From Lytechinus variegatus (lineage: Eukaryota; Echinodermata; Echinoidea; Temnopleuroida; Toxopneustidae), in contig NC_054746.1 in the NCBI RefSeq assembly GCF_018143015.1, positions 36,612,830-36,676,829 of the forward strand: a DNA stretch of 64,000 nucleotides, written 5' to 3'. Positions 1-64,000 of this stretch are shown one piece after another. The notes beneath the pieces are model-generated. The model worked only from the letters and a program-made list of their open reading frames with translations, was not told the DNA's origin and ran no database searches. The translations under genes were made by a program, and so were the position numbers. Within the stretch, counting starts at the first letter, position 1. Every line of letters begins with the position of its first letter.

Positions 1-416
1 ACATAGTGGCATCAAGTGGGTAGACTCGTGCCTCAAAATTTGAAAATTTTAAAGTCTTACATAATTAATCCTAGAAGTTGAAATTACATTGCAGAACAAG
101 TAAGATGGCTCATTCAATGATAATTGTAAAACACCACAAAACCATTCATTTTGAAATAGTAAAATAATTGAATCGATAAAGATTCCACCACTGGACTCGT
201 ACTCAATGTTCTCAGACCCTTATAAATATTTTGATAAATACAGTCTCTAATTTAATGCATAGAATTTGTCAAACCATATATTTCAGTATATCTATAGATT
301 TACACAATTTCTGTTGCACTATATTTTAATGATGTATGGAATAAAAAAAAACGTACAATTATCATTTTACAAAGAAAACCTTCATGGTTTCATTCCGTAT
401 ATCTCAGGGCTACACC

Positions 417-985
417 CGAGGGGGGGGGCACTTACATTGACGAGTGGATACCATGTGCCACCAAAAAAACACGTAAAAAGGATGTCTTTTTCAAGATAGG
501 GCACGTTACGTACGTAACGTGATAAGGGTGTCAAACACACAAAAATAATGAAAAAAGGGTATCTATTTCGCTAGGAATGTTACGTGTTTAGGGTCAAATT
601 TGCGGGGATGATAAAACAAAATAAAAAAGGTTTTATAAAGGATGTCCTTTTTGCCCCAACACTACGTGTTTAGAGTCCGATTTGCACGAGATGTGGAAGG
701 TGGTGTCCGATGTGTAAAGGTAAAACTGACGACCGACAGACCCGTGACATAACAATAAAATATTCCTTTTCCTCTATAGGGGTTCAATTTCAGGGAATAT
801 TTGCCAATTAAGAGTATCGTTTGTTTCCTCTTTGTTAAGGGTAGGGTTTCACATGCCAATACCTGTTAAAGGGTGCATTTTCAGAATATGGAAAATACGT
901 GTTTAGGGTGATTTTCGAAACCCCATGGTCGCGCATGGTATCCACTCGTCAATGGAACTGGCCCCCCCCAGCGGGGGGGGCGCTA
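417..985. repeat. G-run-ended inverted-repeat element (MITE-like)
   Basis: The element is bounded by runs of G/C next to inverted copies of a 21-bp word at 435-455 and 934-954 that begins CATTGACGAGTGG. Between them lie runs of similar short phrases built around 'acgtgtttagggt', so the interior looks like degenerate internal repeats. The small reading frames inside are not convincing genes. A G-run element of similar style, with different inner sequence, lies at 16076-16580. I associate this repeat with sea urchin DNA from memory only. Confidence 0.6.
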
Positions 986-2946
986 CACATCTCAACGTCA
1001 TGTGATTTTTCAGGAATGAAATAAATTCTTAATAATTTCATTTTATTAGCAATTAAAAGCTCCAGTCTTAATGGTTTAAGGATGTATGATGCATTTTGCC
1101 CATGTTATAAATTTGATTAGCTGTATCTCCCAATTTATCACAATAATTACATTTTATCATAATTTTGCATTTTCAATATTATGCTATTTATTACTCAGGC
1201 TACGTCTCATCTGCTCTTTCTTCCGATAGTATCGTTATTAACTCCTTGGTTAGTGGATAAAGATATGACTAACTTCTCGGCCCGGTGTTGAGAAACAGGC
1301 CCCAGAAAGTTATATATCCTTCTGAAGAATAAATGGAAAATATAAATATATTTATACATAACTTCACTTTGTAAAAAAAAGAAACAGGATGCTTTTTTAC
1401 TTGGCAGTCATTTTTTGATAAGTCAAACTTCATAATGAATTTGCTTCAAAAAAGTCATCAGAATTTTTGCTCACAATTTTCATACTTTGTGTGAGGTTTA
1501 GCGTAATGGGTTGTTTGCCAGGAAAGCATGAAAATATTACTATCCATGTCCCTCAGAATACCCTTCCACCCATTTTTCCTCAAATAAGATAGCCTCCCTT
1601 TTTCAAATGACAATTTTTAGTGTGTTAGTGGTCATTCTACGTTGCCATTTTCCTTTCGAACAGTGTTTTTAAATGAAATATTCTTGAAAAATTATTTGTA
1701 ATGATTTTGAAACTTTAATCATCCATTGAGCCTAAATCTGTACCCATGCTTGAAAACAAGTCATCATTCCCTCCAGCCCTCCAGTTCCAATAGCATTTGG
1801 CAAATTAATCTTCTTACACACTGACAAACCCATAACTCTAATGAATACATAGATAACGGTTACTCAAATTTCTCTGATTTTAATTTTCTTGCCCATTTCT
1901 GAAAGAAAATTTCTCTTACAACATGAACTGAGTCCTTATAAGAACTTACATTTTAAAACTTTGAGCAACACAGTTTAAAAAGACAACTTACATTGCCACT
2001 ACATCATAACACAGGAACTATTCACAGTTTAAGATGCAAAAGAGGAATGACCATTTCAGCCAGAATGAATTAGGAAAACTTTCTTTCACTCAGCCTTCAT
2101 TTAATATTCCTGAAATGAAGTCCAATTATTTGTAGATATTAACATCTTCAAACAACAAAGGTAATACTTGAAAAATAACTTTATGTAAATTGGAAACAGT
2201 TATTAAAGATAATCAGAATTTATATGCATGGTGACAAGATACTAAATACTCAGTGTTGTCAATCTTTTACTTTGACTAGATGATACATGATCATTAAAAA
2301 TTTTATGTAAAAGGGAGTTTTAGTCAGATGAGCCCACCTGCACACCTTGAAAACACAATTCATTTTTCGTTTTTGTTTAAAATTAAACATTCAGCTTGCT
2401 TTGTGAGTATAACAATTCAGGAGCTTATCCAAAAATAAAAATGTATGTTGTCCACCCCCATAATAAGAGGTTCATCAATCTTACTTTCCTTGTCTCTAAA
2501 TCTTTATAACAATGATACAACATACATAAACACAAGACATTTTTCATTTTATACTTTAGAAAGACTCCTATGTATATTTAAGGTATTGGATCAAATAAAT
2601 GATTCAAACAATGGTTGTCAATGGAAGTAAGGTTATAGATTTGGTTTGTCTGGCGTTGGATTCATCGCTGTAAAAAGGTGGAATGATGTTGAAATCCAAG
2701 AAAAGATATTAATCATTGGCAACTCCATATAAAAGGTTATGATTCAACTGCATGTTTAGTTTTCACGATCACAGATCATCACACATTTTTCACTGTTCAT
2801 ATATATACTTAGACATATGCCTTGTACTATAAGAGATCAATCACAAAGCTTAGCATAAGATTTAAGAACAAATTTTGAATGCAATGGCCACCATTTATTT
2901 CATGACAATCAATTATCACTAATCATAATTGTTGATGCTTTATATA
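986..2946. other. AT-rich stretch, no gene seen
   Basis: No reading frame with coding character and no clear inverted or tandem repeat was found here. It lies downstream of TSNAX and may include its 3' untranslated end, but I cannot place a polyadenylation site with confidence. Confidence 0.5.
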
Positions 2947-3246
2947 ACTTTATTAAGGAGTTTCTGAAACTTGATTATCATTGATGACACAAATGAAAAT
3001 ATCTAAAACCAGATCTTGAACAGTCATCATTTCTTGTAAGAAGCCTGTGCTAAATCAACGTCCTTCAGTGTTTGTTTCGGAGTATGGGATCCCTTTAAAG
3101 TAAGCCTTTATTATTAAGTTTCTCAAACTTGAGGCAGACAAACTAAATCAGTCCATCATTTCTTGACCATAGTCATCATCTCTTGTAGAAAAGTCTGAGC
3201 TGAAAGCAACATCCTTCAGCATGTGCTTGGGAATCTCAGATCCCCT
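2947..3246 (-). repeat. Diverged tandem duplication of the TSNAX 3' exon end
   Basis: About 150 bp at 2947-3106 resembles the adjacent 3107-3246, which contains the last codons and stop of TSNAX. Shared landmarks in order are a 'ctttatta...agtttct' block, 'aaacttga', 'agtcatcat', 'tcttgta', 'ccttcag' and 'ggatccc/agatccc'. By eye about three quarters of the positions match across the best part. The outer copy sits in the presumed 3' untranslated region. Confidence 0.6.
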
Positions 3247-6200
3247 GACTTTGATTACATAGCAGGCATCCTCCATTTTCTTCAAGCTCTGTCTCATCAC
3301 CGATGACTTGCGCACCATCTCGCGCCCTGCTACATTACCAAGTTGCTGGAATCCTCTGTTGACGTTCCTCATGAAATCAACTAACTGAAAGGGTCTCTCT
3401 AGGTCTCCGCTACCGATAATGTTTATACACATGCGCATGAGTTCCCCTGTGAAATCTGCCAGTCCAAGCATGTATTCAAGAGGTGGAAGTTTCAGAGACA
3501 ATGTCCTTTGGTCACTACCACATTTTGATTCCACTAATGGATCTTGCGGATCTTGCGGATCTGGAATCTCTGTGGAATCACTGGCTTCTGGTTGACCCGT
3601 TACTCCATCAGCATTCTCTGCTTCCTGGACAATTAAAAAAGTACATTGACATTATATGCAAACTACAGAGAATTTCACATAATTTTACATAACCTTTTTT
3701 CTCAATTTCCCAAATATAAATTTTGAAATCAATCTTGATTTGAGTTTGACTTCAAATAGCAAATTCTTTGTAAGACAGACCCATAATATCAACAAAAAGA
3801 CAATTTCGATTCATTTCAATGCAATTAATTTCATTCAATCATTTAAAATTCAAAATATATGAATCATACATGAATAAAAATCATTGCAAATAGAGTTTAC
3901 CTCAATATACTTAGAAAACCATGAAACAAGTATTTTAGCTCATGCTGGGTCATAAAATTGTATAAGTAACTCTGAACACCATATTTATAGAACTTTAGAC
4001 CACTGGATGTCATCACATTATGATTGAAGGTTACCTTATATCCTAGATGGGTATATAGTCCACCTCAAGAGAGAGAAAAAAAGCATTGTATTACACCTAT
4101 ATCAGATGAGTATCACCAATTCGGTTATACGTTCAGAGTATCATACCCACTAGTTTTATTTGATTTCTGGTTTTTATTCTAGTTGTGATTATCATAGACT
4201 TTTAACCCTAATTCTCCCGGGGTATTTTGATTCGTCATTATGGTAGAGAATGATGTAATCTATGCAGTTGCATTGGTAAATTTCACTGAATTCATATATT
4301 TTTATTTTATATGAATTAATTATGCTTATTTATTTATAAAATCATACCTTTTGCTCTAATTCACTAAATAAAGCTCCTAGAATGCTATTTTTTGGTGAAA
4401 ATATTCTTTATAGCATTCCTAACAATTGTGAATGAAAAGAATTCTGGTACTAAGACCGATTTCTTGTGTATTTTATAATTTCTTATGTATATCTTTGTTT
4501 TTTACTTTTTGTTTTTTCGATGGAAATCGTTCCAGACATAATTCTGATCATAAAAAAGGCAAAATTAATTAAGTTTAATCAGTAAAAGTAGAAATAATGA
4601 TACATTTATGAATTTTGGCTAATTTGCATTGGATTTGTACATAAAATGACATTTTTTAGCAATTTTAGGTCTGGCATACACTTACATAAAGTCGTAACCG
4701 CGTACCCGGGTGTCACAACTTTGGTCTCAAAATTGCGCGAGACTTGAAAGTAAAAAGTCAGTGAGCAGCGAGGTCAAAAAATTTTGCACAGCAGATATAT
4801 CACGAAAGTTGTCAAGGGGGGGGGGCGTTATGGACCCCCCCCCCCCCCCCGAGAGAATTAGGGTTAAAGAGTGAGAAAAATGAACCAGTAACAAGAACAA
4901 AACCAAGCTTTGACTAACCTTATTTTCAACCTGCTTGATGTCATCTTTCAGAGAAAATGTGAGTCTTGTAGCGATTTCATCAAGTGATAGAAGTCTTCCA
5001 TTTTTGATGAAGAGATAGAATGATACAGCCTCAATATACTCTTGAAGTCCTGGTGAAAACGCTCTGATAAACTGATGCAAGTCTTCACCCTAAAAGGGAG
5101 AAAATACGGATGTGAAAATATGAAATAAGAATACTTGAATTTATCATTTCTTCTACATACCAAATAGGCACAAATATCAGAACAAAACAGAAAGAAGATC
5201 CCTCTTCAGACAGCTGAATAGTATTTCAACATCTCTCATGTATTCCACAAGTGCCTACCAGAATCAAAGAACTGCATGGAGGGGTATAAGGTGAGTGATA
5301 CACATTATCTATCACAGATCAAGGTATCTTTTTATATTAACAAATCATCCCCCTTGAATTCTAAATTTCAAAACATTTTCCCCTTTCTTTAATTTCATTT
5401 CTATCCAGTAATCATAGGAAACATAAAATGTACCTTGAGTTCAGAAGCAACCTTAGAGATGAGTGTATCTTCCAATGACTTTAACCTTGTCTCTGCTTCA
5501 GTAAGAACCTTGTCACTGTCTCTGTAATGAGGTGTAATAATATTTTCAATCAATTAAAAACAAGAGCATGAGAGTAAAAATAAAGATAAGATATTACTGA
5601 TTAAAAAGGTGAATTTATCACGATCAAGAAAACAAATTATTAGTATACTGAGACTGGATATTGGAGAATGACTTCTAAAAGCATGGAAAATAATATTTTA
5701 GCAGCAAATATAACTTTTTTTGTCATAATAATCATTATTTCCATAAGCAAAATTGGCAGCATGTCAATTGGACAAAAGATGTTTTCTTCTTAGTATTAAA
5801 ATCCATTACACTAAAATCATCAATAACAAATTTGTTGGTAATAACAGAGCAAACATCAAAAGGAGTCCACCAGAATGTCAAATGCATATAAGAGCTGAAA
5901 ATGAGAGAAACATTCAAGTAGAAATGCTAATAAGACTAAAGTCTTACCCATCTATGCGGTGAAGCAGGAATATAATCCTCTTGCTCTCAATTGTAATATC
6001 TCTGCTGACTTTCACCAGTCTTTCATACTTGTCGTGCTTAAGATCAAGCTCAGACTGGTATTCTCTGGAAAAAAAAGATTGTAAGATATTGAAAAACCAT
6101 GACCTTGGTGAAAAAACAGTAATTATAATAAATAGTTCACGGACCAATTGATTCAGTCCCAACAAACTTGTTAAGTCACAAAATGGAATAAAACAATCAA

Positions 6201-9200
6201 GGAAACTCAATTTATGGTTCATCTTTAACCTCTCATATAATTGATTCAAATACCAAATTTGACTCCTGCTGTAACAAGAAAAACCCAGCTCTTCGTGAAT
6301 GATGAAATATTGTATCACTTACAGATTGTTAAAATGAATTAAAAAGAAATACTGAAAATGTCCTGGATGGGTCCTAGTAATGCTAAATTGACTAGCATTA
6401 TTCCATTTATAACTATAATGCAATTTTTATCTGAAAATCAACAAATGAGAAAACTCACTTAAAGGCTAGGAGGGTTGGTGTAAGCTCTACATTCTCTAGA
6501 CATCCTTCCTCGTCTTTCTTCTGTTTGGGATGATTTGAGCGATCACCTTTTCTGTTACGCTTGTATGGACCTTAGTAAAAATAATACATTAAAGAAAAAA
6601 AAAACTTACAATCAAGACAAGCACTAGCAGTACTTAGTTTTGTTTCTTAGATGTAGGGGTTGAGTCCGAGAGGCCAGAGGCAATTCACCTAACAATTACT
6701 TTTGAACTTACACTGAAGTCTGCCACAGTCGTCACAGACAATAAGAAATGTGCACTTGAATAAAGAAATTTTGTGTGTGAATGGTGATGAAACTTCATGA
6801 ACACAAACAAATTTATGCTAAGCCTGGCTAAGTTGAAGCCTTTGCATTTTTTTTAAACATTAACATGGAGTGTGTAACAACATCTCATGGGGGGGGTGGA
6901 ATAACTCGGGGTAACTCGTGAGGGGTTACTGTATAAAGCTATCATGCAGCTCAAAAAAAGATTCTGCATCTCATTAATCTAACAATTAGATACCAATTTC
7001 AGGAATTGTCTAGACAAACAACATGGTTTAAATGCAAGAACCAGCAACCTGTATTATGCCATCTTAAGCGCTCAATTATTCAAATCCTTTCCAAGAAAAT
7101 TTGAACTCCTCACCAGCATTAAGAAATCGCTATTTTGCAAGCAGAGGTCTTCAAAAAGTAAGTAAAATGTGATACCAAGTCACCAATTTTATGGCATTTT
7201 AACCTTCATCTGATACAAAGTTGTCTGCTTGACTTCCTTTTTACAGGATTGCAAAACTATCGTGCACAAAATGATTTAAGGACATACTTTTTTATGACAC
7301 TTTTTCAGCTGAGCGTGCACTGGTCAATCGCCATAGAATTTTAAGATTGCGATACCAGCGAAACTCTAGACCTAATTCCGTAGAGCAATTTTGACTCTGG
7401 GATTTTAGTAATGATTTTTACTCTCTCGGAGCCTCCTGGCTACGGACACCCAACCCCCCATCCTACCATACTTTCTTTGAATCATTGCCTCATTCGTACG
7501 CATCCTAAAGTATGCAAATAAACTAGACACCTAGGCCCGTATTCTGATACTGATAGCAGGTTTCACTTAAACTCAGGTTTAAAGTTGTGGTTTAATTATG
7601 GAAAGCCAAAGCATCAAAGTTTTTATAAGTAATATGTTTCTTATCTTTACTGTGCTCTTTTCTGATTCATCGATGGTGAAGATAATTATCTATTTATATG
7701 GTTGGAACTACCCCTATCGACCACCTAATCTTCTAAGCATTGTATCTGCGAAAATATTCATCAATTTTACCCAGTTTTCGTCTCATTTGAGCAGAAAATT
7801 AAGCAGATCAGAATCTCATGTTTTGCTCGGCGACTCCGATTCAATCCGCATATATATCGACGAACAACAAATGCGACGATTTTCCATTTGCTTATTTGCA
7901 CCCATCTTTTGAAACCGACCACTCGTGGTACACTAAGTTTACGGCCGATTCTTGTCGTGGTGGCGAAATATTTTTACTCTTTCAAATCTGTTCTATGACG
8001 TCAAGATGCCAAATGATCGCCTCACTACTTCCACTGCGAGCTCCGGCGCATGATTCGATGATTGGCGACGGATATTTGTTCTAAAGCAGTTTCCTATCGG
8101 ATTTCTTGGTTTTTCAGCGGGGTTTGGTCAATACAATTTTGAATAATTCTACTACATTTTTACTTTTTGTTGCTTCCTTTTTTCTCGTAAAATCGATTCT
8201 TGTCGTTTCTATGGACACTGCGCCTACTCTCCCGCGCGTATCGTTTGTAATACGCAATTATTTTAACGCGCGCAAGGCGGTCGGTTTCAAAAGATGTGGT
8301 CGATACACTGTATGTGGTAGTCTCACCACACCGGGTACTTCCTAGACAATAATGAATGATTTGAGAGCCAAATGAGCTGAACTGAAGAATATTTATACTG
8401 TTAATGATTTATGTAACAATTGGCTATCCATACTTAAACCACAACTTTAAACATGAGTTTAATAATTATAGGGGCCTAACGTAAATAGGGGGGCCCAAGG
8501 GCAAGGTATCATAATAAACTTGTCCCTGTCGTTCATTAGAATGAGTGAGGGGGGCCTAACCCAGGGAACTCCCGGCCACGTAGCGGGCGGGATCCCAGGA
8601 CCTTACGAGTAATTTGGCATACTCACCTGACAAGCGTGAAGTATGGTCAAAATAATTCTCCGAATAAATAGTTAAAACAGAAATCAAGCACTTACCACGA
8701 TTATAATGGATGAAGGTCTAACGAGTGGCAGTTTCCTGACATCTGGGCACAAACTGGAACCTAAAAAAAACGAGAAGTTCTCTCCTTCTACCCCCGTCTC
8801 GATCGGCCATTTTTGAATTTTGTTATGAATCGTAAGTTCGTAACAAAATGGCCAATCGAGACTGGGGTCGGAGAGAACTTTTCATTTTGAGGTTCCAGTT
8901 TGTGCCCAGATATCAGGAAACTGCCACTCGTTAGACCTTAATCCATATAATCGTGGTAAGTGCTTGATTTCTGTTTTAACTATTTATTCGGAGAATTATT
9001 TTGACCATACTTCACGCTTGTCAGGTGAATATGCCTTACACGTAAGGTCCTGGGCTCCCGCCCGCGTAGCAGGCGGCAGGAGTTCCCTGGGATCACTCAT
9101 TCAATGAACAAGGTTATAATATAACCTTATTCTCAGTTATATCTCCATGTGTGACAAAATAGGGTGGCAATGTTTGGCTTATTTTCTCTTTTTCTTTGGG

Positions 9201-9752
9201 GCAAATGCTTGATTTTTTTACAATGACAGTTTCCATTAGACCTGTTAATTCATACTGCTTGGCTCTTATTTAAATTTGATTATTTATATCATTTTTTCTT
9301 AATTAAAAATAGAGATCAAAAAATGAAAATTTTCTTGCCATATTACTTTCCACCAATAGAGGGCGTACACAAAAATATGCCCAAAATTCAAGTTTTTGAG
9401 CGCTCTGGTGAATACAAAAATTATTCCCACATTACTAATGATAAATAAATTAAAACTGTATGGAAATTAGTAACTTTGGTCACAAAAGTGATATTTTAAT
9501 GATTTTTCAAAGTGTGTGCTCTATACAGCATTGGCATACCATAGTCCTACCTGTAGATTCTCCACAGGCCAGATGGTAGCAGTGAACAAGTGCCTGGGAT
9601 AAGCCAGGCCCAGGGGGCCTAGCTAGATCTAACTTAGATTAGAAGGTTAATATTAGATACATAGCCATGGCATAGGTTAATAATTATTATTTGTCCAAAC
9701 CTCTGTCACGCTTTCCATCTCGATTCCATCCTTTCGTTTCAAAATCTGCCAT
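3148..9752 (-). CDS. TSNAX: Translin-associated factor X (Trax), six coding exons
   Basis: Trax pairs with translin to form C3PO, an endoribonuclease that removes the RISC passenger strand and processes tRNA fragments. Coding exons on the minus strand are 9701-9752, 6459-6570, 5948-6064, 5434-5521, 4919-5089 and 3148-3624; all have GT/AG ends and join in phase to 338 residues (human Trax has 290). The start ATG at 9752 opens MADFETKG and is followed by a basic segment resembling the Trax nuclear localisation region. Helical blocks [10 protein letters not shown] (exon 3), [11 protein letters not shown] (exon 5) and [13 protein letters not shown] (exon 6) match the family closely, as does [12 protein letters not shown] near the end. 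E140, E143 and D237 correspond to the known acidic catalytic residues. The extra length is mainly an acidic, Pro/Asp-rich insert at about residues 181-215. An in-frame upstream ATG at 9869 exists, but its extension does not look like Trax. Confidence 0.95.
4202..4866. repeat. Inverted-repeat element inside TSNAX intron 5
   Basis: The ends carry the inverted pair TTAACCCTAATTCTC at 4202-4216 and its complement at 4852-4866, each followed internally by a C/G run (very long, about 17 C, at the right end). It has no coding capacity. It lies wholly in the intron between TSNAX exons 5 and 6. Confidence 0.6.
7533..8480. repeat. MITE-like element in TSNAX intron 1
   Basis: The left end reads GGCCCGTATTCTGA, followed by a block with the core 'tttaaagttgtggttta' (7580-7595). 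The inverse of that block lies near the right end at 8430-8462. The right extremity is less well preserved. Three overlapping plus-strand reading frames (7598-8345) fall inside and resemble no family I know; I treat them as incidental. Confidence 0.5.
8515..9114. repeat. Foldback element, copy 1 (long inverted arms)
   Basis: Two arms of about 260 bp, each containing 'cctgacaagcgtgaagtatg' and 'actgccactcgttagacctt' in opposite orientation, meet around 8820-8850. The outer ends are inverted copies of CCCAGGGAACTCC (from 8560) and GGAGTTCCCTGGG (to 9091). In this copy inverted similarity continues outwards through 'ttcattagaatgagtg'. No open frame. It lies in TSNAX intron 1; a second copy is at 13444-13953. 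Confidence 0.75.
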
Positions 9753-10035
9753 AATATGGGTCTGGGAAAGCTGACAAGAGTGACGAGTATCAGAGCTAAA
9801 GTGATCCAGGCCAGCTTCCAACCACGAATCAGCAGTGCACAATTCATTCAGCAGCGCTCGCTTGGCCAACGTGCTCCGGCGGCCGGCGTGGTAGCATATT
9901 TTTTAACCGTAGGATAGCAATTGAAACCTGATGAATTATTTATATAATTCGTTTCGCTAGTCTATCGAACAATGATAGGTCCATGATATGGGTCCATGAT
10001 TGTACACAGAGCGAGGAAACTGTATCCCGGCGCGG
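9753..10035 (-). promoter_or_regulatory. Presumed TSNAX promoter and 5' untranslated region
   Basis: This segment directly upstream of the TSNAX start holds locally CpG- and GC-rich patches (9860-9890 and 10025-10040) in otherwise AT-rich DNA. No TATA box is obvious. The assignment rests on position and base composition only. Confidence 0.4.
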
Positions 10036-10480
10036 CCGGCAGCATCAATAATCAAATAGCGTTCAAAATTTTCTTTATCCTACTTTCATTTTTAATATAA
10101 AAATCCTTAAAATACACCAAAATAAAGATTGAATAAATTCTTTACTCACGATTTGATTTATTTCCCAAATTTCAATTGTCCAAGCTTGTAATCATGACTG
10201 TTTGCATCTAGACTAATGTCAATTACCCCATTACCCCCTGATAGTTAGGCCTATTTTGGCATCAGTTAGATTCATTGACAGAGGATATGGGTTTGCCAAA
10301 ACACAATTCATTTTCTTGTTTTATCAATTATGTTTTTAGGAAAAAATAATTTTAAGCTAGAGTGGCCCTGCCCTTTTAAGTAGAAAATAGAAAAAGAGAA
10401 GATTGTGCTTGATTTCTATATTGGTCTTTTTAAATTTGTAATCATTTTTTGCATGTTCTTCTTTGTATTTGTTTTTATAG

Positions 10481-10735
10481 CAACCAAAATCAACACTAGC
10501 CTTCTCGACAGTCTCTATTTCCACCTTCCCTGCACGGCTATTTCCAGAAGGAGTGGCCCTTCATCTCCGTAAGGCACATATTATAGCCCAGCTATCAGAG
10601 CGTCTCTCTAAAATTGTAAAAGCCCAAACTGCCCTCCACTCCCGCCTCCACTTCATCTCCTGCTTTGCAGATGCATGTCTTCAATATCGTGTCGCCTTCC
10701 CACGGGTAGCGCCTTTGATATTGAACATCAATATT
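10481..10735 (+). other. Unassigned coding-like fragment
   Basis: After a TTTTTATAG acceptor-like site a plus-strand frame stays open across about 250 bp and includes GVALHLRKAHIIAQLSER and RLHFISCFADAC. The mix of basic and hydrophobic residues looks coding. I do not recognise the family, and the frame runs straight into the repeat that begins at 10736, so it may be part of an old transposon rather than a host exon. Confidence 0.3.
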
Positions 10736-11117
10736 ACCCCTTTCATAAACCCAATTATGCGGCTAATATTAGGAGCATAATTTGGTAAAATTGGAGGAGG
10801 ACCAGAGTTATCCGCATTATTTTGATGCTGCAATTATCCGCATAAGCAGCATTAATTGGGACCAGATTTTGACTTTATGAATTCATTTCGAAAGTAATGC
10901 GGATAATTGCCATGGAGCGGTCACAAGGTCACCCTTTTCCAACGCAACCTCATCGGGGTGTGTGCGGTTGCCATGGCGATTACCGGTATCCGCCTTTTTC
11001 AGGACGGGCGCTCGTAAAAATAGTGCGGATTATTTTCGGAGTTTGTGAACGCATTTTTTATCAATTAATCGCATTACTCTTAGGCGGCTAATTGGAGGAT
11101 GGGTTTATGAAAGGGGT
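10736..11117. repeat. MITE with CCTTTCATAAACCC-type ends
   Basis: Inverted terminal sequences ACCCCTTTCATAAACCCA (from 10736) and TGGGTTTATGAAAGGGGT (to 11117) bracket about 380 bp rich in 'atgcggataat' words. The small frame within is not convincing. Confidence 0.7.
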
Positions 11118-11179
11118 ATAGGCCTATATATACCTTTCATAAACCCATCCTCCAATTACTGAGCCGCCTAAGAGTAATG
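11072..11179. repeat. Near-perfect palindrome at the MITE junction
   Basis: The right end of the preceding MITE (11072-11117) is followed, after about 13 bp, by an inverted copy of the same end (11131-11179). Matching words are ACTCTTAGGCGGCT and AGCCGCCTAAGAGT. The DNA can fold into one long hairpin. Confidence 0.7.
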
Positions 11180-11199
11180 AAATGAATAGGGTGTCCATT

Positions 11200-11640
11200 A
11201 AATATACATTTTTTTCAAATCGCGCTTCGCGTTCGTGATTATTTAGTTATATACCTATCCTGTTCATGATTACAAAAAGTGCTTTGAATGTCCATTTTTT
11301 TTCGATCCGCCATAACCTATATTAAAAGTTTCTGCTTGCGTAAGTTCACACTGTATCATCACGCAGTAATTTTAGGCCTATATATACTAATACGCTTGTT
11401 CAGCCAAGGATCACAAACATTGCTCATTCGGAATGTTAAATTTTCAGAACAAAATGCATGCAATTTTTCCAAAAATTTCAGCTCGCGCGCTTCGCACTTG
11501 AACTATTAAAATTAAAGGGCATATGAGATTATGCTTAATATTATGACTATACCCCTCCAATTCAACTTTGAAGCATGGGTGAAATGATGCCCCTCCCCGC
11601 AAAGCTGGATCCGCCCCTGTACAGTCCCGACCCCATGCAA
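11200..11640. repeat. Dispersed repeat with CGCGCTTCGCG words
   Basis: Two related patches, 'tcgcgcttcgcgttcg' (11218) and 'ctcgcgcgcttcgcacttg' (11481), flank AT-rich DNA and end near 'ggatccgcccctg' (11608). This is typical of a dispersed element remnant. No gene is seen. Confidence 0.4.
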
Positions 11641-12667
11641 CTTTAATACTATACTATACCTGCATCGGATCTATCTGCTGAGACTCAGAAGCAAGAGGAG
11701 GAATGAACAAACAAGAACAAGATATAGCGCCTTATAAAATTTGTATATTTTTATGATAGCTTCCTTCTTCCCCAGTATGTTTATTTTTCTATCGTTTCAG
11801 TTGTTTTCAGTTGTCCTTTGTAATTTGTGTCTTGGTGTTCCTTTACTAAGCGTGCATGAACCTTACTTTTGAGGTTTTAGTTTCACGATGTGCTCATATG
11901 TACCGGGTAGTTGGGACATGTGTGGTATTCATGGCTATATATGTCCGTTAATATACTATTATGGTCTGTGAGTGACCCCTCTCGGCTAGTTAAAGTCTTG
12001 GAGTATGTCCATCGTCATAATCATGGCTATGTCCGAGCTATATATGCAAATAGCTCATGTCTTTTGTTCAGAGTTCTGATGGCTATCAGTCAGAATTGTT
12101 TTTTTTTTGCCAAAGCTTTTAAAAAGAATTTAATATTAATAGATTCTTTCATATTTTTTACTTTGTCTTTTTTAAAATGTTTTTGGATCTCTTTTTTTTT
12201 CACGTTCTTTTTTTTTTTTGGGGGGGGGGTTCTTTCCTTTTATTATATTTTTTCCTTTCTCCCCGTGTTTTTTTCTGGGCCATTATATTTGCATGTAACA
12301 CAATATTTCGAAGCAAGTGGAAAAGGAATGTATAAATTTAAAAGAAATCAGCAAATATAACACAATGAGAAAATATAGATAAACATTTTGGGTTATGTCG
12401 GGTTTATCCACCTCAGCGAAGTGAATCTCTCATGCATAATTCATCAATCTTTGATTTCATTTGGTTTGCCATCCTACGTTAAAAATTTTACGCTGGATTT
12501 GAATGAACGAATGAGCTTTGCACGTGACATCTGACTTTGGAACAGAGCAAATTCGAGGACGTACAGTGTAGGGGAGTCTTGGGAAAATAACAGGAGCAAA
12601 TCGTGGTTAAGACCAGGCCCAAGTCGTACCCTCTGCATCATTCTGGTAAACCACTCGAGGACAGAAA

Positions 12668-12679
12668 ATGTTGGAAGCT
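12668..12679 (+). CDS. Tentative first coding exon of EFCAB11
   Basis: ATG TTG GAA GCT is followed at once by a consensus GTAAGT donor, with an in-frame stop upstream. It would join in phase 0 to the exon at 16674. The resulting first helix of the EF-hand would be unusually short, so a different, longer first exon is quite possible. Confidence 0.3.
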
Positions 12680-13443
12680 GTAAGTCGAGATCCCGAATTC
12701 CCGGGTCAAGATCATGTAACGGTACGGTGCTGGAGGTTCACGGGGAGCCCACGGGCTCAGGCCTAGCGGAGGTGAAGCCTGTACAGACCGCGCTGAGCTG
12801 CTCTGTTGACAGGCATTTATTTGTGGATGGTGATTTTTCTTTGCGTACCGTACAGCCGTTGAATTTTGATAATATCAATTTGGAAAGGTCAAATTTGTTA
12901 CTCAATAATTATTATGCTTAACTGCAGTTAAAGGTGAATAGTATCCTGTCAAAAAATTATTGTAAATAATGTAAAAATAAACAAAAATATCAAAAATATG
13001 AAGGATTTTGAATTGATGGAGGGGGGGGGGGGGGGGGATTATTCATGCATGACTAGTTGCAAAACAAAGGCCATATCAAATTAATCTAATTACACCCATT
13101 TACAAAAGTCAATGAGGCGACAGCAGTTGGACATCAATTTGTTTAAAATCATTAACAAAATCCATACAACAACCGACTGAGATATTAAGAATTGCATCCC
13201 AAATGAAAGCATATCTCATCTATTGGAAAAATAGGAAATAAGTCGCGAGCAATGAAGCATTGCACGTTAACCACTGCAAGGTGTGAAAATATGCAAATTG
13301 CATTTCAGAATTTGTAATCATTCATGCATGACCGATGACTTTTTTCAACTAGGTGCAAAACAAAGGTTACAGTTTCCTCTTTCATAATGATACATAATTC
13401 ATTATATTTTATGATGGCCAACCTAGGAATTTCTGGGTTCCAG

Positions 13444-13953
13444 CTAACCCAGGGAACTCCTGCCCGCTACGCGGGCGGGAGTTCCAAGGATCTTACGTGC
13501 AATTTGGCATACTCACCTGACAAGCGTGAATTATGGTCAAAATAATTCTCCGAATAAATAGTTAAAACAGAAATCAAGCACTTACCACGATTATATGGAT
13601 GATGGTCTAACGAGTGGCAGTTTTTCTGACATCTGGGCACAGACTGGAACCTCAAAAAACGAAAAGTTCTCTCCTTCTACCCCTGTTTTGATTGGCCATT
13701 TTGTTACAATTCATAACAAAAATGGCTGATCGAGACGGGGGTAGAAGGAGAGAACTTTTCGTTTTTTGAGGTTGCAGTCTGTGCCCAGAGGTCAGAAAAA
13801 CTGCCACTCGTTAGACCTTCATCCATATAATCGTGGTAAGTGCTTGATTTCTGTTTTAACTATTCAGATAATTATTTTGACCATACTTCACGCTTGTCAG
13901 GTGAGTATGCCTTTACACGTAAGATCCTGGGCTCCTGGGAGTTCCCTGGGTTA
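13444..13953. repeat. Foldback element, copy 2, with target duplication
   Basis: This is the same element as at 8515-9114. The ends read CTAACCCAGGGAACTCC and, inverted, GGAGTTCCCTGGGTTA. They are flanked by matching direct repeats GGTTCCAG at 13436-13443 and 13954-13961, consistent with an 8-bp target-site duplication (7 bp if the boundary G is assigned to the element). The arms meet near 13700. Reading frames on both strands are mirror images created by the arms. Confidence 0.75.
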
Positions 13954-13965
13954 GGTTCCAGCATA

Positions 13966-15044
13966 GTTTTTGTCTCACCTGCATAGCAGAGTGAGACTAT
14001 AGGCGGCGGTGGCGTCAACATCAAATCTTAACCTAAGTTTTTGAAATGACATAACTTAAAAAGTATATGGACCTAGTTCATGAAACTTAGCCATAAGGTT
14101 AATCAAGTATTACTGAACATCCTATTAGAGTTTCATGTCACATGACCAAGGTCAAAGGTCATTTAGGGTCAATGAACTTAGACCTTGTTGGGGAATCAAC
14201 ATCAAAATCTTAACCTGAGGTTAAGTTTTTGAAATGTCATCATAACTTAGAAATATATGGACCTAGTTCATTAAACTTGGACATAAGGTTAATCAAGTAT
14301 CACCAAACATCCTGTGCAAGTTTCAGGTCACATGATCAAGGTCAAAGGTCATTTAGGGTCAATGAACTTTGGCCAAATTGGGGGTATTTGTTGAATTACC
14401 ATCATAACTTTGAAAGTATGTTGGTTTAGTTCATAAAACTTGGACATAAGAGTAATCAAGTATCACTGAACATCCTGTGCGCATTTTAGGTCACATGACC
14501 AAGGTCAAAGGTCAATGAACTTTGGCCATAATGGGGGTATCTGTTGAATTACCATCATAACTTTGCAAGTTTATTGATCTGACTTTTGAAACTTGGACAT
14601 AAGAGTAATCAAGTATCACTGAATATCCTGTGCAAGTTTCAGGTCACATGATCAAGGTCAAAGGTCATGTGAGGTCAATGAATTTTGGCCACTTTGAGGG
14701 TATTTGTTGAATTACCATACTATCTCTGTAAGTGTATTTGTCTAGTTCATAAAACGTGGAAATAAGAGTAACCAAGTATTACTGAACATCTTGTGCGAAT
14801 TATTTAGTTTTCAAAGTCAGCACTGCTGCCAGGGGTCGCGGAACGGTTTTCAAAGTGGGGGGGTTGACCATGCTAAAAATCACAATCATATGGTCATTTT
14901 TATGTTTTTGTACACAGTTTTGGAAAAAAGTGGGGGGGGGGGCTGAAGCCCCCCCAGCCCCCCCCCCCCTGGTTCCGCGGCCCCTGGCTGCTATGTTGAA
15001 TCGCGTGATGCAGGTGAGACGGCCAGAGGCATTCCACTTGTTCT
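13966..15044 (+). repeat. DR1-bearing repeat element, copy 1
   Basis: The element has inner inverted ends GTCTCACCTGCAT (13972-13984) and ATGCAGGTGAGAC (15008-15020). Its limits are set by comparison with copy 2 at 21064-21965. The body is about five tandem units of 150-190 bp, each with phrases such as 'ataaggttaatcaagtat' and 'aactttggcca'. Four units contain a perfect AGGTCAAAGGTCA at 14149, 14339, 14502 and 14655. A 157-bp element is nested near its right end. Confidence 0.8.
14830..14986. repeat. Nested hAT-like MITE with 5-bp target duplication
   Basis: The ends CAGGGGTCGCGGAAC and GTTCCGCGGCCCCTG are inverted with one mismatch. The flanks are GCTGC on both sides (14825-14829, 14987-14991). 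The sister DR1 element at 21.1 kb has a single GCTGC at the same place, so it serves as the empty site. The interior holds a C-run/G-run hairpin. Confidence 0.75.
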
Positions 15045-16075
15045 TATTTTGCATTGCTGTATGTAGTGTTCAAATAATTCTTTTAGACACTGTACATTAC
15101 CAGAAAAAATTCAAGAATTCTGTGAAAAAGAAACGATTGCAAAAACACTGTGAAAAGTAAATCTAATCATGCAAATGTTCTTCTGTAGGCTGATAATCAT
15201 AAACATGCAAATTGTAGATAAAAGGTACTGTCATATTGTCATAGTAATGGAATGAGGGAACATGAAGGAAGTTTGGCAATAACCTTCATTTATATCCATA
15301 TTTAAAATGAATCGTTTTTCAAGTTTGCAGATAAACATTTCTGATGCGATTTGAATGTCTGACAATCTGAAATGTTTTGTGGACATTGTTTTGAGTGATT
15401 TCATTTTTTGCATGCCACAAAATTGAAGGCTTATTTACAAAGAGAAACACTTATCCAATAGGAGAGGAATGTACATGCTATGGGTAGACTAAAAGATTCA
15501 GTAGGCTGTCTTTGTTCTACTACATCTTGTTCCTCACACTTCATACAAAGAATAAGAAAAATGTTGACTTGATAAATAACAGAGGGGCATTACTTCCACC
15601 TCCTTGTTTGCACTATTCAGGCCTGGAATTTTAGGCCTTTACAATGAGTGTAGTTATGAAAATGAAATCATATGAAATGAAATATTAATGAAATCCTTAC
15701 ATGCTGTGTCCACATGTCATATCTTTGAACCAGTCTTTTTCCCGAATGACAATATGATTTGGCTGTTAACAAAAGGTTTGGCGTGAATGAGCACCACTTT
15801 TTAACATTTGATGAAAAAAATGACCTGCGAAAATTTGTTTAGAGGAGTAGCATTGATAAAGTGGAGAAAATCACGAAGAGCACATGCACTTTAGATAAGA
15901 AGAATGATTTATCCCCTTTTCTAACTTTATTCCTTCGTGAGCATCACAACGTTCTCTCAAGCTCCAATGCCTCCCTCCCCCCCCCAACCCACGCAAGTAG
16001 ACCAAGGAGAATACATGTAAAAAAAAATTGATAGAAAATGCTATCCAGGTTTGGAATGGGCTGAAATGATCTTTG

Positions 16076-16580
16076 TATGTAGCTCCCGGGGGGGGGGGGG
16101 GGGGGGCACTCTACCAAAAAAGTGGTGGGGGTGTGCCGCGGAGGCCTTGGAGCGGGCTTATTGTAAAAAGGAGGGTCCTCGGAACGACAAAAGTTTGTGA
16201 AAACGGGGGTCCTTGGAACGGATCGCCAGCGTGTGAGTGCGTATGCATCCCTATGGAACGGTCATGCGTGCATGATGCAGCTAGCGCGGCCTCCGCCGGG
16301 GGAGCTCTGCGGCCGCTTTTCACCAAAATTGCAGCTCATTCAATGCGATCGGAGCGGCGTAACGAAAAATATGCGATGCTTTGGAGCGGATTTCTCTCTT
16401 CTCTTTTCTCGATAAGAAGAAAATGCTATGCCTTGGAGCGGCTTTCTTTGTTCTTTTTCTCAACAAGGCAAAAATGCTATGCCTTGGAACGGAAATTTGA
16501 GTGTGAAAATGGGGGTCCCCTCCGCGGCACATACCCACTATGCATTATATACTGAGTGCCCACCCCGGGGCCCGGGATGT
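16076..16580. repeat. G-run-ended element with internal short repeats
   Basis: The left end has an approximately 20-G run followed by GGCACTC; the right end has the inverse GAGTGCCC followed by a C/G run. Inside, the phrase 'gccttggagcgg/gccttggaacgg' recurs several times (16141-16490). Overlapping open frames on both strands arise from this repetition. Confidence 0.6.
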
Positions 16581-16673
16581 AGCTATTTGATGAGAGTTAT
16601 TCATTTTGCTTGGTTTTGTTATAATATATTTCTAATTTAATTTGCTTATTACAACGGTTTCTATTTTATACAG

Positions 16674-19600
16674 ATTTTTCATGATGTTGATGAAGATAAC
16701 AAAGGTTTCTTGTCAAGGGAGGATGTGAAAGTGGCTGTGGTCAGACTTTTTGGATACAAACCATCAAAGGTGAGTTGGAATAAAGAATATAACAGGATTT
16801 TCAGGTCACTGGCATGACTTCAAGCAACAAATTATTGTTCAGAGGGGGGGAAGGATGATTTCATCTATCATCCTTCACTTGAATGGAGTGGCGTCATGTA
16901 TTTACGCCCTTGTGTCAGACAGATTTGGTTACTGCAAAATCCTGTTTTTGTTATTGTTACCTGGAAATTTACTCTACAAAAGAGTCTGGTTGATATTTAA
17001 ATAAATCCTGTGTATTTTCATTTTAGTTCTTATCAGTCAAAGGATCAACCTAAAACTGGCCCTGGCTTGCACATTAGTCATGCTTCATGCAGATAGATAT
17101 TCAAATTATCATGTCCGGCAGTCACAAGCTGAAAGGAAAGAAAATCACATGACAGTAATCAATATAATGTTGGGCATCGAGTGGTCAATTTACAGAGCAC
17201 CTAATTTCAATGTAGAATATGGTAACAACCTCTGTATGATATATCCAACTGTAAGCTATATAGTATATGCTTGAGTGAATATCAAACCAAAACCATGTTT
17301 CTCCATGTACACGTACTGTCAATCTCTTCATAGACCTCTTCTTCAATGAATCTAATAGTTATTTTGGCTATTCAAAAGTTATATATTTGAAAACTTTCTC
17401 AAACTTTTTCCATATGGCCTCATAAAGTAAACAAATTTTTTTCCAACTTATGTGGATTTTGACATGAGCTGGTAGGTTATATTTATTCAATTTCTTCGTC
17501 TCATGTCAAGTTTAATTTTGATGTATTAACCCACCTAGCCAGGAATATTCAAGGGGATGGACATTGTAGAGGGAATACACCTGTGATTATACGATTTACA
17601 ATTTTCATTTTTTTTAGTTAAATTTACTGCAAGATTGATAACTTGGAAAAAAATTACAGAAGTATTCTGTTACCCGGACTTACTTAAATAAAGAAAAATT
17701 GTTCAATATTGGCCCTAACGCCATGAGAATGCAATAGTGTACTCTATAACTGGACAAGTGAGTGAAATTGAATGCGGTTCGACTTCTAGATTTGTGATAA
17801 TTTTTAAGACAATGAATACGAACTATATTAAATTTGATTGTTGTAGGATGCAATAGAAATACACAAGACACAAGTATGGACTTAAAATATAAATGATTTG
17901 TTTGTTTTCTTCTCTAGTTTGAGGTTGATGAGCTGATGAAAAATATTGATGGACCTGGTGAGTTCAAGACAACAAACTTCTTAAAAGTATTTAAGTAGTG
18001 AAATGAAGATTGGAGCATGGCTTTGAAAATATTTGAAAGATACACCTCCCCTTTGAAAGACAAAAGTGAACAAAACGGGGAATAGAATAACAGGCTCTAA
18101 TTGCTTTCTATGTAATTCCTGATTAAGCTATTTGATATATTGAAAGAAATGGGTTTTCATAGTTTTCCTTAATTTTTTAAATCTTAATGGAAATTTCTTA
18201 TTTTCATTATTTGAACTTTTAATGTGGAAAAGATGCAAACAATCATTGTTAGCTTCCAAGTATTTAGGAAGAATGTTAATTATGGTAAAGACACTTAGGT
18301 CTTCTGTAAAGGATAGCTCTTCAGATGCCTTTTCATGTTAAATCTGGCAAAAAAGTGGCTGAATCGTTCAGGCTGAAAATGTGTTGTGTCCCTCCTATTC
18401 TTTTCTGCGTGCAGTGCATGTGACTCTATGATTTCATATGATACAACAATTCTTTGGTGCGTTATTGATTATATTTTTGTATCATTCTAAAACAGTTTCT
18501 TTCTCAGTTCAATCTCATTAAAAGAATATATGTTTAATCCTTTAAAACATAAAAACACTTATTGATGAAGTATAACATTTGAGAGTATTGTTAAAACAAA
18601 ATTTCATTTTTAGTAGATGAACTCGATTCACTGACTCACCTCTAAATAACCTTTTCACCCACTTGATTTATGCAGCTCATGTAGCTTTGGTATTTCTCCC
18701 ACAAAGGTATGACATTGAATGAGTTCAAATCTGCAATGAAACCCAAATTGGCAGCACAAGACCCAGATGAAAAAATCAGGCAAATATTTGTGGCATTTGA
18801 CTCTAAATGTAAGTACAAGACATTGATTCCCAAGAGAGTAGATTAGAATGAACCGTTTTGGTGACTCCAGATATAGGATGAAGGTTATGTTGCTATATCT
18901 TCAATGTTGTGTATGATTCTTTGTATTATGTTCTCAGCCTTATGTCCATTCTGTACAAAGTGCTGTGGACTCTTGTACAAAGATGTCAAGTTTCCTTCTT
19001 TCCACATGTTGAGGTTTTCCAGTATTTTTTTTCTTTTTGTTTTTTAAGTGCTAGTAGTGTGGAAAATTACTTTTTACAATTGAATTGATAATTTCACATC
19101 TTATATCTGTCACATAAAATATGGATCCAAGTTACCTATTCGTATTGCATTCATGCCACAAAGCTGTCTACATGTGTGGACTCTTACACGTTTAACTAAT
19201 CTAAAAATTAAATTGAAATTTTATGATAATTAAGTTCATATGTTTCATAAAGAAATTGAGGATTGGATGAAGTATGTTGAAAGAGTCAAATGTCATTGGT
19301 GTATCTTAATGTGTAGGTAGAGGGTTTCTTACCCTTGAAGATGTAGAGAAAGCCTGCAAGTTGGTTGCTCCAAAGATCCAGCCTCACCATATCCAGAAAG
19401 CATTCAGGTAAAGATTAAATTGATTTATAAAGGTTATAAGGAAGACATTATTAAACATTTGAATTTACTTGAATGAATTCAAACACTGTAACTTGTATGA
19501 TGAAATTTACCAAGAATATTATTAATTTTGATTTGTGATAGACCTTCACTAGAGAATATGAAAGGAAATGTATAAAAAAATGCTAATTTCCTACTTTTAT

Positions 19601-19919
19601 ACTTCCATTAATTTTCTTTTAGCTTGTCTTTGATCAATAGACTATATTGTCTACTGGCTTTTTGATATAGTTATAGTTTTACCTTAACTTGTGATTTAAA
19701 ATGGTTCTTGGAATTAGTTTGCCATATTTTTCTGAATGAGTATCACTCCTTCCTCTTTATAAACATCTTCATAATGTTCTTTCACTAAATAATGAAATCA
19801 TATCAGTTGAAATTTATTCCTTTTTTGTTTTTAGTGAACTAGATGGAGATGGTGATGGTCGTGTAAGCTACAGAGATTTTGAGTTCATGATGAAGTACAC
19901 TCTCCCTGCCGGAATATGA
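16674..19919 (+). CDS. EFCAB11: EF-hand calcium-binding domain protein 11 (5' end not fixed)
   Basis: Exons are 16674-16769, 17918-17957, 18707-18808, 19317-19407 and 19835-19919 (TGA stop). All have GT/AG ends and consistent phases, giving 137 codons plus stop; human EFCAB11 has 163 residues, so about 25 N-terminal residues are missing or differ. Exon 1 of this set encodes DVDEDNKGFLSRED and LFGYKPSK, both strikingly like the human protein. The last exons encode GFLTLEDVEKA and DGDGDGRVSYRDFEF. The first loop (DEDNKGFLSRED) and the last loop (DGDGDGRVSYRD) keep good calcium ligands; the middle two are degenerate, as usual for the family. The cellular role is poorly known. The gene diverges from TSNAX. 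Confidence 0.92.
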
Positions 19920-20712
19920 AAGATCATTTGCAATGCTGTAAGTATTCTTCATTTTCTGTTATTTAATTTCATTGGTTTATTATTATCTTTGAAATGTATT
20001 GATATGATTTGTATAGTGTGAATTGTATAATGTGAACTTTGCCTTTTTTTATTGAAAAATGAATAAATTGCATATGTTTGGACACATTGTACCTGTAGCA
20101 TATTCATTTATTATCTGTATAATGAAAAAGTAGTGTATAGAAAAGCCTTGCCTAAGGTGTCATGGTAAAAAATGGATGTCATGGCTTTCATGTGTCTATT
20201 CACGTGCTTTAGATGTACAGTCATGGACATAAGTCTTGCTGCAGGTACTTCTCATGAAGTAAACACTTTCTAACGTTACCCAAAATCCCCTGATTTTTAT
20301 GAATATATTTCAAATGAATGCTAATGTAATGATTCAAATAATTGGTAGTAGTGATATAACATTTACTCCAACCTCCTTAGAACAGTAACAAAATAATGTT
20401 AAATAGGCCTATTTTCAGATTTTCAGCTGGACAAATGTCATGTTGCAATTTACATATCATTCAGACTGAATCAACAAATGTTATTTCTGACAGCATATCA
20501 ACATCAAACAGACTGCAACACCAGGAATTAACATTTAGTATCTGCTTTGACTTTCTTGGCCTTGATAACAGTTGGAGAGAGTTGTACAGTAATGTTTGAT
20601 GTAGGCATCAGGAATGGTATAAAAGGTGGCCTAACAAGCATTCCACAACCCCCCTCCCCACACACACACACATTCCCTGGCATCGTTTTCCATGTTCCTC
20701 GTTCATTCTGCC

Positions 20713-20901
20713 CTACACATGCTCAATAGTGTTAATATCTGGAGACTGTGCTTGCCAATTTTCAAGATATTTGATCTTCTTTAGCTTAAAAAATTTCTTG
20801 GTGAAAGCTGAAGTGTGACAAGGAGCTCTGTCCCGCAGGAAAATCTGCCCTTTCTTGTAGGTGGGCATGTAGCTGGAGGTCAGAATCTGCTGATACTTCA
20901 T
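20713..20901 (-). pseudogene. Tc1/mariner transposase fragment
   Basis: A 62-codon open segment carries the second catalytic Asp motif (FLRDRAPCHTS) and the SPDINTIEHVW block with the final acidic residue. The preceding catalytic segment (GGGKIMVWG) is in the same frame but beyond a stop codon, and the N-terminal DNA-binding part is not seen. It is a relic of the enclosing element's own enzyme. Confidence 0.8.
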
Positions 20902-21063
20902 GCTATCAATGTTCCCATCTGATGTAGCCCCACACCATTATTTTCCCACCTCCAAATTTGACGGTCTTCTGGGTGTACTTGGCGTTCAGACGGGTGCCAC
21001 TTGGTCGCCGGCAGTGCTGATATCGTTTGGGATGTACTGTAGTGTTGAGAATGGATGGACTCT

Positions 21064-21965
21064 AGAACAAGTGGAATGCCTCTGGCCGTCTCACCTGCAT
21101 CACGTGGTTCAATATAGCAGCAGTGCTGACTTTGAAAACTACTCTAACTCGCACAAGATGTTCAGTGATACATGGTTACTCTTATGTCCACTTTTTATGA
21201 ACTAGACCAATAAACTTACAGAGATATGATGGTTATTAAAAAAAAAACCAACATGGCCAAAGTTCATTGACCTTACATGACCTTTGACCTTGATCATGTG
21301 ACCTGAAACTCGCACAGGATGTTCAGTGATACTTGATTACTCTTATGTCCAATATTCATGAATCAGATCCATAAACTTTCAAAGTTATGATGGTAATTCA
21401 ACAGATACACCCAATTCGGCCAAAGTTCATTGACCTTTGACCTTGGTCGTGTGACCTGAAATGCGCACAGGATGTTCAGTGATACTTGATTACTCTAATG
21501 TCCAAGTTTAATGAATTAGATCATAAACTTTCAAAGTTATGATGGTAATTCAACAGATACCCCCATTCGGCCAAAGTTCATTGACCCTAAATGACCTTTG
21601 ACCTTAATCATGAGACCTGAAACTTGCACAAAATGATCAGTGATGCTTGATTACTATTATGTCCAAGTTTCATGAATCAGATCCATAAACTTTCAAAGTT
21701 ATGATGGGAATTCAACAGATACGGCCTAAGTTCATTGACCCTAAATGACCTTTGACCTTGGTCATGTGACATGAAACTCTAATAGGATGTTCAGTAATAC
21801 TTGATTAACCTTATGGCCAAGTTTCATGAACTAGGTCCATATACTTTCTAAGTTATAATGTCATTTCAAAAACTTAACCTTAGGTTAAGATTTGATGTTG
21901 ACGCCTCAGCCGTCGGAAAAGCGGCGCCTATAGTCTCACTCTGCTATGCAGGTGAGACAAAAATG
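21064..21965 (-). repeat. DR1-bearing repeat element, copy 2, nested in Tc1/mariner
   Basis: Same element as 13966-15044, in opposite orientation, inserted into the interior of the Tc1/mariner element. The inner inverted ends are GTCTCACCTGCAT (21088) and ATGCAGGTGAGAC (to 21958). TGACCTTTGACCT, the complement of the DR1 word, occurs at 21278, 21431, 21592 and 21746. It lacks the small element nested in copy 1. Confidence 0.8.
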
Positions 21966-22937
21966 GCAAAAAAATGACTTTTCTGATGAATCCTCCATTG
22001 AACTACATCCCAAACATCGTCAGCAAGTCATATGGAAACTGTTATCAAGTCCAAAGGAAGTCACAGCAGATACTAAAATGTTAATCCCTGGTGTTGCAGT
22101 TGGTTTGATGTTGATATGATGTCAGAAATGAATTTTGTTGATTCAGTCTGAATGATTTGTAAATTGTGACTTGACTTTTATCCAGATGAAAATAAGCCTA
22201 TATGAGATTGTCACTATTTTAAGAAGGTGGGATTAAATTTTTTATCACTGCTACCAAATAATATTTGAATTTTTAGAATTAATTTGAAACATATTCGTAA
22301 AAAATCAGAGGATTTTCGGTAAAGTTAGAAAGTGTTTACTTCATGAGATGTACCTGTGTCCATGACATATCCATGACTGTAGAATAATGTAATCCTAAAT
22401 AATTAGAATGCTATATACAATGCACATTGAAATTATGTTTATGTAATGAGATATGTGAATATGTAATATTGAAATCTTCTTTGTTTTCCTTTCTTCCCCC
22501 CCCCCCTCATTTCCCAGTCCGTCTGTGAGCTGTGCACACTTGTACGATTTGAATGGTACAAAGCAAAGACAGGAGATCCCTGAATGCATTGGTAACAGCA
22601 TAGCATGGATCTCCAGTACTGCAGTGCAGGCCAGGCCAGTGAGGAGAGTGATAATCTTCAATGGAATACAAGCTCATTGGTAGGCAGAATGTATCTGTGA
22701 GGATAGTATGGCAGTGATACCGATGATTGCATCTTCTTTCCATGAACAGGGGGGCCGGTTTTTTAGCAAAAATCCTTAACCAAATAGCCCCTGAACCGCC
22801 TGAGACCGCCCTTCCTGTTACACACTGAACCGCAATTAACCACCCGTACGTTTTATCTGCGCTATAGTATCTCTTATATATGATTTACCGTGCTAATATT
22901 GCGTGTGCATACTGTATAGGTTGGCTGCTATATAGAT

Positions 22938-23161
22938 GTGCATAGAAAAGTGTATGCTCGTATTGAGTATAATAGAGAAAAACCGACTGACACGCATCGG
23001 TGTGTAGCAAGTTCTAGACTGTCGCGCAGTCGATCTCAGCAAAGATGGCTGCGTCCACGTCTCGGAAAATCACTTACTTTGTCGAAGAGTTTTGATGAAG
23101 AGTTCATCGAAACGTTGGATATCACACAGAGTGACATCGAAATCGATATGGACGAGTCAGA
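22938..23161 (+). other. Candidate first exon ahead of a GTGAGT donor
   Basis: In a CpG-rich patch, a plus-strand frame opens at ATG 22938 and runs to GACGAGTCAGAT, followed by GTGAGT at 23162. Its end is acidic and coding-like (SFDEEFIETLDITQSD). A second ATG in another frame (23045, AAGATGGCTGCG, good initiation context) stops after about 17 codons. No downstream exon was matched. It could also be transposon sequence. Confidence 0.3.
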
Positions 23162-23199
23162 TGTGAGTTGGAAATAATTTTTGACATATTTTATCCCAG

Positions 23200-25790
23200 A
23201 TTTGGCGAAATTTTTTATTTTATTTTCATTCTGTCAGTAATACTTATATTTTTTTGAAGGCGTGGGACTGGGGCGGCTGAAAATCTAAACTTTTGCTTTT
23301 ATTTCTCAAGGGTCAAAGGTCAGTATTCGTACATCTAATTGAACTTTGCCATGTACCATTTTATTCAACAGGTCCTACGCTACAAAATAAATATAACTTG
23401 TAATGAACAAAAGTAAATTTATAAAAAACTGTTTCAATTTGTTTGGAACAATGCCTACAGATTACCAGTTTTGTTTCCTCTAGTGAGAGATTGCCTTTAC
23501 GTGTCTAATCTGTAGGTGCTGTAGGGTTAAATCATAGTGAAACAGTTTAATTAGGCCTTCTTGATTTCCTTTTCTGCATAGAAGTATAGTTAAACTCCTG
23601 GTCATCTGATCATTTTCCTGACATCGCTTGTTGAAATATTCTAATTCACTGATTTAATTGGGTTTTGTTAACTCAAGAATGTGTGCTCATTGATGTGGGT
23701 GGTCCATGTCTTAGAATGAGATGCTATAATGTGTGTGTGAAAGTATACAGGAAGTGATGAATTTGAACAGTTGGAAGACACTGGAACTAGTCTTGTGGCT
23801 ATGAAAATTCAGTGGCTTCTGTGATAAACATGTACATGTGTGTTTTCACTCTAATCTACCATTGCTGCTCCCAAGTTGTGTCTCGGGGTTGGCAATTTCC
23901 CCGGAAATGCTGGGAAAACTTGTAAATGTTTGGAAATACTTAAGATGTACAGGGAGATGCAGGGAAGTGGTAGAATATGCTTAAGAAACATCTGGGGAGT
24001 GTTTCATCAACATTTTCATCCGACAAGTTGTCAGATCTGACATCTTTCTCTGATGTTGATTGGCTGAGAGGTACTGTTACTATGGTAACTGTCGGATAAA
24101 ATGGGACTTGTCGGATGAAACGTCCGACAAGTCCTTTCATGAAACGCCCCCCTGGAAATACCTGAAAATATTCAAGAAGTATATTTGTTAGTATTTCCCT
24201 GCTTTATCAACTATTCCCCATTTTCCTAAAAATATCATTTACTGGTATTTACCACCAATATTTCCCACCCCTGACAACCCTGTTGTGTATGTCTCATTGA
24301 AGCCAATTCATAATCATAATTTGAAGGAAAAACATCCAGAAAAGAGGTATCGAAATCAGAGGAATCAAGAATATTTAAGATATCCAGAAAGGGTTGGAAA
24401 TTATGAGATGAAAGACAAAATCCTTTTGTAGTGTCTAAAAATCTGAAATATTATTTGGATGATTATATCCCCCAGCTCTGTGTAGGAATACTCTATCCCC
24501 GGATTGAACTTATCTCGAACGACTACTCCTTTAGAGATAATTCTGAGTCATGAAAATGAAAATTTGACAGAAATAAGATATTCGTAATATTTTTTTTTAA
24601 GTCTGTCTATAGGAAGAAAATCATTAATAACAGAATTGCACCTTTGAACTTGTTAATTTCTTAATTGCCAATTCAGTTCTCATGTTATGTACTTTGCTTA
24701 ATCTGAACTTTTTTCTTACTTGAAGTTTTGGTATATAAAGAGCTGAATATATATAGAACCCGTTCTTCCATCTTGTGACCTAGAAGCATCCGTGTAGATT
24801 CGGAGAACATGAGACCACTTTTAGTAATTATTTCATTTGCATCTTCTTTTGACTATCGGTAAATTGGACAGGTATGTGAATACCGAGCTGATAGAATATT
24901 TTTAAGATGGCTTGTGAGGGGGGGGGGAGGTGATGTGACATTTGCATGACTGACCTCACATGTGAGTTCTTAGAGCAGCTCTAGTGTTACATAGCTCTTC
25001 TAGAGACAACTTTTCTCTATTTGACAGCTTGTGATAAAACCGACTGTAATAGGGACAGTGTCCTTGTAATATTCCTCCAGCAATTTATTACATTTTATTT
25101 ATAAATGTACTTGCCCTGTCAAGCATAATGCTACTAGTGTCTAAAAGAATATCCATTGCCGCATCATCGAGGCTTGCTTAAACTTCCTCAATATTTTGAT
25201 AAATCAATATCATCATGTTATTTAATTCATCCTGTCCCAGGATGAGTGTCTCTGAGGCAAAGAACTCTCACCCTCCCTCATGAGTCACTGATATCCTTCA
25301 TACTTGCATCCAGATTGTGATGTCTTGTCACTCAAGAAGTCAATGTTACTGTGGCTAGGACGATCTTTGGCTGAGCTGACTGCTCCATTTCTCAATCCAT
25401 TATTTTAAAAGGCTGCCAAAACAATTAGACAAGATTCTCGCAAATACTGCGAAGGAGCTCTTAATTTTGAGGTACATTTTATTTTCCTCTGATGTAGAAT
25501 GCGGCCTAGCATTGGACATGGTATGCGTTAAGTCAGGTGATAGTCTTGACTTCAGACCATGTTCTAACCCGACTGAAATGTATAAAAAGTAGTTTTAAAG
25601 ATAGTACCAGATGTCAATGAAAAGATCATTAAACTGAAGCTGAAGAGACTTTCCACGTTTATTTGCAGACAGATGCATGAAATGACAAGAACAACCACAA
25701 ATATACACAATGAGATTTTCCATCTGAATGTAAGTTTTTACTCCTTGTGCTTACCATGCATAAAAACTGACACATTTTATCCACGAATTC
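23200..25790. other. Mostly unannotated, one small MITE
   Basis: Apart from the element at 23994-24152 I see no supported gene. Short recurrent phrases such as 'gggaaatac' near 23900-24180 suggest old repeat debris. Confidence 0.4.
23994..24152. repeat. Short MITE with GGGGNGTTTCAT ends
   Basis: The inverted ends GGGGAGTGTTTCAT and ATGAAACGCCCCCC flank internal inverted ACTTGTCGGATGAAA words. It resembles a MITE class widespread in deuterostomes (from memory). Confidence 0.6.
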
Positions 25791-25800
25791 CCCCAGTTTT

Positions 25801-26416
25801 TCAATTCACTATCCATTTGAAAATATTCACACCAGTTGAATGTTCGGAACATTCTCTTAGCAACAGAAGTTCACTTACTACCTTGCCAATGTTCTCATGA
25901 CATGTTTTTAGTAGAGCAGGATAGAATTTGACTGCACTTGGTCGGTGTTCATGTCGGTAGCAATGCTGTATAGGTGATTTTGTCACATTAGCTACCAGAC
26001 ATTTTGTATCATTGTCGGCTCGAGAATGCATCACATTTGTTGTTTTGTATGAGCAGCAGCATATTCCTTTGCAACTTTTTAGTCCGGAAGCATATTGTGG
26101 AAACAGTTGTCCAGTATATTCAGAAGCATTTAAGGTGATGTGCTCAACAAAAAAATCTGTTAAGTGAACCTCTGTGTCAATAAGAGATGTGTCTTCTTGC
26201 CAAAGAATGATTTTTTTTCTGTGATATTTTGGATGCATTCACTTCAGCTTGCTTATAGCCTATATGCCTATTCTTTGACTTGTGCCACTTGATGTCATTG
26301 GCTCCCCCCCCCTCCCCCATGATCTCAAGATCTTGCTGACAATAAATGCAGTATGCATATTCCTCCCCATTTGAGCTTGATCTAAACCATTTTCCTCTTA
26401 GACTTAGTATACACAA
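25801..26416 (-). mobile_element. hAT-like transposase N-terminal relic (BED finger type)
   Basis: Two overlapping minus-strand frames together look like the N-terminal part of a hAT-type transposase. One carries a Cys-x2-Cys ... His-x4-His finger (CIYCQQDLEI, then HKSKNRH). The next carries TDFFVEHITLNAS, FPQYASGL and YKTTNVM, resembling the helical region that follows the BED finger in this family. The change of frame near 26200 makes it a broken copy. No terminal repeats were found. The family call is from motif memory. Confidence 0.5.
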
Positions 26417-26429
26417 TTAGTTAATCTTG

Positions 26430-28058
26430 GGGTAAAAGGAAACACACTTTCTGATACAGGATTTGGAAAACGTGGAATTGCCCTGATTGCACTGGGACTT
26501 TGAGAGCGTACCTAGGCTAAAAGTAATACCCAGTTAATCCCAGTTAAAATTCAATCGAACTGATTCCACTTCACTTTTTGTGGTTAGTTTCCATATACAG
26601 TTGAAAATACCATTTCCTACTGGTCTCAACTGGGAATGTTCAATTTAATTAGACTTGCTTCAATTTGGACATTTCATTTTCACTTGAAAGCAATGTAACA
26701 AACTGAAGCAAGTTAGATCCAATAGGAAATTTTAGTTTTAGTTGAACTAGTTTAGCACCATTTGGGGATTGTGGTTCCCACTGGTATTTTTATAAAGTGG
26801 TTGTTACTGGCATCATGAAACATTGTTTGACATTATAACTAAAATAAACTGGAATCCACTGGCACTATATAACTGGCCAGTTGAAACCATACGCTACCAT
26901 GTTAAAATCTTAATTGGTGTTACATGTAACTGGTTTCCACTACTTTTAAGACCTGGGAAATGTCAAGAAAATTATCTTACCATCTCTCAGGCCCATGTTG
27001 CGTGCCTTGTCATAAAATTGCTGCTGAGACATTTTATGCATTGTGGTGGCCATTACGTCGTCAGTCTGAACTGAATAAATACATTAATTCATTTAATCAA
27101 TTGTCCAACAAAAATTTCTGAATAATATGCAATTTTTGTCACTCTCCTTTAACCTCATGAAACTTTTTTAAAGCTCATTTGAAAAGGACACAAAGTAAAT
27201 AATATAATGATATTAAAGATAATACAAAATATGTGCTGACTGTACTACTCAGAGTCTTGGGAGTGTGTTCTTTATTCTAGATATGTTATTAGTTAAGGTG
27301 TCAAAATATGGTGTGCTAGCAGAGTAGTTGGAGGTATACGGCTAATCAACGCAGTAGAATCCTGGGAACTACGCAATATAAAAATAATTACTTGTATAAC
27401 CCTGTCGATGCTTTGGTTTGCCAGAGGAAATTCATTTTGACCAATGTTGTTACCCCTCACTCTTTTTCCGCACTTCACTCTTCTTTGTCCCGTGAAGTGG
27501 AATAGGGAGGGCTTGCGTCACAGTAATATGTCACTTTGATACCATTCTGCCTTACCCTTTGTGATGAATAGTAGAGTCACACAGGAAGAATGTCCACATG
27601 CAGATACCCCAGTGAAGTGATCATGTGTGCTGAAGAAAAAATACAAGAAAGCACAGACATACAGAAAAAGAATATCTTAAACTACATGTACATAAATATA
27701 TCAATTACAAAATCATTTGTTATTTTCTACAAAAACAGATGAACAAATCGTGGAAATAAAACTTAATTATGTAAAAAATTCAAATACTTAAAATGATAGG
27801 ATAACAGATTTCAAGGACACTACAATGTGAGTTACGATATTGTTGTAATCCTTCAGCATTTGTCTCCTAATGACTGGGCTGTGATTCATAATACCCTCGC
27901 CGAACGAAGTTTGAAAGGGATATATAGGAATTGGTTAGTTGGTTGGTCAGTCCATTGCAAATCTTGCGCATCGAACTACTTTCTCAATTTTTAACAAATT
28001 CTCTTGAAAATGGCATCATTTTGCGTCTGGCGTACTTGTTTAGAAAAGGAAGCATGCG
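26430..28058. other. Repeat debris, no gene supported
   Basis: From 26520 to 26960 the words 'aactgg' and 'ccagtt' recur in both orientations, suggesting an old inverted-repeat element. From 27890 to 28058 there is a repeat starting 'ctcgccgaacgaag'. No exon-like frame was identified. Confidence 0.35.
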
Positions 28059-29544
28059 TTTCAAATTAATTGGTGTTTGGGCCTGGCACCTGCTTGCTGC
28101 TGGCAGCGACGTTGGGTTTGATGCAAGCGTGGGCACCATGGGAGGTTGCACAGTTTCTGCATCTGTGCTGAAAACGGCAGTTAATTCGGCTGCATGACCG
28201 GGTGTCATTGAATGCAAAACAGAGCAGTGGGGGTCAGAGGCTGATGATGCGGGTTTGAACCATAAGGCAGAGATGGGGGTGTGCGGCTTGCTCCCCGCCT
28301 ATATGGACAAAAGGGCCGATTCCGGGAGGCGAGGGATGACGAAGCGCGATGTTGAAACCTGTTGTTCGCTGTTGTAATTGTCAATCGATTGACGCCCAGG
28401 ACCTAAAAGGCTGACACGCCTGACAGAGGCGAAATTGCGCATCATAAGACCGCCAATTGAACCCCTCATATCTAACAATGTAACGTATGATGTCCATATA
28501 CTTTAAAAATTCCTAAGCCCGGGCTGGATGACACTCTAGAAGGATCAACGAGAATATCAGAAAAGCTGACATCCACTATTCAATATTAGACAGCACAGGG
28601 GGCTTGCTTTGTGGCCACAAAACTACTGCAGTCCCCGTAGAACAGAGGCTGAAAGATTGAGCGGAATCTACCTGCGCGCCTTCCCTTTTTAGCAGAAAAC
28701 CTAAATCAATGTATTCACCGCTCCAAAGTTTTTCTTTAATTCCAACAGAGACCTCACTACCCAGCTCATCGCATACACAGCTAAGCATAGCCGGCTGTGT
28801 GGGAGGGGTAATGCAGGAAGCATCGTGAATTGGGAGGGTAAAAGGAGTATCAAGGGGATGTGAAGGCGCCTGAATTTCATGGGTTGCCTCAGTACTATGC
28901 ATAGCGTTGGAAGGGGTAACTGGGCCAGGGAGCCCCTAAAGTAACAGACTCACCGTTTATATTACTTAAGCCGGCTCCAGTGACATCCTCTACGACCGAC
29001 GGGATGGTCGATTCATTCCCAATCACAGCTTTCGCGAGAGACGAGACATTGCGGACTTGATCACATTTTTCCTTCCCTGTTTGACATTCGGCATAATTTC
29101 AACTACTTCCAAAGATGTTTCAAATTAATTGGTGTTTGGGCCTGGCACCTGCTTGCTGCTGGCAGCGACGTTGGGTTTGATGCAAGCGTGGGCACCATGG
29201 GAGGTTGCACAGTTTCTGCATCTGTGCAGAAATTGGCATTCAATTCGACTGCATGACCCGGTGTCATTGAATGCAAAACAGAGCAGTGGGGGGTCAGAGG
29301 CTGATGATGCGGGTTTGAACCATAAGGCAGAGATGGGGGTGTGCGGCTTGCTCCCCGCCTATATGGACAAAAGGGCCGATTCCGGGAGGCGAGGGATGAC
29401 GAAGCGGGATGTTGCTCGCTGTTGTAATTGTCAGAATCGATTGACACCCAAAAGGCTGACACGTCTGACAGAGGCGAAATTGCGTGTCATTAGACCGCCA
29501 ATTGAACCCCTCATATCTAACAATGGAACATATGATGTCCATAT
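28059..29544 (-). mobile_element. Short LTR-type element fossil (family not assigned)
   Basis: Two direct repeats of about 430-440 bp (28059-28500 and 29118-29544), alike at roughly nine positions in ten by eye, flank about 617 bp. The inner part reads best on the minus strand, where a fragment including EKLWSGEYIDLGFLLK resembles gag-like or ORF1-like regions of invertebrate retroelements. It looks broken and far shorter than an autonomous element. The repeat divergence suggests moderate age. A Tigger element begins two bases beyond the right repeat. A tyrosine-recombinase retroelement with split direct repeats is the main alternative. Confidence 0.45.
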
Positions 29545-29545
29545 C

Positions 29546-32500
29546 CAGTCAACTTCACCTAAGTCAAATCTCTAGGGACTTAGAAAAAACTATCGACTTA
29601 CACGATTTTCGACTTAAGAGATTTATGAATGAGTCGAAGAAAAAATCGACTTAGAATAGATACGTGTGTACATGTACAGCTGTATTATGAATGTGCACGA
29701 TTTTGTCCGATTGGACGTGTATTAAGATACATAGCCACATCACATCGTTGGCGGCATGACGAGGATAGGATTTGGATTTTTGTGAAGTAAATAAGTTTTT
29801 AAAATCCTAACATACCTTCGTGTTCACAAAATATGACCTCTAATTCCCGTTCTACGTGATACTGATTAAAATTCCAGTGTATATAATCCTTGAATTCTTG
29901 GCGTGTATTTGTTTTTGCAAACGAATGAGCGTGCATGCTCACCACGCATGTGCCTGTGATTTCTAGCTCTGTTTGTGATGTGATCCAGGTCAGCAGCACC
30001 TGGCCTGGGAAGTGAGTCGAGCCAAGCGCGAGAGCAGGGTCGAAGGAATGAATGTGTGCTTTGTTGTGGATGTAAAAAATGAGGTCATAGGGAAGGAGGA
30101 AGGGGCGGGGTAGAGATAAGCTACAAATTTCCTTCTTTTCATCTCCTTCCACCTGTTTTAGCAATATACGTTTCTCATTCATCCAACCACCGTTCCTCCA
30201 CTTTGGAAAAAAAAATCGCTTGTCATTTTGTTCTCTTCCGTATGCCTAATTCTTTATCTCGATTATTTTGGTTCTTTTTATTTTTCTCACTATCTTGTAC
30301 CCGTCTAGTTAATATCATTTACTTCCCACTTTCTTTTGTTTTTCTGAAATTATGGTGTCTTTCTACTTCCACTCACTCCTGTTGTATCTCTTAAATTTAT
30401 TATCTCCTATAATTATTCTCTCAGATTATGTTCTCTCTTCAACTCCTGTTGTATCTTAATCTTCTTATCAGTACTCCTAACTATCTTCCGTATTTTCTCC
30501 CTCTCATTTATCTTTCATTAGGTGTATGTTATCGTCTCTGTCACTCCTCTTGGATTTTCGAAAAACTGTTTAATTATTCATTTGTTTTTTTTTAATAGGC
30601 CTACTGGCTTACTCCATTCTTCTCACTTTCGCTTATCACATCATCAACCCCTTGGCATTCTAGCACTCTCGTCTAGCCAGTCACAAAATTCACACGGCCA
30701 GAGGATCTAGAGGCTGTCGTCGTGACATCTTTTTATTAAACAGTAACAGCAAAACATGTGGTCAAAACACACGTGGTCATTGAAGGCAACGTGTACATTT
30801 TCACAGATAAAAACAAAGCATTTTTAGTGGTCGGTTCACTCTAGTTCGCACTTAGTAACTCCATATCGTTTACATATAATGAATGTAATTAAGTAGGGGA
30901 TCGAGAGTGCCAATAAAAGGTGGTGGGTGTGTCTTGTGCAGACTTTGTAGTGGGAGGGATAAAGAAACTCCACATGGATCTGTCATGTGGTGCACTGTGC
31001 ATTTTCCTCTCTAATATGGTGTACAAGTCATGTAAACACAACGAATACGATTGTTTAAGCATAGGCTACTCTTTAAAGGGTTACATCAAGGCGTTACCAC
31101 GACATACGCAGGTACAACGTTAATGAATCTGTGTAATTAACTTGTAAAATGTAGAGATTCGTTTCAGAAACAATTTTAAAAAAGAGTTTGACATGATTAA
31201 AGCTTTAACATTATTTTTTGCTTTTGATGTACATGTATTTTGCAGTAGAAATAAACAAAGCTGCACATGAAAAAATGATGGTTTGATGATGCCGTACCGA
31301 AATTAAAAACGTTTAAGCATGTCGGCTTCATGAATAAATAGTAAAATTGTACAAGACAGAACATAAAGCTACAAGTAGGTCTTCAGTTAGCAGAACATGA
31401 TAACAATTTGGTACATGTAAATAAGACGTAGGCGTACATAGTAAAAAAGAATAACTTAGCTTGTAAAAAGCATCACTGATGAACAGATATGAATCTTTCA
31501 AAAGTAAAAAAAAAAATGAGTAGGCTTATACAAAGCAGCTTACAAGTTAACTGTACGACATGTTATGGAAAGGAAAAGACATGTTACTTGAAAAAGTCGG
31601 TGATAGATGTTTGTTTTTGACGGTTCTGAAGTTGGCTCATGAGGTACGATTCATATCTGTCCACGTATGACCCATACTCCTCAGAGCATTCATTTGCCAG
31701 ATTATAACGGCGGATTGTATCTATTGCAGCAAAAGCTTGTTTCAAAGTTGGTGGGTCGGTCACACTGCTCTCATCTTCTACCGGATCTTCCTCGGGGTCC
31801 TCTGGTGATGTTTTGATGGATGCTACGATTTCCGCATCTGTCAACTCCTCATGGCACTCTATGTTGTTATCAACATCGATGTAGTCATCGAGTGGTGGAA
31901 CATTGGCCAGTATGTCAGTTAGCCGATCCCAGATGTTCCTGAACTCCCTGTTAGTCTCGCGTGGATTGGGAATGGGATGGGGAGCTTCATGGGCCGGATC
32001 CTCATGGGCAGGTTCATGGGGAGCTTCATCATCCGAGACCTGATCACCATCCTCAACATCCAAACACACAAATCCCACGCTTTGGTAGATGTTTACGATT
32101 GTGGCGGGGGTCACCTTAGCCCAGGCAGCTTTCAAGGCAAGATTTGCGTCAAGGAAATCCCATTTAAATGGCGTGTCCATTTCTGCTGCCGCGAGTCGTC
32201 GTGACTCCAGGATATGCCGATAGTGGAGTTTCAGATTCTGGATGACTCCTCCATCCATTGGCTGTGTCATACTTGTTGTGTTGGGGGGCAGAAACACAAG
32301 TTCAGTATTTTCCAGTGTGACGATAGGGTGGGCCGGGCAGTTGTCAACAACCATGGCAATCTTCCTGCTCTGCCATCCCATCTTGTCAAGTTTTCGCAGC
32401 CAACTATCAAAGAGACCGCTGTTCATCCATGCTTTCTTGTTTTTCCTCATATTCGACTGGAAGTTTTTTGACATTTTTGAATGCTCGAGGCCTCTTGCTC

Positions 32501-34033
32501 TTTCCTATTACTAACAGCGGCCGGCATCTTATCATTTCCATCCATATTAGCACACACAAGGGCGTGTTTTAGACTGCTTGCTGCCATGGTAAGACGTACC
32601 AGTGAATCCTAGTGATTTTTCCGGCAACATCTGCCAGAAGATGCCTGTTTCATCAGCATTGTAGATGTCAGCAGGGGCATAGCGAGTCAAAATATCCTTG
32701 AGTCCTCCCTCCTTCCATTCAGTCACAACTTCTTCGTTCCCTCCAGCAGCCTTCCCTGCCTTACTGATGCATCCAATACCATGCCGTAAGAGGAGCGTCA
32801 TGCCCAAATTGTTCTGCAAAATGCTTGGCCTTAGTGAGAAGCATTTCCCCATCCAAGCTGCAAGTCTGGCTGAGATTACTTTTGGCGAAACCATTAGAGA
32901 AGTGCGGCATCACATCATCAAATGTTATTGTCTTCCTTCTCTTTAAGTTCCCTTTTCAGGCATCTTTCGGGGTTTCCACTGCCTCGATAATTTTCTCTTT
33001 GCACTTTAGAATATCTGACAGTGTGTTTGGCTTTAAGTTAAACTTAGGTGCGACATCTTTCCTCTTCATATTTGGGTTTTCGTCAACAAACTTGATAATT
33101 TCGTACTTCTCATCGTACGATCTTGTGCTTAATTTTCTCTTAGCAGGCATGATGGGTGGTTGTTCACAGCGAGAGGAGCAAGTCAGAAAGTGATAACTCA
33201 CTCACGCTACCTGCAAGGATGAGGAAGGAGTGGTGTTACGTAACCAGATTGAAACAGCTGACACAGCTTCATCATCCCACTTGCAGAAATGTAAAAAAAA
33301 TGGAGGACCGATAAAACACTGTTTATCTGTTGTGTCGAGTCTGTGATGGTTAAAAAAATTTGATCTCAAACAACTCGTGTCTTTAGAATGAAAAGCAAAA
33401 AATAAAAAATGAGAAATATCATAAAAATAAAAAGATGAATAAATAACTTCCCCTTAAAGGAGCAGAAGGAGGTTGAGGATTCTTAAATGAATTGCAACTG
33501 TGTAAGGTTTTCCATCAAAAAGATGTAGTGCATTGAACCAAAGTCTGCACAGGAAGGAGACCACACATGTTGCGAGAACGCAAGAGGGGTGAGAGAGAGA
33601 AAAAGAGAGAGGAGACTTGAGGAGGAAAGAACAACATGTACGGTGATGATGCTGGCATAAACTCATGTTTATGTATGGAGGGGGAGGGCCGGCTCTGTGC
33701 ACGGCATGTGTTTGCAAAGGTCTCGTGTGTATGTGTGCATGCGTATGCAAGCGCTGGAGAACAAGTGTGATACACAGGAGAATGCTGTTCAACAGTACAT
33801 CGTGGCTCGTGTTTAATGTTTGGACAGCGAGTGATTTCATTCGACTTACGTAATGTAAATGACGTGCTTTTTCCAACTTTATTGCTCTGTAATTCGATCG
33901 ACTTGGACAACTATTCAACATAAAAATCGGCTAATAAAGAGAATTAATACACATAAGTCTATGAGGAATTTTTTTCCCTTTGACTTGTCCGACTTTTCGA
34001 CTTACACACGTTCGACTTTTGCGAAGTTGACTG
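29546..34033 (-). mobile_element. pogo/Tigger-type DNA transposon
   Basis: The inverted ends CAGTCAACTTC (29546) and GAAGTTGACTG (to 34033) are each followed inward by several TCGACTTA-like words, giving clustered subterminal repeats on both sides. The right flank begins with TA, the expected target; the left flank is TATC, so the duplication is imperfect. The minus strand carries a broken DDE transposase at 31584-33150. At about 4.5 kb it is long for this family; the left 1.8 kb has no recognised gene. Confidence 0.75.
31584..33150 (-). pseudogene. Tigger/CENP-B-like DDE transposase, frameshifted
   Basis: Reading begins at ATG 33150 (MPAKRKLSTRSYDEKYEIIK), a pogo-type helix-turn-helix with NLKPNTLSDILKCKEKI. 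Next, in another frame, comes YNADETGIFWQMLPEKSL with the first catalytic Asp (about 32640). The 296-codon segment 31584-32474 holds VVDNCPAHP (second Asp) and TQPMDGGVIQNLK (third Asp), then an acidic C-terminal tail ending in TSITDFFK. A stop near 32956, a frame change before 32894 and another break between 32547 and 32474 show it is not functional. The long C-terminal frame remains open, which suggests it is not very old. Confidence 0.85.
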
Positions 34034-34113
34034 TATGTGTACTCTTGAGTCCTTGGGAGGACTGGGAGAGACAAAAATTGTGGTTGGGGCAACTCCCATT
34101 CCCCTCAAACCAT

Positions 34114-34320
34114 CTACCAACTGTAGAAAATGTACCAGCACAGTACTGGGTCCTGAGAACATAAATCATTAGTACCCAAATCTAAAATCAATATGTCAGG
34201 CTTGCTTGCTTGAAGGTCTCTTATGTCTTTGGAGTTCTGTAATATCCTTTTGAAGTTGAGCCTGCCCTCCCCAAAGCTACCTGGTCCTCCAATCTTTCTG
34301 CTTTTGTGTTTTTTTTTCAA
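34114..34320 (-). pseudogene. SGNH-hydrolase-like fragment, probably of a retroelement fossil
   Basis: A minus-strand segment contains PDILILDLGTNDL, resembling block III of SGNH/GDSL hydrolases. Such a domain is carried by some invertebrate tyrosine-recombinase retroelements. It lies just outside the Tigger right end, on the same strand as the LTR-type fossil on the other side, so both could be parts of one older element split by the Tigger insertion. Family assignment is tentative, and it looks broken. Confidence 0.35.
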
Positions 34321-36240
34321 TTGAAGAAATGCATACTTTTCAGCAGTTGCTTTAATCTGAAATAGTTTTGCAGCTTGTTATGAGATACCTCTTCCTCTTC
34401 AGAGGTAGAGACTCTTGTCAAGATTGGCAGAGTCACGTTCAGTTGACAAATCTACAGTTTCAGTATTGTTGCTAGTACTGGAACTTGCTGATGATGCAGA
34501 TGTCTCATGCACAGTGTCTCTATAATTGACTTTATTCACAAAACAGTGCATCAACAAAAAAGATTTCTTTACACTAATGTTTGTATTACCAAACCATGTT
34601 CTGCGTCAAATTGGTACAACATTCTTTTTTTTGTATGGCGCTTTCTCTTATTGAACTGAAACTGTTGTTTCACACATCTTCCACTTTTATTGTTTTTGTA
34701 GTTTTGTTAATGTTTCTCCTCAACATGGGCAGTTGACAGTCTTCGCTATGAGTCCACTATCTTGGCCAAACCTCATCGCTTCGGCTTCTCTAGTTAATCT
34801 TTTCAAAAGCCTATAAAAGTTTTATTCCACACACTTTTGTTTTTCCCACAGATGAGGCAGATGTCGATGGGCAACTCCATTTCCTCTGAGCGCACACGTG
34901 CATCTGAGTTCGAACGAAACGTCACGATAACACTTCAATTCCCAAGCCCCCCCCCCAAAAAAAAATATATATATATATACGCAAACGACAGTATATATAT
35001 TTATATATACGCAAACGACAGTCGTAAGGCCAGAACTAAGTATGAAGGCATGCTCACAATCAGATTCACAGTCATTAGTTGTAGGCTAATCAATGTAACA
35101 TGGCTTTATTTCATCATCTCAATATTACAGTAGGAGGTTGTCCAGAAGGTTGACTTGCTACAAGGCTAGAATTATAAGCAAAAGTGAGAGCCCCATCTAG
35201 TGGCCAATGCCTTACAGTTGTGTCTACGTGTCTATACCTTATGACCACCGGATCAGTTAACTTTTTCCCACAGATACATTGTGAAGGTGAGAGACTAACA
35301 TGCTCAAAGACTCAGGTTTAAGTCAGCATTTTCATTTCTTGATCAATAATTGTAATTATGTTAATTGTTTAATTCACATTCTATAATTCTGACAGATACA
35401 AAATCGGAACAAGCAATACAAGGTTACAGAGTGACAGTGCACAGGGATTGACAGAAAGAAAGGGAGGAAGAGAGAGGGAGAGAGAGCAAGAGTCAGTTAA
35501 AAAATATATATATTTTTTGATATTTTCATTTTTTATAATACCCAAAAGAAATTCCACGCTTAATTTGTTGCTCAACCCCCATAAAAAATTGGCCCTCTTT
35601 TAGAATGCTGGCTAGTCATATTAATATCCATCGATTTTGGGTGGATGTTGCAAAAGGAACTCTATCCATCTCTTCTCCCATGAATATAATTGCCCCTGGC
35701 TACATACTATACTAACATTCTGATGTTTCTTCATACATCCCGTTTAGTTAGCTTGGCTTCTCTTATGGTGAAGTATGCAATGAAAATTCCTTGAAGCTCG
35801 AGTGCCCTTTTTAAGTGCAAGCTCTCAATCTGTCCCATAGAACTGTACACTTGTATGCTGAAGGCCATTTGACAACTTGTTTCCAAAATGTTTAATAATC
35901 CCAGGCATGAATATGACAAACCTGTGATTACTTCAGTTAACAAAGATGTCCTGCTAATGAGATGCGATTGTCAAATACATTGGCCCACAAACAAACGTAG
36001 AGTCAAACAACTATGGCCCAATTAATAAACTTATAACATATTTGCAATAAAAGTATAAAGCTACTGAAATCATTCCATTTGATTAGAAGCTGAATTGCAA
36101 TAGATAATGTACATTTGTTTTAATAAGCCCAGACCCTCTCCTTTCTCATCTCTCTTCTTCAGTTTGCTTATCTGTGTATAACACACATGGTGGCATCATA
36201 GAGCTATTAACAGAAGGAGATCTGACTCTCTCAAACGCTT
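34321..36240. other. Mostly unannotated; small AT and GA simple repeats
   Basis: A short tandem duplication of 'acgcaaacgacag' with TA repeats lies at 34960-35022 and a GA-rich tract at 35450-35490. The minus-strand stretch just above 34320 is Ser/Thr-rich and may extend the fossil coding region. No host exon is supported. Confidence 0.35.
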
Positions 36241-36422
36241 TGCCCCATGCGCGGCACCGCTAATCCCCTCTCAGCAGGGTCCCTCACGGCGCATTACAGA
36301 GGCCGCTCGTAAATCAGATAAGGAAAGTTGATCGACGCGATCAACAGCTCGGGTTTGCGCTTGCGCAGTAGTGTTTTCACCCATAATGCATTTCACATCG
36401 GCTTCACGAATTTTATGCAAAC

Positions 36423-36575
36423 ATGGCGGCTCACGATTTCGAACGTCGTGATTTCGAAGACGAAAATCTGGTTTTGGAACCAGCTGAATGCAGGCCTGAC
36501 CAGATTTCACAAAAAGAAATACGGGACAATCGACAAAGTACGCTGCATGAGCGGATCGACCGAGCCAGGTCTTAA
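36423..36575 (+). CDS. Candidate first coding exon, interrupted by a hAT-type insertion
   Basis: Within the CpG-rich block 36240-36490, an ATG in strong context (CAAACATGGCGGC) opens MAAHDFERRDFEDENLVLE. Twenty-two codons come from unique DNA (36423-36488). The frame then enters the transposon end CAGGCCTGACCAGATTTCAC at 36491 and stays open to a stop at 36575. Composition, initiation context and CpG density suggest a real promoter and first exon. No donor site precedes the insertion and I do not recognise the protein. The insertion may have disabled this allele, or transcription may use another exon. Confidence 0.4.
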   Translation: MAAHDFERRDFEDENLVLEPAECRPDQISQKEIRDNRQSTLHERIDRARS

Positions 36576-38243
36576 AAAAAAGATCAACAAAGGAGGCTAC
36601 ACGGTGTTCGACTTGGGGGAAAAATGTACAGAATTGGAAGGTGGGGGGGGAGGGTGAACGAAAGAATGAAGGAGGGAATGAAAAGGCGAAAGAAAAGAGT
36701 TGAATTGAGAACGGATAGAAAGAAAAAAATGAAGGGGAAAATGAAGGAAAAAAGAATATTAGAATAAAATGAAGAAAGAAAGAATAAAAGAAAAAAACGT
36801 TTCCGTCATTATTTGAAATGAATTTAGAAGGAAAGAAAAGGAAAAGAAGGAAGGGGAGATGTGTGAAAGAAAACATTAGGGAGAGAAATAAAAGAAGCAA
36901 GAAAAAAGGATGAAGAAAGAACGAATAAAAGAAAAATGCTTCCTTTATTCTTTGAAAGAAAGACGGGACAATCAACAAAAAAGATACACAGTGTTAGACA
37001 TGTGAAAAATATAAAGAATTGAAAGGGAGGGTAAATGAAGGAGAGAAAGAAAAGACAAAAGAAAAGGAAAAAGGAAAGGAAAAATGAAAAGAAGAACATT
37101 AGAATAAAAGAAGGATGAAAGAAAGAATAAAAGAGAGAAAAAAGGTTTCCGTCATTCTTTGAAATGAATATAGAAAGACAAAAAAGAAAGGAAGGGAAGA
37201 TGAATACATGTGTGAAAGACAAAATAAAGAAGAGAAAGGAAAAAAGAAAGTGAGAAAAAGGGGAGGAAAGAAAGAATGAAGGAAAGAAATATTTTCCTTC
37301 ATTCTTTGGAAGAAAGAAACAAACAAACAAAGAAGAAAATAGGAAGGGAGGAAGGAAGGGAAAAGAATTGGAGTTTGGTGTTTTTTAATATATTTTCAGA
37401 ATTTTGAAAAACTAACATTATTTAGAAATGAGTAAAATTTTAAAGTGAAACATTGTCAAACTTAAAAATTAGATGAAACAGCGGCATCATACACAACAAG
37501 ACTCAAAACGAAAGCTGAAACAACAAGATCTAGTTATGAAAACTAAATAATTTGTTCCACCGATTACATCTCCAAATTAGTTTCATTGTTATCTCTGCTT
37601 CGTCATCTGTTGGTTATTTGATGAAAAAAATCACCACTTTTAAATGCATTAACTACATTTTGTTCAATATTCTTAAATACGGGACAAAAAGGCGTCCCGG
37701 GAAGGGTTTGTCGGGACGCCGGGACAAAGGAGCAAAATACGGGACAATCCCGGGAAATACGGGACGTCTGGTCACCCTGGAAGGGAGGGAGGGAAATAAA
37801 GAAAAAAGGACACAAATTAGAAGGAAAAAATATAATAAAGAATGAAAGAAAGGATGAAAGAGAGGGAGGAAAAAATTAAGGAGAGAATTCAAAAAAAGAA
37901 AATAATGGAAGGATCGAGAAAGAATGAAAAGAAAAGGGAGAAGGAAGCAAAGAAAAGTGGAAAGAAAAAATGAAGGAAAAAAGGAAATTTAAAATAGGAC
38001 GGAGAGTAAGACAAACAAGGAAAAAAGGAAAAATTAACAGAGAGAGAAGATCAGGAAGGAATAATAGGATGGAATAAAAAAAGGGGCAAAGAGGAAGGAT
38101 AGAATGATGCCAGAAAAAGGATATGAAAGAAAGAAGAAAAAAGTACAATCTTAAACAAACAAAAAATCTCCTAATCTAACAAAAATCATAATGATATTCG
38201 GTGTTTCTTAATATATCTAGAACAGAAATAGAATGTTTTAGAA
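36491..38243. mobile_element. Purine-rich hAT-type elements, apparently nested
   Basis: The left end CAGGCCTGACCAGATTTCAC (36491) matches the left end of the element at 59849. A right end GGGACGTCTGGTCACCCTG finishes at 37779. Between them are long (GAAA)-like purine tracts. An interior start phrase recurs near 36964 ('gggacaatcaacaaaa'), and the 3' interior block with 'acaaaaatcataatgatat' appears again at 38180-38215, after the right end. The simplest reading is one copy inserted in another. No transposase is seen. Confidence 0.65.
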
Positions 38244-38952
38244 ATGAGGGGGGGGGGGGGCAGGTGTCCGGACACTTTATATTTTGGAAGCCTTTTTTTT
38301 TCTTTAGATTAAACTAAAGATATGAATTCAATAGTTGTAATCATCTTTTATTATGTTCTCTAAAATAATTTTAAATCATGATTATTTTGGGTCCTAAAAA
38401 TTGTAAAACTTAGCTTGTAATTTTTTCCAAATGACTTTGTAACTCAAAATGAATCGTCCTGACATAGAACTGGGTATACTTCTTTGTGGTCCCAAACATG
38501 TTGTTTTTAATTTCTTTATTATGTAGAATAACAATTTTTATACTTTGTTCTCCTTTTTACTGGTTTGTAAATTAAATCTGTTCGCTCCGCGGCCCCTGCT
38601 ATTTTCCAAAAACGATACAGAGACCAAGAGCTGAGCGAGCACGGCTCCCGTCATTCATTACACTCACTTTCAACTTACACAAATAGGAAAGCGTGGGGCA
38701 CCGGAGGGTACTCCACGATGCGACAATCGCCAGAGAAATGCCCCGCAGATTCGTCGTTATATTATCGATTCTATTGTACTCTAACAAATGATCTTGGCAT
38801 GAAAATTTAGCTCAAAATATGCTCTTTCATCTTATTATAATTTCTAAAACAGGTACGGGTAGGAAAAGATTTAACCATGGAAGAAAAACAGACATACTTA
38901 AAATGACCAATCTCCAACTTCCTCCGTTTGTAATTTTGTTGAGTCAATTCAG

Positions 38953-39167
38953 ATTGCAACGTATTTGGTATGTATGCAAAGGGGATCATCTCAGAAGTTC
39001 AACCATACATAAAAGACGTACATCAGGAATCCGTACGAAGAGATATGGATGTTAGAAGAACAGCAAGTCGTGTTTCACTTTTGAAAAAAAAACTGGGCTC
39101 GGGGAAAGTTATGTGGGAGAACGTTGTTTACGGCGGTGCCTCGCAGGGTCCTTCAAAAAATCTCTGA
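38953..39167 (+). other. Coding-like segment, unassigned
   Basis: After an acceptor-like 'caattcag', a plus-strand frame reads VFGMYAKGIISEVQPYIKD and VSLLKKKLGSGKVMWENV before a TGA at 39165. Residue mix and codon pattern look coding, and the surrounding DNA is less AT-rich than average. I recognise no family and find no matching neighbour exon. It may be a host exon or part of a transposon. Confidence 0.3.
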
Positions 39168-40246
39168 CCTCAGATTTTACGAGGGGGCTTATCGCGTTAT
39201 GTAAGCGTGCTCTAACTTTGGCCTGGCGGCTCACCGATTGATGTTAGATATCGTTCCTTCGCCCGAAGGAAGCAATAACAAAGGATTAACAGAGGAATTG
39301 GAAGATGGTTCTTCTCTGTTAGCTCCATGGTGGCATTTATCAGCTCTGACTTTCATGACAAAATCTACTTTCTCTACAAATTTTACAAATTCATGTTAAG
39401 AAGCTCACTAAAATCAGAGCTCTTCAATACACTTGCTTCCTATCCCTTAGTACAGAGGCAACAAGTGCTGGTAACACTGAGGGGCATTATAAAGACTTAA
39501 TTTTTTTTTTTTGTTTGGGGGGTGACTCAAGGAAGTTTCTCTATTTTGATATTTGCAGCCATTTTGTGGGGACAAATTTGGGGGAAATTAGCCAGCTTTC
39601 CTGCCTTCTCGCTGCAAATAGAACTGGGTATTTGTGCTAGTCTTGACCTTCTTATGAGCATGGGAATGTCCTCTCTGAGAGACATTTTTGTTCCTTCCAT
39701 ATTTTTTGCATTGCATATGTTTTCTCTTTTGGTGTATGGCACAACAATGCAAGGGGCGTTGCAGCAATCCCGCTGCAATTCTATGCACCCACTGTTATTC
39801 TACCCAATTAGTCTCTTCAGTCAGTGAATTTTGGTAAAAATCATTCAGAACTGGCTTTATATCTTCACCTTCATTCTTCAATAGACCAAGAAATTGGCTT
39901 AATGCCATAGCATACCAATAATGGATTCCACTCTGTTGTCTGTTCTATTTCATTATCATGTTGCATGAGGGGCAGGGGGCTTGCAGTATTTAAGATGAGA
40001 GACTTGTGACATCATGATGCAAAGGATATGTTTTCAAAGTGCATCACAAGATATCTGTAATAGATCCTAATAAAATAATTAGCCATGTAATAAGGTCCAT
40101 ATGACCCACATACAGTACATGTGTTGCGGAAACTGTTGCCAGTTGTTTCTCAAATTGCTGAACGAAATTTGATATATACATACTGATCTCAATGCATGAT
40201 CAGGATACGTCCAATGTCACCCTTATAGACGGGCAGTATAATTGTT
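39168..40246. other. Unannotated
   Basis: No gene or well-bounded repeat was found. Overlapping frames on both strands at 39520-39830 are short and unlike any family I know. Confidence 0.35.
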
Positions 40247-40571
40247 CAGGGTTTCCACTGTCATGGAAAATCCTGGAAAAAATTGTGGTCATGGAAAGTC
40301 AGGGTATTTGGAAAAATTGTTTAAAAAAAATCATGGAAAAGTCATGGAATTGCATCTACCTCTTGGCTTTGGCAGCTTTCCAGTTTGTCGTGTCTCGCAA
40401 CTATCATACTCTGTGATCATTCTTTGCTATTATAATTGGTGTTCATGATTTCTATTTTTCCCAGTTTGTGACATCCCAAATTCTACATAACTCTCGGGAA
40501 GTCATGGAAAGCAGCAATTTAGTCATGGAAAAGTCATGCAATTCTTTTTTCAAATTTCTGTGGGAACCCTG
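40247..40571. repeat. MITE with CAGGGTTTCCAC ends and 5-bp target duplication
   Basis: The inverted ends CAGGGTTTCCACTG and, at the right, GTGGGAACCCTG are flanked by TTGTT on both sides (40242-40246, 40572-40576). The interior repeats 'tcatggaaaagtcatg' words near both ends. Confidence 0.7.
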
Positions 40572-40579
40572 TTGTTCCT

Positions 40580-43300
40580 AATGATTGCTTAGAATATAAG
40601 ATTATCATATGTAACAAGATCACCACATTTTGATTTATTAATTTCTGTAATGATATTGCAATGTAAAACATGTGTTATTTCATTTCAAGATTGTGGAAAT
40701 ATTTTAATCTTGACTACTCTTGACTACATATAAGAGGACTAGTTTGAGCTATACTATAGAAAGAGCTACTTCATGAAAGTAGTCTTGATGTATGGAACAT
40801 TAATTTGTATTTGCTTATTTGCGTTAGTTTGAACTTTATTGAATCACTTTGTATTTAACAAACAAATGGTATTCACTATCAAAATGAGAAGAATTTAAAA
40901 AAATATTTATTATGACATTAAATTGTAGTCAATTATCTTTTGTATCATTAAATATGTTTGAATTAATACTATTTGGTCTCATTTATTGATGATGTGTTTG
41001 TGTGTCTTTTTTTATTAATTTCTTCAAGATAATTAAAATTCTTAAAGCCTGTGACATATTGGTAAATATTTGTAGTAAAGAAATTGATATGAAAAAGATG
41101 TGATCTGAAATAATAGTCCAATATAATTGAATTTTTACCAAAATCCTAGACAGGGTTTAAAATAAGTTTGAATGGTTGTAGTAAGATTCGCATGTAAAGC
41201 TAACAAATGTCCAAGCTTCTACCAACACCTGTGGACAATCTCAAGCCAATTGATCTGTCACAGGTTTCCCTCCTGCCATCTTTTGATCACTGGCCTCAAC
41301 TCAAGATCAGTGACAATGACAGAGTTCCATTTAGAGTTGGATAAATCACTCACATAGAATCACCTCACCTTTCTGTGCCAGAAATTCTTTCAAACTCAGT
41401 AATGACAACATAATTCCATCCTATAGTGACTCCTGTCTTGGTTTGTTCAGCCAGAACATAATGGGATGGGTTTAATTAGTCAATCAGAATATTACCAAGA
41501 GAAAGTCCATAGGATTGGACAAAAATTGCCTTCTGAATCAATAGAAAGGGAGAAGCTTGAACATCTTTTTTATGTATATTATTTGATCATCCCCACCTTA
41601 TCTTGAGATTGTGCCCAAATATTCCAGTGGTTAAAAAATACAATATGAACACTTTTTATGTTTTTACAAATCTCTTTTTTTTTTAGTATATGAAAAGTAC
41701 AACACCAGCAGAACTGCAGGCTGTTGGGACAACATTCCATGTACATAAGACAAACAAAGCAGCATTTAACATTTCTACACCTTAGCTTTATTGCATGTTT
41801 AGCCTGAAACTCCATATACAGTTACACTTATTTTCTTATGCTTTTACAATTGTATACATCTTATCCTATTTTCATTTTTAAGATAGTAATTTCTGTAAAA
41901 TATGTATAAAGATGATAATGCCATTTTTCATGTTTAATAAATTATTTCATCAAAACACTCATATAAAAAAAATCAATTTCATTTTTGTGAGTTATTTGTT
42001 TATTGTGCATATAAAGATTAATACACTACACACATATATACATTTTGCCCATATCGTTGGCGTTCATCCGATTCATCATATCAGTCAATTTTAGTATTAA
42101 AAAAAATTGATTTTGAGATTTTAAAGAAAATGAAAGTACATGTCCTATCCTATTCCCAACTAAATTTCTAGGCAGCAATTTATTTTAGTTTCTGAGATAT
42201 GTGGGGATTTTCACGGCCATGCCATGCAAATCGTTGATAAAATGCGCAAATCCCATATTAAACAAGTACCGTAGCAAAGCAAATAACAGCTGCGTGCACT
42301 TAATATGCAAATGCGCGGTCAGTCAAACCATCATATCAGCATTGCATTGACTTTGCACGTGAAAAAGAGATATGACGCATTGAAATCATGGTCAGCATTG
42401 TTGTGTTGTCTATAGCGTTTTTGTACCTTGGGAAAATCTAAACCACTCAAACCAAAATTACAAGCATGTAGCTGTTTTGCGATATTTTCTCTTATTTTTG
42501 TTTTTTTGAAAAATAAGGATACCATTGTCAAGCAATTGTCTTGGTCTTTCCAATCATAAATTTTTGTAGCAATGAATTTGTTGTAAGGCTTGGAAACTAA
42601 GTGTGAAAATTACAGGACACTCTGAAGTTGATTTTCACTGAAATGGGTTTGCACCATCGTTTGTGTGATACGATGGTTCGGATGACCGACAATGATACAT
42701 AGTCTTTATGATACGATCTTTATATCAATTAATATCAATAACATTTGAATGATACAAGTTATCAGTATATGAAAATTTGAATTTAAAAAATGGTAATACA
42801 TGTTACAACTTACTTGTTGTGATAAGCCGCCATTATGTTGTGCCCAAAGAACTTGATTGATAATTGCGAAATGCCACAGCCAGTGATTGGCATTATGCAT
42901 TTCTTAGAATTTAATGCCATCTTATTGAACAAGACTGGACAAATAAAAAGGATTTAATACATAGCAGTCTAAATATCAAGATTGATTGAGACAGTTACAC
43001 AAACCACATGGCATTTACAACGCAATTGAAAACATTTTTTTTTTGCTTTTTAAAACACAATTATTCAAGCTCTTAAGTCACTAATTTGATTGGTGGAAGA
43101 CGGGTTATATTTTTACCAGTGATTTTTTTAAAGAAAAATTTATCATTTCTCAACTCATTTTGCTCCTTGTTCAGGGTTACCAAAATATAGCTGGTCAATG
43201 TATACTATTTATCACAACTTATTCTTTGCAGTGAATTTATTATGAACTGTAGTTGCCTGGTTGCTACTAGTTGAAAATGTACAATTTTCACACATTGGCA
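40580..43300. other. AT-rich, no gene supported
   Basis: Nothing coding was identified. A short GC-richer patch at 42180-42330 contains two ATGCAAAT octamers (42224, 42305) and could be regulatory. Confidence 0.35.
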
Positions 43301-43304
43301 CATA

Positions 43305-44134
43305 CAGTTCATCTCAAAAGTTTGTGAACCCCACCAAAAAGCACTCCTTCATGCTGAGTGTTGAATTTAGACAAAAAGCACTATTATGTTTGGCGAACCC
43401 AGAGAAACAAACTTAATTAAATGTAATATTTTACATTCAATTATAAAAGGACAAGTCCACCCCAACAAAAACTTGATTTGAATAAAAAGAGAAAAATTTA
43501 ACAAGCATAACACTGAAAATTTCATCAAAATCGGATGTAAAATAAGAAAGTTATGACATTTCAAAATTTTGCTTCATTTCACAAAAACAGTTATATGAAC
43601 GAGCCAGCTACATCCAAATGAGAGAGTCGATGATGTCATTCACTCACTATTTTTTTTTTATTGTTTGAAATATGAAATATTTTGATTTTCTCGTCATTGT
43701 CATGTGAAATGAAGTTTCATTCCTCCCTGAACACGTGGAATTCCATTATTTTAACATTTTGTGCTTCAGGCAAGGAGGTCCTAATCGTCAAATGCGTAAA
43801 AATTGAAATATTGTATAATTCAAACAATAAAAAAAAGAAATAGGGAGTGAGTGACATCATCAACCCTCTCATTTGGATGTAACTGGCTCGTTCATATAAC
43901 CATTTTGTTAAAAATAAGCGAAACTTTGAAATGTCATAACTTTCTTATTTTACATCCAATTTTGATGAAATTTTCAGCATTGTGCTTGTCTGATTTTTCT
44001 CTATTGATTCAAATCAACATTCTCTGAGGTGGACTTGACCTTTAATTATACTTCACAATTAAATATCTAAAACATGGTAGAACTTGAACAATTTATATTC
44101 ATTTTCTGGTGGGGTTCACTTTTGAGCAGCAGTG
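43305..44134. repeat. Tc1/mariner-type MITE hosting another element
   Basis: The inverted ends contain CTCAAAAG and TGAACCCCACCA (left, from 43305) and the complementary TGGTGGGGTTCAC plus CTTTTGAGCAGCAGTG (right, to 44134), with TA on each side. An inner foldback occupies 43446-44043. Confidence 0.7.
43446..44043. repeat. Foldback element nested in the MITE
   Basis: The ends AAAGGACAAGTCCACC and GGTGGACTTGACCTTT are inverted with one mismatch, and flanked by AATTATA at 43439-43445 and 44044-44050. Inner arms match over more than 200 bp, for example 'aagaaagttatgacatttca' and its near-inverse 'tgaaatgtcataactttctt'. Confidence 0.75.
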
Positions 44135-45703
44135 TATATATCCATATACTAGTAATGTTATGCGTAAAAAAGAAATGCTTTTAATGGTTTAACTTTTACT
44201 CCTTTATCTAGGGTTTGCATTAGTAGTAAATATTTGATAATTCGTAAGCACATATCTTTTATCTTATTTCTTCTTGACTCTTTCCTGTAAATTTGGTTAT
44301 CCTGTACAAACCATTTTTTGTAATGAATTCACAATTAACATAGATGGTGTGCATGTAAAAGAAAGAAAACTCTGTTAGTCATTTTGAGTTTTTGTCAATT
44401 ATACTTAAGTTCCTGAAGATTACCAGAATAGTTATCAAAGGAAACAGAAAATGGCACTAATTAGAATATCAGAATTGTCTTTGACCAAGTATCTAATTTT
44501 TTTTCAATTTTATTATTTCATAAATCTTATTTGGTTTAGAATAAGGTGAATTGCTTCTTTTAATCAAATTTACCATGAAACAAGCAATTATAGAATGTCA
44601 TCAAAAATTATCAGTAAAATTAGAAATTAGTATGATCTTATTCTTCTTTTGAATTGATAACATCTTAAAGCAATATTTAATATTGGATGTTCTCTCATTT
44701 CTGTTCATACTGCCTCATAAGTCATAATCACACATTTTAAATGCCCATTTTTATTTAATATTTTTGGGGGCAGAAAGCAGTGAGTAAAAACCATTGCTGC
44801 TAATTTATTGCAAAACAGTCACAAATCACAAAAATGCATTTTCTAAATTGTTGTATTAAGTGAAATGTGGATCTGTTTGCTAGAAGAAGAAAAAAAAACT
44901 TCAACTGTTTGTGATAGTTTTCCATGCTATGAGATAGGAATAAGTCTTTCTGCCAAAGTTATATTTTTAGCCCACAATTTTATACTCACCCTTTCCAAAT
45001 TTTCCTGGAAGACTGAATTTCGTTTTACAAATACTATATACATAAATATTTTATTGATTAGTTTTCAAACTTGTAGACCAAGTTTGTGATTTTGTTTCCT
45101 GTTTTGCATATTTGCAATTTTTATTTTCTGGTTTCATTCTAGCTTTATTTTGGTGTGTGCAACCATCATGCATTCATATAACATGTGATTCTTAATGATT
45201 ATCATAATCATGATTATTAAAAATATTCCTCTAAATGAATTTTCTTTGTTGCAATATGATCTACTTATACCAGTGCATAGAAATCTGTAAGCACTTATAT
45301 CTGCCAGCAAAATATGTTCATAACCTACAAGTGATCATTCTGGAAGATATGAAAATTACTCCACAAAATATTATCTACTAGGCCTATATGGCTACAAATG
45401 ATCCCACATAGCAAAACTGTCTATATCCCTTTTGCAAAGGCAGTCAATCCATCGTCCTTCCTTTGGCTCTGATGCTTTTCTGGTAAGCATCAACTTTGGT
45501 CAGAGCTTTTGATGTTGGAGCAGATTTTGCAGAATATTTATAATTGAATGTCATGCTTTGAGGCTGTAGGAACAACCACAGATACTGTTACTATGGCATT
45601 TATCATGGATGTCACAGAGTAATTGTTGATGAATTGGGGTGCTGGGAGCCATCTTTCCTGGAAGACATCTCTAACAACAGCTAAAAGGATGGACTGCTTG
45701 TGG

Positions 45704-48700
45704 TTACTGGTCCTTATTGAGGTCTGGAAGTCTTGATGCTCTTCTGTCTGGTGAAACATGAGTCTTGCTGTAAGCTATCATGGCATGATCAAAACCCATG
45801 GCTACCAACATAGCGGAGAAGACCATTGTTGCTATGAGAAACATTGTGAAGAAACCAACCTCTGACATCCACTGTATAGGGAGGAATGATATAGAAATAT
45901 AAAGGTTTTTTTTTAGACAATTCAGGATAAAAGTGAATGAGAAACATTTAAAAATAGTTGGAGAGAGTAACAATGATTTAGACAGAAAGACATGAGTATA
46001 AAAGAAATAAGGGGAGAAATTCAAGAAAATAGAATTAAATGAATAAGTGTTTGGTAACGCAAAATGGTAAAATAGCCTTAAAACAGACATTCTGAAGCTC
46101 TTTGACATGCACTCATTAGAGTAGATAAAAATAGAATTCGAGGCAAAACGTGAGATTGGGATAAAAAAAGCATTGAAAGAAAAAAAATTAAGTGTGTATC
46201 AGAGATGACGGTGGTGAAGAAATTTGAAGAGGTTTATTTATAGGGGATAAGAGAGGAATATTTCGATGAGAAATTTTTGAAGTATTGAAAGAGCAAACAA
46301 GCCAATGATAATTTGTTGATGTATTCTTCTTTCAAGTCTTGTATTATATGTTATACTGTTCTTTGGCGATTAATTGTGAGAATATTTAGAGTCTGGTGAA
46401 AGATTATGGATTTTTTCACCAAATTTCAAGACTCCTTCACATGATATATGTACTTTGATACATTTAGTTAACTGCATCAGAAGCTCCAAAATTATAAGCC
46501 CCCATTTATTAGGTTTTACCAAGGTGTGTATTTGAGGGCATTTTCTTCTCCAAGAGCAGAACATGACTTATTTTACATTATGGAAGTGTTAAATGTATGC
46601 TTCTCAGGAAACTTAAAATTAATCTGAAATAACATTAATACTCGCTAGAGGGTATTCATTTGTCTCGCAATCTACTATGGTCAACAAGGAAATTTGTGAT
46701 CACTCTCGCAAAAAGTGTTCACTTGCGTGATGCTCTTAAGACACTCAAGAATGATGACACCACTTTACGCAAACAGCTTGTACGCCCCAAAGACCCTATC
46801 CCTGATCACAGACGTGATGGCGTAGTATACAACATTCCTTGCCAGGGATGTGACGGGTCTTACATCGGAGAGACAGCCCGACCGATAGTTGAAAGCATTT
46901 CTGAACACAATCACGATGTTCGGTTACAGCGAACCGACACATCCGCGGTGGCAGAACATGCTTGGGAGAAGCAACACCACCCAGATTGGGAGGGTGTACA
47001 TTGCATTGCCAAAGAAAGACATTGGTATACACGCAGGATTAAGGAGGCTATTAGTATACGTCTTTGTCCTAACAACTTCAACAGAGACAGCGGGATCGAC
47101 ATCCCTGATTTCTGGATGCGAACCATCCGACAGCACAATACCCCCTCACCTGGCAGTGCACGCTTACCTTATCGTTCCCGGCCCCGATCGAGGGACCGCT
47201 CAGCTAGTCAACCCCCGCCCACGGGAAACTAGCGAGCCCGCCAATTTTGGTCTCATTTGCATATTGCCGACCCACGGCGTATTTGCATATACCCCCAGCT
47301 TATTTGCATAACTCCTGACCAATCACACAACGGATCAGTGCCCACCTATTGTTCTCGCGTTTGTGCGTACGGTCTTGGAGATTAGTATAAATAGAGTACG
47401 ATATCGGACAATCTTTGTCACTTGATAAAGAGTTGCAGCGGCACTCGAAAGCTCGTGAACTTGTAAGCTAGTGAACACTTTTTGCGAGAGTGATCACAAA
47501 TTTCCTAGAAAGCCAGTGAACACTTTTTGCGAGAGTGATCACGAATTTCCTTGTTGACCATAGTAGATTGCGAGACAAATGAATACCCTCTAGCGATTAT
47601 TTCAATCCGCAATAATGAACCTAATTAATCTGAAATAAGAGGCCCGTTCATTAATACTGTTGCATATGATTTATAGGACTTGTACTCACCAAACCAATCA
47701 CTGAAAACAAGACAATACAGGCTACAACTCCTATTTTTACATACATCCTTGGTTGAGTGGTCAGTAATGAAATGGAAATAAATGTCCAGTAGACTGAGTA
47801 GTTGGTCAGATACTTATCCAAAAGTTAGAAATAATTGCTGAAATGCAGCAATTCAGATGTCCTGTATAATGTGAGAGAGAAGACAAGAAATCCTGTTCTT
47901 GAGACTGAAGTAATATCAAAGAACTGCAGACAAGAGTAAATACAAGTGAAAAAATGCAAAGGAAGAACACAACAATATCCCTTATACAGTCTACATGTTG
48001 ATAAGTTAGGGAAGAATAAAATGTACGAAAAATGCTTGGTTTACGATTATGTATCGAATTTGTAGCAAAAATTGGTTTCCCAGTCTTTCAGCATTTAATT
48101 ACCATGATTAAGTCAAGATATTCAAGGGAAAAAAATGTATTGTGATTTGTGAGAAAGCTTTTTTTTTTGTTAATGAGATCAGACCTCGAGATAAGAGCAG
48201 TTTTTTTTGGGGGGAGAGGTTGGGATGGAGATGAACAACACGGTGTAGTCTGCTGCGCAAACCCTTTACTAGAGTTAAGGGTCTTTATTGCAGCCTACTC
48301 ATGCCTTGTGTACTGAAGGCCCTCTCGCTCAGAGTCTGCTTCATCTTTCAAAGTTGGGCACAGCAAGTTTTGTATGTGCTAGTCTTTGCATGGAGACACA
48401 CTTGTTGATCAAAGTTTCAATCAGGGTCTGCGCCTGCAGACTAGACACTGGTGTATTGAGAAATTGGAATTAGGGGAAGATAGAATGGGAAGTAAAACTT
48501 CTTCAAGAGAAATGCATTGTTCTTAAGATCAAAATTCAATTAATGAATATCTGAGGACAAAATGACAAGATTCCTATTTTCCAAAATGATTAAAGTAAAG
48601 TTATATGAATATGATAGCTCAATTGTTTTCTGAAATAGCATCATTCTGAAGCCCATGTTCTGTCCCCCAAGGCATAGATATATATTATAAACATGGGGTT

Positions 48701-51700
48701 CTTTGCTGGTGGGTATTAATTCATCTCCAGACTGTTGATTATGCCCCCATTGAGAAAGGAATTTCAGCTGGTGACTTTGGAAAATGATTAGAGATATGGA
48801 AGGGCAAGAAGAGCAGAATTATCAGAGTGGGGGCACAGGAAAATTCAGTATACAGACAAAAATATGATTATGGAAGATCTCTGAGCGGGGGTTCATTTTT
48901 CTTAAAAATCTTTTTGCGGGTGGGTTAAACAATTGTAATTAACGATAGAGAAGAATATGCACCGATTCATGGCTTTCAACCTCCCCGCGTTAAGTGGAAA
49001 TCTAAAGGTGATTGAGACATTGACATTCCCATTGCTCTTCCACATTAAAACAAGTAAACATCCAGCTTGATGATAAACCTTTAAAAACTTCTCACCAAAG
49101 TGAGGTTTTTCAATTCTCTTGTCTTGGCCAGAAATATAGTTACACATCATACTGGACATTTGGGGGAACAATAAGTTTGAAATATATATCATTATAGAAT
49201 GTTCATATCTTACAAAGATGTGTGCCAATGCATATTGAATTTATTTTCATTAAAAAGAACAACAATATATGTTTAAATCAGTTCTTTACAACAGTTTTTT
49301 TTAAAGATGAGGAGGTTTTTATGTTTTATAGAATTCTTGTTGCACAGTAAATTTTGGAGTAAAAGCAAATAGTTTTTTCTTTGCCTAAAAGCACCAAGGA
49401 TATGCTTTTCAGGAAGGAAGGAAATGTAGATCAAGCCATGAAGTGGCTGTCATTAGCAAAGGTTTTTCATCTTCATCAAAAGGTTTAAAGAAATTGATCT
49501 ATCATTCAGTTTCAGGAAACTTTAGTACAAAAAAATATGATAATATACATAAGAGCTGTGATTGGAAGTTGCTTTTTTTCATTCATTAAGTCTTTTTACC
49601 CATTTAGGTTTCATGAGTGGGTTAAAAAATTGTAATTAATGATAGAGAAGAATATGCACTGATTCATGGCTTTTAATCTACCCACATTAAGAGGAAATAT
49701 TTAGGCTGATTGAGACATTGACATTTCCATTGCTCTTCCGCATGAAAACAAGGAAACATCCAGCTAGAAAATAAACCTCTAAACTTTTCTGAGTTTTTTA
49801 AGTTTTACAATTTTCTTGTCTTGGCCAGAGATATAGATGAACATCATACTAGACGTTACTAGGGAAAAATTAAGATCCAAAATATGTACCATTTTAAAAT
49901 GTTCATATCTAATAAAGATGTGAGTGAATGCTGTTTTTTTTTCAATAAAAAAACAACATTTTTTCAGCCAATTATTGCAATATTTCTTCTTAATTTGCCA
50001 GTTATGAATAAAGCAGCCTTTTGACGTTTTCAGTTATGGAGTTATAGCAAATAATGTAGTTTTATTTGCCTACAAGTACCATGGATATTATTTGAAGAAA
50101 GTTTGATATAGATCAAGCCAGGAAGTGGCTGTAATTAATCTTCATCAAAGGTTGGAAGAAATTATCCTTTAATTACAATTACTCATTTTTATTAAGTGGA
50201 AATCTTAAGCTGATTGAGACATTGACATTCCCATTGCTCTTCCACATTAAAACAAGTAAACATCCAGCTTGATGATAAACCTCTAACAACTTCTCTCCAA
50301 AGTGAGGTTTTTCAATTTGCTTTGTCTTGGTCAGAAATATAGTTGCACATTATACTGGACATTTTGGGGAACAATAAGTTTGAAATATATATCATTACAG
50401 AATGTTCATATCTTACAAAGATGCATGTGCCAATGCATGTTGAATTTATTTTCATTAAAAAGAACAACAATATGTGTTTAAATCAGTTCTTTACAAAAAA
50501 AATTTAAAGATGAGTAGGTTTTTATGTTTTATAGAGTTCTTGTTACACAGTAAATTTTGGAGTAAAAGCAAATAGTTTTTTCTTTGCCTAAAAGTACCAA
50601 GGATATGCTTTTCAGGAAGGAAGGAAATATAGATCAAGCCATGAAGTGGCTGTCATTAGCCAAGGTTTTTTTATCTTCAAAGGTTTAAAGAAATTGATCT
50701 ATCATTTAGTTTCAGGAAACTTTAGTACAAAAAATATAATTATAATATACAGAAGAGCTGTGACGGGAAGTCGCTTTTTTTTACTCATTAAGTCTTTTTG
50801 CCCATTTAGGCTCTATGAGTGGGTTAAACAATTGTAATTAACAGAATAGGAAAGAATATGCACTGATTCATGGCTTTCAACCTCCCCGCATTAAGTGGAA
50901 ATCTTAAGCTGATTGAGACATTGACATTCCCATTGCTCTTCCACATTAAAACAAGTAAACATCCAGCTTGATGCTAAACCTCTAAAAACTACTCTCCAAA
51001 GTGAGGTTTTTCAATTCTCTTTGTCTTGGTCAGAAATATAGTTGCACAATTTACTGGACATTTTGGGGAACAATAAGTTTGAAATATATATCATTATCAC
51101 CCGTATCAGACATCTGAGCTGGTCATTTACAAAACCGTATTGCCCTAGATTCATAAATATCGGGAAGGGATAGGTATATTATTTGTATTTTCCTCGGTCT
51201 CAATGCGCATATTTACTTTGCATGCAGAGACGACGCAAAATATACCTTTGTATTTTCCCTGGTCTCACATCCGGGCATTTGAGGATGCGTATAAAGAGAT
51301 ACGCTTCATAAGGATCTGCGCGCCAACAATATACGTCATAATGAAAGACATCACTGGATCCAAGCGCTTGCAAGTACGTCATAATGGTAAAGTGCAGAGC
51401 CTAGACCCTTATATTAACAAGACACAATATAACTATTTTAAAAAGAAATATCACCATTATCACGATTTTTGCTCTAGATATCTGATTTGGATGATAATAA
51501 AAATATTGACTGGCTCTTCTTTCGGGGAACATCAAATATATTGCCCTTAAAAGACCCATATTGCCCTTGTCTAAAGACTCGGGCCAATATGATTCTTTTG
51601 CTGGCAATTTATTTGATGTTCCCTTCAAGGCTAGTCAATATTATATAATTATAGAATGTTCATATCTTACAAAGATGCATGTGCCAATGCATATTGAATT

Positions 51701-54286
51701 TATTTTCATTAAAAAGAACAACAATATTGTTTCAATCAGTTCTTTACAAAAAAATTTTAAAGATGAGTAGGTTTTTATGTTTTATAGAGTTCATGTTACA
51801 CAGTAAATTTTGGAGTAAAAGCAAATACTTTTTTCTTTGCCTAAAAGTACCAAGGATATGCTTTTCAGGAAGGAAGGAAATATAGATCAAGCCATGAAGT
51901 GGCTGCATTAGCCAAGATTTTTTAACTTCATCAAAGGTTTAAAAACATTGATCTATCATTCAGTTTCAGGAAACTTTAGTACAAAAAAATATGATTACAA
52001 TATACAGAAGAGCTGTGATTGGTAGTTGCTTTTTTTCATTCATTAAGTCTTTTTGCCCATTTAGGTTTCATGAGTGGGTTAAACAATTGTAATTAACGAT
52101 AAAGAACAATATGCACCGATTCATGGCTTTCAATCTGTAGACCCACATTAAGAGGAAGTATTTAGGCTGATTGAGACATTGACATTTCCATTGCTCTTCC
52201 GCATGAAAATAAACCTCTAAACTTTTCTGAGTTTTTTAAGTTTTACAATTTTCTTGTCTTGGCCAGAGATATAGATGAACATCATACTAGACGTTACTAG
52301 GGAAAAATTAAGATCCAAAATATGTACCATTTTAAAATGTTCATATCTAATAAAGATGTGAGTGAATGCTGTTTTTTTTTTCAATAAAAAATCAACTTTT
52401 TTTCAGCCAATTATTGCAATATTTCTTCTTAATTTGCCAGTTATGAATAAAGCAGCCTTTTGACGTTTTCAGTTATGGAGTTATAGCAAATAATGTAGTT
52501 TTATTTGCCTACAAGTACCATGGATATTATTTGAAGAAAGTTTGATATAGATCAAGCCAGGAAGTGGCTGTAATTTAATCTTCATCAAAGATTGGAAAAA
52601 AATTATCCTTTAATTACTATTGCTCCTATTTAAAGTTATTTCTGTTGAAAACTCTTTACCTTTTATATTGTGATATTTAGACAAAGTATGCTTGGTGGGA
52701 AGATAATTAAATATTGATTAATGCTTTTGCAGTGAATACTGTTTCCATGAAAAATTCTGTAAGACTATGGTTGAATAATAAAAAAAAAACTTTGTGAAAA
52801 TATTTTTTAGGCTTGATCTTTTAAAGAAATGTATATCATTAAAAGTGATTCTTTGTTATCAACACATCCAGTTATGAAAAATAATTAATAAGCACTGACA
52901 TCATGAAGAAGTGAGGTTAGCGAGGTCTGATCAAAGTCTAAGTAACCAATGCAAAACATGATCTATGATAGGAGTCGTGTGACTACCAAGGTAGGGTGTC
53001 TATATATAAATAGAACATTTGAAATCGGAACTCCATGTTGCTCTATTCTAGATGCACTAATTGGAATACCTTCTGGTGCATCTTAACCATTTGGTTTCTG
53101 TCACAGTCCCTTTTAGCAACTAACTTTATTAGTATAAAGCATGCATGGAATTGTTTGTAGAGACATCCAACAACTACAAAATAAAAATTGTGAAGGATTA
53201 ATTGATCTGTTGACTACCTTTAATCATCTATTGTAAAAGATTTTGAAATTCATATTTTGTTATGAGTATAGATTAGAGCACACAAGAGATAACAACAATA
53301 AAACAAAAAATGTTATTTTTTTAATCATATCTGCAAAATGCATCAAACATTTCTTGTGAGATGTCGAACAGATTGATAAGTTCTAAGAGTTTGCATAAAG
53401 TAAAGTTGTGTAGATATTTCTTTTGATATTACCATCTTATGAGTACCCATAACAAATCTCTACCTGTTCTTTTCTATATAAACTTTTAAAATCCTTGTAA
53501 AAAAAATGGGTTGGTAAGCTTGAAAACTCCTTTCTTTTCATCTTCCTTCCCTGTGTTAGGGTTAGATCCATGTCATTTGTAAAAGACTTGAGTTTGATCT
53601 ATGAAGGATGTGGTATGGCCTCTGTCTGTCAGCATGGGACATGTGGTTAATTGGAGTAAACATGGTCAACTGAAGTGAATAATAATTTAGGATTTCTAAT
53701 TAGAATAAGACGAAAAAGAAGTTTTAAGTTCGTTATCAGGCAACATCCCTTATTCATGCCCATCTTATCCTCTGGAAGGAAGGAAATAGAAAGAATGAAT
53801 GAGAAATATAAACCATCTTCATCCTAAGTTTTATCATGTTTGATAGCAAAGTTTTTCAATGAAATATTTGTAATGTACATGAACTAATAACAAAAAAAAG
53901 CACAATTTAACAACTATACGTGAAAACCTGAAAAACAAAAAGTCAAGTGCTGGCAAATATCTTCCATCTACTATCTGCCAGATTATATTAAAATCTACTG
54001 ATAATATTCATGATTTTTTTAAAATCTGCTGGTTTAAAATTTAAATATCCCCAAAAGTTTAGACAATATTCATGACTTTCAATATGATTGAATTTTGAGA
54101 TACAAGATGGGGTTTTGTTACTCTAGGATAGTTCTCAGAATATTACGCAGTTCATCTACCTCATAATGCCAGAGAGTTGTACTATCAACACTACTGCATA
54201 GATAATACTGGCACCATGAGTGAAGATGATCTCTTCAGTATCAAATGATCCTCCTTCACTGGTCTTGATTGTAATGAAGTATCCAG
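45704..54286 (-). CDS. Multi-pass membrane protein, 3' exons only
   Basis: Three minus-strand exons join in phase: 54160-54286, 47690-47747 and 45704-45871 (TAA stop). The joins are phase 2 (AG|G) then phase 0, with clear GTGAGT and polypyrimidine/CAG signals at the last intron. The 116-residue product shows three hydrophobic spans: HGASIIYAVVLIVQLSG, VGVVACIVLF-like in exon 2 (VKIGVVACIVLFSVIGL), and FFTMFLIATMVFSAMLVAMG. A polar tail ending DLNKDQ follows. The acceptor of 54286 is weak. Upstream exons were not fixed; a possible one near 55586-55640 (FVDHLIWGFSQAILQ) has the wrong phase for a direct join. The layout is only faintly reminiscent of Frag1/DRAM/Sfk1 proteins, so I give no name. 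Confidence 0.6.
46660..47232 (+). CDS. GIY-YIG endonuclease domain of a Penelope-like element
   Basis: The frame contains VVYNIPCQGCDGSYIGETAR followed by EHNHDVR, AVAEHAWEKQHHPDW and the RRIKEAISIR helix. This is the pattern of the C-terminal GIY-YIG endonuclease of Penelope-like retroelements, in which SYIGETAR replaces the usual YIG block. The Cys-x2-Cys pair ahead of it is typical. The frame begins inside the left inverted repeat, has no ATG in good position, and ends in an Arg/Ser/Pro-rich tail. The enzyme would nick target DNA for reverse transcription, but the polymerase part is absent from this copy, so it is a remnant or a passive unit. Confidence 0.8.
   Translation: MSRNLLWSTRKFVITLAKSVHLRDALKTLKNDDTTLRKQLVRPKDPIPDHRRDGVVYNIPCQGCDGSYIGETARPIVESISEHNHDVRLQRTDTSAVAEHAWEKQHHPDWEGVHCIAKERHWYTRRIKEAISIRLCPNNFNRDSGIDIPDFWMRTIRQHNTPSPGSARLPYRSRPRSRDRSASQPPPTGN
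47255..47393 (+). promoter_or_regulatory. Compact promoter-like block in the Penelope-like element
   Basis: Three perfect ATTTGCAT octamers at 47255, 47281 and 47302, a CCAAT at 47319 and TATAAATA at 47386 are arranged in the usual order for an RNA polymerase II promoter on the plus strand. Octamers bind POU-domain factors in animals; use here is inferred. Confidence 0.5.
47420..47460 (+). ncRNA. Hammerhead-ribozyme-like motif (degenerate)
   Basis: The order is a TTGATAA-like core, a 4-bp stem GAGT/ACTC closing a 9-base loop, then GAAA (47447-47450). It follows the plan of a hammerhead core, and Penelope-like elements are known to carry hammerhead motifs in their terminal repeats. The core is not an exact match to consensus and the other two stems were not established. 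Confidence 0.35.
48239..48452. repeat. Short MITE with AGTCTGC ends
   Basis: The left end reads GTGTAGTCTGCTGCGCAAACC. The right end carries the approximate inverse around GGGTCTGCGCCTGCAGACTA (48424-48443). No coding content. Confidence 0.5.
48901..52615. repeat. Large two-type tandem repeat array
   Basis: Five diverged units of about 550-700 bp share landmarks such as 'gggttaaacaattgtaatta', 'gctgattgagacattgacat' and 'tagatcaagcca...gaagtggctg'. Type X units start at about 48925, 50190 and 50820; type Y units at about 49620 and 52080. The Y units are very alike and clearly different from X, giving the order X-Y-X-X-Y. An unrelated insert of about 550 bp interrupts the fourth unit. No gene is encoded. 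The array lies in an intron of the membrane-protein gene. Confidence 0.8.
51099..51648. repeat. Insertion in the tandem array
   Basis: Compared with other X units, about 550 bp of unrelated, less AT-rich DNA splits 'atatatcattat' from 'agaatgttcatatc'. Its right part holds an inverted repeat: AATATTGACTGGCTCTTC at about 51507 against the complement near 51629-51647, each next to GGGAACATCAAAT or its inverse. No coding frame is recognised. Confidence 0.6.
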
Positions 54287-57200
54287 CTTATCATAACATC
54301 TACTTGTCGTCTGTCATATGTTATCATTCTCCAAACACTATCTATTTCAATTGTAAATGAATACCTCTTAACACCAGTGATCAAAGACCCATGTGTTAGG
54401 TTAAGCCTAAGTAGTTTGTTATTGGATGCAACAAAAGTCAGTGTAACTGTACAAGTAAATGAAGTTTCAAAATGTTGTATGATTATGGCAACTTTTTCTA
54501 GTAGTTTACATACATTGGGTAACTTTTTAATGACTACTGAGCCATTTTTGCTATGGTATTTGTCAATAAAGCAAAGTTGCCATAAACCGTCCTGGAATGT
54601 TCTTTTTTAAATGGGCTTCGGATCATGGACATGATAAAATGTTATTTGAAAGGGAAACATTTGTCAAATCTCATTTTAATAAGGCAGCAGTATGCAAATA
54701 ATATACATCAGAGGTATTGATTGGTAAGAATTACACGCACAAGGTACTTCTGGAACAATTCTAACAATTGGCATTTCGACTGTTTCTAATGTAACAAGTA
54801 TGGGCAATTCTAATGCCCAAAGAAAATTATGTAAATGATATGTTTTATAAGATAGTATTGTAGTTCCTTTGTCCTGTTTCATAAGCACTTGTTATGATAG
54901 AACATGGCATGATTTCTATAACCAATTTTCCATTAGCCAATCAGGTTTGAAGGATTTCAGTAGCTTTTAACTGTTATTGTAGATTTGTTATAACAATGGT
55001 ATGAAATGAAACATCTATTGTTTAATAAATCATCCTCAAAACCATGACCGGTCAATAGAAGTATTACCAATCATGAGCAAATATGACTGCGAGCTAATAT
55101 GAATAATTGGTCATTTGATGGATTTTAGCCAATTATCTCATTAGGCTCTATATCACTGTTTTATAATGTTCTCTACTTGTAATATAATTCTTCCATTCGT
55201 CTGTGCCATACAAAGTGCATCTCACACATGAATCAGAATTAAAGGTCGTTTTTTTTTAATCCTTATAAGGTTTCATTCTTTATGTAAGCTTGACTATATT
55301 TATATCTTAATAAGATATCTGTTTCTGTGATATGTTCAGTTGTATGGAAGCAAAATGTTTAAGAGCCTATAATTGAATGTCTGGATTGTACCAAATAGAT
55401 TAACATAAACACAATATTCATTTTGTTACATCATTTCAAATACAAGCTTAAGAAAGTTTAAAAACTACACAGGATTGGTGATTGCAGCAGTTCAATTTCT
55501 CATAGTCTTCAAAAGAAAATATTTCTAGATTCGTAACAAAGTAATTTACAGAATTGTAAGGTTTAAAAAAAAAATTTTACCTGCAAGATAGCTTGACTAA
55601 ATCCCCAAATTAAGTGATCCACAAAGAAGAAATCTCAACAACCTGATCTCAATCGCATAGGATACACAACAAAGTGTTGCAAAAAGAATAGAAATCCAAA
55701 TTAAGTTCCCTAGTAGATTCACAGCAAGAGGATTGTATGAGGACAGGTCCAATTAATCAATTCCTGTCTAATAGGTGCTGGTCCATTGATCGAGATAGAC
55801 AGTAATTGTTTCGGCTGCCTGCAGTTTGTTTGACGTGTACACAAACAAATCCCAACCCACACTTCCAAGTTGATGGTAGAAGAATTACCTCCTCACTGGG
55901 CCAGAGTAGTTGCACCCCACATGGGTATAATCTGTAGGATAATGTTGCCTAGCGATAGTCTTAGGGAGGACGTGTTGGATGTAGGTGCTAGTATGGAGGG
56001 AGTTAGCCCATTTACTCTTGACTTTGGATCTTAAAGGAATGGCCCCATTAAAATGAATTTTAGTTTCTTGGCAGAATAAAATATATATTATTGAAAGCTA
56101 ATTGAGTAATAATGTGAGGGATGATCATGATACGCAAGCAGGTGTTATAGATTCAAAGTTAGACCAAATCAAATGGAATGAGATCTGATTAGATTATAGC
56201 TTCATTAAATTGATTGTAGCTGTGAGTGAACTATACCAAGGTGGTAGGAGTCAAAGGGTTAGATTCCATTTTCCTAGTGTATAGGACTTTTATACTGCAA
56301 AGTATATAAACAAAAGTACAGGATAATCTTTATGAGAAAGTTCCTTTTCCATTAAAGAAATTCATGGAATCCATTTTCTTTAGTGGTTATAATTGACATC
56401 GAGTATTTTGAAGAATAACAAAGTTTACATCAGAGTGAATGTGTTATTTTATCAACCGATATGAGGTTCCTGAGAACATGCATTAACCCCCAGTTTCTTG
56501 CAAGCCCAACACATAAATGACTTTATCATGTGTCCAGTGTTAATGGGGTTAACCAAGTAGGGTTGTCCCAAGGAGGTGACGGCAAACCAAGCCTGGATTT
56601 GGCGAGACTTGACTGGCTGGAATGTAAGGTATGAGAGCTATGCTACGATGCAAGTTCAAACCGATGGTAGGCCTCAGTCAAGCCCATGTTACTACAAATC
56701 AAAGACAATGTCATCTTAAAATGTTGGACTTGGTCATAGAAGCGATGGAGCTACTGGGGAGGGGAAGACCCCCTGAGAATATTTTTGACTAAGATACTCA
56801 ATCTTTGCCATAAATGTATATGTAGTTAATTCAATGAGAGAAAAATGTCTGAAATCTCCAATGGGGAATAAAGGTCCTGATACATTTTTTTTAATGCAAA
56901 ATACATGTTTGGATTTTTGCCAATGCCTGCCCAACTATCTTGGATTTCATATTCCTTCATTTGCACTACAAGAACTGCCATGTCGTTCCTTTTAACTTAG
57001 TTATACCATGGGCCATCAGTCATCCAGTTCACTTCAAATGTTAGGATAAATATTTGTAAGCCTTCATGAATTATTGGATGCTTCAAGATATCTTTACTGC
57101 ATTTCTGATTCCATTTACCCTACTCTGGCAAAACCTTTTTTAAGAGTTGAATAAATGTTTAATTAACATGCTAATTCTTAGTTATTTTTGTTCATATGAT

Positions 57201-57361
57201 CAATCAATAAGCTACTTTGTCAATTTTTCCTTCAGACTTTTTATTGATTACAAATATGAAATTGCTATGACAAATTTAGTTAGTATATCAGAAGCTTTTT
57301 TTATGACCAATTTTCTGAAAAAGGACCAGGAATATTACAAACATTATTAAAGTTTATACAG
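52616..57361. other. AT-rich, one exon of the membrane-protein gene only
   Basis: Besides the exon at 54160-54286 nothing is well supported. A minus-strand exon candidate at about 55586-55640, followed by a GTAAAA donor, encodes FVDHLIWGFSQAILQ but lacks a good acceptor. Confidence 0.35.
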
Positions 57362-57448
57362 GATTACAAGATGAAGGAGGAAGAGGAAGATGAGGAGGAA
57401 TCAGAGGCAGATGAAAGAGAAGAAGATCTGTCCGTAATTATGTCTTAG
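57362..57448 (+). CDS. Candidate terminal exon with acidic tail
   Basis: After TTTATACAG, a phase-0 frame of 28 codons reads DYKMKEEEEDEEE, then DEREEDLSVIMS and a TAG at 57446. The clean acceptor and the distinct non-repetitive end (LSVIMS) favour a real last exon of a plus-strand gene whose other exons I could not place. A chance frame in purine-rich DNA is the alternative. Confidence 0.4.
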   Translation, partial: DYKMKEEEEDEEESEADEREEDLSVIMS

Positions 57449-57929
57449 ATTCCTGTTCCTGTCAGGAAGTGAAACATGTGTTATATTTAGTTACACTATT
57501 GTAAATCTTTAGTAGAACTTATTAGCCAACTGTTTTCCATTATTTCATTCTGCTTCAGCATTATGGAAGATGTGTTTATTAACAAAAGCCTTGTTTTATT
57601 CACACATGGTATCCCTTACATTGACACCACATGGTTCAACTTACAGACGCCCCAAGCTGTATTCAAGCTGATGAACCTATCCAATTTTGAATGCAGCTTG
57701 ATTAGTTCATGAGTTTACACAATTAAAACAGAGTAGGATAGTAAATTGAAGATACAGAATCGCTAGGAGGAAGTTTATTGGTATTCTCAGAGGTTTTGTA
57801 TCCATGAAGGAATTTCTAATTTAGAATATCCCTGATTGAAATTCAGTCAAGTTATCTTTCTTTTGATATTAGATCTAATTATTTTTAATCTTCAGAGAAC
57901 CTTAACTTACTAGTGTTTGCTTTGTGGAG

Positions 57930-58690
57930 AGAATGTAGGATAAGAAGAATGAGAGTGAAAGGGGCGGCATGGTGAGTTAGAAAGGAGAGAGAAGGAGAGA
58001 TGGGTAAATAGACTTTGGAGAAGGGGAAAGAGAAGAGAACATGAGAGGGGCACCATTTTAAGATTGAAGGAGAGGAGGAGTGACATAGAAATAGACTGAG
58101 GAGAAGGGTGGAGAAAAAAAAGAGAAAAAGAGAGGAAATGGGAGTGAGAGAGGCAGTATTGTGAGATTGAAGGAGAGAGAGGGGGGAGTGATGAGGAAAT
58201 ATACTGGGGAGAAGGGGAGAGAAAACAAAAAAAATAAAGATAGAATATTGGAGTGAGAGAGGCAATATTGTGAGATTGAAGGAGAGTGAGGGGGGGGGGT
58301 GGAGAGAAAACAAAAAAACTAAAGATAGAATATTGGAGTGAGAGGGGCAATATTGTGAGATTGAAGGAGAGAGGGGGAGTGATGAGGAAATAGACTGGGG
58401 AGAAGGAGAGAGAAAACAAAAAACTAAAGATAGAAAATGGAGTGAGAGGGGCAATATTGTGAGATTGAAGGAGAGAGATAGAAACATAGATTAGGGAGAA
58501 GGGGAAAGAGAAGAGAACATGAGAGATGAGAGTGAGAGGGGCACCATTGAAAACAAAAAATAAAGATTGGAAATGGGAATGACAGGGACAATATTGTAAA
58601 ATTGAAGGAGAGAGAGAGAGAGTGAGAGGAAGGAGGGGAGGGAGAGTGATGGAAGTAAAAGGAGTAGAAGGAGAAAAGGAAAAGAAGAGT
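57930..58690. repeat. Purine-rich minisatellite, unit about 110-120 bp
   Basis: About six units share 'gaggggcaatattgtgagat' and 'gaaggagagag' with a variable middle ('gaaaacaaaaaactaaagat'). The overlapping Ser/Phe/Leu/Pro-rich frames on the minus strand are its translation and not genes. Confidence 0.85.
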
Positions 58691-59848
58691 GATGATTTCA
58701 ACTGATACCAAGGGATTTGCTCTATACCCAAAGATCGGGGGAAATATAGACTTTTTAAATAAAGTAGACCCAGTGCGTTAATTTGCTACATGTGCTGATG
58801 TCTTGTTAAGTCTACTTGCATGCAGATGTGATGATTGCATTAAGTCACATGTGTACAGAAGTTGTTATCTATCTCCTGAGGTTCATTATGAATAATTGGT
58901 TGTTGGTCTCTAATTATACTTAGTTGATATCTACTGCTGATATCCAAAGTCTTAGTCTACATTGCCTTTACTTTTTGACAAAAAAAAAATCAGAGAAAAA
59001 AAATAAATTACATGGAAGAATACATCATAGGTGAAATTTTGTTTAGATGATATTTTTGCCATTTTGTATTTTACACATTGTCGGTTAACTTGAATTGTTT
59101 ATTAAAAGGTGTATTTGGAATTTCTTTTTTTAAAGTTACGATAAAACTTTTGTAATGGATGTAAATGCATTTTTATAGAAGTGAATTATATTTTGTTATA
59201 CTCTTCTTTTTCTGAAGTCTGTCGGGTGCATCATGTAAAACAGAACATGATTCAATTAGATATGACATGAGTTCCTCCTACCAGTTATAGTTCCTCTGAT
59301 CATCCTATAGATAGAAGGCATTGATAATACTTTACAGATGTTTATGATATAGCCTCTCAGACTAGAATGATAGTGACAGGAGAATCTCAATTATTTTACA
59401 AGAACATTCAAAGGTATTAAAGGCCCCATTCCCAGTTACCAAAAAGGAGCATTCATTATATTTCAATTTATTTTTTCTGAAGCAATGGAAAAGTTTGGAT
59501 TTTTCTCAAAAAGAAATACTGGTAATTCTGCAAACATTGAATTTGGAACCTAAGTTTTGCTCTCTTCAAACACTAACATCATGAAGAGAATTTTAGGTCA
59601 GTCTTATAACTCATGTTGGTGTGCAGTTTGCCTACAAATTATTTTTGTTTATTTAAACGTCTGGATATGTTTCCTTATTTCTTGAACTGATTTTGCTTTA
59701 TCTTCAATGGAATAAGTGTGATATTCATGTAATGTATTAATTGGTGGATGAGAGCTGTGATGTGTCTTATGAACATATACATGTCTTTATCACAGACAAT
59801 TGAATAGATTTACTTGTAATGATTTGCTGTGTTTTAAGTACTCCACAG

Positions 59849-61311
59849 CAGGGTGACCAGATTTCACAAAATGAAATACGGGACAATCGCGGGGACAATC
59901 AATAAAAATTATCAAGAAAGAAGGCCACACAGTGTTAGACTTATGAAAAAATAAAAAGAATTGGAAGGGGGTGAACGAAAGAATGAAGGAGAGAAAGAAA
60001 AGACAAAAGAATGAATTGAGGAGAAAGAAAGAAAAAAAAATGAAGGGGAAAATGAAAAGAAAGAAAGAAAATTTAGAATAAAAGAAGGATGAAAGAAAGA
60101 ATAAAAGAGAGAAAAATTTTTTTCCGTCATTCTTTGAATTGAATATAGGAAAGAAAGGAAAAGCAAAGAAGAGAAGATGAATAAATGTGGGAAAGACAAA
60201 ATAAAGGAGAGAAATAAAAAAGTTCTTAAAAAGAAGGAGGAGGAAGAGGAAAGAAGGAAAGAATTCTTTGAAAGAAAAAAAAAACAAAGAAAGAAGAAAA
60301 ACAGGAAGGGAGGACGGATGGAATGAAGGGAAAAAAAGAAAGAATACGGGAAAATAATAAGAAGGAAAAATAAAATAAAGAATGAAAGAAAGAAAGGATA
60401 AAAGAGAGGGAGGAAAGAATGAAGGGAGGAGAGAATAAAAAGAAGAAAATAATGGAAAGAGAGAAAGAACAAATAGAAAAATGAAAGGAAGGGAGAAGGA
60501 AGCAAAAAAAGAAGGCAGATAAGAGAGAAGAAAGAAAAAAAAATGAACACAGAAAGGATCAGAAAAAAAAATAGGAAATAAAGATAGAATGAATAAAACA
60601 GGGCAAGCAGGAAGGATAAAAGGACGAATAAAGAAGGATAGAAAAGAAAGAAATAGGAAAAAGTTCAAATTTCAAACAAACAAAAACAATCCAATCATCT
60701 AACAAAAATTATAATGATGTTTGGTATTTTTATTAAATAGCTAAAATTTTAAAAAGCTGAAATATTTTAGAAATGAATAAAATTTCAGAGTGAAACATTG
60801 TCAACTTAAAAATTGGATGAAACATCGTGGCATCATACACAACAAGACTCAAAACGAAAGCTGAAACAACTAGATCTAGTAATGAAAACCCAATAACTTG
60901 TTCCTCTGATTACATCTCTAAATCAGTAATCTGAGAATCCATAATATAATTATATAAATTTCCCGCCGATTTTGTGATTATTTTGGTGGAAAACTGTTTA
61001 CCATTGAGAATCTGCTCCGATCCTGCCACACACAAACAGGAGGCCAGTTCGTTTGCAATGTATATTAGGTAAGCAAGAAAATTACCGCACAACTTGCAAA
61101 AGTTTAATTATCAATTTTATTGCTGTCTCTGCTTCGTCATCTGTTGGTTATTTGATGAAAATTTTTCACTTTTAAATGTATTAACTACACTTTGTTCAAT
61201 ATTCTGAAATATGGGACAAATATGCGTCCTGGGAAGGGTTTGTCAGGACGCCGGGATGAAGGAGCAAAATACGGGATGATCCCGGGAAATACGGGACGTC
61301 TGGTCACCCTG
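59849..61311. mobile_element. Non-autonomous hAT-type element, purine-rich, 8-bp target duplication
   Basis: The left end CAGGGTGACCAGATTTCAC and right end GACGTCTGGTCACCCTG are inverted at CAGGGTGACCAGA. They are flanked by CTCCACAG (59841-59848) and CTCCATAG (61312-61319), an 8-bp duplication with one difference, as expected for hAT. About 700 bp of the interior is (GAAA)-like purine DNA. 'cgggacaat' and 'cgggaaatacgggac' words recur near both ends. No transposase. Confidence 0.85.
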
Positions 61312-61479
61312 CTCCATAGTACCTATCGAACATTAATAGCTGACCCCTGGATGTGTGTATAGGGGCAAAGGGGTAGTATGTAGGATTGTGATTAATAGTA
61401 AATATGAAAGGAAATTACGATTGGTTCCTGGTCAATATTTTAAGCAAAATACACATGCAAGAAGTAATGAAGCCCTCAT

Positions 61480-62100
61480 CTATTTCTAATTCATGTCACT
61501 GTTATTATCCTCAGATTAATTCAGGATAAGGAATATCTTTTCAATGCTATTTTCATATCACTTGTATAATCCTCAGATTTAATCAGGGATAAATATATCT
61601 ACAAAGGCTTGTGAGAATTTCGGACTTGCATGTTTTGTTGTACACGTGCAATGTGATCTTTGTGCAGGTGCATTTTGGTGTATGATGTCATGAATTAGTC
61701 TAACAAGCGATTGAAATTTTTTAAGTTCTTAAAAAAACTGGGTAAAGTGCGTAAAGACTCATGTCACATATGTGCAGAACTGTGACTTTTCGTGATTTAC
61801 CAGCAGGCAAAATTAGAAAGTGTAGACCCTATACTTCGTTTATATGAAAGTGCTCAAAACGTGATAGCGCACCATGACATGATTACGTGAGTAAACATTG
61901 CAAGCCATCAATTAATGATTAAACCGTCATTCAAATCTACTTCCATATTACTTTTATCATACTCATTCAATTAGGATGAAGGATATCTACTAATGATGAA
62001 GCCCTCATTCAGTTCTTTTTTCATATCACTTTTCTAATCCTCAGATTTATATCAGAAGAAATCATGTCTGCTAATGATCATGGAAGCCATAGAAAATTTG
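61480..62100. repeat. Degenerate short tandem repeats
   Basis: At least four loose units share 'tcatatcactt', 'taatcctcagatt' and 'aatatctac/taatgatgaagcc' (about 61489, 61549, 61935 and 62008). They are split by about 330 bp of other DNA. Confidence 0.5.
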
Positions 62101-62132
62101 CCCTGTCCTTTAAGCAGACCTCGGATGAGAAG
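62064..62132 (+). CDS. Candidate first coding exon at the edge of tandem repeats
   Basis: An ATG opens 23 codons (MSANDHGSHRKFALSFK, then QTSDEK) ending at a GTAAGA donor, preceded by a good acceptor-like CCTCAG at 62043. The first codons lie in the last unit of the degenerate repeat, the rest in unique DNA. The following exons would lie beyond the window or were not recognised. Confidence 0.35.
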
Positions 62133-62139
62133 GTAAGAT

Positions 62140-63220
62140 GAAGAGTCTTTACTGAAATGCAGGAAGTATCCACCATGAAATTTGAACTAGGTTCAACAGT
62201 TTTGTCAGTTTAATTCTTAATATCTGGTAGATCACCCCTCGTTAGAACAGTTTCAATACTGAAGTTGCTATTCTTTGTAGATGAAGCACTATCCTTAGTC
62301 TTGTAATTTTTTTTCTGCAAGCAACATGCATGTGACTTCATTTCTAAGCCACAGTCAAGCGGGCAATTTGTGGCTCTGAGGCCAGCCTCTTCTTAACACG
62401 AGTTATATTGGTTTGTTTCATATGAAAGTGAAATTGAATCAATTGATTGTGTACTCCAATCAAAGAGTTCCATGGCACCAATCAAGAGAAATGATGTGCT
62501 GCCCTCTACCTTGAAGTGTTGCGGTACATCAGTTACCATTGTCCATATTATTTTTTTTCTCCCTCTGATTGTCAGTATAAATTTCATAAACGGAATATCG
62601 TATACAGTCTGTCTGGTTTGTTGTTTACAGTCTCATTTTTCTCTATCACATACTCTTTCATCTTGATTTGTTAACAAATTGGCTAATTTTACTATTAATC
62701 TTTGAACGGTAGTGGTACTGTAATTTTGATTTACCTCACACAATAGCAGGATAATTTACAGTCAAATATGTTTAGTTTCTGTCACAACATGCTGTGCACC
62801 TCAGTAGATGAGACCTGTGGCAAATTTTATGAAAAACCTTTAAAGTGCATGCAAAACTCTGCACTTCAGCATCAAGCATGCAGAACACGCAGTTTGACAC
62901 ATCGAACAAACTCTTCATGTGGCTACATGTTTTTATAAACGCAAGTGCACAGCCATATCATACACCTGCACAAAAACTTTCACAAATTGTATAATTAAGG
63001 AAAGCCCCAGAAAATTGCAGTGCCACAGAACATTGGAAAAGTTGACAGTAATTGATTTCTGAAGATTTGATTAATCTAGCACTTCCATTGGAATGAAATT
63101 CTCAGCTAAATTCTACCATCAACTGATTGGAGGACAGTTGTGGACATCTGTTTTCTCTTTATCGCTTGAACACTAGAACATTCAGCACTATTTTAGTATT
63201 TTCTCATTATCAACCTAGGT
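62140..63220. other. Unannotated
   Basis: No supported gene or repeat. Two short frames on opposite strands near 62400-62660 overlap and match nothing I know. Confidence 0.35.
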
Positions 63221-64000
63221 ATTCTTGAAATACAGTGTAGATGATTTATTGAAACTTAATGTTCGCTCATTATTGACACAACCTACAAGGCAATTATGGG
63301 AAGTCATCAATAACCTTGGCATTGCTCGAAGACGAAGAACCCACAGAGGGAAGCGTCGACCTCGGAATTCTCGGATGTCTTATGATAGAACGCCCTCTAC
63401 TGTTGAGTTACTACAACCTAGTCACACTAGAATACTCCCCTCTGTTGTCGAATCGCGGTTACAACCCGATCCTCCCGTTGATGGCTCTCCAACCGCTCAA
63501 GATGCTTCTACACCGGACATTCATCTAAATCCTGTAACCGTAACCCCTTCTCATTATCAACAATGTAATCTAAATAATCACCCCGTTACCAGTAGGGAAA
63601 AAACACAGTCGAATATTGCTCTACTGTCCTTTAATGCAAGAAGTATTAGGCATAAGACTGTCTCCTTGCAATCTTACTTGCAAACTAACCCAGCTGATGT
63701 TATTTCAATAAGTGAAACCTGGTTAGATGATGAATACAATTCTAGTGAGTTAGGACTTCCTGATGACTATTGCATTTTCCGTAATGATAGGAATTACCAA
63801 AGAGGGGGAGGTGTTCTCCTTTCGGCTCGATCTCGTCTCCTTCCAAAGCGTCTACTGGATATTGAGTCTCCGGATATGGAAATGGTTATTTGTGAAATAA
63901 CTTTAAAGAAGGTTAAGTGGATTATTTGCTCAATCTACAGACCACCAAACTCTAAGACTGAATTTTTTGATAATCTTGAAAGGGTGGTAGATAGTATGCA
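63221..64000 (+). mobile_element. LINE (CR1/L2-like), endonuclease part, cut by the window end
   Basis: One uninterrupted frame of 260 codons runs to the window edge. It starts YSVDDLLKLN and a basic stretch RRRRTHRGKRRPRNSR, then a variable linker. From about 63614 it is an apurinic-type endonuclease domain: LLSFNARSIRHK, ISETWLDDE (catalytic Glu), GGGVLLSARS and ICSIYRPPNS. This order is typical of Jockey-superfamily LINEs such as CR1 and L2. Reverse transcriptase should follow beyond 64000. The intact frame suggests a fairly young copy. Confidence 0.85.

Follow-up and report, generated by a model that had tools for sequence, protein, structure and literature searches.

Perfect DR1 words in a very abundant, probably Helentron-like transposon of the sea urchin Lytechinus variegatus appear to owe their conservation to the source lineage rather than to host selection on dispersed copies

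Why should a repeat in a sea urchin genome carry several perfect nuclear-receptor words within units that have otherwise drifted apart? The question arises from an initial annotation of a 64,000-nucleotide stretch of Lytechinus variegatus DNA (the window hereafter), which pointed out four copies of AGGTCAAAGGTCA in a repeat element, suggested that a mobile element spreading such clustered words could seed receptor-responsive enhancers and read the persistence of the word in diverged units as a hint of constraint. The word has DR1 architecture, a pair of AGGTCA half-sites with one base between them, and all four copies are present on the plus strand exactly where they had been placed (Table 1). 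The observation stands and goes further than first described, as the window contains, besides the reported copy (W1), a second four-word copy of the element (W2) that had been overlooked together with its words. With up to two mismatches allowed, the word occurs 10 times in the window (8 exact matches, one with one mismatch and one with two) compared with 1.95 expected, and none of 100 dinucleotide shuffles reaches 10. The match with two mismatches lies at 14173 on the minus strand, inside W1. The match with one mismatch, GGGTCAAAGGTCA at 23310-23322, lies outside W1 and W2.

The genome searched comprises 869,567,369 bases in 33 contigs, the window being part of contig C7. Exact CAAGGTCAAAGGTCA occurs at 33,810 places, about one per 26 kb, versus 2 for the pattern read backwards, and the 34-base 5' end of the element is found at 9,454 places with at most three mismatches, versus none for the backward control. 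The word count is far above chance, yet it is due to the amplification of a single repeat family rather than to the word having arisen independently many times. Scans of viral contigs with three word-bearing patterns, and one scan of genome contigs, returned no relatives.

The ends of the element are delimited by a boundary consensus built from 70 five-prime and 53 three-prime ends, in which the element begins with GTCTCACCTGCAT after a T-run and finishes with ATGCAGGTGAGAC...GGCATTCCACTTGTT. W1 is directly preceded by TTTTT (13967-13971), and the bounds first assigned to it, 13966-15044, were nearly exact: the T-run gives way to the element at 13972, and CACTTGTT closes the 3' end at 15042. 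The first 13 bases of a 5' hairpin form the 5' subterminal inverted repeat (13972-13984), and its 3' counterpart is followed by 22 bases up to the end of W1. The 57 bases at the 5' end of the family fold at a z-score of -5.4, with none of 200 shuffles folding equally well. The core of the family is a tandem array whose units measure about 153-163 bp; full copies mostly have four to six of them, and every unit class examined carries the DR1 word apart from the last. In W1, this last unit harbours a nested insertion of 157 bp that is flanked by GCTGC on both sides and has 15-bp inverted ends, CAGGGGTCGCGGAAC and GTTCCGCGGCCCCTG, matching at 14 of 15 positions by eye. The element has no coding capacity, as judged from the position of reading frames within the window: among the 49 stop-to-stop frames of at least 95 amino acids, one touches W1 (14786-15160) and runs through the nested insertion, while one touches W2 (20894-21205) and spans its 3' end. 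Rfam gave no match at the gathering score.

Table 1. Parts of the two element copies in the window
Feature	Position	Strand	Basis and remarks
Element copy W1 (reported copy)	13972..15042	+	ends by anchor, boundary consensus and empty sites of other copies
5' end hairpin GTCTCACCTGCATAGCAGAGTGAGAC	13972..13997	+	read from sequence
Unit 1	14050..14193	+	nhmmer, unit profile; word 14149-14161
Unit 2	14239..14400	+	nhmmer, unit profile; word 14339-14351
Unit 3, 153 bp	14401..14553	+	nhmmer; word 14502-14514, lacks 10 bp after the word
Unit 4	14554..14716	+	nhmmer, unit profile; word 14655-14667
Unit 5 (last), without word	14721..14861	+	nhmmer; matched range enters the nested insertion at 14830
Nested insertion, not family sequence	14830..14986	.	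by eye against the 3' consensus
3' subterminal inverted repeat ATGCAGGTGAGAC	15008..15020	+	exact reverse complement of 13972-13984
Element copy W2	21066..21958	-	exact words 21746-21758, 21592-21604, 21431-21443 and 21278-21290 (-)

Elsewhere in the window, a minus-strand translin-family gene at about 3.1-6.3 kb, represented by three frames (3148-6318) that are probably exons of TSNAX, is the host-gene match lying nearest to the element in a scan of six frames. An open frame of 306 amino acids with a DDE_1 endonuclease domain, a transposase remnant, lies at 31584-32504 on the minus strand. Just 5' of W1 there is a large inverted repeat (foldback, 13500-13920), the centre of which resembles, by eye, the left flank of copy L058.

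Whether the word is conserved depends on which changes are considered. Copies were sampled by anchoring on the 5' end, so that they were chosen blind to the word; L001-L030, the best matches to a word-holding query, were left out because such a query biases the sample. From the 70 anchored copies, 7 were excluded as flank duplicates (L044, L054, L055, L074, L079, L094 and L095), and 18 fragmentary units as well as 50 'last' units (without the word) were set aside, leaving 257 units from 61 of the 63 remaining copies in five unit classes. Variants present in at least four units of a class, hence shared between copies, are absent from all 65 word sites but present at 108 of 700 others (Fisher 5e-5; 105 of 660 others under a second alignment and column range), and the word sites remain free of shared variants at thresholds of five, six and eight units. 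At lower thresholds they do vary, at 4 of 65 sites versus 133 of 660 for three units and at 9 of 65 versus 210 of 660 for two. Counted by columns, none of 13 is variable in the word versus 71 of 137 elsewhere (hypergeometric 1.4e-4), and the longest invariant run spans 15 columns (AAGGTCAAAGGTCAT; P 0.002 by column shuffling). When units are pooled without regard to class, variants in at least 8 of the 257 units affect 1 of 13 word columns versus 64 of 134 others. In identity to the class consensus the word ranks second of 137 windows, with the windows of columns 119-123 nearly as good. On moderate evidence, therefore, no other part of the unit has changed as little in the source lineage as the word, with columns 119-136 coming close; we grade the evidence as moderate because the shared variants stem from few events in the source, so that the Fisher value overstates the support.

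Few events also leave some room for ancestry alone. It is possible that a 7-bp duplication in an old unit (AGGTCAA twice) simply created the DR1 word and that a handful of source events passed it on, with no need for selection. The word is formally such a short tandem duplication, the variants are not independent, and two statistics fit this scenario: on class consensuses only, the longest invariant run (CAAGGTCAAAGGTCA, 15 bases) has a P of 0.076, and in the pooled units 4 of 13 word columns, versus 82 of 134 others, hold a variant at the threshold of 4 of 257 units. Against it stand the lack of word variants shared by four or more units of a class, which persists as the threshold is raised to eight, and the density of half-sites: units of the five word-bearing classes contain 4-5 RGKTCA half-sites each, versus about 0.6 in dinucleotide shuffles. 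We regard descent without selection as a serious candidate, although the less probable one.

Another scenario is that the word matters as structure, pairing imperfectly with AATGAACTTTGGCC as an inverted repeat and thereby making a single-strand hairpin that serves rolling-circle replication or recombination of the array. Folding of four class forms of this segment outdid that of shuffles each time (z -4.9, -5.3, -3.5 and -2.3), the second arm is located within the second-best conserved region, and one class has lost the loop while retaining both arms. However, each of the four folded forms has at least one mismatch, and the conservation looks one-sided, if on small numbers, with variation in 0 of 13 columns of the word versus 4 of 14 in the other arm. 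Since no source-level change has occurred in the word arm, two-sided compensation is not seen. The one-sided conservation speaks weakly for a protein that reads the sequence directly, and we consider a hairpin function doubtful.

A different picture emerges for changes that arose in individual copies. Here, single-unit changes (singletons) are taken as mostly post-insertion, and sites at which the main letter accounts for less than 85% are skipped, a filter that retains all 65 word sites. The 13-mer is intact in 209 of the 257 units. Singletons affect 40 of 3275 letters in the word and 350 of 32932 elsewhere, a base-corrected ratio of 1.13; bootstrapping over the 61 elements gives 1.12 with a 95% range of 0.74-1.55, and the word is only 92nd of 151 windows, counted from the slowest, for such changes. 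The ratio drops as shared variants enter, to 0.88 with variants in up to two units, 0.90 with up to three and 0.65 with all. Copies with unshared flanks have ratios of 0.76 (up to two units; 36 changes seen, 47.3 expected) and 0.64 (all), and the 18 copies with a shared flank 0.82 in both cases. The ratio of 0.76 and the singleton range that extends down to 0.74 leave room for a weak constraint after insertion.

Genome-wide counts give the same answer. Between exact 10-base anchors on both sides, the word 15-mer is intact at 12,372 of 14,802 places (83.6%), while a control 15-mer from the same unit, which has two near-equally common source forms where the word has one, retains a source form at 5,078 of 6,018 anchored places (2,524 + 2,554; 84.4%). 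Because the word 15-mer includes two bases before the 13-mer and the control stretch retains minor shared forms, this near equality should be trusted to within perhaps one quarter of that rate; when 100 of the 14,802 places were inspected by eye, 15 were changed in the 13-mer and 9 more only in the two preceding bases. A comparison of exact 50-mers (5,827 with the word, 1,934 without) was dropped as a decay test because the first 50-mer appears to be common to more unit classes than the second.

These data bear on the proposal that dispersed copies act as receptor-responsive enhancers in which the host maintains the word by selection. It has attractions: W1 and W2 each bear four perfect DR1 words with the CAAGGTCA extension, the exact 15-mer is present in tens of thousands of copies, HNF4-binding sequences spread by Alu provide a precedent in the part of that report covered here (PMC3252374), and the ratio of 0.76 in copies with unshared flanks allows a weak constraint. 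However, singletons strike the word no less often than other sites, and the word is no more often intact across the genome than the control stretch. Thus, a constraint at the level of the host is unsupported on average: there is no clear sign of it after insertion and purifying selection is not evident. The initial annotation had suggested comparing substitution rates inside and outside the word, naming equal decay as the first of two outcomes that would speak against its idea, and equal decay is what the comparison returned. Its regulatory reading is therefore unsupported for the average copy, and we consider host maintenance very unlikely, although a small subset of copies may have been exapted. 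Its impression of a conserved word in drifted units holds for changes shared between copies but not as a sign of host selection. Since the conservation is confined to shared changes, its origin lies in the source lineage rather than in host selection on dispersed copies. The active lineage seems to have retained the word, either through selection acting on the element or possibly through chance, and to have amplified it, and the dispersed copies would mostly be inert receptor-like sites that are lost neutrally.

What kind of element did the amplifying? Identical ends recur in copies with differing flanks: one repeated flank is missing from 52 of the anchored copies and present in the other 18. 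These 18 sit in one larger amplified repeat that carries the element along and are not independent insertions, and several of the 52 pair up with near-identical flanks. The larger repeat is concentrated on contig C1 at about 0.1-4.3 Mb (15 of L031-L049), with L092, L098 and L100 in addition. TT immediately precedes the element in all 70 anchored copies, and each of the five preceding positions is a T in 65-70 of them. Empty sites were sought by joining the flanks without the T-run and the 3' end, for 79 entries with both ends (W1 being counted twice, as it is also L001). Three clean paralogous empty sites emerged, for L011 in L037, for L026 in L018 and for L061 within its own locus, and all three reveal a T-run target and no target-site duplication. 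Other matches spanning the junction were of low complexity, more diverged, in dense repeats or nested in the end of another copy; for W2 only its own two flanks matched. The initial view of a mobile element that spreads clustered perfect DR1 words is supported.

These properties fit a Helentron-like, HINE-type transposon. HINEs are defined by subterminal inverted repeats of at least 11 bp, which here measure 13 bp, are exact and recur in the family consensus, and by a T-rich target without target-site duplication, as in the empty sites; central tandem repeats, an optional trait, are present as well. The 3' end of the family has a weak fold around GCC-AGA-GGC that is no better than shuffles (z 0.03). 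Helitron_like_N domains were detected at 14 genomic places; at 11 the reported frame has no internal stop, and 10 of these 11 lie in frames of more than 1,200 amino acids. Six places with the Rep domain are clustered on contig C4 at about 2.14-2.50 Mb, four of them in frames of more than 3,200 amino acids. The 7.1 kb upstream of one of the 14 places do not contain the ends of the element, and no autonomous partner was found there. As with other HINEs, a Rep/helicase protein would mobilise the copies in trans, and the number of units would shift through recombination within the array. That the element is a cut-and-paste miniature element (MITE) is hardly probable, since, although it has inverted repeats close to both ends and such elements were formerly annotated as MITEs (PMC4067079, passages covered), the three empty sites do not display the fixed-length target-site duplication of a MITE and the repeats are subterminal, with 22 further bases on the 3' side. 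We therefore judge it probable, for the explanation as a whole, that this is a very abundant non-coding HINE-type transposon whose source lineage kept the word and whose copies lose it neutrally afterwards.

Among the closest known elements, the Tsp transposons of Strongylocentrotus purpuratus were reportedly described by Cohen, Liebermann and Kedes in 1985, and bivalve pearl elements, said to have been described by Gaffney and colleagues in 2003, reportedly have tandem core units between inverted-repeat ends, a likeness by description. BIV160 and SURF1 belong alongside the pearl elements. In the passages covered, the description of HINE and DINE-1-like non-autonomous Helentrons gives them subterminal inverted repeats, no coding sequence, T-rich targets without duplication and high copy number, with central tandem repeats in some, all as found here, and it mentions sea urchin and mollusc members (PMC4067079). 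Tsp, a heterogeneous family of sea urchin mobile elements, is classed there as DINE-1-like, again a likeness by description (PMC4067079, in part). Unlike HINEs, which are described with a 3' palindrome, our element has no significant 3' fold, and its 3' subterminal repeat ends 22 bases from the terminus compared with 38-60 in mite HINEs (PMC4067079, passages covered); receptor words are not mentioned in these passages. The Cg_HINE elements of the Pacific oyster, as far as their partial account goes, similarly hold short arrays built from satellite-like monomers, one of about 168 bp, between Helentron-type ends, and two short segments are conserved between otherwise dissimilar monomers; this likeness rests on the description and not on monomer sequence (PMC7492417). 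HNF4-binding Alu likewise is a transposon that spreads DR1-like receptor sites in huge numbers, but it is a primate SINE for which binding has been demonstrated in vitro, whereas the word here is known from sequence alone (PMC3252374, part covered).

The preferred explanation, upkeep of the word in the source lineage, implies that something acting on the element may need it. A DNA-binding protein that reads the word directly would be the first candidate, and it could be either a host receptor of the NR2 type (HNF4, COUP-TF or RXR) that is active where the element moves, or a protein of the element itself. NR2-set receptors are expressed in the development of marine invertebrates, and knock-down of RXR arrests sea urchin embryos, according to the part of a survey covered here (PMC7827873). 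An NR2-type receptor might open or transcribe the element in germ cells or early embryos. It is tempting, if speculative and on balance unlikely, to propose that the transposon keeps a host-receptor word for its own spread, flooding the genome with more than 33,000 exact words that are then lost neutrally. Among the papers listed from open-licence full-text literature, as far as titles and abstract openings tell, we found none tying these elements to receptors, and a full-text search with the word in its extended form and the complement of that form turned up a single paper, a decoy study on an unrelated matter.

The element belongs to a known kind of transposon, and its load of perfect receptor-like words is an unusual cargo. 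The case separates conservation inherited from a source element from constraint after insertion, two things that are often confused in claims that transposons seed enhancers; here, the former is seen and the latter is not. If the word does serve the spread of the element, the receptor sites would be a selfish trait and the host receptor pool a bystander or a sink. If the element needs the word, the family would amount to a natural experiment in which near-identical receptor-like sites number in the tens of thousands, and it could be used to learn how a genome copes with this load and whether a few of the copies, and which ones, get used.
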